Shown: piece after piece, positions 1-64,000 of the stretch
Layout of the letters: each line of letters starts with the position of its first letter
How positions within the stretch are numbered: position 1 is the stretch's first letter
NCBI GenBank assembly: GCA_019114985.1
Contig: DXEM01000032.1
Coordinates: forward strand, 1 to 64,000
Origin: Candidatus Anaerostipes excrementavium
Lineage (GTDB): Bacteria; Bacillota; Clostridia; Lachnospirales; Lachnospiraceae
Length of the DNA: 64,000 bases
Direction of reading: 5' to 3'
Program-made: the position numbers and the translations under genes
The notes under the pieces: generated by a model
The model's input: only the letters and a program-made list of their open reading frames with translations
Database searches by the model: none
What the model was told of the DNA's origin: nothing

Positions 1-126
1 ATCATAATAACACCTTCACTTTCTTTTATTTTTCTTTATTTGTTATTTTGTTTTATTTTACTTTATTTTATTTCATTTATCAATCTAGAAATGAAAGTTT
101 TTGAAGGAAAATAAAGGTAGAGGCAC

Positions 127-172
127 AAAAAAAGGGATCTTCAACTTATTTCAGCTGAAAATCCCCTTTTAT
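127..172 (-). terminator. Intrinsic terminator-like hairpin 3' of the Rpn-like gene (repeat copy A)
   Basis: agggat...cagctgaaaatccct stem flanked by A/T runs; near-identical copy at 1339-1384. Confidence 0.6.
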
Positions 173-242
173 TTATCTTTATTTTCTTTCCTGTCGCGCT
201 GCCTCCATGACTTCCAATTCTATCAACTTTGCAAGCTGGAAT

Positions 243-1115
243 TTAAATATGATATTCCTGAAATAACTGTTCTAAATATTGTTCATCTTCCAAGGCTCTC
301 AACAATTCTTTCTGGCGATTCTGCCTCAGCAAAATCTTTGATAATTTGGCAAAAGAACGAATGCCCTCTTGACGTCCACTGCTTAAACCTAATTTTTCTC
401 CTTCTTCCCAGCCACTTTTACGCATTTCTTCCAATTCATCTGCCATTAATTCTTCTAATGCCTGACACATATGTTTCACCTCCAAAAATAAATCACGGTT
501 TACTCTTACAATCAGATCCATCACGGAACGATATCTTTCATCTTTTTTGTGTTTTTTATACTCTTGAATTAATTCCTCTGCCTCCTGCCACCCCGACAGT
601 CTGCCGCCGATGCTCCGCAGCCATAAATTTTTCTTTCGGTTTAATTGGTGGAGCAATATCAGCTGAACGGGAATATCCAATCCTTTGATATAATAGATTC
701 CTTCTTCTGTTTTCTCTATCTCCAAATCTTTTTCTTTCTGCAAATACTGCAGCAGCTTTCTTGGATATCGGCTGCAGACAAGTGTAATCGTCATCTCCTC
801 GATCCCAATACTTTTCTCTGACTTGTAAAAATAAGCATAGGCAAAAACTTTATAAAAATCATCGATGCCTATATAATCTTCGGGACTTTTATATTCGATG
901 ACATTATACCTGCGAAAGATTCTTCCAATATTCTTCCTAATCGGAAGTTCTGTCTGCTTCTTAATCACCAAAACATCAATCGCCATAGGTTTCGTCCCCA
1001 GTTGATGTTCATTTTCACATATTAGATTCTCTTTCACCGCTTCCAGTTCAATCTGAAGATCTGCATAAAATACAGGATGCCACTGCAGCGGTCTTAGTAC
1101 CTTTTCTTGTTCCAT
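243..1115 (-). CDS. Rpn-family / PD-(D/E)XK nuclease family transposase-like protein
   Basis: ORF 243..1214; likely start at 1115 (MEQEKVLRPLQWHP) behind AAGGAGG; contains IEYKSPEDYIGIDDFYKVFAYAYFYK typical of this family. Confidence 0.65.
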   Translation of the reverse strand: MEQEKVLRPLQWHPVFYADLQIELEAVKENLICENEHQLGTKPMAIDVLVIKKQTELPIRKNIGRIFRRYNVIEYKSPEDYIGIDDFYKVFAYAYFYKSEKSIGIEEMTITLVCSRYPRKLLQYLQKEKDLEIEKTEEGIYYIKGLDIPVQLILLHQLNRKKNLWLRSIGGRLSGWQEAEELIQEYKKHKKDERYRSVMDLIVRVNRDLFLEVKHMCQALEELMADELEEMRKSGWEEGEKLGLSSGRQEGIRSFAKLSKILLRQNRQKELLRALEDEQYLEQLFQEYHI

Positions 1116-1338
1116 CCGAACCTCCTTTTCTGTTGTTTCAGGAGATTCCGCCTTCTCGAAAACTCCTGCTGTATTTGTGGAAAAAAGCATGAATTTTCTG
1201 ATATGGCGCAGCATAGCTGCAAAAATGAAATGTTCGTTAGATCTTGGACGCTTTGTCGTAGAATCGTGATTACGATAGAAAATATATATGCTTTGCTGTA
1301 TTATACCAAATATATATCAAAAAGTAAATAATATTAAG

Positions 1339-1426
1339 AAAAAAGGCATTTCCAACTTATTTCAGCTGAAAATGCCTTTTTATTTATCTTTATTTTCTTT
1401 CCTGTCACGTTGCCTCCACAACTTCC
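1339..1426 (-). repeat. Second copy of the terminator plus gene tail that also occurs at 127..215
   Basis: Direct comparison: about 88 bp near-identical including ttcaacttatttcagctgaaaat and tatttatctttattttctttcctgtc. Confidence 0.8.
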
Positions 1427-1444
1427 GATGGTTGATTTCATGGC

Positions 1445-1990
1445 TTAAATTCGTTTCGCAATCTCCAAAGCGATATAGAATTTATCCAAATTATGATTAG
1501 CATCGTTGAATCTTTCCATCTCGTATTTATCTTCTGATAACACATCCCCCGTCACCAGAAAATTATATAGATCAAATCCATGAAAATCACAAACGGACTG
1601 CATGCCTGCCACTTCCATGTCCACCGCAATACAGCCTTCTTGCTGCCGAATAGCAATCTGGCCTGCTGTTTCACGCAAAAATGCATCTGTCGTCCATATC
1701 CTTCCCTTAACATAAGGAAAATGCAGCTCTTTAAAAATATCAGCGATCTTTTCATGATTTTTTATCTTGATGTAATCACTTGGCGGCGCATAATGATAGG
1801 AAATTCCTTCGTCTCTGTATGCCTCTGTCGGAACAACGAATCTTCCTTGTGTTTTTTCTTTATCAAGGCTCCCTGCCGAGCCAAACATAATGAACTTCTT
1901 AGCACCAGTCAGCCAATTTGCCTCCATACAATATTCGGATGTTCCTGCTACACCGATTGCAGATAACCCCGATATTAGATTTATTTATGC
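1445..1990 (-). pseudogene. Nucleoside phosphorylase (uridine phosphorylase-like), N-terminally truncated remnant
   Basis: C-terminal PNP/UDP-family residues GAKKFIMFGSAGSL, CIAVDMEVAGM; only about 160-175 aa and no family-like N-terminus upstream. Confidence 0.7.
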
Positions 1991-2039
1991 CACCAGCAGT
2001 GACACTTTTTGATGTAGAATCATGAGCGCGAACTAGGAT

Positions 2040-2804
2040 TTATATTATAGCTTGAAGAATATCATAAAATTTTTCTTTTGCATATTTCTCCATGAATGGA
2101 TTGTGACCGCATTTTTCTAAAATATAAGTTTTGCATGGAATACCGTTTTCTTCTAATGGTTTCATTACTCCTTCTATCGGATGAGGATCACAAACTCCCT
2201 GTATTAAAAATAGTTTGCTCTGAATATTCTTAAATGCTGTCAATAACGCTCCATTTGTCCTTAACTTCGCAGCCTCGTTCCAAATTCTGTTATACATTTC
2301 ATTATCTGCCTTATCTGCTATGAGTTTTTCATTGCTTTCAAGATTATAATTATCCGATTTTTCTAAAATACTGGGTATCTTCTTTATATCTTCATCAGCA
2401 GCCACATTATCTATTATTCTCTGAAAAACTTTACTATCTTCTCCCGAAAGATTCCGCAATCTTCGTAAAGATATTTCCTTGACATATTTATCTTCAAGCG
2501 GCGGACAACCAACTAAGATAATGTTTTTGCATAGCTTTGGGTATTTTTCTGCAAACAAAACAGCTAACCATGCTCCCCATGAGTGACCGATTAAAGTCGG
2601 TTTTTCTTGACAATATTCTATAATCTGCAAGTATAATTCTTCAATCAATTCAGATATAGAATATTGGGACTGCAGTGCTTCAACAACTCCCCTTTCCGTC
2701 AATCTGCTCAATTCTTCTGAACAGTTTTTTAAAGAACCTATTGCCCCAGGACCTCCATGAATTAAAACAATTTTATATGGTGCTTTTCCATGTAACTCAA
2801 CCAT
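2040..2804 (-). CDS. Alpha/beta hydrolase (proline iminopeptidase-like)
   Basis: HGGPGAIG oxyanion region, GHSWGAW nucleophile elbow, C-terminal KCGHNPF histidine. Confidence 0.8.
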   Translation of the reverse strand: MVELHGKAPYKIVLIHGGPGAIGSLKNCSEELSRLTERGVVEALQSQYSISELIEELYLQIIEYCQEKPTLIGHSWGAWLAVLFAEKYPKLCKNIILVGCPPLEDKYVKEISLRRLRNLSGEDSKVFQRIIDNVAADEDIKKIPSILEKSDNYNLESNEKLIADKADNEMYNRIWNEAAKLRTNGALLTAFKNIQSKLFLIQGVCDPHPIEGVMKPLEENGIPCKTYILEKCGHNPFMEKYAKEKFYDILQAII

Positions 2805-2848
2805 TTCTATTTTTACCTCAATTCCAATTTATAGGCACTTCATTCTCT

Positions 2849-3535
2849 TCACCCATTATCATTATTTTTTAATCGGTATTCTTCGATGATCTCTACACCT
2901 GCGCTTGTTCCCAAACGCTCAGCTCCTGCCTCGATCATAGCAAGGGCAGTTTCCAAATCCCGAATTCCACCGGCGGCTTTTACTTTCACATCGTCTCCCA
3001 CCACAGATTTCATCAGTTTCACATCTTCTGCTGTTGCCCCGCCGGTTCCAAAACCCGTGGATGTCTTGATAAAGTCTGGCCTGACTTCTTTTGCGATCTC
3101 TGCTACTTTTCTTTTCTCCTCATCGGTTAAATAACAGTTTTCAAAGATAACTTTTGAGATGACTCCTGCCTCTTTGCAGATACCAACGATTTCTTCCATC
3201 TCTTTTCGTATGTAATCATAGTTTTTATTCTTAAGTTCCGCTACGTTAATCACGTAGTCGATCTCATCGGCTCCTTTTTCAATGGCATCTTTTGTCTCAA
3301 AAATCTTACATTCCAACGTCGTCTGTCCTAGTGGGAATCCGATCGCTGCTCCCACATGAACCGGACATCCTTTCAATTTTTCTTTACATCTTACCGTCTG
3401 TGCCGGATTAATCGCCACCATTTTAAACTGATAGTTCCTAGCTTCATCACAAAGCTTTTGAAAGGCTGCATCATCTGCAAAAGCTTTTAAATTCGTATGA
3501 TCAATCATTCCTGCCAATTCTTTTTCTGATACCAT
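2849..3535 (-). CDS. deoC: Deoxyribose-phosphate aldolase
   Basis: [11 protein letters not shown] start, [14 protein letters not shown] Schiff-base lysine motif, VKAAGGIRD. Confidence 0.93.
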
Positions 3536-3594
3536 AATAACTACCGTCCTTTCTTCTATTTACTTTCATATTACATCAATTACTTCCCCTATTT

Positions 3595-3741
3595 CAAGCG
3601 CAAAGAATCCTGCTTTGCTGGATTCTCCGCCTGCGGCGGCTCGCTTCTGCGACATTTCCCACATCGCCGCAGTGCGTCTTCGTTTCACTCCGGTCGGCGC
3701 AGAGCAAATGTCCACCGGACATTTTGCGCCCTCGCGGAGCG
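3595..3741. repeat. GC-rich intergenic element of unknown function
   Basis: Sharp GC-rich island with internal palindromes (ccgcctgcggcgg, tgtccaccggaca) in an AT-rich context. Confidence 0.5.
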
Positions 3742-3777
3742 TTTTTAATTTCATAGGGACGGAGTTTCTTATGAAAT

Positions 3778-3811
3778 TAAAAAAACCGCTGTTTCCAACG
3801 GTCTTTTTTGG
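3778..3811. terminator. Bidirectional intrinsic terminator
   Basis: aaaaaaaccgctgtttccaacggtctttttt. Confidence 0.7.
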
Positions 3812-3832
3812 GTTTTGAAATAGTTTCTTTTT

Positions 3833-4702
3833 TTATTCCATAAGAGCCCTCACCTGTTGTTTACTTAATCCCGTTAGTTCACAAATATCTTTTATCGAAA
3901 TATTTTTTCGCAGCATACCGGAAGCGATTTCTCTTTTTTCACGCTCGATTCCCTCTCGGATTCCAAATTCAATTCCTTCCCTTTTTCCACGCTCGATTGC
4001 TTCTTGTAATACTACGCACATATTAATTCCTCCCTCATTCTTTGATAACTTTAATTTTGCATAATCTTGATCCCCGGTAAACACCGATAAAAACTTTAAC
4101 ATTGCATCCACGTGCCGGATAATCTTTTTATTTTCCTTATATCCCTGATTCTTCCTCACCTGCACAAAATAATCTGCTACGATCTGAAAATCACTTCGAA
4201 ACATGGAAATCTGCTGCTCGGACAAATAAGAGATTTCGAAAATATTCACCCGATAGTCACTGATATACCCTTCCAAAGCTTTCGGGACATGAATTCTCTC
4301 CTTTAAGTTTTTGGAAGCTTTCCATCTTTGTTTTCCGTAATACAACACCAATGTCATAACCGGATATCGCTGCGCTTCTTTTCCTTTCGTAAGAAGCTGG
4401 CCTCGGTAGGCTGCGCCGTCATATCCAATCACCCGCAGAGGCATATCCGGATCGATGACCGTTTGATTTTCCAATCCACATAGCGAGAAGATGATACCTC
4501 CTTTCTTCCAAAACTTTGCAACATCTCGTTCCTGCTCGTGGAGTTTCCCATCTTCTGCTTTGTAGTGAGACAGAACCTTCGTCTCACACAATTCCTCTGG
4601 TTTTACTACTTGTTTTCCCTGAAACACCAGTACATTTAAGATATCTGCAAAGACATCCTGATAATCTTCTAAAATTTTTTCTGCTGCATCCTTTTGCCCC
4701 AT
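3833..4702 (-). CDS. Rpn-family / PD-(D/E)XK nuclease family transposase-like protein
   Basis: RYPVMTLVLYYGKQRWKASKNLKERIHVP and C-terminal helix-turn-helix-like tail typical of Rpn-like proteins. Confidence 0.65.
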   Translation of the reverse strand: MGQKDAAEKILEDYQDVFADILNVLVFQGKQVVKPEELCETKVLSHYKAEDGKLHEQERDVAKFWKKGGIIFSLCGLENQTVIDPDMPLRVIGYDGAAYRGQLLTKGKEAQRYPVMTLVLYYGKQRWKASKNLKERIHVPKALEGYISDYRVNIFEISYLSEQQISMFRSDFQIVADYFVQVRKNQGYKENKKIIRHVDAMLKFLSVFTGDQDYAKLKLSKNEGGINMCVVLQEAIERGKREGIEFGIREGIEREKREIASGMLRKNISIKDICELTGLSKQQVRALME

Positions 4703-5033
4703 ATATGAAACCTCCCTCTTTTTCTGATATATCCCAGAAGACGGATGAAGATTTCGCTTTTGGACATATATCGTGTTCTGTTCTGAAAAAATCGGCGAAC
4801 TGCCATGAATTAGTGATCACCTTACTGGATTAAGATACGATATATGCATTTTACAATATTTTCCATATTTTTACAAGTAAATTCTATATCTATTAATTTT
4901 TTATATTTATAATTTTATTTTACTTAAAAGTATAGTACTTGTAAAGCAAATATTTTTGCAGCATATCCAATATCTATCTCGTATAATATGTCTCGAATCC
5001 AGCAGAATAAAAAGAAAAGGGGTATTTTATATT

Positions 5034-6038
5034 ATGAAAACGAACATAAAACAGATTCCGGGCATCCTGCTTTGCCTCTGTATTGCAGTACCTGCTTGGT
5101 TCCTGGGCAATCTTGTTCCGGTCGTTGGCGGTCCTGTATTCGCGATTCTGATTGGAATGATGATTACAATCATTGTAAAAGAAAAAGGAACTTTTGGCAC
5201 CGGGATTACTTTTACATCCAAAAAGATCCTTCAGCTGGCTGTCATTCTCCTGGGATTTGGTATGAATTTATCCGATATTCTCTCCAAGGGAAAACAATCT
5301 TTGCCGATTATTGCCGCAACGATCTCTACTTCTTTGATCGTATCATATATCATCTATCGGCTTCTCCATATGGATCCCAAGATCTCCACATTGATTGGGA
5401 TCGGTTCTTCCATTTGCGGAGGTTCTGCTATCGCAGCCTCTGCGCCGGTGATCGAAGCAGATGACGAAGAAATCGCTCAGTCAATCTCTGTGATTTTTTT
5501 GTTTAATGTGGCAGCCGCACTGATCTTTCCTTCCCTGGGCACCGCATTAGGGCTTTCCAATGAAGGTTTTGGCCTGTTTGCCGGAACTGCAGTCAATGAT
5601 ACTTCTTCTGTTACTGCCACCGCTGCTGCATGGGACGGCATTCACGGCAGCAACACTCTGGACGCCGCAACCATCGTAAAGCTGACCCGTACCCTTGCTA
5701 TTATCCCGATTACTCTGGTTCTGGGAATCTTACAGGCACGAAAAAAGAAAGGCGGCACTTCCACGTTCAGCTTCAAGCGCGCCTTTCCAATGTTTATTTT
5801 ATTTTTCATCTTAGCTTCTGTCATCACCACGGTTTTTGCTTTGCCGGCTTCCGTTACAAGTCCGCTAAAAGACCTCAGCAAGTTTTTTATTCTTATGGCA
5901 ATGGCCGCCATCGGTCTGAATACAGATATCGTCTCTCTGGTAAAAACCGGAGCCAAACCAATCTTTATGGGCTTTGCCTGTTGGGTATCTATTGCCGCAG
6001 TCAGTCTCGCTCTGCAAATGGTTCTTGGTATTATGTAA
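5034..6038 (+). CDS. YeiH-family putative sulfate exporter (multi-pass membrane protein)
   Basis: [33 protein letters not shown] and [16 protein letters not shown] are YeiH-family signatures. Confidence 0.85.
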
Positions 6039-6105
6039 AACAAAATTTCCGGAAAACCAAACCCCACCATCATGGCAAAATAATGGTTTCCCGGGATTTC
6101 ATATT

Positions 6106-6864
6106 TCATCCGATCGCCGCCTCTCCGTATTTATCCTGACGGTTATAAAGCAGCTTCTTTACAAATTCATTGGACGGATGTTTCTTTATTTCTTCCGGTG
6201 TTCCGTACTGCTGGATCTCTCCGTGATCCAATACCAGCACTTTTGTGCCAAGATAAAGAGCTTCCCCAATATCATGGGTGACGAACAAGATCGTAACGCC
6301 TGTCTTTTGATGGATTCGTTTGATTTCTTTTTGGAGCTGGCTCCTGGTGATTTCATCCACTGCCCCAAAAGGTTCATCCATGAGAAGGATTTCCGGTGAT
6401 GCGGCCAACGCTCTGACGATTCCCACTCGCTGCTGCTGTCCTCCTGACAGTTCAGAAGGAAACCGATTTCTCATATCATCACTTAATCCCACGATCTCCA
6501 TCCATTTTGCCACCGCTTCCCTTGTTTTCTTTTTATCCCGTCGGTTTAACAGATCCGGCACATAGGAAATATTCTCTTCTACCGTCATATGCGGGAATAA
6601 AACATTTCCCTGGATGGAATATCCGATGCTCCTTCTTAGTTTGATCTGGTCGGTTTTCGCCACATCTTCTTTCCATACCCTGACATTGCCCTCGTCAGGA
6701 GAAATCAGCCCATTTACCATCTTAAGCATGGTTGTCTTGCCGCAGCCAGAGGATCCGATAATCGTTAAGAATTCTTCCTCTTCTACTGACAGATTAAAAT
6801 GTTCCATGATTGTTTTTTCACCGTATTTTTTTGCGATATCTTGAAATTCTATGATCGCTGCCAT
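6106..6864 (-). CDS. Osmoprotectant/ergothioneine-type ABC transporter ATP-binding protein without CBS domains
   Basis: Walker A GSSGCGKTT, signature LSGGQQQR, Walker B ILLMDEPFGAVD. Confidence 0.85.
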   Translation of the reverse strand: MAAIIEFQDIAKKYGEKTIMEHFNLSVEEEEFLTIIGSSGCGKTTMLKMVNGLISPDEGNVRVWKEDVAKTDQIKLRRSIGYSIQGNVLFPHMTVEENISYVPDLLNRRDKKKTREAVAKWMEIVGLSDDMRNRFPSELSGGQQQRVGIVRALAASPEILLMDEPFGAVDEITRSQLQKEIKRIHQKTGVTILFVTHDIGEALYLGTKVLVLDHGEIQQYGTPEEIKKHPSNEFVKKLLYNRQDKYGEAAIG

Positions 6865-6878
6865 CTCATTTACCTCCG

Positions 6879-8414
6879 TTATGAAATCAGACCTTTTTCT
6901 TTTAGGAAATCTTTTGCCACATCTTCCGGTTCTTCTTTCTTCTCCTCAACCCGATAATTTAGCCGTGCCATTTCCTTATCCGTTAATATTCCTTCACATT
7001 CTTTTAAGATTTCTTCCAGTTCCGGATGTTCTTCCAATATTTCTTTTCGCACAATGTTTCCACACTGATAAGATGGATAGAAATTTTTATCGTCATCCAG
7101 CACTACGATATCGGAGACACTGTACTGCCCATCTGTCGTAAAAATCGGCATCACATCGATTTCTCCTGCGTTGATCGCCTGATATTTCAATCCAATATCT
7201 AAGTCCGATGTTCCCTGAAAATGCAGATCGTAAGTCTTGCACAGAGAATCGTAGCCGTCTTCTCTCTCGTAAAAATCATATTCCGCTCCGAATTTCAGCT
7301 GGTCTGACACAGCACTAAGATCCGAGATTTTCTTAAGATCATATTTCTGGGCTGCTTCTTTTCTCACCGCCAGCGCATAACTGTTGGCAAATCCGTACAT
7401 TCCCTTCCATTCCATATCATAGGTTTCATAGCTATCTTCAAGCTGTGAGAACATGTCTTCCGTATAAAGTTCTTCTCGTTTCAGCACCATGTTCCATGCG
7501 GTTCCCGTATATTCCGGATATAGATCGAACTCTCCGCTTTTCATTGCCGGCCAGATATTGGATGTTCCTCCGCCGACACCTTCTGTGATTTCCACTTGAA
7601 GATCGGTTTGATCCTCAATGAGCATTTTTAACATTTCTCCTAAAATATACTGCTCTGTCATCGGCTTTGTCGCAATCTGGATTGTATCGGTCTTTTTTGT
7701 TGTGGAATAGATCCCGAAAGATACCATACATAAAGCGGCAAGCAGCGCTGCTGCAAATGCAATCTTTCTTTTCCTTCGCCTCCGACTCTTTGCTTTTTTC
7801 TGCATCGCTTTTTCAGCAATCCCCAAAAGAAAGTCCGCTAACAAAGCGATAACTGCAATGAGAAGACTTCCTGCAATGGTCATACTCGTATTATTGGTGG
7901 TAATTCCTCGGTAGATCGCGACGCCAAGTCCGCCTGCCCCGATAAAAGAAGCAATACCCGCCAAAGCAAGCGTCATCGTTACCATATTTCGAATTCCTGA
8001 CATGATGACCGGCAGCGCCAGAGGAATTTTTATCTTTCGCAGGATCTGGCCTCTTGTACTTCCCATTCCTTTGGCTGCTTCCATCATGTTCTCGTCCACG
8101 TTGATAATGCCTGTAAAAGTGCTGCGTACCATTGGAAGCAGCGCATAGATCGTCAGAGCTAGTATCGCCGTAACATTTCCAATCCCGGAAAGCGGTATCA
8201 GAAAACCAAGCATAGAGATGGACGGTATGGTATACAAGAAATTCACAACGGCAATCACCGGTTTGGAAAATTTCCGGTATTCTGCCAGCCATATGCCAAT
8301 CAATCCTCCTGCTGCGATCGCGATCAAAATAGCAATCGCGGAAATCATCAAATGCTCTAAACACAGATCCATGAAAAAACTTTTTCGTTCACAAATCAGA
8401 TCCCAAACGTTCAT
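6879..8414 (-). CDS. ABC transporter permease fused to substrate-binding domain (OpuC/EgtU-like)
   Basis: N-terminal permease (EAAKGMGSTRGQILRKIKIPLALPVI), C-terminal SBP (IQIATKPMTEQYILGEMLKMLIE...VGGGTSNIWPAMKSGEFDLYPEYTGTAW). Confidence 0.88.
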   Translation of the reverse strand: MNVWDLICERKSFFMDLCLEHLMISAIAILIAIAAGGLIGIWLAEYRKFSKPVIAVVNFLYTIPSISMLGFLIPLSGIGNVTAILALTIYALLPMVRSTFTGIINVDENMMEAAKGMGSTRGQILRKIKIPLALPVIMSGIRNMVTMTLALAGIASFIGAGGLGVAIYRGITTNNTSMTIAGSLLIAVIALLADFLLGIAEKAMQKKAKSRRRRKRKIAFAAALLAALCMVSFGIYSTTKKTDTIQIATKPMTEQYILGEMLKMLIEDQTDLQVEITEGVGGGTSNIWPAMKSGEFDLYPEYTGTAWNMVLKREELYTEDMFSQLEDSYETYDMEWKGMYGFANSYALAVRKEAAQKYDLKKISDLSAVSDQLKFGAEYDFYEREDGYDSLCKTYDLHFQGTSDLDIGLKYQAINAGEIDVMPIFTTDGQYSVSDIVVLDDDKNFYPSYQCGNIVRKEILEEHPELEEILKECEGILTDKEMARLNYRVEEKKEEPEDVAKDFLKEKGLIS

Positions 8415-8574
8415 GTTGTCTCCTTCCTAAATCCAAGTTCGTTTCTCTTTCTAATTCCATCATAGTCGTTTTCCTGGTTTTCACAAGTACGCACTATGAT
8501 GTGGTCTAGTTACCTTTTCGTAACTCTTGCGGCTTTTCAACGTTTTCAGATTTAGGAAAAATACTATTTTTTTA

Positions 8575-9297
8575 TCAATCTCCGGAAACTCCTCCCAGAT
8601 CTTTGATGACTTCCCCTGCCAGGATCAAGCCTGCAACCGATGGTACGAAGGCTATGCTTCCCGGCACCGAACGTTTTCCTTCTTCTGAAATTCGTATGAC
8701 AGGCTCCTTCGCCTTCTCTTTGGAGTATACGACTTTCAGAGAAAGGATATTCCTTTTTTTCAATTCCTTGCGCATGACCTTCGCCAAGGGACATACTGAT
8801 GTTTCATAGAGATCCGCTACCTCAAATTTTGTCGGATCCAGCTTATTCCCTGCACCCATACTGCTGATGACCGGAACTCCTGCCTCCTGGGCTCTCATAA
8901 CCAACTCAATCTTTCCTGTGACTGTGTCGATGGCATCTATCACATAGTCATAGGTACCAAAATCAAATGCATCCGCATTTTCCGGAAGAAAGAAGATCTG
9001 TTTCGTCTCCACGGATATCTCCGGATTAATCTCCCCGATCCTTTCTCTCATAACATCGACTTTTGGTCTCCCCACCGTCCTATGAGTTGCAATGATCTGC
9101 CGATTGATATTAGATTCCGACACTTCGTCCGCATCAATCAAGACCAAATGCCCCACTCCGCTTCTTGCCAGCGCCTCCACCGCAAAGCCTCCGACTCCTC
9201 CGATGCCAAATACGGCTACCGTTGACTGGCTCAATTTGTGCATCGCCTCTTCTCCCAAAAGCGCTCCGGTTCTGATCAATTGTTCTTTTATCGCCAT
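8575..9297 (-). CDS. tcdA: tRNA threonylcarbamoyladenosine dehydratase / ThiF-family E1-like
   Basis: VFGIGGVGGFAVEALARSGVGHLVLIDADEVSESNINRQ. Confidence 0.88.
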   Translation of the reverse strand: MAIKEQLIRTGALLGEEAMHKLSQSTVAVFGIGGVGGFAVEALARSGVGHLVLIDADEVSESNINRQIIATHRTVGRPKVDVMRERIGEINPEISVETKQIFFLPENADAFDFGTYDYVIDAIDTVTGKIELVMRAQEAGVPVISSMGAGNKLDPTKFEVADLYETSVCPLAKVMRKELKKRNILSLKVVYSKEKAKEPVIRISEEGKRSVPGSIAFVPSVAGLILAGEVIKDLGGVSGD

Positions 9298-9394
9298 GAT
9301 ACTTTCCTTTCTCTCTTACTAAGATCACCATTTTTCTGCATTTATTATACGTATTTTAAGATTCGGACGCAACGAGGACTTTGCTTTATAACAA

Positions 9395-9428
9395 TAGAAA
9401 AAGCCGCGGGAACAAGCATCCCGCGGCA
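9395..9428 (-). terminator. Intrinsic terminator of the sucrose operon
   Basis: gccgcgggatgcttgttcccgcggctttttc on minus strand. Confidence 0.8.
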
Positions 9429-9448
9429 CTGTATTTCTTCAAAATATT

Positions 9449-10420
9449 CTATTTTCGATCTGCAATCCACTTTTCAATCTCATCCATCGTTGCCATCGCT
9501 GCCAAAGCGCCTTCCTTTGTGGAAGTATTAGCTGCATAAGCATTGGAAAAATCAAGATATTCATGGAGCTTGTCTTTGCTGACACTATCAAGATCTTCCA
9601 CTTCATCTCTCAGGATACAGAATAAGAACGCTCCGATGAAGGAATCTCCGGCACCGGTGGTATCCCGCACTTCAATGGAATATCCCGGAGCTTCTACCAT
9701 GCCGTCTTTGGTGTAGATCTCCGCACCATCTGCCCCTTTGGTGTAGATGACATACTTGGTTCTTCCGCCAAGGATCTCAGGCACTGCATCTTTGATATCC
9801 GTCTTTCCTGTGATAAACTCCAGCTCTTCGTCTGAGATTTTCACAATGTCTGCATATGGAATGAAATCATTAACAGTCTTTTTAAGAGCATCCAAATCAT
9901 CCCAAAGGGAGAATCTAAGATTTGGATCAAAGGATACTTTTACCCCTTTCTCAATTGCCATGTCGATTAATTTCTTGTGTGCTTCCTTCATTGGAGATTC
10001 CACAAGATCGACACTGCAGAAATGGATCATTCCGCAGTCATCCAAAATATCTTCCGGAATATCCTCCACGCTGTATCTTAAGTCCGCGCTGTTCTTACGG
10101 TAGAACTTGAAATCACGATTGCCGTCTGCTGCCAGGGATACGAACGCAAGAGCAGTTTCACCTTCCTGATCTCTCTCGATATTTGAGGTATCAATTCCCG
10201 CATCGTTTAAGACGTCAATAATATAATCTCCGAACGGATCGTCGCCAAGTTTTGTCAGCATCTTGGACGGAATTCCAAGTTTCGTTACCGCTCCGATAAC
10301 ATTTGCCGGAGCGCCCCCCGCAACTCTTGTAAAAGACGGAACATCCTTCAATCTCTGACCTTTCACATCCGGAATAAAATCAATCAGCGCTTCTCCGATT
10401 CCACATAACCTATTCTTCAT
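9449..10420 (-). CDS. scrK: Fructokinase (PfkB family)
   Basis: GGAPANVIGAVTKLG and DTTGAGDSFIGAFL; downstream of sucrose hydrolase. Confidence 0.88.
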   Translation of the reverse strand: MKNRLCGIGEALIDFIPDVKGQRLKDVPSFTRVAGGAPANVIGAVTKLGIPSKMLTKLGDDPFGDYIIDVLNDAGIDTSNIERDQEGETALAFVSLAADGNRDFKFYRKNSADLRYSVEDIPEDILDDCGMIHFCSVDLVESPMKEAHKKLIDMAIEKGVKVSFDPNLRFSLWDDLDALKKTVNDFIPYADIVKISDEELEFITGKTDIKDAVPEILGGRTKYVIYTKGADGAEIYTKDGMVEAPGYSIEVRDTTGAGDSFIGAFLFCILRDEVEDLDSVSKDKLHEYLDFSNAYAANTSTKEGALAAMATMDEIEKWIADRK

Positions 10421-11873
10421 TACATCCTCCTTCGATTAAAAAGGACTTTAACGGATAAACTGTCATAGTTCCTTCACACTCTCCCTGGATAGAAACATTT
10501 CCCTTCAAGCTGTAGATTCTTGAAGTAAATACTTCTTCTCCATGGTTCACAAAAATCTCTATCGATGACGTATCGGCAAAAATCTGCAGGTATTCCAAAG
10601 ATTCAACTCGTACTTTCCTTGTTGTCCTGCCTGCACCGTATTCTCCGAGATCCAATGTAAGAATTTTATCCTTATAAGAAAGTGTGATTCCTTCCCTTAA
10701 AGTCATTGTCATATCCTTACACTTATTATACTCGACAATTGCCTCATAAACAACATCATCCAGCTGTTTTTTCTCTGCTTCGTCAAATGTCATCTTCGTT
10801 TCGCCGCAGCGAAGTTTTTTCAATTCTTCGATTGGCTCCTGAATGAATTTTCCATCTCTCAGAGACACCTGTCTCGGAATTGTAAGGGCATGCTGCCATC
10901 CGTCTTCTACTGTCGGATTTGTATATTCAGCATCCGGAATCCCCATCCATCCGATCAGAATCCTTCTTCCCTTCTCATCTTCAAAGGTTTGCTGAGCATA
11001 AAAGTCAAATCCTCGATCCATTAATTTGATATCTTCAATCTTAGATTCTTTCGTATCAAAATCATAGGTCAGCTTCATAGCTGTAGATTGATGCGGATTA
11101 TGATATTCAAACCCCTGCGGTTTTACACCCTGCGGACAGCAGGTCAAAATAAGTTGCCCGTCAATTTCAAATAAATCCGGGCATTCCCACATATACCCAA
11201 ATTTCTCATCTGTAGTAATGCGATCAAAATATTCCCAGTGTTTTCGATCCTCTGACTGATATAAAAGAACCATACCTTTGTCATTCCGATCTCTCGCCCC
11301 AAGAACCATGTAATATTTTCCATCATGTTTTAATATTTGGGGATCTCTTACATGGTTGCTGATATCCTCAGGACAATTATCAAGCGTCATCAGCAATTCT
11401 TTTGATGAAAATTCATATCCGTCTTTGCTGGTAAACATCACTGTATTGCTCTCACGCCCTGAATTGATATAGTCATAGTCATCCCGGTCAAATCGCTTCA
11501 CATTTCCTGTATAATAGAAATAGATCGTGTCGTCTTCCACGAACGCAGATCCGGAATAAACCCCGTGGGCATCGAAATCCTGGTCCGGAAATAATACCGG
11601 ACCATAATCTCGATAATGTACAAAATCTTTTGTGGTACAATGGGCCCACAGTTTTAATTCTCCTGTTGGTTCAAAAGGCGTGTACTGATAAAAAATATGA
11701 TAGGTTCCGTGAAATTGGCATAAGCCGTTCGGGTCATTAAGCCACCCGGTTTCCGGCATCAGATGAAACTGAAGCCTTCTGGGATCCGCTGCTACCTTTT
11801 CCCGATATTCTTTATTTTCCTGATACCATTTGTTATAATCTTCTTTCAGAACTTTTTTATATTTCTCAAACAT
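10410..11873 (-). CDS. scrB: Sucrose-6-phosphate hydrolase (GH32)
   Basis: GWLNDPNGLCQF, ECPDLF, HVRDPQI GH32 motifs. Confidence 0.93.
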   Translation of the reverse strand: MFEKYKKVLKEDYNKWYQENKEYREKVAADPRRLQFHLMPETGWLNDPNGLCQFHGTYHIFYQYTPFEPTGELKLWAHCTTKDFVHYRDYGPVLFPDQDFDAHGVYSGSAFVEDDTIYFYYTGNVKRFDRDDYDYINSGRESNTVMFTSKDGYEFSSKELLMTLDNCPEDISNHVRDPQILKHDGKYYMVLGARDRNDKGMVLLYQSEDRKHWEYFDRITTDEKFGYMWECPDLFEIDGQLILTCCPQGVKPQGFEYHNPHQSTAMKLTYDFDTKESKIEDIKLMDRGFDFYAQQTFEDEKGRRILIGWMGIPDAEYTNPTVEDGWQHALTIPRQVSLRDGKFIQEPIEELKKLRCGETKMTFDEAEKKQLDDVVYEAIVEYNKCKDMTMTLREGITLSYKDKILTLDLGEYGAGRTTRKVRVESLEYLQIFADTSSIEIFVNHGEEVFTSRIYSLKGNVSIQGECEGTMTVYPLKSFLIEGGCNEE

Positions 11874-11898
11874 CCTTTTTCCCTTTCTGGAATTTTAT

Positions 11899-13821
11899 TT
11901 ATTTTAACGTCATGATCTTCTGATCATTATCTGCCTTCTGGGCAGGTGTTACTTCCAATGTTTTACCATTAGCATCTGCCACTAAGAACATGGTCTGTGT
12001 CTGATATCCTTTTTTCTTTACCAAATCCATATCAAAAGACAACAGTTTATCACCTTTCTTGATCTGGTCTCCGGCATCTACATATAATTCGAAACCTTCT
12101 CCCTCCATTTTTACGGTATCGATTCCTGCATGGATTAAAAGCTCCACACCGGATCCTAATGTAATTCCGATGGCATGTTTTGTTGGGAATACAAGGCTGA
12201 TCTTTCCGTCTGCCGGTGCGTAAATAACACCTTCTTCCGGATTGATTGCCACACCATCTCCCATTGCTTTGGAAGCAAATGCCGCATCATTGGACTGGTC
12301 AATCGGAAGGACTTCACCTTTCATTGGAGAATAAAGATCTTCCGGTCCTTCTGCAGCTTTGGTCTCAGGAATTTCTTTTGTCTCCGTTTTTGCCTCTTCT
12401 GTCTTTTTCGTTCCGGTTTCTTCTTCTCCCAGATGAAATTTCTTCCAGAAGATCACCGTAAGTACCGCAGATACTGCCATAGATAAGATCAAACCAATGA
12501 AGAAGTTTGGATAATCTTTTGGAAGCATAGAGATGAATCCAGGAATTCCGGCAGCTCCTAATGCCTGTGCCAAAACTTTCATTGCTGCGCAGTAAGCGCT
12601 TCCTACTGCAGATCCGATGATTGCTGCGTAGAATGGATATTTTAATTTCAATGTTACACCAAACATTGCCGGCTCTGTGATTCCCAGAAGAGCGGAAACA
12701 CCAGATGCAGAACAGATGGATTTCATCTTTTCATTCTTTGTCAGGAACAAAACAGCGATAACGGCAGCTCCCTGAGCAACGTTGTTCATACTTGCTGTTG
12801 TAAAGATAAAACTTCCTCCCGTACGAGCTACGTCTGCAATTAACTGTGTCTCGATGGCAATAAAGCTATGATGCATACCTGTCAGACAGATCGGTGCATA
12901 TGCAAGTCCAAAGAGTCCGCCTCCGATGAATCCAAGTGTATTATATAACCATGTGATACCTGCTGCAAGCAGATTACCGGCTTCTCTTAAAACTGGTCCT
13001 ACGATAATAAATGTCAGGAACGACGTTACGATGATCGATAACAGCGGCGTCGTTAAGTTATCCAGCCAAGTCGGTGTTACCTTATGCAATTTCTTTTCAA
13101 TCGTCGCCAAAATAAATGCAACTGCTAATACCGGAAGAACGGTTCCCTGATATCCGATCGCTTCGATCTCAAATCCAAAGATATTCCAAATCGGCGGATC
13201 CGCAATTCCAATGCTGTAAGCATTTAACAGATCCGGATGCACCATGATCATACCCATGGCCGCTCCCAGATATGGGTTGCCGCCAAATTTCTTCGTTGCA
13301 CTAAATCCGATCAATACCGGAAGGAATGTAAACGGCGCATTCGCAAATGTGTTGATCGCTGTTGCTAATCCCTGCCACTGCGGATATACTTCAATGATCG
13401 ATTTTCCATCGAGCAGTCCTGAAGTCAGAATGTTATTAAGACCCATCAGCAGACCGCCGGCAACGATCGCCGGAATAATCGGTACGAAGATATCACTTAA
13501 CATCTTAACGAGTCTTTGAATAACATTTCCCTTTTTTTCTTCTGGTTCATCATCTGCTGCCGGGCCTACATCGCCTCCCAGCTGCTTCTGAACTTCGTCA
13601 CAGACCAAGTTTACAAGACCTGATCCAAAGATAATCTGAAACTGTGACTGAGTTAAAAAAACTCCTTTCACACCTTCAATGTCGCTGACTGCATCTTCGT
13701 TCCTTAAGTCGTTGTTCTTAAGCTGCAGCCGTAAACGTGTTGCACAATGCTGGACAGATTTGATATTATCTTTTCCGCCGACATTTTCGATAACCTGACT
13801 GGCAATCTTTGCGTAATCCAT
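11899..13821 (-). CDS. PTS glucose/sucrose/beta-glucoside family IIBCA, likely sucrose
   Basis: IIB KSVQHCATRLR; IIC; IIA FPTKHAIGITLGSGVELLIHAGIDTVKMEG; adjacent to scrB/scrK. Confidence 0.9.
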   Translation of the reverse strand: MDYAKIASQVIENVGGKDNIKSVQHCATRLRLQLKNNDLRNEDAVSDIEGVKGVFLTQSQFQIIFGSGLVNLVCDEVQKQLGGDVGPAADDEPEEKKGNVIQRLVKMLSDIFVPIIPAIVAGGLLMGLNNILTSGLLDGKSIIEVYPQWQGLATAINTFANAPFTFLPVLIGFSATKKFGGNPYLGAAMGMIMVHPDLLNAYSIGIADPPIWNIFGFEIEAIGYQGTVLPVLAVAFILATIEKKLHKVTPTWLDNLTTPLLSIIVTSFLTFIIVGPVLREAGNLLAAGITWLYNTLGFIGGGLFGLAYAPICLTGMHHSFIAIETQLIADVARTGGSFIFTTASMNNVAQGAAVIAVLFLTKNEKMKSICSASGVSALLGITEPAMFGVTLKLKYPFYAAIIGSAVGSAYCAAMKVLAQALGAAGIPGFISMLPKDYPNFFIGLILSMAVSAVLTVIFWKKFHLGEEETGTKKTEEAKTETKEIPETKAAEGPEDLYSPMKGEVLPIDQSNDAAFASKAMGDGVAINPEEGVIYAPADGKISLVFPTKHAIGITLGSGVELLIHAGIDTVKMEGEGFELYVDAGDQIKKGDKLLSFDMDLVKKKGYQTQTMFLVADANGKTLEVTPAQKADNDQKIMTLK

Positions 13822-13849
13822 ATCTTCTCTCCTTTTCTTGATTTAATTG

Positions 13850-13868
13850 TGGTATCGGTTCCATATTT
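13850..13868. promoter_or_regulatory. LacI-family operator O1
   Basis: TGGTATCGGTTCCATATTT, near-palindromic core TGGTATC/GGTTCCA; identical 19-mer at 13909. Confidence 0.8.
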
Positions 13869-13870
13869 GT

Positions 13871-13899
13871 ATTATATGACTTTTCCAATATAATGTCAA
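13871..13899 (-). promoter_or_regulatory. Sigma-A promoter of the sucrose operon
   Basis: TTGACA - 17 bp - TATAAT on minus strand, between the two operator copies. Confidence 0.88.
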
Positions 13900-13908
13900 T
13901 AGTTTTCA

Positions 13909-13927
13909 TGGTATCGGTTCCATATTT
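13909..13927. promoter_or_regulatory. LacI-family operator O2
   Basis: Second exact copy of TGGTATCGGTTCCATATTT, 59 bp from O1. Confidence 0.8.
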
Positions 13928-13950
13928 TTTCGTTGATTTTTTTCCATAGA

Positions 13951-13992
13951 AAAACAGAGGGAGTATATGACCTGCAAGCCATATGCTCCCTC
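13951..13992 (-). terminator. Terminator-like hairpin downstream of YhaN-like gene
   Basis: agggagcatatg...catatactccctctgttttt on minus strand. Confidence 0.55.
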
Positions 13993-14036
13993 CGGGATAT
14001 AATATCTTTTTCCTATATTTTTAAGTTCACAGATTT

Positions 14037-15371
14037 CTACAATGCCGTCAGATGAAACTTTATGTTCATTTCTTCCATAATATTTATCATTTCCCGTCTT
14101 CCGGTGAATAAGATGATCTGGCGATCTTTCTCTTTTCCCAAATAAGATAATGTTTGTTTCAAACGTTGATCATCATAATTTCCAAAGACATCATCCAAAA
14201 ATAACGGAAATCCATCATCCTGATACAGCAGTTCCCCTGCCGCCAGCCGGAGAGCAAAGTAAAGCTGTTCTGCCGTTGCGTTGCTTAAATATTTCATATC
14301 GATATATCTGCTGCCCTGTTTTACCATCATCTCCATCGATGGATTCATCACTGCTTTTTCATATCTGCCTCCGGTCATCTCTCCAAATATCTCTGAGATT
14401 TTGTCATTTAATTCTTCTCCAAAGGTCTTCTGAACGTTGGCAGCAGCTGTCTCGATGGCCCAGATAGCCTGATCGATCCAATGAATCTCCTGCTCTGCTG
14501 CTTTTTTCCCGCGAAATGACCTTTGATATTCCTGTTCTAAGGCCTGGACTTCTTTTTTTCGTTCCAGGAGATGTTCTTTCTCCAATCGGACAACTTCCAA
14601 TTGATGTCGAATCTCATTTTGCCGGATTTCTTCCTGATCTCTGCCAAACAGCCTCCGAATCCATCGCAGAATTCTTTGAAACAGCGATTCTTCTTTCTTC
14701 TGATGCAGTTTTTGGAATAATGCTTCCTCCTCTGCTTCATATCGTCCCAGTTTTGCTTCATCAAATGGATGTTCTCCCAGACGCTGTCTTAACTGTTCAT
14801 TTTGCCGGAACACAGGATCTTTTCGGATTTCTCTTCTTTTTTTCTTTAATTCGTTGACTGCCTTACGGATATCCAATCTGGCATCTCGGCTGCTCCTTAA
14901 ATTTGCCATAGAATTTTGCAGGATCATCTGCATCTCTTTTCCGGCACGAATGTCCGACTGGGTCATAGATGCTGTATTCTGAAAAGCTTCCATAGAATTT
15001 TCAAAAAGGGTCCCTCGAAGACTTTGTCCGGGAAGAGCAATCTCTTCCATAGAATCTTCCACGAACAGCCGGACATTCTGATTTCCTGACAGAAAATCTC
15101 TTTGAATCCGATAGGAGACTCCATCCTTTTCGACGACCATGAAACCTCCATATCTTCCTCCATCCATCGGCAGATATCTGGTATAATCATCTTTTCTCGC
15201 CGCCGCTCCTCGACCTTTCTCCAATCCAAATAACATATAGAGCATGAATTGACGCAGCGTGGTTTTGCCCGCTTCGTTCCTTCCGTAAATCACCTGGATT
15301 CCATCGGACAGTTCTGTATGGAAATTATGAAGTTTTCCAAATCCGTCTATGGATATTTCCTTTATCTTCAT
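14037..15371 (-). CDS. Short AAA/SbcC-like ATPase (YhaN-like)
   Basis: IYGRNEAGKTTLRQF Walker A, central coiled coil, C-terminal PLFLDDVFGNYDDQR Walker B; start overlaps upstream stop. Confidence 0.8.
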   Translation of the reverse strand: MKIKEISIDGFGKLHNFHTELSDGIQVIYGRNEAGKTTLRQFMLYMLFGLEKGRGAAARKDDYTRYLPMDGGRYGGFMVVEKDGVSYRIQRDFLSGNQNVRLFVEDSMEEIALPGQSLRGTLFENSMEAFQNTASMTQSDIRAGKEMQMILQNSMANLRSSRDARLDIRKAVNELKKKRREIRKDPVFRQNEQLRQRLGEHPFDEAKLGRYEAEEEALFQKLHQKKEESLFQRILRWIRRLFGRDQEEIRQNEIRHQLEVVRLEKEHLLERKKEVQALEQEYQRSFRGKKAAEQEIHWIDQAIWAIETAAANVQKTFGEELNDKISEIFGEMTGGRYEKAVMNPSMEMMVKQGSRYIDMKYLSNATAEQLYFALRLAAGELLYQDDGFPLFLDDVFGNYDDQRLKQTLSYLGKEKDRQIILFTGRREMINIMEEMNIKFHLTAL

Positions 15372-16408
15372 GCCTCTCTCTCCTTGGAATCTGCCAGCGC
15401 TTCCATGGCGTAATGAAGCGCTTTTGGTTCATCCTTTAATAAGTCTGCCACCTGCCGCATCAAAAGATTATCTTCCTTGGATAATCCTTTGCTTTCCCAG
15501 ATACTTTTTGTCTGATCCTTAATCTCATAGATCCGATGCCTCTCCCTAAGCCGTTCTGTATCAAGATCGATCCCCGGATCCATCGTTCCTTTTAGGACAA
15601 TTTCATGAATATTTTCCTCTCCTCGGTAGGCAATCTCCGTTTCTATCCGATCCAGAATCTCCTCACCGCTCATTTCTTCCGTAACCAAAACTTCGGTCTG
15701 CATATACTCTCTCTTGGCAAAGGGAACAAAGGAAATAATCTTTTTCTCCTCGCTGATTTCTCCTTCCATAAATCCATGAGCGCCTGTCTCTGTATGATCC
15801 AACGGCTCTAGAGAACCCGCATAAGCCATCAAATCTTCAAAAATGATTTCCGGCTTATGGATATGCCCCAAAGCAATATAGTCAAATCCAGACCATTTTA
15901 ACTTTTCTTTTTGGATTGGAATATGTTTTTCATCTCCTCCATGAGCCAAAAGGATTCGGATATCCTCTCCATCCTCCAATTGAATCGAGTCATACAACGG
16001 CTCTGTGATCTGATCCTGCCAGTAACTAAGTCCATAGATCGCCGCAGAAAGTCTTGGCAGTCTTACTTTCTCAAGTTCCGGGCTTTTTAAAAATATGGTA
16101 TCTGACTCCCACTCATAACATTCCAGACTGCAGCCCTTCTTTAAATAATCATGGTTTCCGGCAATCCAGACCGTTTTTGTTCTATCCAGACGTTTCAACA
16201 GATAATCGACTTCCCGAATGTCCATAAGAGACGGCGGCCGATCAAAAAAATCACCGGAAATCAACAAAAGATCTGTTTTCTGTTCGTTTGCGTAAGAGAG
16301 AACCCTTCGAAACGTTTCCTTGATCTCCTTTGTCCGCTCTTTTCCCCAGGGCTGATCACGATCCGGCATAGCACCCCAATGTACGTCTGCAATATGGATC
16401 AATTTCAT
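15368..16408 (-). CDS. SbcD/YhaO-like DNA repair metallophosphoesterase
   Basis: MKLIHIADVHWG, ISGDFFDRPP, IAGNHDYL, ALGHIHKPE. Confidence 0.85.
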   Translation of the reverse strand: MKLIHIADVHWGAMPDRDQPWGKERTKEIKETFRRVLSYANEQKTDLLLISGDFFDRPPSLMDIREVDYLLKRLDRTKTVWIAGNHDYLKKGCSLECYEWESDTIFLKSPELEKVRLPRLSAAIYGLSYWQDQITEPLYDSIQLEDGEDIRILLAHGGDEKHIPIQKEKLKWSGFDYIALGHIHKPEIIFEDLMAYAGSLEPLDHTETGAHGFMEGEISEEKKIISFVPFAKREYMQTEVLVTEEMSGEEILDRIETEIAYRGEENIHEIVLKGTMDPGIDLDTERLRERHRIYEIKDQTKSIWESKGLSKEDNLLMRQVADLLKDEPKALHYAMEALADSKEREA

Positions 16409-17409
16409 TTGGCATCTCCTTTATTCTTTTTTACGCTTTTACCCTCGATAAAAGTATAATCTACGACCTGTCTTTTGGACACTCTCTTTTTCTGGATCAT
16501 TTTAAGAATCGTCTCCGCTCCAAAATAACCCATCCCATAGGAATCGAATTTGAGCGTAGTAAGTTCCGGAGTCAGCAGAGTGCTTTCATCGTATCCGCCA
16601 AATCCAACCACAGAGACATCATCCGGAATTCTCTTTCCTGCTTCATGCAGGATCTTATAGGCTCCAAATGCCAGCCGGTCTGTAGCACAGATGATCGCAT
16701 CCAGATCCGGAGCTTTCTCGAGGATCTCCCTGGCAACCTTCTGTCCTCCGATAAAACTATAATCACTTTTTCCGACAATCGGATCGGTGATTCCACATTC
16801 TTGCAGCCCATCCAATACACCTTGTTTCCTGCGGATACCTACCGCTTCATCTGTCTCATAGACCCCGATATATCCTACTTTACGGTGCCCTGCTTTTCCG
16901 ATATAGGTTCCCATGTGTTTTCCTGCACGATAATCATCATCTACAATGGAAATCCCCTCATCATATTCCTGAGCCAGGACAACGACCGGAATCTGGATCT
17001 CCTGAAACAGTTCTTTATGATCCTGTGTAATCGCGATGGAGCTGATCAAGATTCCATCTACATTTAACTGAAGCAGACGCTGAATATTCTCCAGTTCCTG
17101 GTCAATATCATGATCAGAGCTCTGGATCAACGTCGTATAATTCTTTTCTCTTAAGTAACGATCAATGCTGGTAACGACACGGCCGGTAATTTTGGAATTG
17201 AGGGTAGGAACAATGACCCCAATCAAATTGCTTTGTTTTGCCTTCAGCCTGGCAAACGTATTGGGCATGTAATTATATTCTTTGATTACTTTTTGAATTT
17301 TCTCCTTCGTTTCCTGTTTTACATAACCGCCGTTAAAAAAGCGGGAAACCGTGCTTTTTCCCACACCTGACAGCTCCGCAATATCTGCCATCGTCATCTT
17401 TTTTGCCAT
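16405..17409 (-). CDS. LacI-family transcriptional regulator
   Basis: MTMADIAELSGVGKSTVSRFFNGGYV helix-turn-helix; periplasmic-binding-like C-domain. Confidence 0.92.
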   Translation of the reverse strand: MAKKMTMADIAELSGVGKSTVSRFFNGGYVKQETKEKIQKVIKEYNYMPNTFARLKAKQSNLIGVIVPTLNSKITGRVVTSIDRYLREKNYTTLIQSSDHDIDQELENIQRLLQLNVDGILISSIAITQDHKELFQEIQIPVVVLAQEYDEGISIVDDDYRAGKHMGTYIGKAGHRKVGYIGVYETDEAVGIRRKQGVLDGLQECGITDPIVGKSDYSFIGGQKVAREILEKAPDLDAIICATDRLAFGAYKILHEAGKRIPDDVSVVGFGGYDESTLLTPELTTLKFDSYGMGYFGAETILKMIQKKRVSKRQVVDYTFIEGKSVKKNKGDAK

Positions 17410-17563
17410 TGATCCACCACTTTCTTCCTATACATAGAACTTCCTTTTGCCGTTCTCTGTTAACTGCATGAGCACAGGCTGTTCCGCAAAACGGAAGCAG
17501 CCTGTGCTTAATGACTTTATTATAACTGACCCAGCGGCAAGAAACAATATTTCCTGTTGGAAA

Positions 17564-19489
17564 TTATTTTAATCTCATAACCTCTGTCTGATTGTTTGCT
17601 TTTGACGCCGGAGTTACGGTGAGCGCTTTCCCTTTGTCATCTGCAACTAAGAACATGATCTGCGGGCTGTAGCCCTTTTTCTCTACAAGTTTGGTATCAA
17701 AAGCGATCAATTTGTCGCCTTTTTTCACACGATCTCCTGCTTTCACAAAATCGTTAAATCCTTCGCCTTCCATTTTCACCGTATCAATACCGGCGTGGAT
17801 CAAAAGTTCTGCTCCGGAATCTAAGGTAATTCCAATGGCATGTTTGGTCGGGAATACCAGGCTGATCGTACCATCCGCCGGGGCATATACCGTGCCGTCT
17901 GTTGGGTTGATGGCAACACCATCTCCCATTGCTTTGGAAGCAAACGCTGCGTCTGCCGCCTGGTCAATCGGAATGACTTCACCTTCTGCCGGAGAGTAAA
18001 GAATCTCTTCTTTTCCAGGATTTACCGGCTCTTTTACGGCTGCCGTTTCTACCTGTGCTGCATTGGATTCTTTTTTCCCGTTTCCTGCTTTATCTGTGAT
18101 TCCGATTGCAAATGTAAACAGGAATCCTGCTGCCAGGGCAGCAACATGAGCGATAATGTAGCTGATGTATCCGCCGCCGGCAGGATCTGCCAGAGCAATT
18201 CCCGGAACGACGGTTGTTCCGAATCCAAGTGCTGTTACATGCAGCAAATAGATCATTGCTCCTCCGATTGCTCCTCCTAAACATCCTCCGACTAACGGAT
18301 AGCGGTAACGGATGTTAATACCGAACAATGCAGGCTCTGTAATACCGAACAATACAGAGATAAAACTTGGAATACAAAGTTCTTTTGTTTTCATTTCTTT
18401 AAAATGTCTGGAAAGGTATCCAAGCACTGCTCCGCCCTGAGCAATAATTGCTACAGACATCAGCGGATTTAAAAAGTTTCTTCCTGTGTCAGCCAGTAAC
18501 TGAGCTTCCACGGCTCCGAATACATGGTGAAGACCGGTGATAACGATCAGCTGCTGTACACCGGAGAAGATCGCATATCCGAGGATACCAAGATTCTGCG
18601 TCATCCATACCAGTCCGGAAGTGATTCCGGAAGCAAGTCCTCTTCCGATTGGTCCTACGATAAAGAACAAAAGCAATGCACTTACCAAAGTCGTCAGCAG
18701 CGGAGATACCAGAAGGCGAATCACTTCCGGAACTTTCTTTTCAAAAAAGATATCCAGTTTTGCCGTTACAACACCAATCAGCAATGCAACGATGATTCCT
18801 CCTTGATATCCAACCAATTCTACCGGGAATCCTAAGATATGAAGAACTTCTACATCAACGGTTCCCTGAGTCGCTGCATAAGCATCTGCCAAGCTGTTGG
18901 ACAGCATGATACAGCCCATGACAATACCAAGGATCGGTCTTCCTCCGAATCTCTTGCAGGCGCTGTAGGCAACTGCCAGCGGCAGGAAACCGAAAATAGC
19001 TCCGGATGAAATATTAATGATTCGGTTCAATCCAAACAAGGTCTCGTTTTGCTGTACCGCGTCCATATTGCCAAGGACTCCGGAGATTCCTGTCAGCAGC
19101 GCCGCCGCCAGGATTCCCGGCATAATATCGATAAATACATCGGATAAGGCTTTCATGACTCTTTGCAGCGGATTCATTTTCTGATTCGCCTCAGTTTTTA
19201 AATCACTTAAGCTCATATTTTTCATCTGTACGTCATCTGCGAATACTTCATAAACTGCATTGACCAATCCTGCACCAAAAATAATCTGCAGCTGATCTCC
19301 TGCAACGAAGACACCTTTTACAAGATCTACATCTTCAATGCCTTCCATATCAACGATATCAAGGTTCTTTAATACGATCCTTAATCTCGTCGCACAATGA
19401 GCGGTTCCCTGGATATTGTCTTTCCCTCCGACTAAACGGATCAGATCCTGGGAAATTTTTTCATATTGTTGGTTTCTTTCCTGACTCAT
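17564..19489 (-). CDS. PTS glucose/beta-glucoside family IIBCA, substrate unknown
   Basis: IIB GTAHCATRLRIVLKN; IIA FPTKHAIGITLDSGAELLIHAGIDTVKMEG. Confidence 0.88.
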   Translation of the reverse strand: MSQERNQQYEKISQDLIRLVGGKDNIQGTAHCATRLRIVLKNLDIVDMEGIEDVDLVKGVFVAGDQLQIIFGAGLVNAVYEVFADDVQMKNMSLSDLKTEANQKMNPLQRVMKALSDVFIDIMPGILAAALLTGISGVLGNMDAVQQNETLFGLNRIINISSGAIFGFLPLAVAYSACKRFGGRPILGIVMGCIMLSNSLADAYAATQGTVDVEVLHILGFPVELVGYQGGIIVALLIGVVTAKLDIFFEKKVPEVIRLLVSPLLTTLVSALLLFFIVGPIGRGLASGITSGLVWMTQNLGILGYAIFSGVQQLIVITGLHHVFGAVEAQLLADTGRNFLNPLMSVAIIAQGGAVLGYLSRHFKEMKTKELCIPSFISVLFGITEPALFGINIRYRYPLVGGCLGGAIGGAMIYLLHVTALGFGTTVVPGIALADPAGGGYISYIIAHVAALAAGFLFTFAIGITDKAGNGKKESNAAQVETAAVKEPVNPGKEEILYSPAEGEVIPIDQAADAAFASKAMGDGVAINPTDGTVYAPADGTISLVFPTKHAIGITLDSGAELLIHAGIDTVKMEGEGFNDFVKAGDRVKKGDKLIAFDTKLVEKKGYSPQIMFLVADDKGKALTVTPASKANNQTEVMRLK

Positions 19490-19507
19490 TCTTATTCCTC
19501 CCTTACA

Positions 19508-21703
19508 TTAGAAGCTATTTTCATTTACTTTCCGGAAATGATAACATTCGCTGCGGAAATCTTGTTTATGTATCGGTATACTAATACCGCTGTACATCAA
19601 TTCATCCCCTCCATATATCTTTCCGGTATTCAAGTCTTTGTAATACCCGTCTCTTTCTAGTCCTTTGAATTTCATGAGTTGGATCGGAGCCGCCGGACGG
19701 CTTAAAATCTCAAAGTAAAATCCGACGACGTCTTTCCCGTCTTTTGACACAAAATTCCACTGCGCCAGGTTCCCTTCAAAAGGATTCTTGGTACGGTAAA
19801 ACGTTCCAAACTGAATCGTTTCCCGAATCTCTTTATAAAAATCGACCTGTTGTTTGATTTGTTCTAATTCTTCCTCGCTGCACTTTGTAAGGTCCAGCTC
19901 GTAACCCATATTGGCGCTCATCGCCGCAAAACCTCTGGTGGAAAGAGACGTCTCTCGTCCCGTCTGTTGGTTCGGGCATCCGCTTACATGGGCGCCTATG
20001 GTGATCGGCGGATAGGTGAGCGATGTCGCATATTGTATCTTCAGCCTGCATACGGCATCTGTATTGTCGCTGCACCAGGTCTGCGGCATATAATAAAGCA
20101 TTCCCGGGTCAAATCGCCCGCCGCCGCTGGAACAGCTTTCAAATAAAATATCCGGATATTTATTTGTCAGTGTCTCGAGAATTCGATACAGTCCCAGAAC
20201 ATATCGATGGGTAATCTCGCCTTGACGGGCCGCAGGATAAAATCCGCTTCCCACATCGGTCAAATGCCGGTTCATATCCCATTTCACATAGTCGATCTGA
20301 GCGCTTTCTAATACCTTGGATATGCTCTCAATTACATAATCACAAACATCTTCCCTGGATAAATCCAAGACTAACTGTCCTCTTCCATAAGTATAAGGAC
20401 GTCCCGGCGTATGCAGGACATAGTCCGGATGCCTGCGGTACAGATCACTATTTTCCGAGATCATCTCCGGCTCCAGCCATAGACCGAACTGCAAACCTTT
20501 CTCATGGATTTTCTCTTCCAGCCCTTTCAGGCCGTCCGGCAGCTTTCTTCGATCTTCGATCCAATCGCCGAGAGAGCTTGTTGTGTCATCTCTCTTTCCA
20601 AACCATCCGTCGTCCAGGACGAAAAGCTCGATTCCGACTTGTGCCGCTTTATCAGCGATCTCCAAGATCTTTTCCTCGGTAAAATCGAAATATGTTGCTT
20701 CCCAGTTATTGATCAAAATCGGACGGATCTTTTTGGTATATTGGCTTCTGATCAGGTGATCCTGATAGAAATTATGAAAGATTTTAGACATTTCATTCAG
20801 CCCTTCGGATGTATAGACCATAACGACCTCCGGCGTATGGAATTCCTGTCCCGGTTCCAGCAGCCATTGCCCGTTCCATGGATTCATTCCCATCTGAAAT
20901 CTGGTATTTTCAAATGCGTCGGTCTGGGCAGCAGCAATAAAATTACCACTGTATACAAAATTTGCCGCATAGACCTCTCCGAAGTCTTCCGTTGTTTCCG
21001 GCCGAAGCAGCGCCATGAACGGAGCCTGCTGCGGTGAACTGGTTCCTCTGAGGCTTTCAATCTGAACCGTTCCGCTTGTGATGCGTCTTCGATCCATATT
21101 TCTTTCGTTATTATGCGCCCCATAAAGAGTCAGCACATCAAAGCCTGCCTCACGGATATCCACAGACATACTGAGCATCTTCGTCAGTGTAAGATTTTCT
21201 TCCCCTGTGTTTACAAAACGTACGCTTCTGGCAATGACGCTTTGGTTATGGAACGCGTGATACCACAATTCAACCTTCAAGCCGGAGAGTTCGTCCAGCA
21301 TATGAATTTTTAGTGTATCTACCTCGTCGTCATTTCCAAAAGAAGCCGGAAGACCCGAAAGGGGTTCTTTCCCGTGAAGGATCTCATATCCCTGATAGAT
21401 CAGATTGCTGATCCTTCCTCCCTGCTCATCTAACATTCCATAAGCACAGTTTCTGTAGTCTCCGTTCCCTGTCTGCGGATATTCCTGAGGCAGGGTATCC
21501 AGAGAAAACGCGCGGTCCAAATCATCAGGATTTGGCGCAAATCCGCGGTCTTTCCAAATAATCCTGCGGCTTGCTCCATAGCGGTTTAATCTCTTTCCCC
21601 AATATAAATGAGTGAGATATCCCCGGACAACGCCCATTACATAACTTGTATCCCCGGCCTGCAAATGAAATACCTGATTTTCTTTATCATAGACAATTGA
21701 CAT
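19508..21703 (-). CDS. Alpha-galactosidase (GH36)
   Basis: YVKWDMNRHLTD nucleophile, CSSGGGRFDPG and CSDNTDA; start at 21703 (MSIVYDKEN) behind GGAGGTGA. Confidence 0.9.
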   Translation of the reverse strand: MSIVYDKENQVFHLQAGDTSYVMGVVRGYLTHLYWGKRLNRYGASRRIIWKDRGFAPNPDDLDRAFSLDTLPQEYPQTGNGDYRNCAYGMLDEQGGRISNLIYQGYEILHGKEPLSGLPASFGNDDEVDTLKIHMLDELSGLKVELWYHAFHNQSVIARSVRFVNTGEENLTLTKMLSMSVDIREAGFDVLTLYGAHNNERNMDRRRITSGTVQIESLRGTSSPQQAPFMALLRPETTEDFGEVYAANFVYSGNFIAAAQTDAFENTRFQMGMNPWNGQWLLEPGQEFHTPEVVMVYTSEGLNEMSKIFHNFYQDHLIRSQYTKKIRPILINNWEATYFDFTEEKILEIADKAAQVGIELFVLDDGWFGKRDDTTSSLGDWIEDRRKLPDGLKGLEEKIHEKGLQFGLWLEPEMISENSDLYRRHPDYVLHTPGRPYTYGRGQLVLDLSREDVCDYVIESISKVLESAQIDYVKWDMNRHLTDVGSGFYPAARQGEITHRYVLGLYRILETLTNKYPDILFESCSSGGGRFDPGMLYYMPQTWCSDNTDAVCRLKIQYATSLTYPPITIGAHVSGCPNQQTGRETSLSTRGFAAMSANMGYELDLTKCSEEELEQIKQQVDFYKEIRETIQFGTFYRTKNPFEGNLAQWNFVSKDGKDVVGFYFEILSRPAAPIQLMKFKGLERDGYYKDLNTGKIYGGDELMYSGISIPIHKQDFRSECYHFRKVNENSF

Positions 21704-21824
21704 CTTCTCACCTCCTCGTCTTGTCCCTTGCAATATTCATTATAACAGCTTATAATTTTTATTATATGGACTTTTGTTGTCTATATATGGTACTTTGTTG
21801 ACCTGTGAAAAAGGAGGAAAAGGA

Positions 21825-22643
21825 TTGACTGATTTTCATTATTCCAATGATTTTACAAGAAATATTGATGCAATGGTATATACCTGCGGATATGAAGACT
21901 GCAAGCCATCTCACAGCTATGGACCGGCAATCAGAAGCGGATACATGATCCATTATATTTTGAAAGGAAAAGGATTTTTTAAATGCCAGGACAAGATTTA
22001 TCGCCTTCATGCAGGCGATGCATTCTGCATTTATCCCAATGAAAGGATTTATTATGAGGCCGATGTCAAAGATCCTTGGTCTTACAGCTGGATCGGTATG
22101 CAGGGAATTAAGATCCGTCAGTATCTGGAACGTACTTCTTTGTACAATACCCGCTGTATTCATCCCGGAGAAGATTCTGAACTGCTGCGCTGCCATGAAC
22201 GCATGCTGGAGGCTTCTATGCTCTCAGAGAATAAAGATCTGCGCATGAACAGCATTCTATATGAATACCTATATCTCTTAACGCAAAAATTTCCCAGGGA
22301 GGATCTATCTCCCCAGGAAAAACAAAATTATTATGTTCAGGAGGCTCTGCGCTATTTAGAGACTCACTATGAAGAAAATTTTAGTTTGCAGGACATATCT
22401 CTGCAGCTAAATATCGAGCGTTCCTACCTGTACCGCCTGTTCAAATCTTTTGTAGGAGTCTCTATGAAAGATTATCTCCTGGATCTCCGGATTACGCGTG
22501 CATGCAGCCTATTATCGGAGACCGGCTTATCCATATCCGATATTTCCAGATCCGTTGGATATGAAGACCCACTCTATTTTTCTAAACTTTTTAAGAAGAA
22601 AAAAGATTGCTCTCCAAGCCAGTATCGGCAGCGGTCCAAATGA
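21825..22643 (+). CDS. AraC-family regulator (MsmR-like)
   Basis: Probable TTG start (LTDFHYSNDF) 7 bp after AAGGAGG; two C-terminal HTHs ISLQLNIERSYLYRLFK, ISRSVGYEDPLYFSKLFKK. Confidence 0.85.
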   Translation: MTDFHYSNDFTRNIDAMVYTCGYEDCKPSHSYGPAIRSGYMIHYILKGKGFFKCQDKIYRLHAGDAFCIYPNERIYYEADVKDPWSYSWIGMQGIKIRQYLERTSLYNTRCIHPGEDSELLRCHERMLEASMLSENKDLRMNSILYEYLYLLTQKFPREDLSPQEKQNYYVQEALRYLETHYEENFSLQDISLQLNIERSYLYRLFKSFVGVSMKDYLLDLRITRACSLLSETGLSISDISRSVGYEDPLYFSKLFKKKKDCSPSQYRQRSK

Positions 22644-22652
22644 CGCCCCAAC

Positions 22653-23300
22653 TTATGATTCTTTTTTCTGATGGACTCTGATAGAAATTACATAGGAAAC
22701 TGCCAGCAGACAAATCGAAATCAATGGAAGAATCCCATAGATGATATAAGGGTTGAGACTTGCAAAAAAGTCTCTGATCAGCGGGATCCCGTCGACACCG
22801 GCAAAAATTGCTCCCATACCGATGGATGCGGTAATCAAAAATAGAATTAAAATGATCCTTGCTTTTTCCAGTCCAAATCGAATATTCAAAGGCATCATAA
22901 CGGCCAATGGAACAAATCCTATGGTAATCATCAGTGATAAAATCATAAAAAATTCATCTTTTGAATTCCCTATCTCCGGAACCAGGAGAAAGATTGCGGA
23001 AAAGAGAAGGTATACACAAAGAGCTCCAAACTGGGCGATGATTCCGAGAAGATACTTCTCCGCCACCAGCTGCTTTGAAGGAACCGGAAAACATCGGCTG
23101 TATATCTGCCATCCGCTTTTTTCATCATAACCCATAGAGTTTAATGGAATCATGGCAACCATGATCATCATATAACAACCCCAAAACGTGGCATTTGGCA
23201 GCCCGGTAGCAGCGGTAAGTCCTGCAGCTACAAGCAGCAATAGAAACCAACCATACTGATAACATAACTCATACCAGTCTTTCAACAATAATCCTTTCAT
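22653..23300 (-). CDS. ABC-2 type transporter permease
   Basis: Multi-pass membrane protein with overlapping start/stop with ABC ATPase gene. Confidence 0.75.
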   Translation of the reverse strand: MKGLLLKDWYELCYQYGWFLLLLVAAGLTAATGLPNATFWGCYMMIMVAMIPLNSMGYDEKSGWQIYSRCFPVPSKQLVAEKYLLGIIAQFGALCVYLLFSAIFLLVPEIGNSKDEFFMILSLMITIGFVPLAVMMPLNIRFGLEKARIILILFLITASIGMGAIFAGVDGIPLIRDFFASLNPYIIYGILPLISICLLAVSYVISIRVHQKKES

Positions 23301-24154
23301 AATACGCCTCTCCTTTCTTTCTTGGACAAAAAGATAATGATATCTTCCAGTGCGGCAGCTTCCGTCTGATATCCTTCCGGAAGCCGGCTTTTCCTTACCA
23401 AAGCTTCCACTCCATACCCGTAATCTCGAATTCCTGCCACCGCCTCATCGTCCAATTCCTGCAATTCCTCTTTTGAGCATTTCAAAATTCCATAAGATTC
23501 CAGAAGCTGATCTTTTTCTTCACAGATCAGGAGTTTTCCTTTCTGCAGAAAAGCAACATAATCGCAAAGTTTTTCCAAATCCCCTACAATATGAGAAGAA
23601 ATCAGGATCGTATGATCTTCCTCCAGAGTGAACGTATTGAACAGGTCTAAAATCTCATCCCTAACAACCGGATCCAATCCGCTGGTAGGTTCATCCAGAA
23701 TCAATAGTTTCGCATGGTGTGACATTGCGACTGCAATGGATAATTTTCTCTGCATTCCTTTGGAAAATTCTTTGAACCGTTTCTTTTTTCTCGGCAGGGA
23801 AAAGAAATCCACCAGACGATAAAACTCTTCTTCGTCCCACTGCTGATAAATATTCTTCATAATATGGTTCACCTGGTCTACGGTCACTCCATCCGGAAAC
23901 TGTGCTTCATCCAGTACAATTCCGATATCTTCTTTGCTTTCCACAATAGAATCCTCGATGGATTCTCCAAAAATCCTGATCTCTCCCTGATCCTTTTTCA
24001 CAAGATCCAAAATCATTTTGATTGTTGTACTCTTGCCTGCTCCATTTTCTCCGATCAATCCCATAATGTATCCGGAAGGCAGACAAAGATTCAGGTCTTT
24101 TAACTGAAATTGTCCGTAACTTTTCTCCACATGACTTAACTCAATCGCATTCAT
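23297..24154 (-). CDS. ABC transporter ATP-binding protein
   Basis: GENGAGKSTTIKMI, SKGMQRKLSIAVAMSH, LLILDEPTSGLDP. Confidence 0.92.
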   Translation of the reverse strand: MNAIELSHVEKSYGQFQLKDLNLCLPSGYIMGLIGENGAGKSTTIKMILDLVKKDQGEIRIFGESIEDSIVESKEDIGIVLDEAQFPDGVTVDQVNHIMKNIYQQWDEEEFYRLVDFFSLPRKKKRFKEFSKGMQRKLSIAVAMSHHAKLLILDEPTSGLDPVVRDEILDLFNTFTLEEDHTILISSHIVGDLEKLCDYVAFLQKGKLLICEEKDQLLESYGILKCSKEELQELDDEAVAGIRDYGYGVEALVRKSRLPEGYQTEAAALEDIIIFLSKKERRGVL

Positions 24155-24531
24155 TCTTCCACTTCCTTTCCCATGATCTGAAACATCTCTATCACTTCAT
24201 CTGCAGATATTCCACAAACTTTTGCCAATTCCCAAATCCTCTCCATATAGTTTTCTATTTTCTTTAAATTTTCTTCCCGAATCAATTCTAAATTCTTTTC
24301 TGCTACAAAGGATCCTTTCCCGGCAACCGAATTGATGAACCCATCCTTTTCCAATTCGTCATATGCCCGCTTGGTAGTGATCACACTAATCCTTAAATCC
24401 TTCGCCAATCCTCGGATGGATGGGAGCATGTCGCCTTCTTTTAACTTTCCCGCGATGATCATATCCTTCATCTGCCGATAAATCTGTTCATAGATCGGCT
24501 GTCCTTTGGTATTGCTGATAATGATCTTCAA
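24151..24531 (-). CDS. GntR/YtrA-family regulator
   Basis: IYEQIYRQMKDMIIAGKLKEGDMLPSIRGLAKDLRISVITTKRAYDELEKDG; probable TTG start at 24531 behind GGAGGG. Confidence 0.88.
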   Translation of the reverse strand: MKIIISNTKGQPIYEQIYRQMKDMIIAGKLKEGDMLPSIRGLAKDLRISVITTKRAYDELEKDGFINSVAGKGSFVAEKNLELIREENLKKIENYMERIWELAKVCGISADEVIEMFQIMGKEVEE

Positions 24532-24665
24532 AGAATCCCTCCTTTCAATGTCTATTTCATATCTTCTGTATATAAACAGTATATACAGCAACAACAGGTG
24601 TGTCAACCTTTTTCTTTCAATTTAAAATTTCTCTTTTGATTTTTTCAAAAAAATCTGCTAGAACA

Positions 24666-24727
24666 TAAAAACAGTGCGCAGCCAATTGGTATAAATCCAA
24701 CTGTTTTGGTTACGCACTGTTTTTTCG
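24666..24727 (-). terminator. Intrinsic terminator
   Basis: aacagtgcg...cgcactgtttttt long hairpin with U-tract. Confidence 0.65.
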
Positions 24728-24770
24728 TTTTATTATAGCAAAATTAAATTCTTTTCCGGAGACAGAAGAA

Positions 24771-26171
24771 TTACACCAGGTACCTGACACACTGTATGAT
24801 ATAGGATAGAATTGTAATCGTCCGCTCTTTCCCGGAATCGATTTCTCGTTCTTTTATTTTGGAATTACTGATATAGTTTCCATCTGCATCCACGGCCAGA
24901 GAGCCGTCCTGCAGCGTTTGAAGGTTCTCGGATAACTGAGCGGCGATTTCCTCTCCCTGTACGACCAGCATCGTTTCTGTATCCACATAGGTACTCCTGC
25001 AGTCAAAATTATAAGAACCTACGATGGCCAGATCATCATCGATGACAAGGGATTTCCCGTGGGTGGAATGCCGTCCCATATATTCATAAATTTGGACTCC
25101 AGTATCCAAAATCTTTTGCTTGTTTCTCTTATAATCTGCTGACGCACAAATGTTGTCTCCGGAAGCTATGGAATTTAAGATGATTGTTGTATTTGGCACC
25201 TTCTTTTTCACCTCTTCCATCCCTTCATACATTTCATCTGAAAATACCGCATATGGGGTATGGATCAGTACCCGCTCATCCGCATCCAGCATCAATTGTT
25301 TCATCGTTTCCCATACATATGGTTCCTTGCCGTAAATATGGGTTGGATTGGTTACCAAAGTTGCTTTCTTTATCGGAACCGTGATTTCCTCGTAATCAAA
25401 TGCCGGCACGTCCAATTCCTTTTCGTGTTTCAGAAGTTCCTTGATTTTCTCGGAGCGCTTCTCCTTAGACCAGCTGCCGAACTTTCTTTTGCATACGTCC
25501 AGGTTCCATACTTCCTCAAAATAGTCTTTCACCTGATAAACCGCGCTGTTTTTCTCACCGCCTGTATTCACGATCAAAATTTCACGATCCAGCCCTGTAC
25601 TTTTCCCTTTGTGGGTTCCAATGAAATAATCAAACATATTTCTTCCGCCCATCAAAAGATATTGATCGTCCACCACCAAATATTTATCATGCAGGCATCC
25701 ATGGATTGTCCAGGGCTTCAATGGATTCGGCGTGTTATAAAACCGTATTTCAATATTCGGATGACTCCCTGCTGCCTGGAAAATATCTTTTCCACTCATA
25801 TGAAGCGTACCATAGAGTCCATCCACAAGGATCTTTACTTTTACACCTCTTTGTGCTGCTGCCACAAGCGCTGCAAACGTATCATCGGTGCTGCTTCCTT
25901 CCCGAATATCAAACGTAGATATGATAATCTCTTTTTTGGCACGGCGAATCATATCAAGCCGTACATCCAATGCTTCTTGATTCTCTTCTACGATCTTGGC
26001 CCGATCCGTCTCTTTTTCTCCCGGCTTCTGGTAAAAGTTCTCCGCCTGAATCTGTGCTTTGCCTTCGTCGCTGACACTTTTCAAATGAACAAAGGGCGCC
26101 AGCATGCCCACGATGACATACAGCAAATATACAAGCAAAACAATGCCGATGATTTTCAGTTTCTTTTTCAT
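24771..26171 (-). CDS. Phospholipase D-family protein (cardiolipin synthase-like)
   Basis: Two HKD motifs: HDKYLVVDD and HGKSLVIDD; N-terminal TM. Confidence 0.82.
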   Translation of the reverse strand: MKKKLKIIGIVLLVYLLYVIVGMLAPFVHLKSVSDEGKAQIQAENFYQKPGEKETDRAKIVEENQEALDVRLDMIRRAKKEIIISTFDIREGSSTDDTFAALVAAAQRGVKVKILVDGLYGTLHMSGKDIFQAAGSHPNIEIRFYNTPNPLKPWTIHGCLHDKYLVVDDQYLLMGGRNMFDYFIGTHKGKSTGLDREILIVNTGGEKNSAVYQVKDYFEEVWNLDVCKRKFGSWSKEKRSEKIKELLKHEKELDVPAFDYEEITVPIKKATLVTNPTHIYGKEPYVWETMKQLMLDADERVLIHTPYAVFSDEMYEGMEEVKKKVPNTTIILNSIASGDNICASADYKRNKQKILDTGVQIYEYMGRHSTHGKSLVIDDDLAIVGSYNFDCRSTYVDTETMLVVQGEEIAAQLSENLQTLQDGSLAVDADGNYISNSKIKEREIDSGKERTITILSYIIQCVRYLV

Positions 26172-26240
26172 CTTCCTACCTTCTCCTCTTCACTCGTATT
26201 GATTCTACGTTTAGTATACCATAAAATTTTCCAAAAAAGG

Positions 26241-26277
26241 AAAAGCGCAAAGATTCTTTTCTCTGCGCTTGTTTTTC
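26241..26277 (-). terminator. Intrinsic terminator of bgl operon
   Basis: aagcgcagagaaaagaatctttgcgcttttcc on minus strand. Confidence 0.65.
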
Positions 26278-26282
26278 CTATT

Positions 26283-27719
<1,437 letters not shown>

Positions 27720-29651
27720 TTATTTTACGATGTTTAAGAGAACTTCCCCGGTTTTGATCTGCTCTTTGTCTGTTTCTAAAATATCGAGATAGTCATCCAT
27801 ATTTGTGATCAGCACAGGGGTTTCCAGACAATATCCTTTTCCTTTGATGAAATCCATATCAAAGGAAACCAGTTTCTGTCCCTGTTTTACATGATCTCCC
27901 TGTTTTACAAATGCTTCAAATCCTTCTCCCTCTAACTGTACCGTATCTAATCCGATATGAATCAATAATTCTGCGCCTGCGTCCGTTTTCATTCCAATCG
28001 CATGGAGGGTTGGGAACAAGGCAGAAATTTCTCCATCTGCAGGAGCATATACGTTTCCATCTTCCGGTACAATCGCCGCGCCTTTTCCAAGAACACCGGA
28101 AGCAAACGCATCATCTTGGATCTCTTCTAATTTTAATACTTTTCCGTTCATCGGACTAACAATTTCGGATGCATTGACAAGACTGCTTTTTGTGACAGAT
28201 TCTGCCGCCTGATCTGTATTTTCCCGTACTTCTGCATTTTTCTTTGAATCATCTTTGTAAATCAGCATCGTTGCTGCAAATGCAATGATCATCGTGATAA
28301 CAACACCTGCAACCGCAACGATTAAGTTGCCCATACTTCCATCTGGTTCGATCATAGCAGGAAATTCGAAGATTCCCATTCCGCCCATCATGAATTTACG
28401 GAAATTGAATGCTCCATAAAATCCTCCGCCGATGCAGCCTGCAATACAGCTGATCACAAACGGTTTTTTTAACGGCAGCAAGATACCATAAATTGCTGGT
28501 TCTGTGACGCCAAAAATTCCGGAAATAAAGTTTGGAAGCGCCATTTCTCTTAAATGTTTATCTTTTGTCTTAAAGAAGATCGCAAGTACAACGGCGGATG
28601 TAGCGAAAGTACAAGCGAAGAACGGCATCATGACATTGTCATATCCATTTGTCATAATATTGTTGATGTATACCGGAATAAATCCCCAGTGAAGTCCGAA
28701 AATAACAAGGATCTGCCATGTCAGTCCCACGATCGCTCCTGCCAGCATCGGACTTGCATTTCGAACCGTCATGACAGCTTCTGCGATAATCGTTGATCCA
28801 AAGGTTGCTACCGGACCAATGACTAGGAGTCCAATCGGAATCGTAATCAAAAGCGTCAGCATCGGTACAAAGAAGAATTTTACCAAATCCGGAATAAATT
28901 TATTAAAGAATTTCTCACATTTTGACGCAAAGTATACCACGAAAATGACCGGAATTACAGTTCCTGTATAATCCATAGCGATCATAGGAATTCCAAAGAA
29001 TGTCGTATATACCTGTGATTCAAATATTGTGCCTGAAAATAAAGTGTACAAAGCGTCTCCGCCTGCGGACAATGCAGAATTCTGGATGGTTGGATAACAC
29101 ATGATCGCACCGATTACCAAACCAATCATCGGTTTTAAATTGAATTTCTTTGCAGCTGTGTAGCCAAGGAACAACGGCAGGAAATTAAAAAGTCCATCGC
29201 CAATTGCATTTAAAACCAGGTATCCTCCGCACGTATCCGTGTATAGACCGATGGCGACAAACAGGGCATTCAGTCCTTTGACCATACCGCAGGCAGCCAT
29301 AATTCCAAGAATCGGCTGGAAGATTCCTGAAATCGTATCGATGGCTCGATCGAACAAACTTCCAGACGGAGCGTCATCTGCTCCACTGACGGTATCCTCT
29401 TCCAGTCCTAACAACGGCATCACATCCGCGTACACTTCCGGAACATGGTTTCCGATAACAACCTGATATTGTCCGCCGCTCTTCATTAAAGTCACGACGC
29501 CGTCCATGTTCTTGATTACATCATCATTGGCTTTTCCTTCGTCTTTTAACTTAAAACGAAGTCTCGTGATGCAGTGTGTCAGACTGCTGACATTTTCTTT
29601 TCCGCCTACATTTTTGACAATTTCTTTTGCCAGATTTTCGTATTTTCCCAT
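27720..29651 (-). CDS. PTS beta-glucoside IIBCA
   Basis: Start MGKYENLAKEIVKNVGG behind GGAGGAAAG; IIB SLTHCITRLRFKLKD; IIA FPTLHAIGMKTDAGAELLIHIGLDTV. Confidence 0.9.
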   Translation of the reverse strand: MGKYENLAKEIVKNVGGKENVSSLTHCITRLRFKLKDEGKANDDVIKNMDGVVTLMKSGGQYQVVIGNHVPEVYADVMPLLGLEEDTVSGADDAPSGSLFDRAIDTISGIFQPILGIMAACGMVKGLNALFVAIGLYTDTCGGYLVLNAIGDGLFNFLPLFLGYTAAKKFNLKPMIGLVIGAIMCYPTIQNSALSAGGDALYTLFSGTIFESQVYTTFFGIPMIAMDYTGTVIPVIFVVYFASKCEKFFNKFIPDLVKFFFVPMLTLLITIPIGLLVIGPVATFGSTIIAEAVMTVRNASPMLAGAIVGLTWQILVIFGLHWGFIPVYINNIMTNGYDNVMMPFFACTFATSAVVLAIFFKTKDKHLREMALPNFISGIFGVTEPAIYGILLPLKKPFVISCIAGCIGGGFYGAFNFRKFMMGGMGIFEFPAMIEPDGSMGNLIVAVAGVVITMIIAFAATMLIYKDDSKKNAEVRENTDQAAESVTKSSLVNASEIVSPMNGKVLKLEEIQDDAFASGVLGKGAAIVPEDGNVYAPADGEISALFPTLHAIGMKTDAGAELLIHIGLDTVQLEGEGFEAFVKQGDHVKQGQKLVSFDMDFIKGKGYCLETPVLITNMDDYLDILETDKEQIKTGEVLLNIVK

Positions 29652-29729
29652 TGCTCTTTCCTCCATGAAAATAATTTATCTATGAAGGTTTGGCCAACTT
29701 AATGTCACCATCCAGGCATACCGGTTTTT

Positions 29730-30575
29730 CTATTTGCCAGTCTTTTTGATGACCCTTTCAATATGGATTGTCAAATAGATCTGCTCTTCTTTGGACAGCT
29801 GATGTCCGTACTTCTTCTCTATGAATTCTGAGATCCTTCCGACACAGCGGAAAGAATCCTCATATTTCTTACGGATGACATTCCAAAGATCATCGCTGTC
29901 ATCTTCCTCATAAAATTTATGATCCAACAAACGTTTAGCGAAAAATTTCAAGTGTGTAATAAATCGATAATAGTAAACATCCTCTTCGTCAAAGTCCACA
30001 TGGAAATAGTATTTTACGATGTTGATAAGCTCCTGCATGATCTTCGTGATCTCATACATATCGTGCATGACTGCTTCATCCATCTGTGCATTTGCCAGAT
30101 GAAGCGCGATGAAACCTGCTTCATCTTCCGGAAGACGTACTTTGCACTGCTCCTCAATCAGATCCAGCGCCCACAATCCGATCTGGTATTCCTCTTTATA
30201 AAACCTCTGAATATCCCACAGCAGAACATTTTTCACCGTAATTCCATCCAGAAAACGAAGAATCGATGTATGAACATGATCGATCAAGGAAATATAGATC
30301 ATGTCATTGAGCTTGCGGCCTAACCGTTTTTTCGCCTCTGTGATAATCTCTTCTCCAAGGGAAATGTGTTCCATAGGAATATCCTGAATTAATTCCCGAA
30401 ACTTGTTGTGGGCTTCCGGCGTAGATAAATGAAATTCTTTGTCAATCATATCATCCGGAATCTCATCCCCGGGTCTCTTCTTAAAGCAGATGCCGCGGCC
30501 CATCACGATCTGTTCTTGTCCTTCTTCGTTTAGAATGACTGCCACATTGTTATTCAGTATCTTAAAAATCCTCAT
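29730..30575 (-). CDS. licT: BglG/LicT-family PRD-containing transcription antiterminator
   Basis: MRIFKILNNNVAVILNEEGQEQIVMGRGI CAT domain, two PRDs. Confidence 0.9.
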   Translation of the reverse strand: MRIFKILNNNVAVILNEEGQEQIVMGRGICFKKRPGDEIPDDMIDKEFHLSTPEAHNKFRELIQDIPMEHISLGEEIITEAKKRLGRKLNDMIYISLIDHVHTSILRFLDGITVKNVLLWDIQRFYKEEYQIGLWALDLIEEQCKVRLPEDEAGFIALHLANAQMDEAVMHDMYEITKIMQELINIVKYYFHVDFDEEDVYYYRFITHLKFFAKRLLDHKFYEEDDSDDLWNVIRKKYEDSFRCVGRISEFIEKKYGHQLSKEEQIYLTIHIERVIKKTGK

Positions 30576-30621
30576 CAATACCTTTCCTCCTATGCGGGTT
30601 GCTGCGCTTTTTGGCATAAAA

Positions 30622-30711
30622 AAACCTATATGCACAAAAAAACCTGAAAGAATACTTCCAAATTAATTTCTGCATATAGGTTTAGCTTGTCGGAACAATC
30701 ACTATCCCTTT
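30622..30711 (-). promoter_or_regulatory. RAT-type antiterminator overlapping an intrinsic terminator in licT leader
   Basis: 13-bp perfect arms aaacctatatgca / tgcatataggttt with U-tract; RAT-like GGGATAGTGATTGTTCCGACAAGCTAAACC overlaps the 5' arm. Confidence 0.85.
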
Positions 30712-30723
30712 TGTTCTTTGGTT

Positions 30724-30753
30724 AGTATAGCATATATCTTTGAGGAAAGTCAA
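30724..30753 (-). promoter_or_regulatory. Promoter of licT-bgl operon
   Basis: TTGACT - 18 bp - TATACT on minus strand. Confidence 0.75.
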
Positions 30754-30796
30754 CTTTATTTCATACTTTTTTCATAAAGCCTTTTCCCTATAAACC

Positions 30797-30825
30797 TTAA
30801 CATTTCGTCGTTTTCTTGTTATAAT
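30797..30825 (+). promoter_or_regulatory. Promoter of GGDEF/EAL - CheB/CheR operon
   Basis: TTAACA - 17 bp - TATAAT. Confidence 0.7.
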
Positions 30826-30853
30826 GGATAGCGTATTTATATAAGTGATATTC

Positions 30854-30887
30854 AGGCAGTATACTGCTCAAATATACTGCCTTTTTC
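30854..30887 (+). terminator. Terminator-like hairpin in the 5' leader (candidate attenuator)
   Basis: aggcagtata-(9 nt)-tatactgcct followed by TTTTC, between promoter and start codon. Confidence 0.65.
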
Positions 30888-30912
30888 AAAAATTACATGG
30901 AGCAAGGGGGAC

Positions 30913-33900
30913 ATGTATATGAGCATCATGAGCAATGAAAAAGAATATCCGGTTATCCCGCCGAATCTCAAAAGCCAGTGGGATCAGCTGGAAAAACGTG
31001 CCCGCAAGGATGCCCTGTCAGGACTGCTCAACCGCGCTACAGTGGAACTGTATGTTAACCAAAGGCTCTCGTCTATTACTTCCGATGAATTATGTGCCCT
31101 GTTCATCGTAGATCTTGATAATTTCAAACAAGTGAACGATATACTGGGACATCCCGCCGGAGACCAGGCGATTCGTCAGTCGGCACAGATTCTTTCCGGT
31201 CTGTTCCGAAACGGCGATATCATCGGCAGGCTCGGCGGAGATGAATTTGTCGTATTTCTATCCGGCAGATTTACAGAACAGCTGATTCATAAAAAGGCTC
31301 AGGCCATTTGCCAGCACCTTTATCTGGCACTGGGAGATGAGCACAGGATTATCGTAACTGCCAGTGTCGGCGTTCATATTTCCACAGGCAGCGGTCAGCG
31401 GTTTGCGGGACTATACCAGTCGGCCGATCTTGCGCTGTACAAAGTCAAAAAGAATGGCAAGCACGGTTATTATATCAAATACAACGAAAACAACTCCGAC
31501 GATATTTATACAGAAAACAATTTTACACCGGTAAATACGATTCCGATGGGAGATCTTTTAGATTCCATGGAAAGCGGTGTTGCTCTGCTGGAAATGACAG
31601 AGACCCTCAATATCATTTATTTAAGCCCTAGTTTTTATCGTATCTTGGGATCTGATTCTGACTCTTTTTCTCTGCCCAAACCTCTTTCTGACTTTGTTTA
31701 CCCGGATGATTGGGCTGAAGTAGAAGAGATACTGCGCTCCGCCCTTAGAGAAAATCATACCGCAGAACATACACACCGCGTCATCTCTCCAGAACACAGG
31801 GATGGTTATTTCTGGTGGCGCTTCCGAGCTGTTCACATCAACTATAATCGTCCTTATCCGGTGATGCTCGTCACCACCACCGATGTATCTAGCTTTAAGG
31901 AAAAAGAAGTTGAGCTTCAGACAGTGAATCAGCGTTTTCAAGCTGCTTTGGAGCAGACTGCACAAAAATTATGGGAAATAGATCTTCAGAAACAATCCGT
32001 AAGCTTCGGAGTTACCCATAAACCTGAAACTTCAGACATTGTTTTCCCTGAAGGACTCATTTCCGAAGGATGGATCCATCCAAACTCTGCTCCGCGTTTT
32101 CGGAAGTTTGCCTCCGGTTTGCTGGAGGGTCAGACACGAGACAGAGGAAATTTTGTTATCCGACATCATGACACCGGCTGCTATGGCTGGGCGAATTTAT
32201 CCTATCAGGTTCTTTTTGATAAAGCAGGCCGCCCTGTCCGAGCTGTTGGCTCAGCAGAAAATTTACCTCAAAGTTTCGCAGACCAGGAATCAAAATCTAT
32301 TTTGAATCGTCCTCTGCCGGAAGCACAAATACCGAATTTAATTTTATGTATGCAAGCCAATCTTACTCTGGACACTGTCAAAGGACTTTGGATCGAAGGA
32401 AAAGAATCTCAGCTGCGCCCTGAAGAGGAACGCTGTACTCATATTCTAAAAAAAGAGGCTGAAAAGATTTTTTCTGAAAATGACCGGCAGACATTAAGCC
32501 CTTACTTTAACCGGCACGCACTATTGGATTTTTTTGCCCAAGACAAACACTGGGTTTCTGCAAAGTACTGCCGCACCGATGGAAACGGAAACATCTGCCG
32601 AGTTCGTTATACTGCGAATTTAGTGGAAAATTCTTTCACCGGGGAAGTCTGGCTTTTCCTTTACCTCAGCCTATGGGAACAGCATTTCCAGTGGGAACAG
32701 GTTCTTACTGACGAAGCTGCCAAAGATCCTGTTTCCGGACTGTATGACAGCACTGCTGCTCAACAGATGATTTCATCCTTGATTCAGCATCAAGGTCAAA
32801 CATATTGTTCCATGGCAATGATCCAGATCGGCGGGCTGACACAACTTTACGCTTTAGATAACAAAGCAACGAAGCAAGGCCGGCGTGATATTACAGAAGC
32901 CTTTATCGTTGCTCTCGGTTCAGAGTGTGTTATCGGACAGCACAATCCAGAACAGCTGCTGGTATTTTACCCATATGTGTATTCCAAGGCGGAACTTCGC
33001 CGACGTTTGCATGAGGCATTTACCTTTGTCCGCCTGGTACTGGAAAACAGTCTGTCTTTAAATTCTTTGCGTTTTGCAGCGGGAGCAGTATGCCTCCCTG
33101 CAGACAAAGCAGATTGTGAATCAATGGTTCTACAAACTTCCCGCCTGTGTCAATCATGGCGCAGCTTATCCAAGGATCAGGTGATTTTCCCACAGGAGGA
33201 AGATGATTGGACATGGGAAGACGAGCTGCAGTCAAATAACGAGAATGACCGGGGCACAATTCATCAAGAAGAAATGGAACGTCCTCTGTCGGATGGAGAA
33301 AAGGATGTAGCTCTCCAGGTGATTTCTTCCATGCTTACTGCGGATTCATTGGACGAGTCCATGCACAGCACACTTAGCCAGATTGGAAAATATTATCATG
33401 CCGACCGGGTTTACCTGCTCCGGTTTACAGAAAGCCGACATGCCATCACCATGCCTTATGAATGGATCGGTCAGAAAAAACACAGTATTCAGCATGTAGT
33501 TTCCGGTATGCCTTTAACTGACTTTCCTTTCCTGGATCGCTGCATAAAGGAACAGGCTCCGGTATTTTTAGCTCGGACACAGCCTTCTTTCCAACAGACG
33601 AAAGATTCTGATAAATCTTGGTATTTTACTGCGTTCCCTTTGGTGGTCGGTTCGGATACCATCGGGGTTCTTTGTATTGAGAATGCCAGAAAACATCCTG
33701 CAGATGCGGCATTGTTCAGCGCTATCATTCCCCATCTTTTGCGGGAACCTCAGCGTTTTGAAAGCAGATCCTCCCAAAACGGAGAGAATACAGAAATCTC
33801 CAGCGAACTTCCAAATCTGCGCTCGTATCTCCAGGTAATTCATAATTTTAATTCCGACAATTACAGCAGCTTGGGAGTAATCTGCCTGGACATTCCCGGC

Positions 33901-35043
33901 TTGAGCGCGATAAACGGAAGTCAAGGTTTCTCATATGGCAACAAACTGCTGCAATATGTATCCAAAACACTGTCCAACATTTTTGGATCCTCCCTGCTTT
34001 TCCGAACATGGGATATGGAGTTTGTAGTTTTATGTCCAAATACAATCCGGCAGATTTTTGTGGAACGATGTGATCGGCTGCGAGCCGCCCTGCAGTACCG
34101 CTATCCGAAAACACTTCGTCTCGGAAGGGCCTGGGCGGATGGAATATTTAACGGCAAAGACATGGTCGATGAAGCTCGTGCGATCATGCGCTGCCAGGAA
34201 GTTACCGCAAAATCCATGCCGGAACAGATTTTTTCTTTTCCGGATGAATTTCACAATACAGAGGAGGCTGTTCAGGCAGGCCATTTTACCGTTTTTTATC
34301 AGCCTAAAATCAACATACGTACCGGGGCTCTTTACGGAGCAGAAGCTCTGGTTCGCGGACTGGACTTAGATGGAAATCCGGTTCCCCCAAGACAATTTAT
34401 CGAGTTTTTAGAAAAGAACGGAGGAATCCAAAAACTGGATCTCTTTGTCTTGGAACAGGTGCTTGCAGCAATGGAACGATGGCGCACACAGGGGCTGGGT
34501 ATCATCCCTGTTTCCCTAAACTTTTCCAGGGCCACCCTGTTTACCCCTTACGTGCTTGGTTCGGTACTTGCTCTGCTAAGCCGTTATCCGGACATCCCGC
34601 CGGATGCTCTGGAACTGGAGATTACCGAAAGCGTCAGCAATGTAGGAAAATCTGATCTTATTGCGGTTATGGACCAATATCGGGAGCTGGGACTCCGTTT
34701 TAGTCTGGATGATTTCGGATCACAGTACGCCAACATCCCGATTTTCACCAACGTACATTTTGACACCGTCAAGCTTGACCGCCATCTGATCTCCGAATTA
34801 TCGAGCAATTCTATTAACCGAATGCTAATACATGACATCATTCAGATCTGTCAGGTTTCAGGAATGACTTGTGTAGCTGAGGGTGTAGAAACCCAGATTC
34901 AGCAGGATATACTGACAGAAATCGGCTGCGTCTACGCTCAAGGTTATTATTATGACCGTCCTATGGAGGCGGATAAATTTGAAGAGAAATACCTGCGTAC
35001 TTCCGGAAACGTGAAGCAGGCAGGAAAGGAGGATAATATATGA
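30913..35043 (+). CDS. Multidomain c-di-GMP protein: GGDEF-PAS-PAS-degenerate GGDEF-GAF-degenerate GGDEF-EAL
   Basis: N-terminal DALSGLLNRATVE...RLGGDEFVVF; C-terminal EALVRG...LEITES...LDDFGSQYANI...VKLDRHL...AEGVETQ; true start may be 30919. Confidence 0.88.
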   Translation: MYMSIMSNEKEYPVIPPNLKSQWDQLEKRARKDALSGLLNRATVELYVNQRLSSITSDELCALFIVDLDNFKQVNDILGHPAGDQAIRQSAQILSGLFRNGDIIGRLGGDEFVVFLSGRFTEQLIHKKAQAICQHLYLALGDEHRIIVTASVGVHISTGSGQRFAGLYQSADLALYKVKKNGKHGYYIKYNENNSDDIYTENNFTPVNTIPMGDLLDSMESGVALLEMTETLNIIYLSPSFYRILGSDSDSFSLPKPLSDFVYPDDWAEVEEILRSALRENHTAEHTHRVISPEHRDGYFWWRFRAVHINYNRPYPVMLVTTTDVSSFKEKEVELQTVNQRFQAALEQTAQKLWEIDLQKQSVSFGVTHKPETSDIVFPEGLISEGWIHPNSAPRFRKFASGLLEGQTRDRGNFVIRHHDTGCYGWANLSYQVLFDKAGRPVRAVGSAENLPQSFADQESKSILNRPLPEAQIPNLILCMQANLTLDTVKGLWIEGKESQLRPEEERCTHILKKEAEKIFSENDRQTLSPYFNRHALLDFFAQDKHWVSAKYCRTDGNGNICRVRYTANLVENSFTGEVWLFLYLSLWEQHFQWEQVLTDEAAKDPVSGLYDSTAAQQMISSLIQHQGQTYCSMAMIQIGGLTQLYALDNKATKQGRRDITEAFIVALGSECVIGQHNPEQLLVFYPYVYSKAELRRRLHEAFTFVRLVLENSLSLNSLRFAAGAVCLPADKADCESMVLQTSRLCQSWRSLSKDQVIFPQEEDDWTWEDELQSNNENDRGTIHQEEMERPLSDGEKDVALQVISSMLTADSLDESMHSTLSQIGKYYHADRVYLLRFTESRHAITMPYEWIGQKKHSIQHVVSGMPLTDFPFLDRCIKEQAPVFLARTQPSFQQTKDSDKSWYFTAFPLVVGSDTIGVLCIENARKHPADAALFSAIIPHLLREPQRFESRSSQNGENTEISSELPNLRSYLQVIHNFNSDNYSSLGVICLDIPGLSAINGSQGFSYGNKLLQYVSKTLSNIFGSSLLFRTWDMEFVVLCPNTIRQIFVERCDRLRAALQYRYPKTLRLGRAWADGIFNGKDMVDEARAIMRCQEVTAKSMPEQIFSFPDEFHNTEEAVQAGHFTVFYQPKINIRTGALYGAEALVRGLDLDGNPVPPRQFIEFLEKNGGIQKLDLFVLEQVLAAMERWRTQGLGIIPVSLNFSRATLFTPYVLGSVLALLSRYPDIPPDALELEITESVSNVGKSDLIAVMDQYRELGLRFSLDDFGSQYANIPIFTNVHFDTVKLDRHLISELSSNSINRMLIHDIIQICQVSGMTCVAEGVETQIQQDILTEIGCVYAQGYYYDRPMEADKFEEKYLRTSGNVKQAGKEDNI

Positions 35044-37574
35044 ATCAAAACAGTGAACACAATCCTGCCATTGCTTCGCAGGAAGAATCCCCGATCATCA
35101 TCGCTATCGGCGCTTCAGCCGGCGGATTAGAAGCGCTTCAGCAGTTTTTTAGCTGCTTTCCGGGCAGCAGCGGTCTGAGCTTTGTGGTAGTACAGCATCT
35201 ATCACCGGATTATAAAAGTCTGATGGCGGATATTTTGAGTAAACATACCCCTATGGAAGTATATCAGGCAGAAAACGAGATGGAAGTACATCCAAACACC
35301 GTCTATTTGATTCCGCCAAAAAAATATATCACATTGCAGGAAGGTAAATTGATCCTGTCCGATTACGCCCAGGGCACCCTAAATCACCCGATTGACATTT
35401 TCTTCTCTTCTCTGGCAAAAGAGCGGAGAGAGCAGTCAATTGCAGTTATTTTGTCAGGTACAGGCTCTGACGGTACCAAAGGAGTCAAAGTTGTAAAAGA
35501 ACATGGCGGTCTGGTCATTGCCCAAGATCCGGAAAGCGCCAAATTTGATGGTATGCCAAAGAGCGTCATCAAAACAGGATTGGCAGATTTTATCCTCTCT
35601 CCGGAAGAAATTGCGGATGAGATCCTCAATTTCACCAACACTCCCGCTCTGCTTTCTGCCCCTAAGCATGACGGCCCTCTCTCGGAGGACGAGGTACTTT
35701 TTTCTGAGGAAGAAAATCTTTCCCACATTTATACAATCCTGAAAAATGCCAGCGGCATCGACTTCACTTACTATAAACGTTCTACCATCCTAAGACGTAT
35801 CGAACGCCGCATGCTGGTTACCCACACCTCCAACCTGAGCGAATTTGCCCGACTGCTGGGGGACAATCCCGAGGAAGTTAACATCTTAACAAAGGAAATT
35901 CTCATTGGTGTCACCAATTTCTTCCGGGATCCTGAATTTTTTGAGAAACTGAAATATAACGCGATCTATAAAATTGTTGAAAATACAAAGGAAAACGAAC
36001 CAATCCGTGTGTGGAGCGCCGGATGTTCCACCGGTGAGGAAGCGTACTCTATCGCTATCTTGTTCCAAGAAGTTATGGATGAGCTGCAGATCCGCCGGGA
36101 CGTAAAGATCTTTGCTACCGATGTGGACAGCCGTGCCATTGAACAGGCAGGCAAAGGAATCTATTCAGAGAATATCATCGATGATGTCACGCCTGACCGT
36201 CTGGCAAAGTTCTTTATCAAACAAAACGATCAGTACCAGATCATCAAAGGAATCCGACGAATGATTATCTTTGCCACACATAATATGTTTTCAGATCCTC
36301 CTTTCGGCAAGCTGGATATGATCATCTGCCGCAACGTTATGATTTATTTTCAGCCGGTACTGCGCAGGGGATTGTTTGCTATTTTCCACTCTGCCCTGAA
36401 AAAAAACGGCTACCTTTTCCTTGGCAAAAGCGAGACCGCAGGAGAATATGTAGGCCTGTTTAAGCCGGTGTGCGGAGCAGAAAAGATCTATATTCACAAG
36501 GGTGAGGGCAAGGTAGAAGATCTGACACCTCCTACCTTTAGTATTCCGAATATTCAGGCTATCTCCCTTAAAAGCATCCATATGGAAAACCAAAATGATT
36601 CCTCCGTAGCCGAAGGAAAATATACCAGGTTTTTAGAGGCTTTTCTTCCGCCTTCTGTGGTCCTCAATGAGGAAAATACCGTGCTCCATTTTTTTGGCGG
36701 ATATGACGATTATCTGACTCTGGCACCTGGAAAAGCCACCCTAAACTTTTTCAGTATGCTGAACAAGGGACTGTCACTGGTTGCTTCCACGGCATTAAGC
36801 CGCAGCCGAAATGAAAAAATCAGCGTTACCTATACCGATATTGCCGTAGACTGTCCATCGGGACAAAAAATCATCGATTTGGTCGTAGAACCTATTCCTG
36901 ATGAACCCGGTGAGGACAGTAATCTGACGGCTGTACTCTTTTTGGAACACCGGCATGAATCTTTGGGTGGAATTCAGGAGAAATATGATATTGATGCCAC
37001 TGCCGCCAGGCGTATTGCTGATCTGGAACGGGAATTCCAAGACTCTCAGAATGATCTTCGTGCGACAATCCAGCGCCTGGAAACAGTCAATGGCGAACTG
37101 CAGGCTGCCAACGAGGAATTGCTCACTGCCAACGAAGAACTGCAAAGTTCCACAGAAGAACTGCAGTCAGTCAATGAAGAACTTTATACTGTTAACACTG
37201 AACATCAGCTGAAGTTGGACGAACTGACCATGATGACCAATGACTTGTCCAATTTCCTATCCTCCACGATGATCGGTATCCTGTTTGTAGACAGCAAACT
37301 GAATATCCGCAAATTTACCGAGTATGTAGGAAGAGAATTTCAGCTGATGGAACATGATGTGGGACGTCCGATCCAGATTTTCGCTCACAGTTTCCCTGAT
37401 GAGGAAATCGAAAAAGACTGCCAGACCGTATTAAAAGATCTCGTCTCTATTGACCGGGAGGTAACAGCCATGAACGGACGGTTCTATACCCTGCGTATTG
37501 CGCCTTACCGCACCACAGAAAACAACATCCGCGGTCTGGTCATTACCATTATCGACAGCTTAGGGACGGATTGA
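35040..37574 (+). CDS. CheB methylesterase - CheR methyltransferase - coiled coil - PAS fusion
   Basis: CheB GASAGGLEAL, VVQHLSPD, LSGTGSDGTKG; CheR RVWSAGCSTGEEAYS, MIICRNVMIYF; NEELQSSTEELQSVNEEL coiled coil. Confidence 0.92.
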   Translation: MNQNSEHNPAIASQEESPIIIAIGASAGGLEALQQFFSCFPGSSGLSFVVVQHLSPDYKSLMADILSKHTPMEVYQAENEMEVHPNTVYLIPPKKYITLQEGKLILSDYAQGTLNHPIDIFFSSLAKERREQSIAVILSGTGSDGTKGVKVVKEHGGLVIAQDPESAKFDGMPKSVIKTGLADFILSPEEIADEILNFTNTPALLSAPKHDGPLSEDEVLFSEEENLSHIYTILKNASGIDFTYYKRSTILRRIERRMLVTHTSNLSEFARLLGDNPEEVNILTKEILIGVTNFFRDPEFFEKLKYNAIYKIVENTKENEPIRVWSAGCSTGEEAYSIAILFQEVMDELQIRRDVKIFATDVDSRAIEQAGKGIYSENIIDDVTPDRLAKFFIKQNDQYQIIKGIRRMIIFATHNMFSDPPFGKLDMIICRNVMIYFQPVLRRGLFAIFHSALKKNGYLFLGKSETAGEYVGLFKPVCGAEKIYIHKGEGKVEDLTPPTFSIPNIQAISLKSIHMENQNDSSVAEGKYTRFLEAFLPPSVVLNEENTVLHFFGGYDDYLTLAPGKATLNFFSMLNKGLSLVASTALSRSRNEKISVTYTDIAVDCPSGQKIIDLVVEPIPDEPGEDSNLTAVLFLEHRHESLGGIQEKYDIDATAARRIADLEREFQDSQNDLRATIQRLETVNGELQAANEELLTANEELQSSTEELQSVNEELYTVNTEHQLKLDELTMMTNDLSNFLSSTMIGILFVDSKLNIRKFTEYVGREFQLMEHDVGRPIQIFAHSFPDEEIEKDCQTVLKDLVSIDREVTAMNGRFYTLRIAPYRTTENNIRGLVITIIDSLGTD

Positions 37575-37632
37575 TATTACATAGAAATTTTCGATGCAGC
37601 CTTTAAAAGAAAGCTTAATACAGAAAATTTAA

Positions 37633-37673
37633 ATGAGACGGCGCTCATCTGAAAAGATGAAGCGCCGTCTCAT
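37633..37673. terminator. Bidirectional terminator hairpin between convergent genes
   Basis: gagacggcgctcatctgaaaagatgaagcgccgtctc. Confidence 0.75.
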
Positions 37674-37701
37674 ATTCATGATATGCTTTCGCTATCAATA
37701 A

Positions 37702-40326
37702 TTATTTGTTATTTAAAACTGCCTGCGCAGCGGCCAATCTTGCGATTGGTACACGGAATGGTGAGCAGGATACATAATCTAATCCGGCTCTGTAGCAGAA
37801 TTCTACAGTGGATGGATCTCCGCCATGCTCTCCGCAGATTCCAAGATGGATATCCGGACGTGTTGCTTTTCCTTTCTTCGCTGCCATCTCAACTAACTGA
37901 CCAACACCGCTCTGATCCAGTTTTGCGAATGGATCAGACTCATAGATCTTGTTGTCATAGTATGCTTCTAAGAACTTACCAGCATCATCACGGGAGAATC
38001 CGAATGTCATCTGTGTTAAGTCGTTCGTTCCGAAGGAGAAGAATTCTGCTTCTTCTGCAATCTCATCAGCAAGCAGAGCAGCACGAGGAATCTCGATCAT
38101 CGTACCTACTTTGTACTGAATATCAGACTCATAGTAAGCTTTTACTTTCTCAGCAGTCTGTACAACAACTTCTTTGACGAATGCCAGCTCTTTCTTCTCT
38201 CCTACCAATGGAATCATGATCTCTGGAACGATATCATATCCTTTTTCCTGTTTTACTTCGATCGCAGCTTCCATTACGGCTCTTGTCTGCATCTTAGCAA
38301 TCTCCGGATAGGTAACAGCCAGACGGCATCCACGATGTCCCATCATAGGGTTGAACTCGTGAAGAGCAGCACGTCTCATATTGATCTCTTCTACTGTAAC
38401 GCCCATGTCTCTTGCAAGCGCTGTAATCTCTTCCATTGTATTCGGAAGGAACTCATGCAGAGGCGGATCTAAGAAACGGATGGTTACCGGTCTTCCTTCC
38501 ATTACCTCGTATAAGTCTTTGAAGTCTTTCTTCTGATAAGGAATCAGCTGATTCAATGCAACTTCTCTTGCTTCTTTTGTTGTAGAAAGAATCATACGAC
38601 GGATCTTCGGAATTCTTTCTGCATCAAAGAACATATGCTCTGTACGGCAGAGTCCGATACCTTCTGCACCGAATTTTACAGCGTTCAGCGCATCTGCAGG
38701 TGTATCTGCGTTTGTTCTTACTTTTAATGTACGAATCTCGTCTGCCCACTTCATAATACGGTCAAAGTTACCGCTGATGCTTGCAGGTACTGTACGTACT
38801 TCTCCAAGATAAATCTTACCTGTAGAACCATCCAGAGAAATATAGTCTCCTTCATGAATTGTCTTTCCGCCTAATGTGAAGGATTTTCCATCATCGCTGA
38901 ATTCGATCTCTCCGCATCCTGCTACACAGGCTGTACCCATACCACGAGCAACTACAGCTGCGTGAGATGTCATACCTCCGCGAGCGGTTAAGATACCTTC
39001 TGCGGCATGCATTCCTTCGATATCTTCCGGAGATGTTTCAAGACGTACCAGAACAACTTTTAATCCTGCTTCGTGATGGATCTTTGCTGTATCGGCATCA
39101 AAATATACTTTACCGGCAGCTGCTCCCGGAGATGCAGGCAATGCCTGTCCGATCGGCAGTGCTGCTTTTAATGCTTCCTGATCGAAGTTCGGATGCAGTA
39201 ACTGATCCAGAGATTTTGCTTCGATTCTGGATACCGCTTCTTCTTTTGTAATCTTTCCTTCATCTACTAATTCGCAGGCAATACGAAGAGCTGCTGCTGC
39301 AGTTCTCTTACCGTTTCTTGTCTGAAGGAAGTATAACTTTCCTTCCTGAATGGTAAATTCCATATCCTGCATATCACGATAATGCTCTTCCAATGTATGA
39401 GCGATATTCATGAACTGCTCATAGCAATCCGGAAGATCTTCTTTTAATCGGCTGATCGGCTGTGGTGTACGAACACCGGCAACAACGTCTTCACCCTGTG
39501 CGTTGATCAGGTATTCACCATAAATCTGTTTCTCACCGGTAGATGGGTTTCTTGTGAACGCAACACCGGTTCCTGATGTATCTCCCATGTTACCAAATAC
39601 CATGGTCTGTACGTTAACGGCTGTTCCCCAGTCTCCCGGAATATCATTCATTCGGCGATAGTAAATCGCACGAGGATTGTCCCAAGAACGGAATACCGCT
39701 TTGATTGCTTCAAATAACTGATCTTTTGGATCCTGTGGGAAGTCTTCACCTAAAGCAGTCTTGTAGATTGCTTTGTATCTCTTGATGACTTCTTTCATGT
39801 CATCTGCATCAAGATCTGTATCGAATTCTACGCCTTTTTCCGCTTTCATCTGATCCAGCACTTCTTCGAATTTCGCTTTGTCGACTTCTTTTACGACATC
39901 AGAGAACATCTGGATAAAACGACGATAAGAATCATATGCGAAACGAGGATTTCCTGTCTTCTTTGCAAATCCTTCTACGGCTTCATCATTAAGTCCTAAA
40001 TTCAGGATAGTATCCATCATACCCGGCATGGATACACGAGCTCCGGAACGAACAGATACCAGAAGCGGATCTTCCAGATCTCCGAACTTCTTGCCCTGGA
40101 TCTCTTCCAGAGCCGCCATTGCTTCGTATACCTGACCTGCAACCTCATCACTGATCTTCTCTCCGCACTCATAATAATTCGTGCAGGCTTCTGTGGTTAC
40201 AGTAAAGCCCTGAGGAATCGGCAGATTCAATCCGGTCATCTCTGCCAGATTGGCTCCTTTTCCACCAAGAAGGTTACGCATATCAGCGTTTCCCTCGCTA
40301 AATTTGTAAACCCATTTTGTTGACAT
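37702..40326 (-). CDS. ppdK: Pyruvate, phosphate dikinase
   Basis: GGKGANLAEMTGLNLPIPQGFTVTTEAC, GGMTSHAAVVARGMG, FGTNDLTQMTFGFSRDD; start at 40326 (MSTKWVYKF). Confidence 0.96.
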   Translation of the reverse strand: MSTKWVYKFSEGNADMRNLLGGKGANLAEMTGLNLPIPQGFTVTTEACTNYYECGEKISDEVAGQVYEAMAALEEIQGKKFGDLEDPLLVSVRSGARVSMPGMMDTILNLGLNDEAVEGFAKKTGNPRFAYDSYRRFIQMFSDVVKEVDKAKFEEVLDQMKAEKGVEFDTDLDADDMKEVIKRYKAIYKTALGEDFPQDPKDQLFEAIKAVFRSWDNPRAIYYRRMNDIPGDWGTAVNVQTMVFGNMGDTSGTGVAFTRNPSTGEKQIYGEYLINAQGEDVVAGVRTPQPISRLKEDLPDCYEQFMNIAHTLEEHYRDMQDMEFTIQEGKLYFLQTRNGKRTAAAALRIACELVDEGKITKEEAVSRIEAKSLDQLLHPNFDQEALKAALPIGQALPASPGAAAGKVYFDADTAKIHHEAGLKVVLVRLETSPEDIEGMHAAEGILTARGGMTSHAAVVARGMGTACVAGCGEIEFSDDGKSFTLGGKTIHEGDYISLDGSTGKIYLGEVRTVPASISGNFDRIMKWADEIRTLKVRTNADTPADALNAVKFGAEGIGLCRTEHMFFDAERIPKIRRMILSTTKEAREVALNQLIPYQKKDFKDLYEVMEGRPVTIRFLDPPLHEFLPNTMEEITALARDMGVTVEEINMRRAALHEFNPMMGHRGCRLAVTYPEIAKMQTRAVMEAAIEVKQEKGYDIVPEIMIPLVGEKKELAFVKEVVVQTAEKVKAYYESDIQYKVGTMIEIPRAALLADEIAEEAEFFSFGTNDLTQMTFGFSRDDAGKFLEAYYDNKIYESDPFAKLDQSGVGQLVEMAAKKGKATRPDIHLGICGEHGGDPSTVEFCYRAGLDYVSCSPFRVPIARLAAAQAVLNNK

Positions 40327-40574
40327 GTTTATACCTCCTAAATATATGTTTGTCACATCATATGTCATTGGACTAATTGTAACACAAAATTTATGTTTTG
40401 GGAAATGTTTTTATAAGTTTTTGACAATATTTTTTACATTCCGGCGTTTTTCTTATTTATAATGCATATTCGGTTAAAAATCCATACCTGTCATTATTTT
40501 TTATTATTTATTCTTTCAGTAATGATTCGGCACCTTGAAATATTGCATTATATTATAGAAGAAACTCTTTTTCC

Positions 40575-40636
40575 AAAAAGGACTGACCGTTCATTGTAAG
40601 GCTTCAGCCGGACAATGAACGGTCAGTCCTTTGTTA
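40575..40636. terminator. Intrinsic terminator
   Basis: aaaggactgaccgttcattgt...acaatgaacggtcagtccttt long perfect stem. Confidence 0.75.
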
Positions 40637-40677
40637 TAATTTAAATATCTTTCAGATCCTAATCTAAAACCATCCGT

Positions 40678-41391
40678 CTATTGGATCATATCCTTAATTG
40701 CCGCAGATACTGCATCGATCTGTTTCGGTGTTTTCTGTACCTCTTCCTTGTAATCGATTTCCTCGGCTTTCTCTTCCCGCTTACTGATCTCCCAGAACGG
40801 ACCGCCGACTTCGGCTCCATCTTTTCCCTGGCTTACGACCTCTTTTAGAGACCATGTCCTAGCTGTATTGGCGCGGCTTCCTACATCTGCCACCTTTACT
40901 TTATCTTTTCCAACCATCCGTGTTAATACGACGAAATGTCCATTATCTGTAAAGTCTCCGGGACCCATTAAAGCTACGACAGGATGTCCGGCACGAAGAG
41001 CCTTCTCCACTGCTTCCAAATCTTTTCCCAATCCGTAACAATTCAAGCCATACATATCACATAAGCCCGGAATCACCTTGTGGCTGCACCCCTGTCCTGT
41101 AAAGTACCAGCCATTCTCATACGCCTGGTCGCACATCTTCGGCACGTCTGCCTTCTTGCCGGTCAAAGAACTATAGCAAACAGCTACGGCTGTCGGACCG
41201 CATCCGGCTGCCTGGATCGTGCTTCCTCCAATCATCTCCCCTGGATAATCCGCCTGATTATAATACACTACATTCAGAGTCGGGGCTTGCTGCTGATTCA
41301 CGTCTGCTTTTGCTGCTGTCGGCTGTGCTGTCATAAATATGCTGAAACAAATTGCGGCAAGATATCTGCCGGTTCTTTTCATGATCTTCAT
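40678..41391 (-). CDS. Secreted C39-like cysteine peptidase family protein
   Basis: Signal peptide MKIMKRTGRYLAAICFSIFMTAQPTAAKA; GCGPTAVA Cys, NGHFVVL His, VADVGS. Confidence 0.8.
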   Translation of the reverse strand: MKIMKRTGRYLAAICFSIFMTAQPTAAKADVNQQQAPTLNVVYYNQADYPGEMIGGSTIQAAGCGPTAVAVCYSSLTGKKADVPKMCDQAYENGWYFTGQGCSHKVIPGLCDMYGLNCYGLGKDLEAVEKALRAGHPVVALMGPGDFTDNGHFVVLTRMVGKDKVKVADVGSRANTARTWSLKEVVSQGKDGAEVGGPFWEISKREEKAEEIDYKEEVQKTPKQIDAVSAAIKDMIQ

Positions 41392-41503
41392 AAAACCCTC
41401 CGGTAAGCCTGTTTTCGACATTTTCCTTTTAATCGAGATTATACCAAGTTTTATTATGTTAATCAAGTATTTCATTTATTAAATTTTTGTTAACAATTGA
41501 TTT

Positions 41504-42730
41504 CTATTCTTTATGGCCCCCTGTCATATGCCGAATATCTCCTTTTAGAAAACTGGCTCTTTGGATGGAATCCTTCCCGAATTTTTCCCGAATCTTGTCA
41601 ATGGAAGCATCTAATTTGCGCAGTTTTTCTTTCTTCTCCTGGTCAAAAAGATCAATCTGAGAAAACTCTTCCTGCACGATGTCGGTTGCCCTCACCCCGA
41701 TCAAGCGTACCGGCAGCCCCCGATAATTTTCCCGATAAAGTTCTCTCGCAGTCCGTGAAATCTCATCGGTGATATCCGTCGGCGTCCGCAATTTCCTCTG
41801 ATGGGTGCTTCTTCTGAAATCAATTCCTTTGATTTCCACACAAATACAGGAAGCCCGAACATGATCACGGCGCAGCCTGGACGCGACCATCTCCGAAAGG
41901 GAAATCAGTACATGATCTGCTTCTTCCAGCGTATCGATATCTTTCGCCAATGTTGTACTATTTCCATATCCTTTGTTCAGACTTTCTTCTGCCTCCACCG
42001 GAGATGTGTCGATTCCTCTGGCATAGTTATACAACGTCTGTCCATATTTTCTTCCCACATGAGCCTGCAGCATTTTCAAATCCATCCGTGCCAGTTCTCC
42101 AATGGTCTGTATTCCCAAAAGATACAGCTTTTTCTGAGTTGCTTTTCCAACAAGAAACAAATCTTTGACCGGAAGCGGCCACATTTTCTTTGGTACTTCT
42201 TCCAAAAACAATGTATGGACCTTATCCGGCTTTTCAAAATCTGACGCCATTTTCGCCAGGAGTTTATTAGGCGCTACCCCAATATTGACCGTAAAACCAA
42301 GCTTGTCCCGGATCTGATTTTTCAGCTGCAGGGCTGCTTCATAAGGAGAATCATAAGAATGGATGGTTTCTGTCATATCCAGGAACACCTCATCGATGCT
42401 GTATTGCTCCAGGATTGGTGAAAACTTTAATGCCTCTTTGACAAATGCTCTGGAATATTCCCGATACATCCTATGCCTCGGCCGGCACAGTGTCAGTTCC
42501 GGACATTTCGTAACCGCCTCTCTTACTGTTTCCGCTGTATGAATCCCGCATCGTTTCGCAGGAAGAGAAGCAGCCAGAACAATTCCATGACGACGGCTTT
42601 CGTCTCCGCCTATGATTGCCGGTATTTCTCTCAAATCCACCGTATCATTTCCATGCTTGAGACGGTCCACCGCCTCCCAGCTTAAATAGGCAGAATTTAC
42701 ATCGATATGGAAAATCACCCTTTCTCTCAT
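41504..42730 (-). CDS. dinB: DNA polymerase IV / Y-family polymerase
   Basis: IFHIDVNSAYLSWEAV, YSIDEVFLDMT, VNIGVAPNKLLAKMASD. Confidence 0.92.
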   Translation of the reverse strand: MRERVIFHIDVNSAYLSWEAVDRLKHGNDTVDLREIPAIIGGDESRRHGIVLAASLPAKRCGIHTAETVREAVTKCPELTLCRPRHRMYREYSRAFVKEALKFSPILEQYSIDEVFLDMTETIHSYDSPYEAALQLKNQIRDKLGFTVNIGVAPNKLLAKMASDFEKPDKVHTLFLEEVPKKMWPLPVKDLFLVGKATQKKLYLLGIQTIGELARMDLKMLQAHVGRKYGQTLYNYARGIDTSPVEAEESLNKGYGNSTTLAKDIDTLEEADHVLISLSEMVASRLRRDHVRASCICVEIKGIDFRRSTHQRKLRTPTDITDEISRTARELYRENYRGLPVRLIGVRATDIVQEEFSQIDLFDQEKKEKLRKLDASIDKIREKFGKDSIQRASFLKGDIRHMTGGHKE

Positions 42731-42732
42731 TC

Positions 42733-43608
42733 TTATTTTCTCCTTTCGATGGCCCTTCCCAGCGGATCTCCTTGGAGAACTTTTGTCTCACATTGATCTT
42801 TGCTTCGCTCCAAAATTTCTTCCCGTATCTTTACCCGATTTTTCTCTAACAATAGAACAATCGTAGAACCTCCGAATTCAAAATATCCTTTTTCCGCGCC
42901 TCTTGCCATCGGTCCTGCTTCGTGGTGATTTTGAATTCTTCCCACCATCAAAGCGCCAACTTCGACCTGCACAACCTTGCCAAAATGTTCTGTCTTCATC
43001 ATTGTAAACTCTCTGGCGTTTTCTTTGTAAATTTTTACATAATCATTGGCAATCGGATTTACCGTGTGATAAATACCAGGAATAAAAAAGTTGTCACTTT
43101 TCTCCCCGTCGTCAATATAGCAATAACGATGGTAATCATCGACTGTCAGACGGAGAATCACCGCATATCCCCCTTCAAAATATTTGGCAATCTTTCGGCT
43201 CTTTAACAAGGAAGTTGCCGTATATTCCGTATCTTTTACCGTAAAAGATCCGTTTTCCTCTAACGGATATACGCTGACCTTACAGTCACACGGACTGAAT
43301 AATATATGCGGATCCTCCGGCAAAGGACGCTTCCCATGCTTTATCTTTCTCGTAAAGAAATCATTATAAGAACGATAAGGTACCTGTTCATACTGATCCA
43401 TATCAATCTGATTCGTTTCTATAAATTTTCGGATCATACATTTAGAAAAGGGAGAACCTAAAAAAGCTCCCCCTAATTTCGATACCCACGGTCTGGTCAG
43501 GATCTTTAAGCCTGCCTGACCGGCCATCGTTGTATACAACTTATTCAAAAAACGCTCCTGAGAATTCTTTTCCTCGAATATCTCTCCTTCTCGATTGGCG
43601 TACTTCAT
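42733..43608 (-). CDS. psd: Phosphatidylserine decarboxylase
   Basis: PLPEDPHILFSPCDCKVSVYPL, DYHRYCYID, FEFGGSTIVLL autocleavage-type motif. Confidence 0.9.
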   Translation of the reverse strand: MKYANREGEIFEEKNSQERFLNKLYTTMAGQAGLKILTRPWVSKLGGAFLGSPFSKCMIRKFIETNQIDMDQYEQVPYRSYNDFFTRKIKHGKRPLPEDPHILFSPCDCKVSVYPLEENGSFTVKDTEYTATSLLKSRKIAKYFEGGYAVILRLTVDDYHRYCYIDDGEKSDNFFIPGIYHTVNPIANDYVKIYKENAREFTMMKTEHFGKVVQVEVGALMVGRIQNHHEAGPMARGAEKGYFEFGGSTIVLLLEKNRVKIREEILERSKDQCETKVLQGDPLGRAIERRK

Positions 43609-43624
43609 AACTCTCTCTCCTGCG

Positions 43625-44242
43625 TTATAAACAAAACATCTTGATCGCAACAATCGCACCAATGACTACAAATCCCAGCATACATCTCTTGTCCGGTTTA
43701 AACACTTTGAAATCAATCACAAACAACATGGCGATGATAAAAATCGTTAAGACATATATATAAGGAAAATTCTGCGGGTAGAATCTCCGGATCTGATAAA
43801 CAATCGGCAGAATCAAGGCAACCGATGTTACAGGCAGCCCTTGATAATGCTTTCTTCTGGCGCTTGTAGAAGCCTGGCGCTGCTCTTCTGTTACATTAAA
43901 ATATGCCAGGCGGATCACCGCTCCTAAAATATATAACATATACGCGATCTTTGCGTACCATGTATCCATTCCAAGGCAAAATCCCATAATAACCGGAAAA
44001 GCCCCAAAGCAGACCAAATCACACAATGAATCAATCTCGATTCCAAACTTCTTCGCATCGTCGCTTCGTTTGATCTTCTTTGCAATTGTTCCGTCATACA
44101 TATCGGTCAGTCCCGATAACATCAAACATAACATCGCGATCTTAAAATTACCATGAGTCGCTGCTGATATGCCGAACACGGCACTGACGACTCCTAAATA
44201 TGTCAAAATAACTGAAACATTATAAAATCCTATCATATGCAT
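43625..44242 (-). CDS. pssA: CDP-diacylglycerol-serine O-phosphatidyltransferase
   Basis: SGLTDMYDGTIAKKIKRSDDAKKFGIEIDSLCDLV CDP-alcohol phosphatidyltransferase motif. Confidence 0.9.
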   Translation of the reverse strand: MHMIGFYNVSVILTYLGVVSAVFGISAATHGNFKIAMLCLMLSGLTDMYDGTIAKKIKRSDDAKKFGIEIDSLCDLVCFGAFPVIMGFCLGMDTWYAKIAYMLYILGAVIRLAYFNVTEEQRQASTSARRKHYQGLPVTSVALILPIVYQIRRFYPQNFPYIYVLTIFIIAMLFVIDFKVFKPDKRCMLGFVVIGAIVAIKMFCL

Positions 44243-45276
44243 TCCCTCTTTGATTCCTTTTGCTTAATTGTAATGTGTGCCGCGCAGGTCATAACCGCAC
44301 TGATCAAAATCAATGCGTAATAACTGATTCCCCTGCTTAAAAGCATCGCCGGATACAATAATGCTCCGGTAAAAATACATCGAAAGATACTTAAAAACAG
44401 ACCTTCACTGATTCCCATGCCTCCCGGAAGCGGCAGCATGTCTACGGATATCGATATAACACATTGAAGCGCTATCACGTCCACAATCCCCAGCGCCGAC
44501 AGTCCAAGTCCGCGATAAATCAGATACGTAATCGAAAAGTGAAGGACTCTCTGCAGCAATGTTACCAAGAACATTCCAAATATCATAGGCTTATTTTCCT
44601 TGATCACAGCTGCCGCCGTATGATACTTCAGCATAGAATCTTCCAGCTTCCGTACCCGCTCTTCTTTTCTTTTTAAAACTCTTATCCGTTCCAGACCTCT
44701 TAAGATGCCAAATATGATCCTGGACGCAAGGCTCTGTTCAAACACTAACAGAAACATGAATATAACACAAAATACATTCAATGCCATTCCCAGATAAAAG
44801 AAAAAGGATGCCTCACGGATATAATCTGAAATCAATGAATGCCGAAATATAAAAATCAGGGCTCCCAAAAACACAAGTACAAACTTGTACAAGATCGTCA
44901 CGATCAGCAAAATCACTGTTCCAACAGATACATCGATCTTATCCCGGTTCATATAATACAGCTGCGCCGGCTGTCCGCCCGATGCAGACGGTGTGATGCA
45001 GCTAAAGAAAAACCCTACATAAGAATATTTTATACAGTGATTCTTCGGTACATGATCATACCGCAAAACCCGAAGAAATCGGTAAATAATATAAGACTCA
45101 CACCAAACAAATACATTGATCACAATCAATCCTGCTATGTAATACAGCGGGTGTACCGAACGCATTACTTCCGCCAGCTGTGATAACTCCTTTCCCTTCA
45201 GAACCGCATAAGCAGTTAATCCAAAAAGAGCCAGGAAAAACACGGCATTGCCTATCATCCTTTTCTTATTCTTCAT
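44233..45276 (-). CDS. Lysylphosphatidylglycerol synthetase-like TM protein (UPF0104/flippase-like)
   Basis: Multi-pass; CITPSASGGQPAQLYYM and LPLPGGMGISEGLFL motifs. Confidence 0.82.
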   Translation of the reverse strand: MKNKKRMIGNAVFFLALFGLTAYAVLKGKELSQLAEVMRSVHPLYYIAGLIVINVFVWCESYIIYRFLRVLRYDHVPKNHCIKYSYVGFFFSCITPSASGGQPAQLYYMNRDKIDVSVGTVILLIVTILYKFVLVFLGALIFIFRHSLISDYIREASFFFYLGMALNVFCVIFMFLLVFEQSLASRIIFGILRGLERIRVLKRKEERVRKLEDSMLKYHTAAAVIKENKPMIFGMFLVTLLQRVLHFSITYLIYRGLGLSALGIVDVIALQCVISISVDMLPLPGGMGISEGLFLSIFRCIFTGALLYPAMLLSRGISYYALILISAVMTCAAHITIKQKESKRECI

Positions 45277-45300
45277 AGGTGATCCTTTCTGCGCTTTTGA

Positions 45301-45999
45301 TCATTGGGCTGCCCATCTTCGTTTTGCCAGCCTGAAAAAATGATAAATTCGCTCAAAAAACGCCTCAGCACGCTGATACCACTGTGTTTTCTGCCCTATT
45401 AGGAAGCAGCCTTCCGCCAGCAAAATGCCTCCGAACACATCTATGATATAATGCTGTTTCGTTACCTGAGTCGAAATACAGACCAATACTGCAAAAATCA
45501 GCGAAAATCTCTGGTACCACTTTGGTATCTTCTCCTGCCTGCGGATTCCCACATAGCAGAACCAGCTGACCAGACAATGGATGGATGGAAATAGGTTTGA
45601 GGACGAATCCACTGTATAAACCAATTTTAACATCTGATCCCAAAATCCATCTCCCAGAATCTCCGGACGAATCAGCGTCGTCGGCAAAAAAATATAAAAC
45701 AGTCCACAGACAATCCTGGAAATATAATCCCCAACGAGGAAACGATACATATGTTCCTTCCCGATTCTTGCGATTATAATATAATTTGCCGCCCAGAACA
45801 GATAACAGATCAAATATACGCTGGTAAAAGCAGGAATCAGCGGAACTGCCCGGTCAAAAGCCGTTGTGAAATCATAATGATGCAGCCCTGCACATAGCTT
45901 CATTGTCCCTGCATAAATCACCATATTAAATGCAAAAGAAGAAATCAAAGGAAGGACTGCGTACCTGGGCACGACTCTAAGAACATAATCCTTTTTCAT
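45301..45999 (-). CDS. PAP2-superfamily membrane phosphatase
   Basis: FPSIHCLVSWFCYVG and QHYIIDVFGGILLAEG. Confidence 0.82.
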   Translation of the reverse strand: MKKDYVLRVVPRYAVLPLISSFAFNMVIYAGTMKLCAGLHHYDFTTAFDRAVPLIPAFTSVYLICYLFWAANYIIIARIGKEHMYRFLVGDYISRIVCGLFYIFLPTTLIRPEILGDGFWDQMLKLVYTVDSSSNLFPSIHCLVSWFCYVGIRRQEKIPKWYQRFSLIFAVLVCISTQVTKQHYIIDVFGGILLAEGCFLIGQKTQWYQRAEAFFERIYHFFRLAKRRWAAQ

Positions 46000-46154
46000 A
46001 TCTGTCCTCCTTTTACCAAAAAATATTATGGATGAATTTCTCCCTAAATGTGAATGAGAATCATGCCGTGACTATGACATGATTCTCATTTATTATATCT
46101 TTCCAATATTTAAAAGTAAAGCTGACGCCTTGATATTTAATACTTTTGTAAGAT

Positions 46155-47648
<1,494 letters not shown>

Positions 47649-47735
47649 TTAAACATGCTAACAAAAATTTTTTGCCATGTCAAGATGCTCTTATATCTTC
47701 TGTCAAAAAATATCAATTTTTTTGTTTTATGTTCT

Positions 47736-47776
47736 GAAAAAAGGAATTGCTGCAATCTGCAGCAACCCCTTTTCGT
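47736..47776 (-). terminator. Intrinsic terminator
   Basis: aaaaggggttgctgcagattgcagcaattccttttttc on minus strand. Confidence 0.75.
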
Positions 47777-47791
47777 TTCTCATATGATATG

Positions 47792-48166
47792 CTACTCTTC
47801 ATCTTCAACGATAGAAAGCTTGCTGCCTGCCAGCAATTTCGGCATTGGCTTTGCTTCTACACAGATGCTGCCCGGAAGTCCCGCTTCCTTTGCACCGCTG
47901 AATACCACCGTCAAATGTCCTAAAGCTTCCAAGTTCGGCTGGGCAATATCTCCTACCGCAGTAATTAAAAATTCATTATTATCAATTACCAGCTTATTAC
48001 CCGGCTTAATCGTTCCATCTACATCTTTTGTATCAATGAAATAACAAAAATCTTTCAATGCGTCTGGCGCGTTCTCGCCGAACAACACGAACATTCCTTC
48101 TTCAAAGAAAGCATCTACCTGCTCTCCCAGTTCAATGATCTCTGTTTGAAATATTACCTTGCTCAT
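47792..48166 (-). CDS. Glucitol/sorbitol PTS IIA-like domain protein (orphan)
   Basis: Start MSKVIFQTEI behind aggaggatttcc; LITAVGDIAQPNLEALGHLTVVFSG resembles SrlB/GutB IIA. Confidence 0.75.
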   Translation of the reverse strand: MSKVIFQTEIIELGEQVDAFFEEGMFVLFGENAPDALKDFCYFIDTKDVDGTIKPGNKLVIDNNEFLITAVGDIAQPNLEALGHLTVVFSGAKEAGLPGSICVEAKPMPKLLAGSKLSIVEDEE

Positions 48167-48176
48167 GGAAATCCTC

Positions 48177-49568
48177 CTATTCACCTTGCAACTGTCTGTC
48201 AATGGCTGCTGCCGCTTTCTTTCCTGCTCCCATCGCAAGAATTACGGTAGCTGCGCCTGTTACTGTATCTCCTCCGGCATAAACACCGTCCTTGCTTGTC
48301 TTCATCGTTTCTTCATCTACGATGATTCCTCCCCATCTCTGGGTATCCAAGCCTGGGGTTGTCTGACGGATCAACGGATTCGGGCTCTGTCCGATCGCAA
48401 TGATAACAGTATCTACATCCAGATCATAATTCGATCCTTCAACCGGATGCGGAGATCTTCTTCCGGATTCATCCGGCTCTCCTAATTCCTGTTTCACAAT
48501 CTCCATCTGATTCACCCATCCGCTCTCATCTGCCTTAATAGCAACCGGATTATTTAAGAACTTAAAGATAATGCCTTCTTCTTTTGCATGGTGTAATTCT
48601 TCCAAACGTGCCGGAGCTTCTTCTTCGCTTCGGCGGTATACGATATAGACTTCCTCAGCGCCAAGACGTTTTGCTGTCCTTGCCGCATCCATCGCTACGT
48701 TTCCGGCTCCCACGACAGCGACTTTCTTTCCTACTTTTACAGGCGTCGGACATTCTGGGAATTTATAGCCTTTCATCAAGTTCACTCTGGTCAAAAATTC
48801 ATTGGCAGAATATACGCCAAGATGGTTCTCTCCCGGAATATTTAAGAATCTCGGAAGACCTGCACCGCTTCCTACAAATACGGCTTCATATCCATCTTCC
48901 ATTAATTCATCGATCGTAATGGAACGTCCAACGATCACATTCGTCTCAATATCAACGCCAAGCTTCTGCACGCTCTCGATCTCTTTTGCTACCAGATCTT
49001 TTGGCAGACGGAATTCCGGAATTCCATAGCTTAATACTCCGCCCGGCTTATGAAGTGCTTCAAATACCGTTACGTCATATCCTTTTTTGATCAGCTCGCC
49101 TGCACAGGTGATTCCTGCTGGTCCGCATCCTACCACAGCAACCTTCTTGCCGTTTTTCTCGATCTTAACTTCTGCCGGCTTTGCATTTGCCATATGCCAA
49201 TCCGCTACAAAACGCTCCATACGTCCGATGCCCACAGGCTCACCCTTGATTCCTCGTACGCATTTTCCTTCGCACTGATTCTCCTGAGGACAAACACGTC
49301 CGCAAATCGCAGGCAGCGCATTCTCACTGGTAATGACCTCATAAGCGCCTTCAAAATCTCCTTCTGCCACTTTCGCAATGAACTCAGGGATCGGTACATT
49401 TACAGGACATCCGTTGACACAAGGCTTGTTCTTGCAGTTTAAACAGCGAGTCGCTTCTTCCATCGCCATCTCTTTGGTATATCCAAGGGCAACTTCATCA
49501 AAATTCTTATTCCGGACGTTCGGATCTTGTTCCGGCATCGCCACTTTTTTCAGACTCATATTCGCCAT
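48177..49568 (-). CDS. gltA: NADPH-dependent glutamate synthase small-subunit-like / NfnB-like FAD oxidoreductase
   Basis: CLNCKNKPCVNGCPVNVPIPEFI, VVGCGPAGITCAGELIKKGYDVTVFEALHKPGGVLSYGIPEFRLP. Confidence 0.93.
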   Translation of the reverse strand: MANMSLKKVAMPEQDPNVRNKNFDEVALGYTKEMAMEEATRCLNCKNKPCVNGCPVNVPIPEFIAKVAEGDFEGAYEVITSENALPAICGRVCPQENQCEGKCVRGIKGEPVGIGRMERFVADWHMANAKPAEVKIEKNGKKVAVVGCGPAGITCAGELIKKGYDVTVFEALHKPGGVLSYGIPEFRLPKDLVAKEIESVQKLGVDIETNVIVGRSITIDELMEDGYEAVFVGSGAGLPRFLNIPGENHLGVYSANEFLTRVNLMKGYKFPECPTPVKVGKKVAVVGAGNVAMDAARTAKRLGAEEVYIVYRRSEEEAPARLEELHHAKEEGIIFKFLNNPVAIKADESGWVNQMEIVKQELGEPDESGRRSPHPVEGSNYDLDVDTVIIAIGQSPNPLIRQTTPGLDTQRWGGIIVDEETMKTSKDGVYAGGDTVTGAATVILAMGAGKKAAAAIDRQLQGE

Positions 49569-49571
49569 GAC

Positions 49572-50393
49572 TTACATCCCCCTTCCGATCTTGCACTGAT
49601 GTTCTTCTTCTCTGAACATACCCTGACGCTGCATACACTCGTCAAAATCGACTTTGAATCCGTCAAAGTCCGGTCCGTCTACACAGGCGAATTTTGTCTC
49701 TCCGCCAACACTGACACGGCATCCTCCGCACATTCCGGTTCCGTCGATCATGATCGGGTTTAAGGAAACGGCCGTTGGGATATCATATTCTTTTGTTAAC
49801 TTCACGACGTTCTTCATCATGATAAGCGGTCCGATTGTAATGACCTCGTCGTATTTCGTTCCGGAATTGATCCTCTCTTCCAGAACCGTCGTTACAAATC
49901 CTTTGGTTCCAAGACTTCCGTCATCCGTTGCGATATATACGTTATCACAGAATTCTTCAAATAATTCTTTTAAGATGACGAATTCCGCACTCTTTCCTCC
50001 GATGATCACATCGACAGGCACACCCATCTTGGCAAGCTTGCGAAGCTGAGGATAAAGCGGCGCAGCACCTACACCTCCTGCGACTCCGATCACTCTTTCA
50101 CATTTATGTAATGGGGATGGCTGTCCTAACGGTCCTACGAAATCTTCTACGTAATCGCCTTCTTCTTTCTTGCTCAATAACTCTGTCGTATATCCGACGA
50201 TCTGATAAATAATTGTAACAGTCTCTTTCTCACGATCATAATCAGCGATGGTCAATGGAACCCTCTCTCCATCTTCATCGACTCTTATGATGATGAACTG
50301 TCCCGGTTCACATTTTCTCGCTACATATGGAGCATGAATCTCCATTAATTCAACTAAGCTGTTCAGCTTGGTCTTTTTCACGATTTTATACAC
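49572..50393 (-). CDS. Ferredoxin-NADP reductase subunit alpha / NfnA-like
   Basis: GVAGGVGAAPLYPQLRKL; C-terminal GTGMCGGCRVSVGGETKFACVDGPDFDG cysteines. Confidence 0.9.
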   Translation of the reverse strand: MYKIVKKTKLNSLVELMEIHAPYVARKCEPGQFIIIRVDEDGERVPLTIADYDREKETVTIIYQIVGYTTELLSKKEEGDYVEDFVGPLGQPSPLHKCERVIGVAGGVGAAPLYPQLRKLAKMGVPVDVIIGGKSAEFVILKELFEEFCDNVYIATDDGSLGTKGFVTTVLEERINSGTKYDEVITIGPLIMMKNVVKLTKEYDIPTAVSLNPIMIDGTGMCGGCRVSVGGETKFACVDGPDFDGFKVDFDECMQRQGMFREEEHQCKIGRGM

Positions 50394-50563
50394 CTTTTAC
50401 ACCTCTTTCTTGATATCTTCTTTTTATTATACCTTGTAAAAGTATAATAGGAAAGCATTTTTTGTTTTTTTTTAGCTGTCGGCAAAACCTTCCTTGGAAA
50501 GTCTCATATTTATTATAAGAAATTTTATTTCGTTTGTCTATATTAAAAAGAAATAAAATTACA

Positions 50564-50599
50564 CAAAGAAGCGAAGGATGTCTCCCACGCTTCTTTTTC
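50564..50599 (-). terminator. Intrinsic terminator
   Basis: aagaagcgtgggagacatccttcgcttcttt. Confidence 0.65.
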
Positions 50600-50624
50600 C
50601 GTTTCTTTGATACGTTATCTTATT

Positions 50625-51779
50625 TTACAACGCATTTTCAAAGATACTGATAATATCCTCTTTCTTTAACTCTACAAAGGAACCTTGACATCCTGCTTCT
50701 GCTTTCTCCGCCATAATATCAAAGTATGTCCGATTGATCCCGACTTCTGTCAATGTGGCCGGAAGACCCATTTCTTTAAAAAATTCCTTTGTGCGGCGAA
50801 TTGCTTCTCGGGAAATCTCCATGTTATCTTCCGCCTGAATTCCCCACACATTTCTGCCGTAATCCGCAAATTTATCCGCTGTATTTTCATTCAGCGCAAA
50901 TTCCATCCAATGCGGCGTCAAAATAGCCAGTCCTTCTCCATGGGTGATATCATAGAAGGCGCTTAACTCATGTTCCATCGGATGAACGCACCACGCAACT
51001 TCCGCTCCATATTGTATCAAACCATTGATTGCCATACTGGATGCCCACATCAAATTTGCTCTGGCATCGTAATCTTCTGGATTTTTCAAAGCCACAGGTC
51101 CATAGTGAAAACAGGTTTTTAAAAGACCCTCTGCAAATCTTGCCTGTACATCAGCCGCCTTCACGTTCGTAAAGTAATTTTCAAAAATATGGCTGATGAT
51201 ATCGGCTGTCCCCGCAGCCGTTTGTTTTCTCGAAACAGAGAATGTATACTCCGGATCCATAACTGCCATGACAGGCTTCATATATTCGCTGGCTGTAACC
51301 CATTTTTCTTGTTTCTCAAGATCGGAAATAACCGCAGCTCCGTCCATTTCCGATCCAGTGGCAGCCAGAGTCAGCACACAATAGAGGGGAAGGGCAGCTT
51401 TTATTTTTTCCGGATGGAGTACCAGCTCCCACGGATCTTCCTCACTGCATGCACCGGCCGCAATCACTTTTCCACAATCAATGACACTGCCTCCGCCAAT
51501 GGAAAGAATCATATCAATCTTTTCCTTTTTGCAGATTTCTACGCCTTTCCTGACAGATTCAATTCTTGGATTCGGCTCCACACCGGATAATTCCAACACG
51601 GTAAGCCCTGCTTCCTGTAAGATTTCCAATGCCCTGTCATAAATTCCGGCACGTTTGATGCTGCCGCCTCCGTACACGAGCAGCACTTTATTTCCGCTGT
51701 CTTTTAACTCGTCCAAATGGGCAATCTGCCCTTTCCCAAAATGCACTTTTGTTGGGATAGAATATGTAAAATTGTTCAT
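50625..51779 (-). CDS. Iron-containing alcohol dehydrogenase (butanol dehydrogenase-like)
   Basis: LSIGGGSVIDCGKVIAAGA; HPMEHELSAFYDITHGEGLAILTPHWM metal-binding motif. Confidence 0.9.
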   Translation of the reverse strand: MNNFTYSIPTKVHFGKGQIAHLDELKDSGNKVLLVYGGGSIKRAGIYDRALEILQEAGLTVLELSGVEPNPRIESVRKGVEICKKEKIDMILSIGGGSVIDCGKVIAAGACSEEDPWELVLHPEKIKAALPLYCVLTLAATGSEMDGAAVISDLEKQEKWVTASEYMKPVMAVMDPEYTFSVSRKQTAAGTADIISHIFENYFTNVKAADVQARFAEGLLKTCFHYGPVALKNPEDYDARANLMWASSMAINGLIQYGAEVAWCVHPMEHELSAFYDITHGEGLAILTPHWMEFALNENTADKFADYGRNVWGIQAEDNMEISREAIRRTKEFFKEMGLPATLTEVGINRTYFDIMAEKAEAGCQGSFVELKKEDIISIFENAL

Positions 51780-51794
51780 AAAATATAAATCTCC

Positions 51795-52757
51795 TTATAC
51801 ATTTGCTAAATAGTGCGCTGTTTCCATGTCCGTAATCAAAACATTAACGATGCCGCTTTTTAGCGCCCCAAAAATTGCTTTTCGCTTTTCCTTCCCATAT
51901 GCAACACCGACTCGAATCGGTATTTTCTTTAAATCTTCAAAGGAAATGCTGACCAGCCGGTCATGAAATTCATCTTCGATCAGACCACCGTTTTCATCAA
52001 AGATATGACACAGAATCTCTCCGACTCCTCCCTTTTCTTTTAACCGGTCAAACTCACCTTTCGGAATAATATCCGTGTTAAGAACCGTCGTATTTTGATC
52101 CATGGTTCCAATGCCAAATACGGCGACGTCAGCATTCTTCGCCAGTTCCATAACACTGCTTACCGTGGATTCCTCCATCAATCTCTGTTTCGTCTGTTTA
52201 TCTGCAACAATCAGCGGCGCCATAATCTGATAAGCTTTGACCTTCAGGATTCTGGCTGTTTCGTCAATCAGATAATTCGAATAGGCAAGCCGATAATTTT
52301 CATCCGCATCTTCCGGAGGATTATTGGCCCCGGCAGTAGAAACAACTTTTACATCTTTGTATTTTTTCATACGAAGTCTCATATCATTTTGAAGATACTG
52401 CACCGCCTTCTGCAGCGTAATTCCCTTTGTCAATGCCAATGTCATATGATTTTTCAAGACTCTTATGATATAATCTGCTGTTAAAAAACCAATTTCATCG
52501 ATTACTTGTCCTTCTCTCGGATATGCAATAATGGCCTCTTTCAGATGGAACTTCTTCTCCAGAAACTCTTCTTCATCTACTGCGCTGTTTTCCGGAAAAT
52601 TGATCTGAATCTGCACATATCCTTCCTTTCGCGCCTGCTCCAGCGCTCTGGCAACCGTCATTCTCGATACATTCAGATGCTTTCCGATATCAACCTGTGA
52701 TAATCCTCTTTTATAATACATTGTTACTACTTTCATCATGAATCTTTCATCTATCAA
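51795..52757 (-). CDS. SorC/DeoR-type sugar-binding transcriptional regulator
   Basis: GLSQVDIGKHLNVSRMTVARALEQARKEGYVQIQI helix-turn-helix; SorC C-domain. Confidence 0.88.
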   Translation of the reverse strand: MIDERFMMKVVTMYYKRGLSQVDIGKHLNVSRMTVARALEQARKEGYVQIQINFPENSAVDEEEFLEKKFHLKEAIIAYPREGQVIDEIGFLTADYIIRVLKNHMTLALTKGITLQKAVQYLQNDMRLRMKKYKDVKVVSTAGANNPPEDADENYRLAYSNYLIDETARILKVKAYQIMAPLIVADKQTKQRLMEESTVSSVMELAKNADVAVFGIGTMDQNTTVLNTDIIPKGEFDRLKEKGGVGEILCHIFDENGGLIEDEFHDRLVSISFEDLKKIPIRVGVAYGKEKRKAIFGALKSGIVNVLITDMETAHYLANV

Positions 52758-52834
52758 TTTTCCTTATCTCCCTGTCGATTTTCTTATATTTGTGAATGCT
52801 TTTCTTATAGTATATAAAAGGGATATGATTTTCG

Positions 52835-54472
52835 TCAAATAATTATTCCAAGACATCCCAGAACCAAAGATACAATGGTCAGCCCTACCGTTGCCGCAAA
52901 ATAATTTCTTTTCTTGGAGAGATAGCCCCACACACATAATACGACCAGCAGCGGAAGCATTCCCGGAATAATGGAATCTAAGATAGACTGCAATGTTGTC
53001 GTATATGCGCTTGTGGCAAATTTCAGAGGCGTGGATACCGTGACATAGGTAGATGCAAGACCGCCCATCATAAAGAGTCCGAGGATACTTGCTCCTGCAA
53101 TGATCATATTAACAAGTCCGGATTTTAACATGTTTTCCGCAAAGGAATAACCAAATGTATAACATTTTAAAGTCAGAAAATATCCGATTGCGAAACAAAT
53201 GATCGTCAGACAGACAATCGGTCCGATCCCTCCCAAAGGATTTCCCTGTTTCGCTAATGGAAGGAATAGTCCGATCAGCAGATACATCAGCGTTGACCAT
53301 GAGATGGTATCTCCGATTCCTGCCAAAGGTCCCATCAGTCCAGTCTTTAAATTTAAAATCACTTCACCGGGAATCGCATCATAATTCTGAGATTTCTTTT
53401 CTTCCATGGCCAGTGTCAAACCAAGGATCGTTCCGCCGCCCCAATGGGCTTCCGTATTGAAAAATGTGGTATGACGTTTTAGCGCTTCGATATAATGTTC
53501 CTTATTCTCTTCTCCTTTATAAAATTTCTTCAGCGCCGGAGCCACTGCTGTACAAAAACTCGGGGCCATCATACGTTCAAAACTATGGCAAACTTCGGCC
53601 GTTGTCCAAAGACAAACATATGCTTTTAAAATATCCAGTTTTCCAAGACACTGTTCGCCTGCTTCCTCTTCTTCATCACCTTCGTCCTCATCCTCATCGT
53701 CATCTTCTTCATACTCTGAGGCTTTCGTATAATCATTTGCCGTAAACGTAATGTAAAGGAACGTTAGGAATAGCCCGGCGATCAGAAGTGGAATCGTTCC
53801 AATTCCTGTATACTGGATCAGGAAAAACCCTGCAAAGAAAAACGGAATGTATTTTGGTTTTGAAATCAGATTCGCAATGATCGCAAATCCTACTGCCGGA
53901 AGGCAAGATCCCATTGCGGTTAATCCGTTAGTAACAAACTGCGGAATATCATCTAATACACCCTGCAGAGCGCCGCTTCCAAAGTAAAGTGCAATGCTGA
54001 CCGGTATGCCAATCAAAAGGATTCTTGCAACCCCACAATAAATGACAGACCATCTGGTCATACCGAAAGCGTCTCCTTTTTCCACGAAGGCATCTCCCTT
54101 TTGTGCGAAAAAACCATTCAGCAGATAGATCAAATTCATGATCTGCGCTCCAAGCAGTCCTACCGGAACCGCCAATGCCACTGCTGCCGTGGTATCTAAT
54201 CCGGAAATCATCGCTGCCGGAATCGCAATATAAGACGCCAGACATGGGTCCGTCGGCTGATTGCCTCCTGCTGCGATGACTCCAAGATAAATCAGCTGTA
54301 AAGATGCACCTACGATCATTGCCTGGTACATATCACCCAGCACCGCTCCAATGAGCACGGCATTAAAGATCACCGTGTTAAATACAAAACATCCCGGTGT
54401 ATAAGGCATTGCACATTTGCAAATACCGCAGATCAATCCTAATATGATTGCCTGAGCCAATGTAATCTCCAT
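52835..54472 (-). CDS. Fused PTS mannose/fructose/sorbose family IIC-IID
   Basis: N-terminal IIC GVIAAGGNQPTDP; acidic linker EEDDDEDEDEGDEEEEAGEQ; C-terminal IID HTTFFNTEAHWGGGTILGLTLAMEEKK. Confidence 0.9.
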   Translation of the reverse strand: MEITLAQAIILGLICGICKCAMPYTPGCFVFNTVIFNAVLIGAVLGDMYQAMIVGASLQLIYLGVIAAGGNQPTDPCLASYIAIPAAMISGLDTTAAVALAVPVGLLGAQIMNLIYLLNGFFAQKGDAFVEKGDAFGMTRWSVIYCGVARILLIGIPVSIALYFGSGALQGVLDDIPQFVTNGLTAMGSCLPAVGFAIIANLISKPKYIPFFFAGFFLIQYTGIGTIPLLIAGLFLTFLYITFTANDYTKASEYEEDDDEDEDEGDEEEEAGEQCLGKLDILKAYVCLWTTAEVCHSFERMMAPSFCTAVAPALKKFYKGEENKEHYIEALKRHTTFFNTEAHWGGGTILGLTLAMEEKKSQNYDAIPGEVILNLKTGLMGPLAGIGDTISWSTLMYLLIGLFLPLAKQGNPLGGIGPIVCLTIICFAIGYFLTLKCYTFGYSFAENMLKSGLVNMIIAGASILGLFMMGGLASTYVTVSTPLKFATSAYTTTLQSILDSIIPGMLPLLVVLCVWGYLSKKRNYFAATVGLTIVSLVLGCLGIII

Positions 54473-54494
54473 GTTTCTCCTCCTCTTTCATTCT

Positions 54495-54992
54495 CTAATG
54501 CACATTTGGAAATACTTTCCAAATCGCATCCAGAGATTCTTTTTTATCCGTTGGCTGTGTCTGGAAAAAGATATGCATGCCATCTTTTTGCAGATCAAAT
54601 AATACCTGTGCCTCTTCTTCTGTGAATCCGGTAGATTTATAAATCTGTTTTCTTCCGTTTACAATGGACATATTACCCAGTGTGATTTCATCAAAAGATA
54701 CGCCTTTTTCTTTCAATTTCGCGATCTGTTTCACATCCTTAAAAAGAACGAATACACTAAGATTTCCAAATTTGTTTTTCTCCCACACTTCCGCGGCCTT
54801 TTCCACAGATAAAATGCTGACTTTGATATCGGATGGCGCCGCAAATTTTAAAATATTCTTCTGCATCTTGTCTTTTGCTACCGTATCATCAATCACAACG
54901 ATTTTCTGCGCTTTAAATACTTTGACCCATTGTGTCACAACCTGCCCGTGAATCAGGCGGTCATCCACCCGAACTGCCAATCTTTTTGCCAT
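54495..54992 (-). CDS. PTS mannose/fructose/sorbose family IIB
   Basis: VRVDDRLIHGQVVTQWVK. Confidence 0.94.
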   Translation of the reverse strand: MAKRLAVRVDDRLIHGQVVTQWVKVFKAQKIVVIDDTVAKDKMQKNILKFAAPSDIKVSILSVEKAAEVWEKNKFGNLSVFVLFKDVKQIAKLKEKGVSFDEITLGNMSIVNGRKQIYKSTGFTEEEAQVLFDLQKDGMHIFFQTQPTDKKESLDAIWKVFPNVH

Positions 54993-55021
54993 TTTTCGAT
55001 CTCCTTTCTATTGTAAATTCT

Positions 55022-55480
55022 TTATTCTTCGTCCTCATCCTCGTCTTCTAAGAATCCTTCTGTATCTAATCTGAAAATACCATTTTTTCCATTTTCCACG
55101 GTATCCAGAGAAAATTCTTTGCCTGACATTTCTTCTCTTGCCAAAACTGCGGTCACAAGCATCGGAAGATTCATTCCTGATACGATTTCCAATGGTTTTC
55201 CTGTTTCCTGGATGTAACGCATCAGCTGATTGCACGGAGTTCCCCCAAATAAATCTACAAGGAGCAGGCTGCCTTCCGGGAATTTACGAATTGTCTCTGC
55301 AAATGTTTCTCTATATTGATCTATATCGTCCCCCGGTTCCAGAGAGAAAGCCGCCAGATTCTCATTGTCTCCAAACAACATTTTCGCAGTTTCTACCAAA
55401 GCTACCGCGAATGGTCCATGACTAAGTAAAATAATTCCCGGAAGATCCGGTTTGATTTCTTCTTGTATGTATACCTGCAT
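55022..55480 (-). CDS. PTS mannose-family IIA with acidic C-terminal tail
   Basis: GIILLSHGPFAVALVETAKMLFG; LLVDLFGGTPCNQLM; tail LEDEDEDEE. Confidence 0.9.
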   Translation of the reverse strand: MQVYIQEEIKPDLPGIILLSHGPFAVALVETAKMLFGDNENLAAFSLEPGDDIDQYRETFAETIRKFPEGSLLLVDLFGGTPCNQLMRYIQETGKPLEIVSGMNLPMLVTAVLAREEMSGKEFSLDTVENGKNGIFRLDTEGFLEDEDEDEE

Positions 55481-55494
55481 ATTCTCCTCCTGCC

Positions 55495-56544
55495 TTATCG
55501 ATCTAAAAGTACGCTTACACGGTACATTCCCGGTTTGCTTGCTTCTTCCATTGCTTCCTGCATCTGATTCAGCGTAAATTTCTTATCTTCCACCAACTTG
55601 GAAACATCAACAACACCTGTGCTCAATGCCTTTGCGGCTTCTTTAAAATCATCATTTGTCGCTCCAAACGTACCAATCAATTCGATTCTCCGATAATGCA
55701 TCGCATTGGAATCTATATGAAGTTCCGGCGCCGGATACCCTGCCGCAAATAATAACACTCTTCCATCCATTTCTTTGATCATCTCAAGCGCCTGATCATT
55801 GGCAGATGTCGCGCCTACAGCTACAATCACTGCGTCTGCACCTTCTCCGTCTGTCAACCGTTTGACTTCTTCTACCGGATCTTTTTCCTTACAATCGATA
55901 ACTTCAAATCCCATATCCTTCGCAGTTTCCAGTTTCTTTTCGATCATTTCAGAGACGATCACACGACATCCATAAGCTTTTGCTGCCTGCGCATTGATGA
56001 GCCCCATCGTTCCCCCGCCAATGACAACTACGGTTTCAAATGGCTCTAATCTTAATTTTTTGGTTCCATGAAGAACGGTTGCCAGAGGCTCTACAAATCC
56101 TGCTTCGGATGGATCGACGGATCCGTCGACTTTATAGATTCCTCTCACACTCCTTACACAGTAATCGGAGAAACCAAAAAATCCCCATTTATATCCATCT
56201 TCTGTATCTTTGTGAAGATCCACACACTGATCCACGGCTCCATTTCGGCAAGCAGAGCAGCTTCCGCATCCTTCATATCCGGTAGCAACTAAATCTCCTT
56301 CTTTAAAATCTGTAACCTTTTTCCCTGTTTTTACTACGATTCCAGAAGCCTCATGTCCTCCCGCCATAGGATATCCCTGATGTTCCCGCAGTCCCAGCCA
56401 CTGCTGATAATCGGTAGTACAAATATTGCAGGCTTTCATTTTGATCAGTACGTCAAAATCTCCAAGTTCCGGAAGATCCCGTTCCCTAATCTCCGCCACA
56501 CCTTTTTTTGCCAGACATCCAAATCTCATTTTTTTCGGTTCCAT
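55495..56544 (-). CDS. Zinc-dependent medium-chain alcohol/polyol dehydrogenase
   Basis: GGHEASGIVVKTGKKV; CGSCSACRNGAVDQC structural zinc; VVIGGGTMGLINAQ. Confidence 0.9.
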   Translation of the reverse strand: MEPKKMRFGCLAKKGVAEIRERDLPELGDFDVLIKMKACNICTTDYQQWLGLREHQGYPMAGGHEASGIVVKTGKKVTDFKEGDLVATGYEGCGSCSACRNGAVDQCVDLHKDTEDGYKWGFFGFSDYCVRSVRGIYKVDGSVDPSEAGFVEPLATVLHGTKKLRLEPFETVVVIGGGTMGLINAQAAKAYGCRVIVSEMIEKKLETAKDMGFEVIDCKEKDPVEEVKRLTDGEGADAVIVAVGATSANDQALEMIKEMDGRVLLFAAGYPAPELHIDSNAMHYRRIELIGTFGATNDDFKEAAKALSTGVVDVSKLVEDKKFTLNQMQEAMEEASKPGMYRVSVLLDR

Positions 56545-56588
56545 TTCTTTCTTCCTCCTTCAACCTATGGTTCTTCTTGTTTTCAGCA

Positions 56589-57467
56589 CTATGCTCGGCC
56601 AACGCCGCCAAATAAAGTGATATAGTGTTTTAAAAGTTCTTTATATCCTTTTCCCATGGCATTTCCTGCATCATACATATTCGCAGATGGATTTCCGAAT
56701 TCTCCAAGACTTCCATCCTTCTCCATGCTGTCATAATCAATTCCCAGATATTTTTTCAGTTCTTCTAACCCTGCGTTGCTCAGATCCGTGCATAAATTTA
56801 CTTTTTGGATTCCTGTTTCCACAGCTTTTTTCAAATTATCATCCCCGGTTCCGGATCCTCCATGAAGCACCAACGGAATCGGAAGCATCTCATGCAGCTC
56901 TTTCAAAAGTCCGAATTCCAGTTTTGGTGTTCCTTTGTATGTTCCATGTGACGTTCCAACAGATACTGCCAAACAGTCAACTCCTGTCTGTTTCACAAAT
57001 TCCATTGCCTCGTCCTTTCGTGTCAGCCCTGCGTCTCTGGTTGTTTCATATTCAAATCCCTGCCCCACATGTCCTAATTCTGCCTCTACAGAAACTCCTA
57101 CCGCATGAGCGATCTTAACAATTTCAGCAACTTCCCTTACATTTTCCTCAAAAGGAAGGGTTGACCGGTCTACCATAACAGAAGTACATCCACATCGAAT
57201 CGCTGTGATGATTTCCTCAAAAGCACCGCCATGATCCAGATTCAACGCTCCGGAAACTTCCGGAAATTGTCTCTCATAAAATTTCACCATATCTACGGTT
57301 TCTTCCAGGCTGTGAATTCCGGCACAGTCAAAAATAATCGGCGCATGCAATTCTTTTGCAGCTTCAAAAACACTTTTTACAGTTACACCGCTCCACACAT
57401 TCGGTGCAGCTACTCCATATCCTTCTTTCTTCGCCTTCCGTAAAATCGTTCCCATATCTGTCAGCAT
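56589..57467 (-). CDS. Class II ketose-bisphosphate aldolase
   Basis: AAPNVWSGVTVKSVFEAA, LNLDHGGAFEEIITAIRCGCTSVMVDRSTLPFEENV, PLVLHGGSGTGDDNL. Confidence 0.9.
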   Translation of the reverse strand: MLTDMGTILRKAKKEGYGVAAPNVWSGVTVKSVFEAAKELHAPIIFDCAGIHSLEETVDMVKFYERQFPEVSGALNLDHGGAFEEIITAIRCGCTSVMVDRSTLPFEENVREVAEIVKIAHAVGVSVEAELGHVGQGFEYETTRDAGLTRKDEAMEFVKQTGVDCLAVSVGTSHGTYKGTPKLEFGLLKELHEMLPIPLVLHGGSGTGDDNLKKAVETGIQKVNLCTDLSNAGLEELKKYLGIDYDSMEKDGSLGEFGNPSANMYDAGNAMGKGYKELLKHYITLFGGVGRA

Positions 57468-57526
57468 ATTCTTACCTCCGTTTGTGCATATGCTATATTA
57501 ATTGTGAATTTGTAACTTATGTGCAT

Positions 57527-57555
57527 ATTGTAACGCGCTTCCACTCTATTGTCAA
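57527..57555 (-). promoter_or_regulatory. Sigma-A promoter of man-family PTS operon
   Basis: TTGACA - 17 bp - TACAAT on minus strand. Confidence 0.85.
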
Positions 57556-57583
57556 GCATATTCACAAATATTTGTGAATATGC
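57556..57583. promoter_or_regulatory. 28-bp perfect palindrome abutting the -35, candidate SorC-family operator
   Basis: GCATATTCACAAATATTTGTGAATATGC, immediately upstream of TTGACA. Confidence 0.8.
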
Positions 57584-57651
57584 CACTCTATCTCCATCAC
57601 TAAAGCAAATTAGAAACTTTCATCTATCAGTAACGTGCACCAAAAAGCGCA

Positions 57652-57702
57652 CAAAAAAATCTCCAGACAAATAAAAAATACATCTGTCTGGAGATTTCTT
57701 TG
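57652..57702 (-). terminator. Intrinsic terminator (minus-strand orientation)
   Basis: atctccagacagatg...tttgtctggagatttttttg on minus strand. Confidence 0.7.
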
Positions 57703-57753
57703 ATTTATGCAATGAAATAATTACAGCAATTTTTAAACATTTCTTTAAAAGAA

Positions 57754-57782
57754 TTGTTAAAAATATGATATATAGGTATAAT
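57754..57782 (+). promoter_or_regulatory. Promoter of MNT/HEPN operon
   Basis: TTGTTA - 17 bp - TATAAT. Confidence 0.65.
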
Positions 57783-57841
57783 GGTATATATGGAACTTAA
57801 AATATGGACTTGTCATTTTTATTTTTAGGAGGTCTGATAAT

Positions 57842-58183
57842 ATGTGTACACAGAGCGATCTCAAAAATATACTAAAAAAAATAGTTATGATATATCGTAA
57901 CATTTACAATCAGAATTTGTGTGAGGTATATTTATATGGCTCATATGCTCGTGGAGATTACAATGCAGAATCAGATATTGATATTGTCGCCATAGTAAAG
58001 GGTGAAAGACAGCAACTGCAAGAACAGTTAAAGAAAATATGGGATGTAGTTTCAGATTTGGAATTAGATTATGAGGTCATCATTTCCCCAACTGTAATTC
58101 CTTATACTGAATTTGAAATTTATAAAGATATACTCCCTTATTACAAAAACATCGCACAGGAAGGAGTGAAATTAAGTGCCTGA
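57842..58183 (+). CDS. MNT-type nucleotidyltransferase (antitoxin)
   Basis: YLYGSYARGDYNAESDIDIVAIV. Confidence 0.92.
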   Translation: MCTQSDLKNILKKIVMIYRNIYNQNLCEVYLYGSYARGDYNAESDIDIVAIVKGERQQLQEQLKKIWDVVSDLELDYEVIISPTVIPYTEFEIYKDILPYYKNIAQEGVKLSA

Positions 58184-58574
58184 TTATCAAAAAGAACTTG
58201 TTGAATATCGTTTACAGACAGCCGAAGAAAAACTCCACTCTGCCAAAATACTTCTTGACGCAGGAGAATACAAAGATTCAATTGGTCGCTCCTACTATGC
58301 AATGTTTTCCGCAGTCAGAGCTATACTTGCATTAGATAAAGTAGATTTCTCTAAACATGCAGGAGTAATAGCCTATTTCCAAAAAGAATATGTAAAAACC
58401 AGAAAATTTGACAAAAAATATTCTAAGTACATAAGCAATGCTTTCCAAATTAGAAATAACTGTGATTACACAGATTTCTTTTTGGTATCTAAAAATGATG
58501 CATTGGAACAATATGAAAAAGCTGTGGAATTTATAGAAAAAATCAAAATATATTTATTGCCTGATATTGAGTAA
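58176..58574 (+). CDS. HEPN-domain protein (putative toxin)
   Basis: DSIGRSYYAMFSAVRAIL and RNNCDYTDF; GTG start overlapping MNT by 8 bp. Confidence 0.9.
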   Translation: MPDYQKELVEYRLQTAEEKLHSAKILLDAGEYKDSIGRSYYAMFSAVRAILALDKVDFSKHAGVIAYFQKEYVKTRKFDKKYSKYISNAFQIRNNCDYTDFFLVSKNDALEQYEKAVEFIEKIKIYLLPDIE

Positions 58575-58589
58575 CTAATCCTTCTTTTT

Positions 58590-61500
58590 CTACCCATATA
58601 CCGTCTTTACCTGACTGCCTTCCCGATCTCTGTATACTTCGATTTTCTGATCAATCTGATCTTTTAGTTCCTCCACATGGGAAATAATCCCTACCAGCTT
58701 ATTTCCCTCTGTTGATAGTCCTCTCATTATTTCCATTGCTTTGGAAAGAGAATCGCTGTCTAATGTCCCAAATCCCTCATCAATGAAAATCGTATCGATC
58801 CGGATACCTCCTTTTTGATTCTGAATCACATCACTTAATCCTAATGCCAAAGACAGTGCCGCTTTGAAAGATTCCCCGCCGGATAACGACTGGACGTTCC
58901 TGGCTTTTCCTGTCCATTGATCCATAACTTCCAGATCGAGTCCGGTCTGAACATTTTTACGGTCTGCTTCTTCTTTTCGTTTCAGCAAATATCTTTGATC
59001 CGTCATCCGCAGCATTCTTTGGTTCGCTGCTTCAAGTACATAATCAAAGTATACCGACTGGACAAAACGCTCGAATGTGATTTTTTCTTTTCCCGGGATT
59101 TCTCCGTTGGCGGTATCAGAGAGCCTTTTCCACAAAAGATATTCCTTTTCTATCTGTGCGCTTTCATTCAGATTTTCCTGTAATTTCCCGTAATAATGTT
59201 GACAGAGAGAAAGATCTTGATCCAGTGCTTTCCGTTCTTCTTCGACTGATTTTTCTTCTTCTTTTAGCTCATGGATTCGTTCATCATATGGAGCAAGATC
59301 CTCTTTTTCCTTGCCAACAAGATCTTCTTCCAAATTCTTTCTTTCATTTTCTTTCACCTGAAGATTTATGCGGTAATCTTCCAAAGATTCTTTAGCGTCT
59401 TCCATCTGTTTATGGGACATACGAACTCCCGTCTCTTCTTTCATTCCCAGTTCTTGCTTTTTGTTTTCCAGACGAATTTCACATTCTGTATGCTCCGCTT
59501 TTTGTGAAGATAACGTTGCCTTCGCTTCCTCCAGGGCTTTTTGTGCCGCGATTTGATCATGTCTTGCTTTTTCTTCTTTTTCTCTGCTTTCTTTCAGTTC
59601 TGACCGAAGTTTTTCTTCCTCATCTTCCAATCTGCTTTTTTCTTTTTTCGCTTCTTCGTAGGAATCATACTCTAATTTGCTCTGTATCTGATCGTATTTT
59701 GTTTTCTCAATCTGAAGATCGGTTTCTTTCTGATTCGCTTCCGATGTTAAATTCATGATCTGATCTTGGATCGTGCCTAACCGCAGATCTGCTGTTTCTT
59801 TTTCTATTTGTACTTCTTCCAGCTGTTCGGAAAGCTGATTCAACAACTCGATCTCTTTTTGATTTTCATCCTGTTCTTTTTTCCATTTTGTCACAAAGGC
59901 TTTGATCTTCGAATATTCCTCTTTGGAAAGACCGCTTTCTTCTGCAATCTCTTTTTCCAGGTTTTCTTTTTTGATTTTCGCCTCTTTCGTCTTTTCCAAA
60001 ACCGTCTGATATTCTTCTTGTTTTTCCTGAAATTCCTTCTCTTTCTCTTCCAGCATCTCCTGAGTGACATCTTCAAAAGCAAGTCCTGCCCTCATCGGGT
60101 GATCCAGAGATCCGCAGACAGGACATGGCTGCCCTTCTTCTAATTTCTGCGCCAAAAGTCCGGCCAAATTGGAATCATATCGGCTGGATAGCTCATCCAA
60201 CTGCTTTTTCAAAGCATCTCTTTCCTTTTGCTCGTTATCGAACTGTCCCAGCAATTTTTGATGTTTTTTCTCTTCCTTCTCCCACTTTACTGCCCTCTTG
60301 CTTATTTTTTCCCATTTTTCTGCTTGCTGTTCTAGACGGATCCTTTGTTCTCGCTGTTCCCTTAATTTAAGCGGAATATCTTTGTACTGTATGATAAATT
60401 TTTCCAGTTCTTGTTTTGTTTTTTCTAGTTCTGTTTTTTCCCTTTGATATTTCTTCAGCTGTGTCTCTTTCTTCCCTTTTTCTGTAGAAATTTTTTGGAT
60501 TTTGTTATCCAATTTTTCCAGATTCTGATAGTCTTGTTCCTGCTGTTCTATCATTTTTCGTTTCTGTTGGAACAGTGCCAGTTCCGGTTCTCTTTGCTGC
60601 AAAATCTTATATTCCTCTGCCCTTTGTTCCAGCTCGAATTGGGCATGTTTTTGAGATTTTTCCAGTTTTTTGATACGATTTTTACTCTGCTCAATCTGCT
60701 GATTGATCTTCTGCAGCTGTTCTTCTATCGGTACCAACTCCCGGAAAATCATTTCTGCTTTCCGGATCTTTCGTTCCAGATTCTCCATCTCCGATTCTTG
60801 TTCTTTCAGTTTTTTATACGTTTCTTGGACAGATTCCAGATGACTGAATGTTTGATTGATGGAATCAGCCTCCTGCTTTGCCAATTTCTCTTTCTCCAGT
60901 TTTTCACGCAGTTTTTTCTCAGTTCCTTTTGCTTCCTGCTGCATCTTTTGTTTTCGATCGATGTAACGTTTTAGGTTCTCCATAAATTCTTTTTTATGAT
61001 ATGGTTTTTTTAAGCTTTTTTCATAATCTTCGTATTCTTCCTCTCCCGGCTTTATCGGAACTTCTTCTTCCAGCATGAAAATCGTTTCTTCGATTTTTCC
61101 ATATTGATGGTGATATTCCAGATATTTTTCCTTTAATTTTTCCTGAACATGATATAAGATTTCCGTGCCGAAAATCTTTCGAAAAATTTCTTCTCTTTCT
61201 TTGCTTGACGCATAAAGAAGACGAAGAAATTCTCCCTGAGCAATCATTGCGATCTGTTTATACTGACTGCGGCTGACCCCAAGGATTTCTTCTACCTTTT
61301 TTGTGACATCCTTACTTCCGGAGGCCAGCAAAAGATCCTCCTGATATAGAACTGCATCGGCCGCCTGCTTGGTCATGCCCTTTCCTCTCTTGCTTTTTCT
61401 CATATAAGCCGGATTTCTCTCAATTTTATAATTGAGACCTTTGTGCGAAAAAGAAAAAACTGCCTTTGTTGCTGTATTTTCCTTAGCGAAGTCACTTCGC

Positions 61501-61694
61501 ATCATATCCGTGCGGCGGCTTTCCCCGCTGGCTTCTCCATAGAGCGCAAAACAAATCCCATCGAATAATGTTGTTTTCCCTGCACCGGTCTCTCCGGAGA
61601 CCAGAAAGATTCCCTGGTTAAATTTTGAAAAATCGATTTCTGCGTCCCCTGCAAAAGGACCAAACGCAGATAATGACAGTTTGATCGGCCTCAT
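58590..61694 (-). CDS. sbcC: Exonuclease SbcC
   Basis: MRPIKLSLSAFGPFAGDAEIDF, GAGKTTLFDGI, CPVCGSLDHP zinc hook, SLSGGESFKAALSLALG, FIDEGFGTLD. Confidence 0.95.
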   Translation of the reverse strand: MRPIKLSLSAFGPFAGDAEIDFSKFNQGIFLVSGETGAGKTTLFDGICFALYGEASGESRRTDMMRSDFAKENTATKAVFSFSHKGLNYKIERNPAYMRKSKRGKGMTKQAADAVLYQEDLLLASGSKDVTKKVEEILGVSRSQYKQIAMIAQGEFLRLLYASSKEREEIFRKIFGTEILYHVQEKLKEKYLEYHHQYGKIEETIFMLEEEVPIKPGEEEYEDYEKSLKKPYHKKEFMENLKRYIDRKQKMQQEAKGTEKKLREKLEKEKLAKQEADSINQTFSHLESVQETYKKLKEQESEMENLERKIRKAEMIFRELVPIEEQLQKINQQIEQSKNRIKKLEKSQKHAQFELEQRAEEYKILQQREPELALFQQKRKMIEQQEQDYQNLEKLDNKIQKISTEKGKKETQLKKYQREKTELEKTKQELEKFIIQYKDIPLKLREQREQRIRLEQQAEKWEKISKRAVKWEKEEKKHQKLLGQFDNEQKERDALKKQLDELSSRYDSNLAGLLAQKLEEGQPCPVCGSLDHPMRAGLAFEDVTQEMLEEKEKEFQEKQEEYQTVLEKTKEAKIKKENLEKEIAEESGLSKEEYSKIKAFVTKWKKEQDENQKEIELLNQLSEQLEEVQIEKETADLRLGTIQDQIMNLTSEANQKETDLQIEKTKYDQIQSKLEYDSYEEAKKEKSRLEDEEEKLRSELKESREKEEKARHDQIAAQKALEEAKATLSSQKAEHTECEIRLENKKQELGMKEETGVRMSHKQMEDAKESLEDYRINLQVKENERKNLEEDLVGKEKEDLAPYDERIHELKEEEKSVEEERKALDQDLSLCQHYYGKLQENLNESAQIEKEYLLWKRLSDTANGEIPGKEKITFERFVQSVYFDYVLEAANQRMLRMTDQRYLLKRKEEADRKNVQTGLDLEVMDQWTGKARNVQSLSGGESFKAALSLALGLSDVIQNQKGGIRIDTIFIDEGFGTLDSDSLSKAMEIMRGLSTEGNKLVGIISHVEELKDQIDQKIEVYRDREGSQVKTVYG

Positions 61695-62827
61695 GGTTCC
61701 ACCTCCTCAAATATGGATTCTAATTTTCGTCCTTCTTCCTCTTCCAACTCTATGTTATTTTGCAGTTCATAGAATTCGGAGAACAGGTGCATTGGATCCT
61801 GCCGAAACGCATCCGGTTCTTCGGCATGAATGGCCTGATTCTTTTCATATCGCCGATTTTCTAGGCGAATCTGCATTACATTTGGAAATACGGTTCTTAC
61901 TTTACCGATCGCATCCAGGATTTCTTCTTCATCTGTCAAAACCACCTGCATATAATCTTCCCGATTTCCAAGATCGACCTTTTCTTCCATCAGTTCTTTG
62001 ATGGTTCCTCGTATCTCCCTCATGTCGCGCAAAGGCTTTAGTTTATGAAAGGACATCTCGATTTCTTTATTTTTTTCAATATGGAGAATCACCGCTTCTT
62101 TTTCTTTCTTGATTTCTGAAAAAGAGTATTTTAGAATTGATCCGCTGTAACGGACATGGGATCTGCCCATTGCCTGCGGTTTATGGATATGCCCCAGTGC
62201 TGCATAGTCAAAAGGATCAAAGACTCTGTAATCAATATTATCGATCCCTCCGAGGCTGGCAGTCTCTGAATCGGAACGTTCCGGATCCTTGCTGCCTGCT
62301 GTCACAAATTGATGAACAAGGATAATGTTGGTTTGTTCCGGATCAATCTTGGTCTGTTTTATCAGGTAACGCAGGCACTCTTCGTAAGATCCTGTCTGAA
62401 TTCCCAGCTGGTGATTTACGACTACCGGCTTTACAAAAGGAAGCATATAAAAGTTTACAGAAAGACCTGCCTGAGACAATTTGATCTTTTCCATCTTTCC
62501 ATGAAACTTGGAAGAAATAAATAGATTAGAATGTTTAAATAAATTTTTTCCAAATCCAAGCCGATCGCCGGAATCATGGTTTCCGCTGATCATCAGGACT
62601 TTTCTTCCTTCTTTCGTCAATTTCCATAGAAACTCATCCAATAAATCGATGGCTTCAATCGGAGGAATTCCTTTGTCATAGACATCTCCGCAAATCATGA
62701 CGACATCCACAGACTCCTTTTCCACAAGTTCCAGTATCTGATTCAATATAAAACGCTGATCCTCCAACATAGAAAACTCATTGACTCGTTTTCCAAGATG
62801 AAGATCCCCTAAATGCAAAATATTCAT
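61691..62827 (-). CDS. sbcD: Exonuclease SbcD
   Basis: MNILHLGDLHLGKRVNEFSM, ICGDVYDKGIPP, ISGNHDSGDRL, ALGHIHKPQ; start at 62827. Confidence 0.94.
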   Translation of the reverse strand: MNILHLGDLHLGKRVNEFSMLEDQRFILNQILELVEKESVDVVMICGDVYDKGIPPIEAIDLLDEFLWKLTKEGRKVLMISGNHDSGDRLGFGKNLFKHSNLFISSKFHGKMEKIKLSQAGLSVNFYMLPFVKPVVVNHQLGIQTGSYEECLRYLIKQTKIDPEQTNIILVHQFVTAGSKDPERSDSETASLGGIDNIDYRVFDPFDYAALGHIHKPQAMGRSHVRYSGSILKYSFSEIKKEKEAVILHIEKNKEIEMSFHKLKPLRDMREIRGTIKELMEEKVDLGNREDYMQVVLTDEEEILDAIGKVRTVFPNVMQIRLENRRYEKNQAIHAEEPDAFRQDPMHLFSEFYELQNNIELEEEEGRKLESIFEEVEP

Positions 62828-62866
62828 AAGCGAAACTCCTTTGTCATCCTGTTTGAAAGAGAAAGA

Positions 62867-62895
62867 ATGCCGCCGGTATATCTGCGGCGGCATGT
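62867..62895 (-). terminator. Hairpin downstream of ankyrin gene
   Basis: atgccgccgcagatataccggcggcattctttc on minus strand. Confidence 0.55.
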
Positions 62896-62898
62896 AAA

Positions 62899-63717
62899 TT
62901 ATTTTTGAAATTTGATGTTGAGATCGTAATAATCCTGTGCAGTTCTGCCTGCATCATCTTTGATCTTAGGATCTGCTCCTGCATCCAACAAACATTGTAT
63001 GATCTTCTTGGATGGAGTCCACGGGTCTGCTTTCTGATCTTCCCGTACATAACTCTCATCTTCCTGATCAAAATACCCGCTGGCCGCCATCAAAGGCGTT
63101 GCATTCTGGTAAGCTTTTTCTTTTTGGTTTACATCTTCCCCATGGTCTAAGAGAACCTGAATGCATTGATATTGTTTTTCGATCTCCTCGGGATCATCGA
63201 CCCAGGACTGATATAAAATCACACAAAACAAGGAACCTCCATCTGTATCAAGAGACATCTCGGAACGCTTCGCTCCGGCATCCAACAGGATTTCTAAATT
63301 TTCCGGGTTATAGCTTTCACCTGTAATTAATTGGTCTAAAATCGTATAGCCCTGTTCATTCTTCTCATTAATATCATTCGGATACTCTTTCACCAACTCT
63401 TTTAGCTTTTCTACATTTCCTCCGTAATCACATTCGTTTCCAAATTTCCAATTGACCGGATACTTTTTCGCATAATCTGCATCTTCCTGTTCCCATGCAT
63501 ATCCACCCCTTAAATCCTGATAAAAACTCCATGAGAACAATATTCCACAGGAGACCGGTACCAAAAGAAATACGATACTGATCCCGGTTATGACTTTAAA
63601 GAAATTTTCCTTTCGAAAAACCACTCCAATGATTCCAAACGTCAGAAGAACAACTCCAATCAGCCCACAAAACCCACATAGTATCGCAGGCCACATAATC
63701 CCTGAAATTTCCAACAT
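62899..63717 (-). CDS. Membrane-anchored ankyrin-repeat protein
   Basis: N-terminal TM segments; repeats NEKNEQGYTILDQLI...LEILLDAGAK, ATPLMAASGY...IIQCLLDAGADPKIKDDAGRTAQDYYD. Confidence 0.8.
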   Translation of the reverse strand: MLEISGIMWPAILCGFCGLIGVVLLTFGIIGVVFRKENFFKVITGISIVFLLVPVSCGILFSWSFYQDLRGGYAWEQEDADYAKKYPVNWKFGNECDYGGNVEKLKELVKEYPNDINEKNEQGYTILDQLITGESYNPENLEILLDAGAKRSEMSLDTDGGSLFCVILYQSWVDDPEEIEKQYQCIQVLLDHGEDVNQKEKAYQNATPLMAASGYFDQEDESYVREDQKADPWTPSKKIIQCLLDAGADPKIKDDAGRTAQDYYDLNIKFQK

Positions 63718-63780
63718 AAAACCTACCTCCTCATCCCATCTGCTAATCCCCTGTCGTTACTTATCTCCCACATTTTTACA

Positions 63781-63835
63781 AGGTAAAAAATCCGCTATAG
63801 GAACCGCTTCACAATTCCTATAGGAAGCTTTCACC
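63781..63835 (-). terminator. Terminator-like hairpin 3' of Rpn-like gene
   Basis: cttcctatagg...ttcctatagcggattttttacc on minus strand. Confidence 0.55.
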
Positions 63836-63838
63836 TCT

Positions 63839-64000
63839 TTACTTTGCCAAACTCCTGTCTCCGGATAACCATTCCTGCACCAATTTCACATTGACTTTCA
63901 CGATATCTGCAATATCCGATACAGACATCCCCCTGTCTGCAAGTGTCAGCGCAGTTTCCTTCGCCTTTTTCATCTCTCCTTCTGCAACTCCCTGAGTTCT
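63839..64000 (-). CDS. C-terminal fragment of Rpn-like/PD-(D/E)XK protein running off window edge
   Basis: RTQGVAEGEMKKAKETALTLADRGMSVSDIADIVKVNVKLVQEWLSGDRSLAK*. Confidence 0.6.
   Translation of the reverse strand, partial: RTQGVAEGEMKKAKETALTLADRGMSVSDIADIVKVNVKLVQEWLSGDRSLAK

Follow-up and report, generated by a model that had tools for sequence, protein, structure and literature searches.

A two-gene unit of gut bacteria joining a CheB-CheR-PAS protein, with a candidate methyl-accepting helix, to a c-di-GMP enzyme

Reversible glutamate methylation of the CheB/CheR type is known chiefly for giving chemotaxis its memory. The canonical adaptation system, made up of MCPs, CheA/CheW and the CheR and CheB enzymes, works on methyl-accepting heptads at 7-residue spacing. 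In the Frz system of Myxococcus, a CheR fused to another domain (FrzF, CheR-TPR) methylates FrzCD, a separate cytoplasmic MCP of a chemosensory pathway, on 7-spaced glutamates (168, 175 and 182) within AASTQHETSSTEQAAAIHETTATMEEL (PMC2535941). A tie between CheR and c-di-GMP has been described in Pseudomonas aeruginosa, where c-di-GMP inhibits the chemotaxis CheR via the PilZ adaptor MapZ (PMC6370697). CheB-CheR-PAS(-histidine kinase) fusions, annotated 'chemotaxis protein CheB', are found in Azospirillum, Rhizobium, Nostoc, Deinococcus, Salinibacter and others. We found no experimental study of these fusions in the open-licence literature, and no paper there on such fusions working without chemotaxis.

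We analysed a 64,000-nt stretch of DNA (the window) in which a gene for a multidomain c-di-GMP enzyme (gene 1) is followed by a gene for a CheB-CheR-PAS protein (gene 2). The features of the locus are as follows.

30797..30825, plus strand: promoter-like site TTAACA-17-TATAAT with TG before the -10 (consensus scan, 11/12 matches)
30856..30888, plus strand: terminator-like hairpin GGCAGTATAC..TATACTGCC-TTTTT in the 5' leader of gene 1, read from the sequence
30913..35043, plus strand: gene 1, 1376 aa, GGDEF, PAS (probably three), degenerate GGDEF, GAF, degenerate GGDEF, EAL
31006..31461, plus strand: N-terminal GGDEF domain of gene 1, GGDEF and RxxD present
34261..34962, plus strand: EAL domain of gene 1, catalytic motifs intact
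35040..37574, plus strand: gene 2, 844 aa, CheB, CheR, PAS-like, long helix, PAS_10
35100..35624, plus strand: CheB methylesterase domain (residues 21-195; S26, H53, D144)
35733..36464, plus strand: CheR_N and CheR methyltransferase domains (residues 232-475)
36600..36944, plus strand: PAS-like fold separating CheR from the helix (residues about 521-635), from the predicted structure only
36990..37265, plus strand: single continuous predicted helix (residues 651-742)
37113..37181, plus strand: proposed methyl-accepting heptads (Glu-Glu pairs 692/693, 699/700, 706/707 and 713/714)
37245..37556, plus strand: C-terminal PAS_10 domain (residues 736-839, end of the protein)
about 37633..37673, no strand assigned: strong hairpin between gene 2 and the convergent ppdK (-36.7 kcal/mol, z = -7.1)

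Both reading frames are present and share the ATGA start/stop overlap (35040-35043) claimed by the original prediction. They also form the only large plus-strand block of the window, as had been stated; the remaining plus-strand frames of at least 150 aa are short and mostly overlap minus-strand genes. The single promoter claimed for the pair is less secure. A promoter-like site does begin exactly where the operon had been predicted to start, but such sites are not above chance in the region (9 found against 13 expected from shuffles in the consensus scan), and the promoter upstream of gene 1 is therefore unproven. The leader hairpin is possibly an attenuator, with a fold z of only -1.1. Some terminator-like hairpin precedes 25/62 gene 1 homologues and 100/481 control genes; these hairpins are heterogeneous in place and sequence, and we therefore claim no leader element shared among the relatives. 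The hairpin at 37633-37673 is likely a terminator common to gene 2 and ppdK. An Rfam search of the window gave no matches.

The Pfam domains of the gene 1 protein are GGDEF (two stretches), PAS_3, GAF and EAL. In our reading, an intact EAL domain is joined by a GAF domain, probably three PAS folds and three GGDEF-type domains, of which one is intact and two are degenerate. The N-terminal domain carries the diguanylate cyclase signature GG[DE]EF with the RxxD I-site, a motif-level prediction, and the GGDEF signature is kept in only 35/63 homologues. The EAL phosphodiesterase signature (EAL, Asn, Glu, DDFG, Lys, EGVE, Gln) is also present, and is intact in 62 of the 63. Gene 1 resembles the DosP-type PAS-GGDEF-EAL phosphodiesterases in having PAS sensors on a degenerate GGDEF-EAL output. 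However, it is larger, has an extra N-terminal GGDEF and a GAF domain, is operonic with a CheB-CheR-PAS gene, and scores far below the NCBIfam equivalog cut-offs.

Gene 2 has the Pfam domains CheB_methylest, CheR_N, CheR and PAS_10 in one chain. Its motifs were correctly described as intact: the catalytic residues expected for reversible glutamate methylation (CheB S26, H53 and D144) and the CheR SAM motif GCSTGEEAYS are present at the sequence level, and the protein ends in a PAS domain as claimed. A Glu-rich heptad helix precedes this C-terminal PAS, as in the known fusions. Gene 2 has the same CheB-CheR-helix-PAS order as the Azospirillum-, Rhizobium-, Nostoc-, Deinococcus- and Salinibacter-type proteins, 34-41% identity to them over about 96% of its length, and the same Glu-Glu heptads. 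The known fusions examined are larger at 982-1495 aa and carry additional PAS domains, in many cases also kinase domains, whereas the gut type has nothing beyond PAS_10 and has a GGDEF/EAL protein as its partner. The architecture had matches in 734 plasmid records, 245 of them over at least 80% of the protein, and is not new. The claim of an undescribed system stands in that no published description was found, but not for the CheB-CheR-PAS architecture itself.

We observed that a gene 1 homologue adjoins gene 2 in 78/78 testable loci (gene 2 protein identity 60-93%; Bacillota, Spirochaetota, a Collinsella and a Desulfovibrionaceae), which upholds the predicted conservation of the gene pair and rejects chance neighbours. 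Gene order is the same in 77 of these loci, and the spacing is mostly -20 to +60 nt; in one Collinsella the genes are convergent, not co-directional. The remaining flanking genes vary, and the pair is set in otherwise unrelated neighbourhoods. The pair looks horizontally acquired, because two different genes occupy its position in the sister species. No recurring cluster of neighbours was found among the loci that would account for transfer by a mobile element. The window sits in a 192-kb contig with flanks matching sister genomes, and the pair is present in isolates too; contamination of the bin was thus ruled out. The carriers are gut bacteria of several phyla, largely poultry-named and mostly non-chemotactic. 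The spread of the module across phyla suggests that it gives a selectable benefit in gut bacteria.

The absence of MCP, cheA and cheW genes, originally noted for the window, extends to its whole genome, where no MCP or CheW domain was found. Among the 51 carrier genomes searched, the MCPsignal domain is missing from 47, the window's included, and the CheW domain (CheW, CheA) is missing from the same 47. MCPs score over the cut-off in 87/145 relatives (about 60%). Gene 2 is the sole CheR of the window's genome (97.7% complete), and its CheB has no receiver domain, unlike the CheB of canonical adaptation. The pair also differs from Frz in that its host has no MCP.

The helix between the two PAS folds of gene 2 contains four heptads, [AST]xNEELx. 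Their four Glu-Glu pairs are invariant in 80/80 gene 2-type proteins, and residues 680-723 form the most conserved 44-residue window of the protein (0.96, against 0.83 for CheR and 0.80 for CheB). In nine distant proteins (from Alpha- and Betaproteobacteria, Cyanobacteria, Deinococcota and Rhodothermota, with one clostridial relative), the Glu-Glu columns are 98.6% identical, as against 61% at the other helix positions and an overall value of 37%. Most of them show a length difference of exactly one heptad, and E/Q variation occurs in one pair. As gene 2 itself carries this invariant helix, there is no need to postulate an unknown methyl-accepting protein; from the sequence, we propose that a methyl target likely lies inside the gene 2 protein. 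Enzymes and proposed substrate would then share one chain, unlike canonical adaptation. The monomeric predicted structure is weak overall (pLDDT 69.7, pTM 0.35).

These data led us to a working model in which gene 2 acts as a self-contained sensor based on reversible methylation. The Glu-Glu heptads in its helix would be methylated by the CheR domain and demethylated by the CheB domain of gene 2 itself, either inside one dimer or from one dimer to another. As the helix joins the PAS-like fold to PAS_10, its methylation level would adapt or reset the PAS output, comparable to the way in which MCP methylation resets receptors. Gene 2 would control the co-translated gene 1 via direct protein contact, with the contact, the direction of control and the ligand all presumed. 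The output would be the EAL c-di-GMP phosphodiesterase, the N-terminal GGDEF being optional across the family, and a change in c-di-GMP would act through pre-existing effectors. We hold tentatively, at slightly under an even chance, to the whole model of a horizontally spread, chemotaxis-independent module in which a self-methylating sensor sets the EAL activity and hence c-di-GMP. The wider claim, that CheB-CheR-PAS proteins are complete single-chain sensors writing and erasing their own methyl marks and that in gut anaerobes they form a mobile two-gene module, lending non-chemotactic bacteria an adapting c-di-GMP sensor free of chemoreceptor and CheA kinase, is possible, though we would not favour it over its negation. 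Of the non-chemotactic switch first predicted, the conserved pair and the missing MCP and CheW domains are established, whereas methylation and its effect on c-di-GMP turnover are still conjectural. If true, the memory chemistry would operate without receptor or CheA kinase, tied to c-di-GMP, and would extend to non-chemotactic bacteria; the in-chain heptads make methylation directly testable across an entire family that usually carries a chemotaxis annotation.

Conservation of the helix could also be accounted for by dimerisation or partner binding alone. An unlikely alternative is that the CheR and CheB of gene 2 reversibly methylate gene 1 and the helix is merely a rod for dimerisation and signalling. 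The near-obligate pairing, the frequent co-translation and the correlated divergence of the two genes (Mantel r = 0.85; 0/2000 permutations as high) are consistent with gene 1 as the substrate; the pairing and the correlation count in favour of the working model too. However, the only methylation-like motif in gene 1 is a QQ match near residues 613-622, and its homologues have no invariant Glu-Glu heptads; gene 1 also diverges much more than gene 2 does (mean distance 0.60 vs 0.28), and distant CheB-CheR-PAS proteins retain the helix without a gene 1 partner. Those distant proteins often run into or adjoin histidine kinases, which is in line with a third protein (e.g. a hybrid kinase or a PAS protein elsewhere) as the substrate, with the pair as an arm of a larger pathway. 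We consider this rather unlikely. Hybrid histidine kinase, HPt and HD-GYP genes do lie near the pair in a subset of loci (in 15/78, the hybrid kinase and/or the HD-GYP regulator is no more than about 6.5 kb away), but they are missing from most, and the two-gene unit is kept in many unrelated genomic settings, suggesting self-sufficiency.

It is improbable that CheB and CheR survive only as scaffolds with no turnover of methyl groups, leaving signalling to gene 1 to the PAS domains: conservation of the catalytic and SAM-binding residues is 95-100% in the 80 proteins. Far less credible still is an ordinary role in chemotaxis adaptation, performed for MCPs found elsewhere in the cell. Five carriers do have MCPs (G145, G168, G180, G192 and G132), but the 47 carriers devoid of MCP and CheW domains include G045, a single-contig genome that is 99% complete.

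The self-methylating sensor model can be set beside possible c-di-GMP effectors. In the window's own genome, a c-di-GMP-I riboswitch (G000:C26:15183-15289) lies directly before a VTC-DUF4956-CotH-glycosyltransferase operon of the surface-polysaccharide type, and would be one such effector; at locus L061, a c-di-GMP-II riboswitch occupies the equivalent position on the pair's contig. Genes for c-di-GMP regulators accompany the pair in the 15/78 loci mentioned above, which also counts in favour of the model. The glycosyltransferase of this operon is found in only 15/51 carriers, which rules it out as an obligatory output. The comparison with MapZ-CheR1, which likewise ties CheR methylation to c-di-GMP, yielded a match by fold to PDB 5xly; in the pair, however, the link is a neighbouring c-di-GMP enzyme, and 44/51 carriers have no PilZ domain. 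PilZ occurs in only 7/51 carriers, too few for a PilZ/MapZ route to be a general feature. The one PilZ match in the window's genome is in a 626-codon frame adjoining a GGDEF match, not in a stand-alone MapZ-like protein. In another genome, G123, a 43%-identical CheB-CheR-PAS gene has a GGDEF-HD-GYP gene next to it, in the same orientation and at a distance of about 20 nt, and this is an independent pairing of CheB-CheR-PAS with c-di-GMP turnover.

The two overlapping ORFs of the window (ATGA overlap) and their domains were borne out by ORF and domain analysis. The features of the locus are as follows.

30797-30825: promoter-like site, consensus match only
30913-35043 (+): gene 1, 1376 aa; N-terminal GGDEF (GGDEF and RxxD intact), PAS, GAF and C-terminal EAL domains
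35040-37574 (+): gene 2, 844 aa
Gene 2 residues 21-195: CheB
Gene 2 residues 232-475: CheR_N/CheR
Gene 2 residues about 521-635: PAS-like fold
Gene 2 residues 651-742: single continuous helix, predicted
Gene 2 residues 736-839: PAS_10

The top fold matches of the middle of gene 1 (predicted structure, pLDDT 82) were to DosP, a PAS-GGDEF-EAL phosphodiesterase, and the model suggests additional PAS-like folds and a degenerate GGDEF in this part. A strong hairpin lies between gene 2 and the convergent ppdK gene. The leader of gene 1 has a terminator-like hairpin with a T-run (30856-30888), a possible attenuator; the relatives showed no conserved counterpart of it.

A scan with one genome per species gave 298 relatives of gene 2, of which the best 80 were kept. 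Two loci (L101 and L108), whose contigs start within gene 2, were left out of the adjacency count. The conserved adjacency anticipated by the original prediction was seen in each of the remaining 78 loci among these best 80 of 298 relatives: a gene 1 homologue adjoins gene 2, upstream and on the same strand in 77, the exception being the convergent pair of Collinsella tanakaei An791. The gaps between the genes are -20 to +60 nt in most loci, frequently the -4 overlap of the window, and the other flanking genes are mostly unrelated from locus to locus. Protein distances of the two genes are correlated (r = 0.85), gene 1 diverging at about twice the rate of gene 2.

The original prediction also held that the pair works outside chemotaxis. 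In the genome of the window (G000; 2.69 Mb, 97.7% complete), neither an MCP signal domain nor a CheW domain was found genome-wide, and the only CheR is that of gene 2. Whole-genome searches of 51 genomes carrying the pair (completeness reported for a minority) showed neither domain in 47 and both in the same four; an additional carrier, G132, has MCPs. MCPs were above cut-off in 87 of the 145 relatives' genomes (Fisher p about 2e-11 against the carriers, to be read as a strong tendency only, the genomes being related and the sets slightly overlapping). We consider it very likely that the pair is a genuine c-di-GMP signalling unit, conserved and independent of chemotaxis.

The pair falls outside the chemosensory pathways, G000 having neither an MCP nor CheW; gene 2 belongs to the widespread CheB-CheR-PAS fusion family. 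The architecture is therefore known, and the pair is a new version of it. No experimental study of this family was found among the open-licence papers searched; the helix described below gives a specific, directly testable mechanistic proposal for the architecture.

Residues 680-723 are the most conserved 44-residue stretch of gene 2 (0.96, against 0.88 for PAS_10, 0.83 for CheR and 0.80 for CheB; n = 80 proteins), and all 80 keep the Glu pairs 692/693, 699/700, 706/707 and 713/714 unchanged. The comparison was extended to nine distant fusions: those of Azospirillum, Nostoc, Nitrobacter, Sulfitobacter, Deinococcus, Salinibacter, Cupriavidus, Leptolyngbya and G123 (same order as the window's genome). 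The eight Glu columns were 98.6% identical in these, the rest of the helix 61%, CheR 45% and the whole protein 37%; most of the distant members have one more heptad, inserted in register. The helix repeat, [AST]xNEELx, has Glu pairs at 7-residue intervals separated by small residues, an arrangement like that of methyl-accepting helices. The methylated residues of FrzCD (168, 175 and 182) are likewise 7 apart, and in E. coli-type methylation it is the second member of an EE/EQ/QE/QQ pair that is modified (PMC2535941). The CheR and CheB of gene 2 would thus act on the helix of their own chain as substrate. The main alternative takes the same conserved, continuous helix to be a dimer coil instead of a methylation substrate, and we put forward the full self-methylation mechanism tentatively, at somewhat under an even chance.

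Because 62 of 63 gene 1 proteins have an intact EAL signature, compared to 35 for GGDEF, c-di-GMP hydrolysis would be the common output of gene 1, judging from these signatures. G000 has 12 GGDEF matches, two of them within gene 1. In the MCP-bearing G123, a distant CheB-CheR-PAS gene (43% identity) lies directly upstream of a same-strand GGDEF-HD-GYP gene (L036:6489-10587), an independent pairing of this fusion with c-di-GMP turnover. A hybrid kinase and/or HD-GYP regulator is near the pair in 15 of 78 loci (raw count); these loci, which come from Eisenbergiella, Oscillospiraceae, Collinsella and other groups, show more than one orientation.

By title, the 80 carriers are Bacillota (71), Spirochaetota (5), Actinomycetota (1), Thermodesulfobacteriota (1) and unassigned (2), although MAG titles and bins may be wrong. 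Poultry-type names occur in 37 of the 80 titles (a rough, text-based count), and An-series strains add six more. Even so, the pair is also present in strains such as Anaerotignum An390, Faecalibacterium An121, Lachnoclostridium An118, Collinsella An791 and Pseudoflavonifractor An507. The last, P. phocaeensis, has two divergent loci on separate contigs (L046 and L081). In the FastTree phylogeny (local supports), Spirochaetota are placed twice within Bacillota; the window's gene 2 lies apart from most Lachnospiraceae, its neighbours being Egerieimonas and a Ruminococcus MAG in a part of the tree where Oscillospiraceae and Butyricicoccaceae are numerous. The pair has probably spread horizontally. 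Full-length gene 2 was found in none of ten congeners, three of which have separate CheR-like matches only. In the sister species G004 and G010, whose ppdK proteins are 97 and 96% identical to that of the window, the ppdK-licT interval is about 2.0 kb, with a putative tetR-like and a putative iron-alcohol-dehydrogenase-like gene, in place of the 6.7-kb pair.

Apparently decayed copies were seen at L038 and L039 (a gene 2 remnant in G031; a broken gene 1 accompanied by no more than a gene 2 remnant in G138), and the gene 1 copies of L077, L080, L098 and L105 have internal stops. These suggest that the pair is often gained and lost, unless they reflect errors of assembly. Several carriers have open frames of ~800-1300 codons on the strand opposite gene 2 (e.g. 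L049, L050 and L051; ORF cluster 3), probably an effect of codon composition.

Away from the pair, G000 has a c-di-GMP cluster that likewise includes a hybrid kinase and an HD-GYP regulator.

G000:C26:12265-27703 (= L132:4266-19704): HD-GYP regulator, GGDEF, VTC, DUF4956, CotH, HEAT, glycosyltransferase 2, GGDEF-EAL and hybrid kinase genes

A c-di-GMP-I riboswitch directly precedes VTC in this cluster, and at L061:10908-10991, on the contig that carries the pair of that locus, a c-di-GMP-II riboswitch directly precedes a VTC-type gene. From these placements, the riboswitch-controlled surface operon is a plausible effector in G000; it is not universal, its glycosyltransferase being present in 15 of 51 carriers. 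The two riboswitch classes are unrelated, yet stand in the same role before VTC-type genes. A second c-di-GMP-I riboswitch of G000 (G000:C32:67026-67111) is near GGDEF and PilZ matches.
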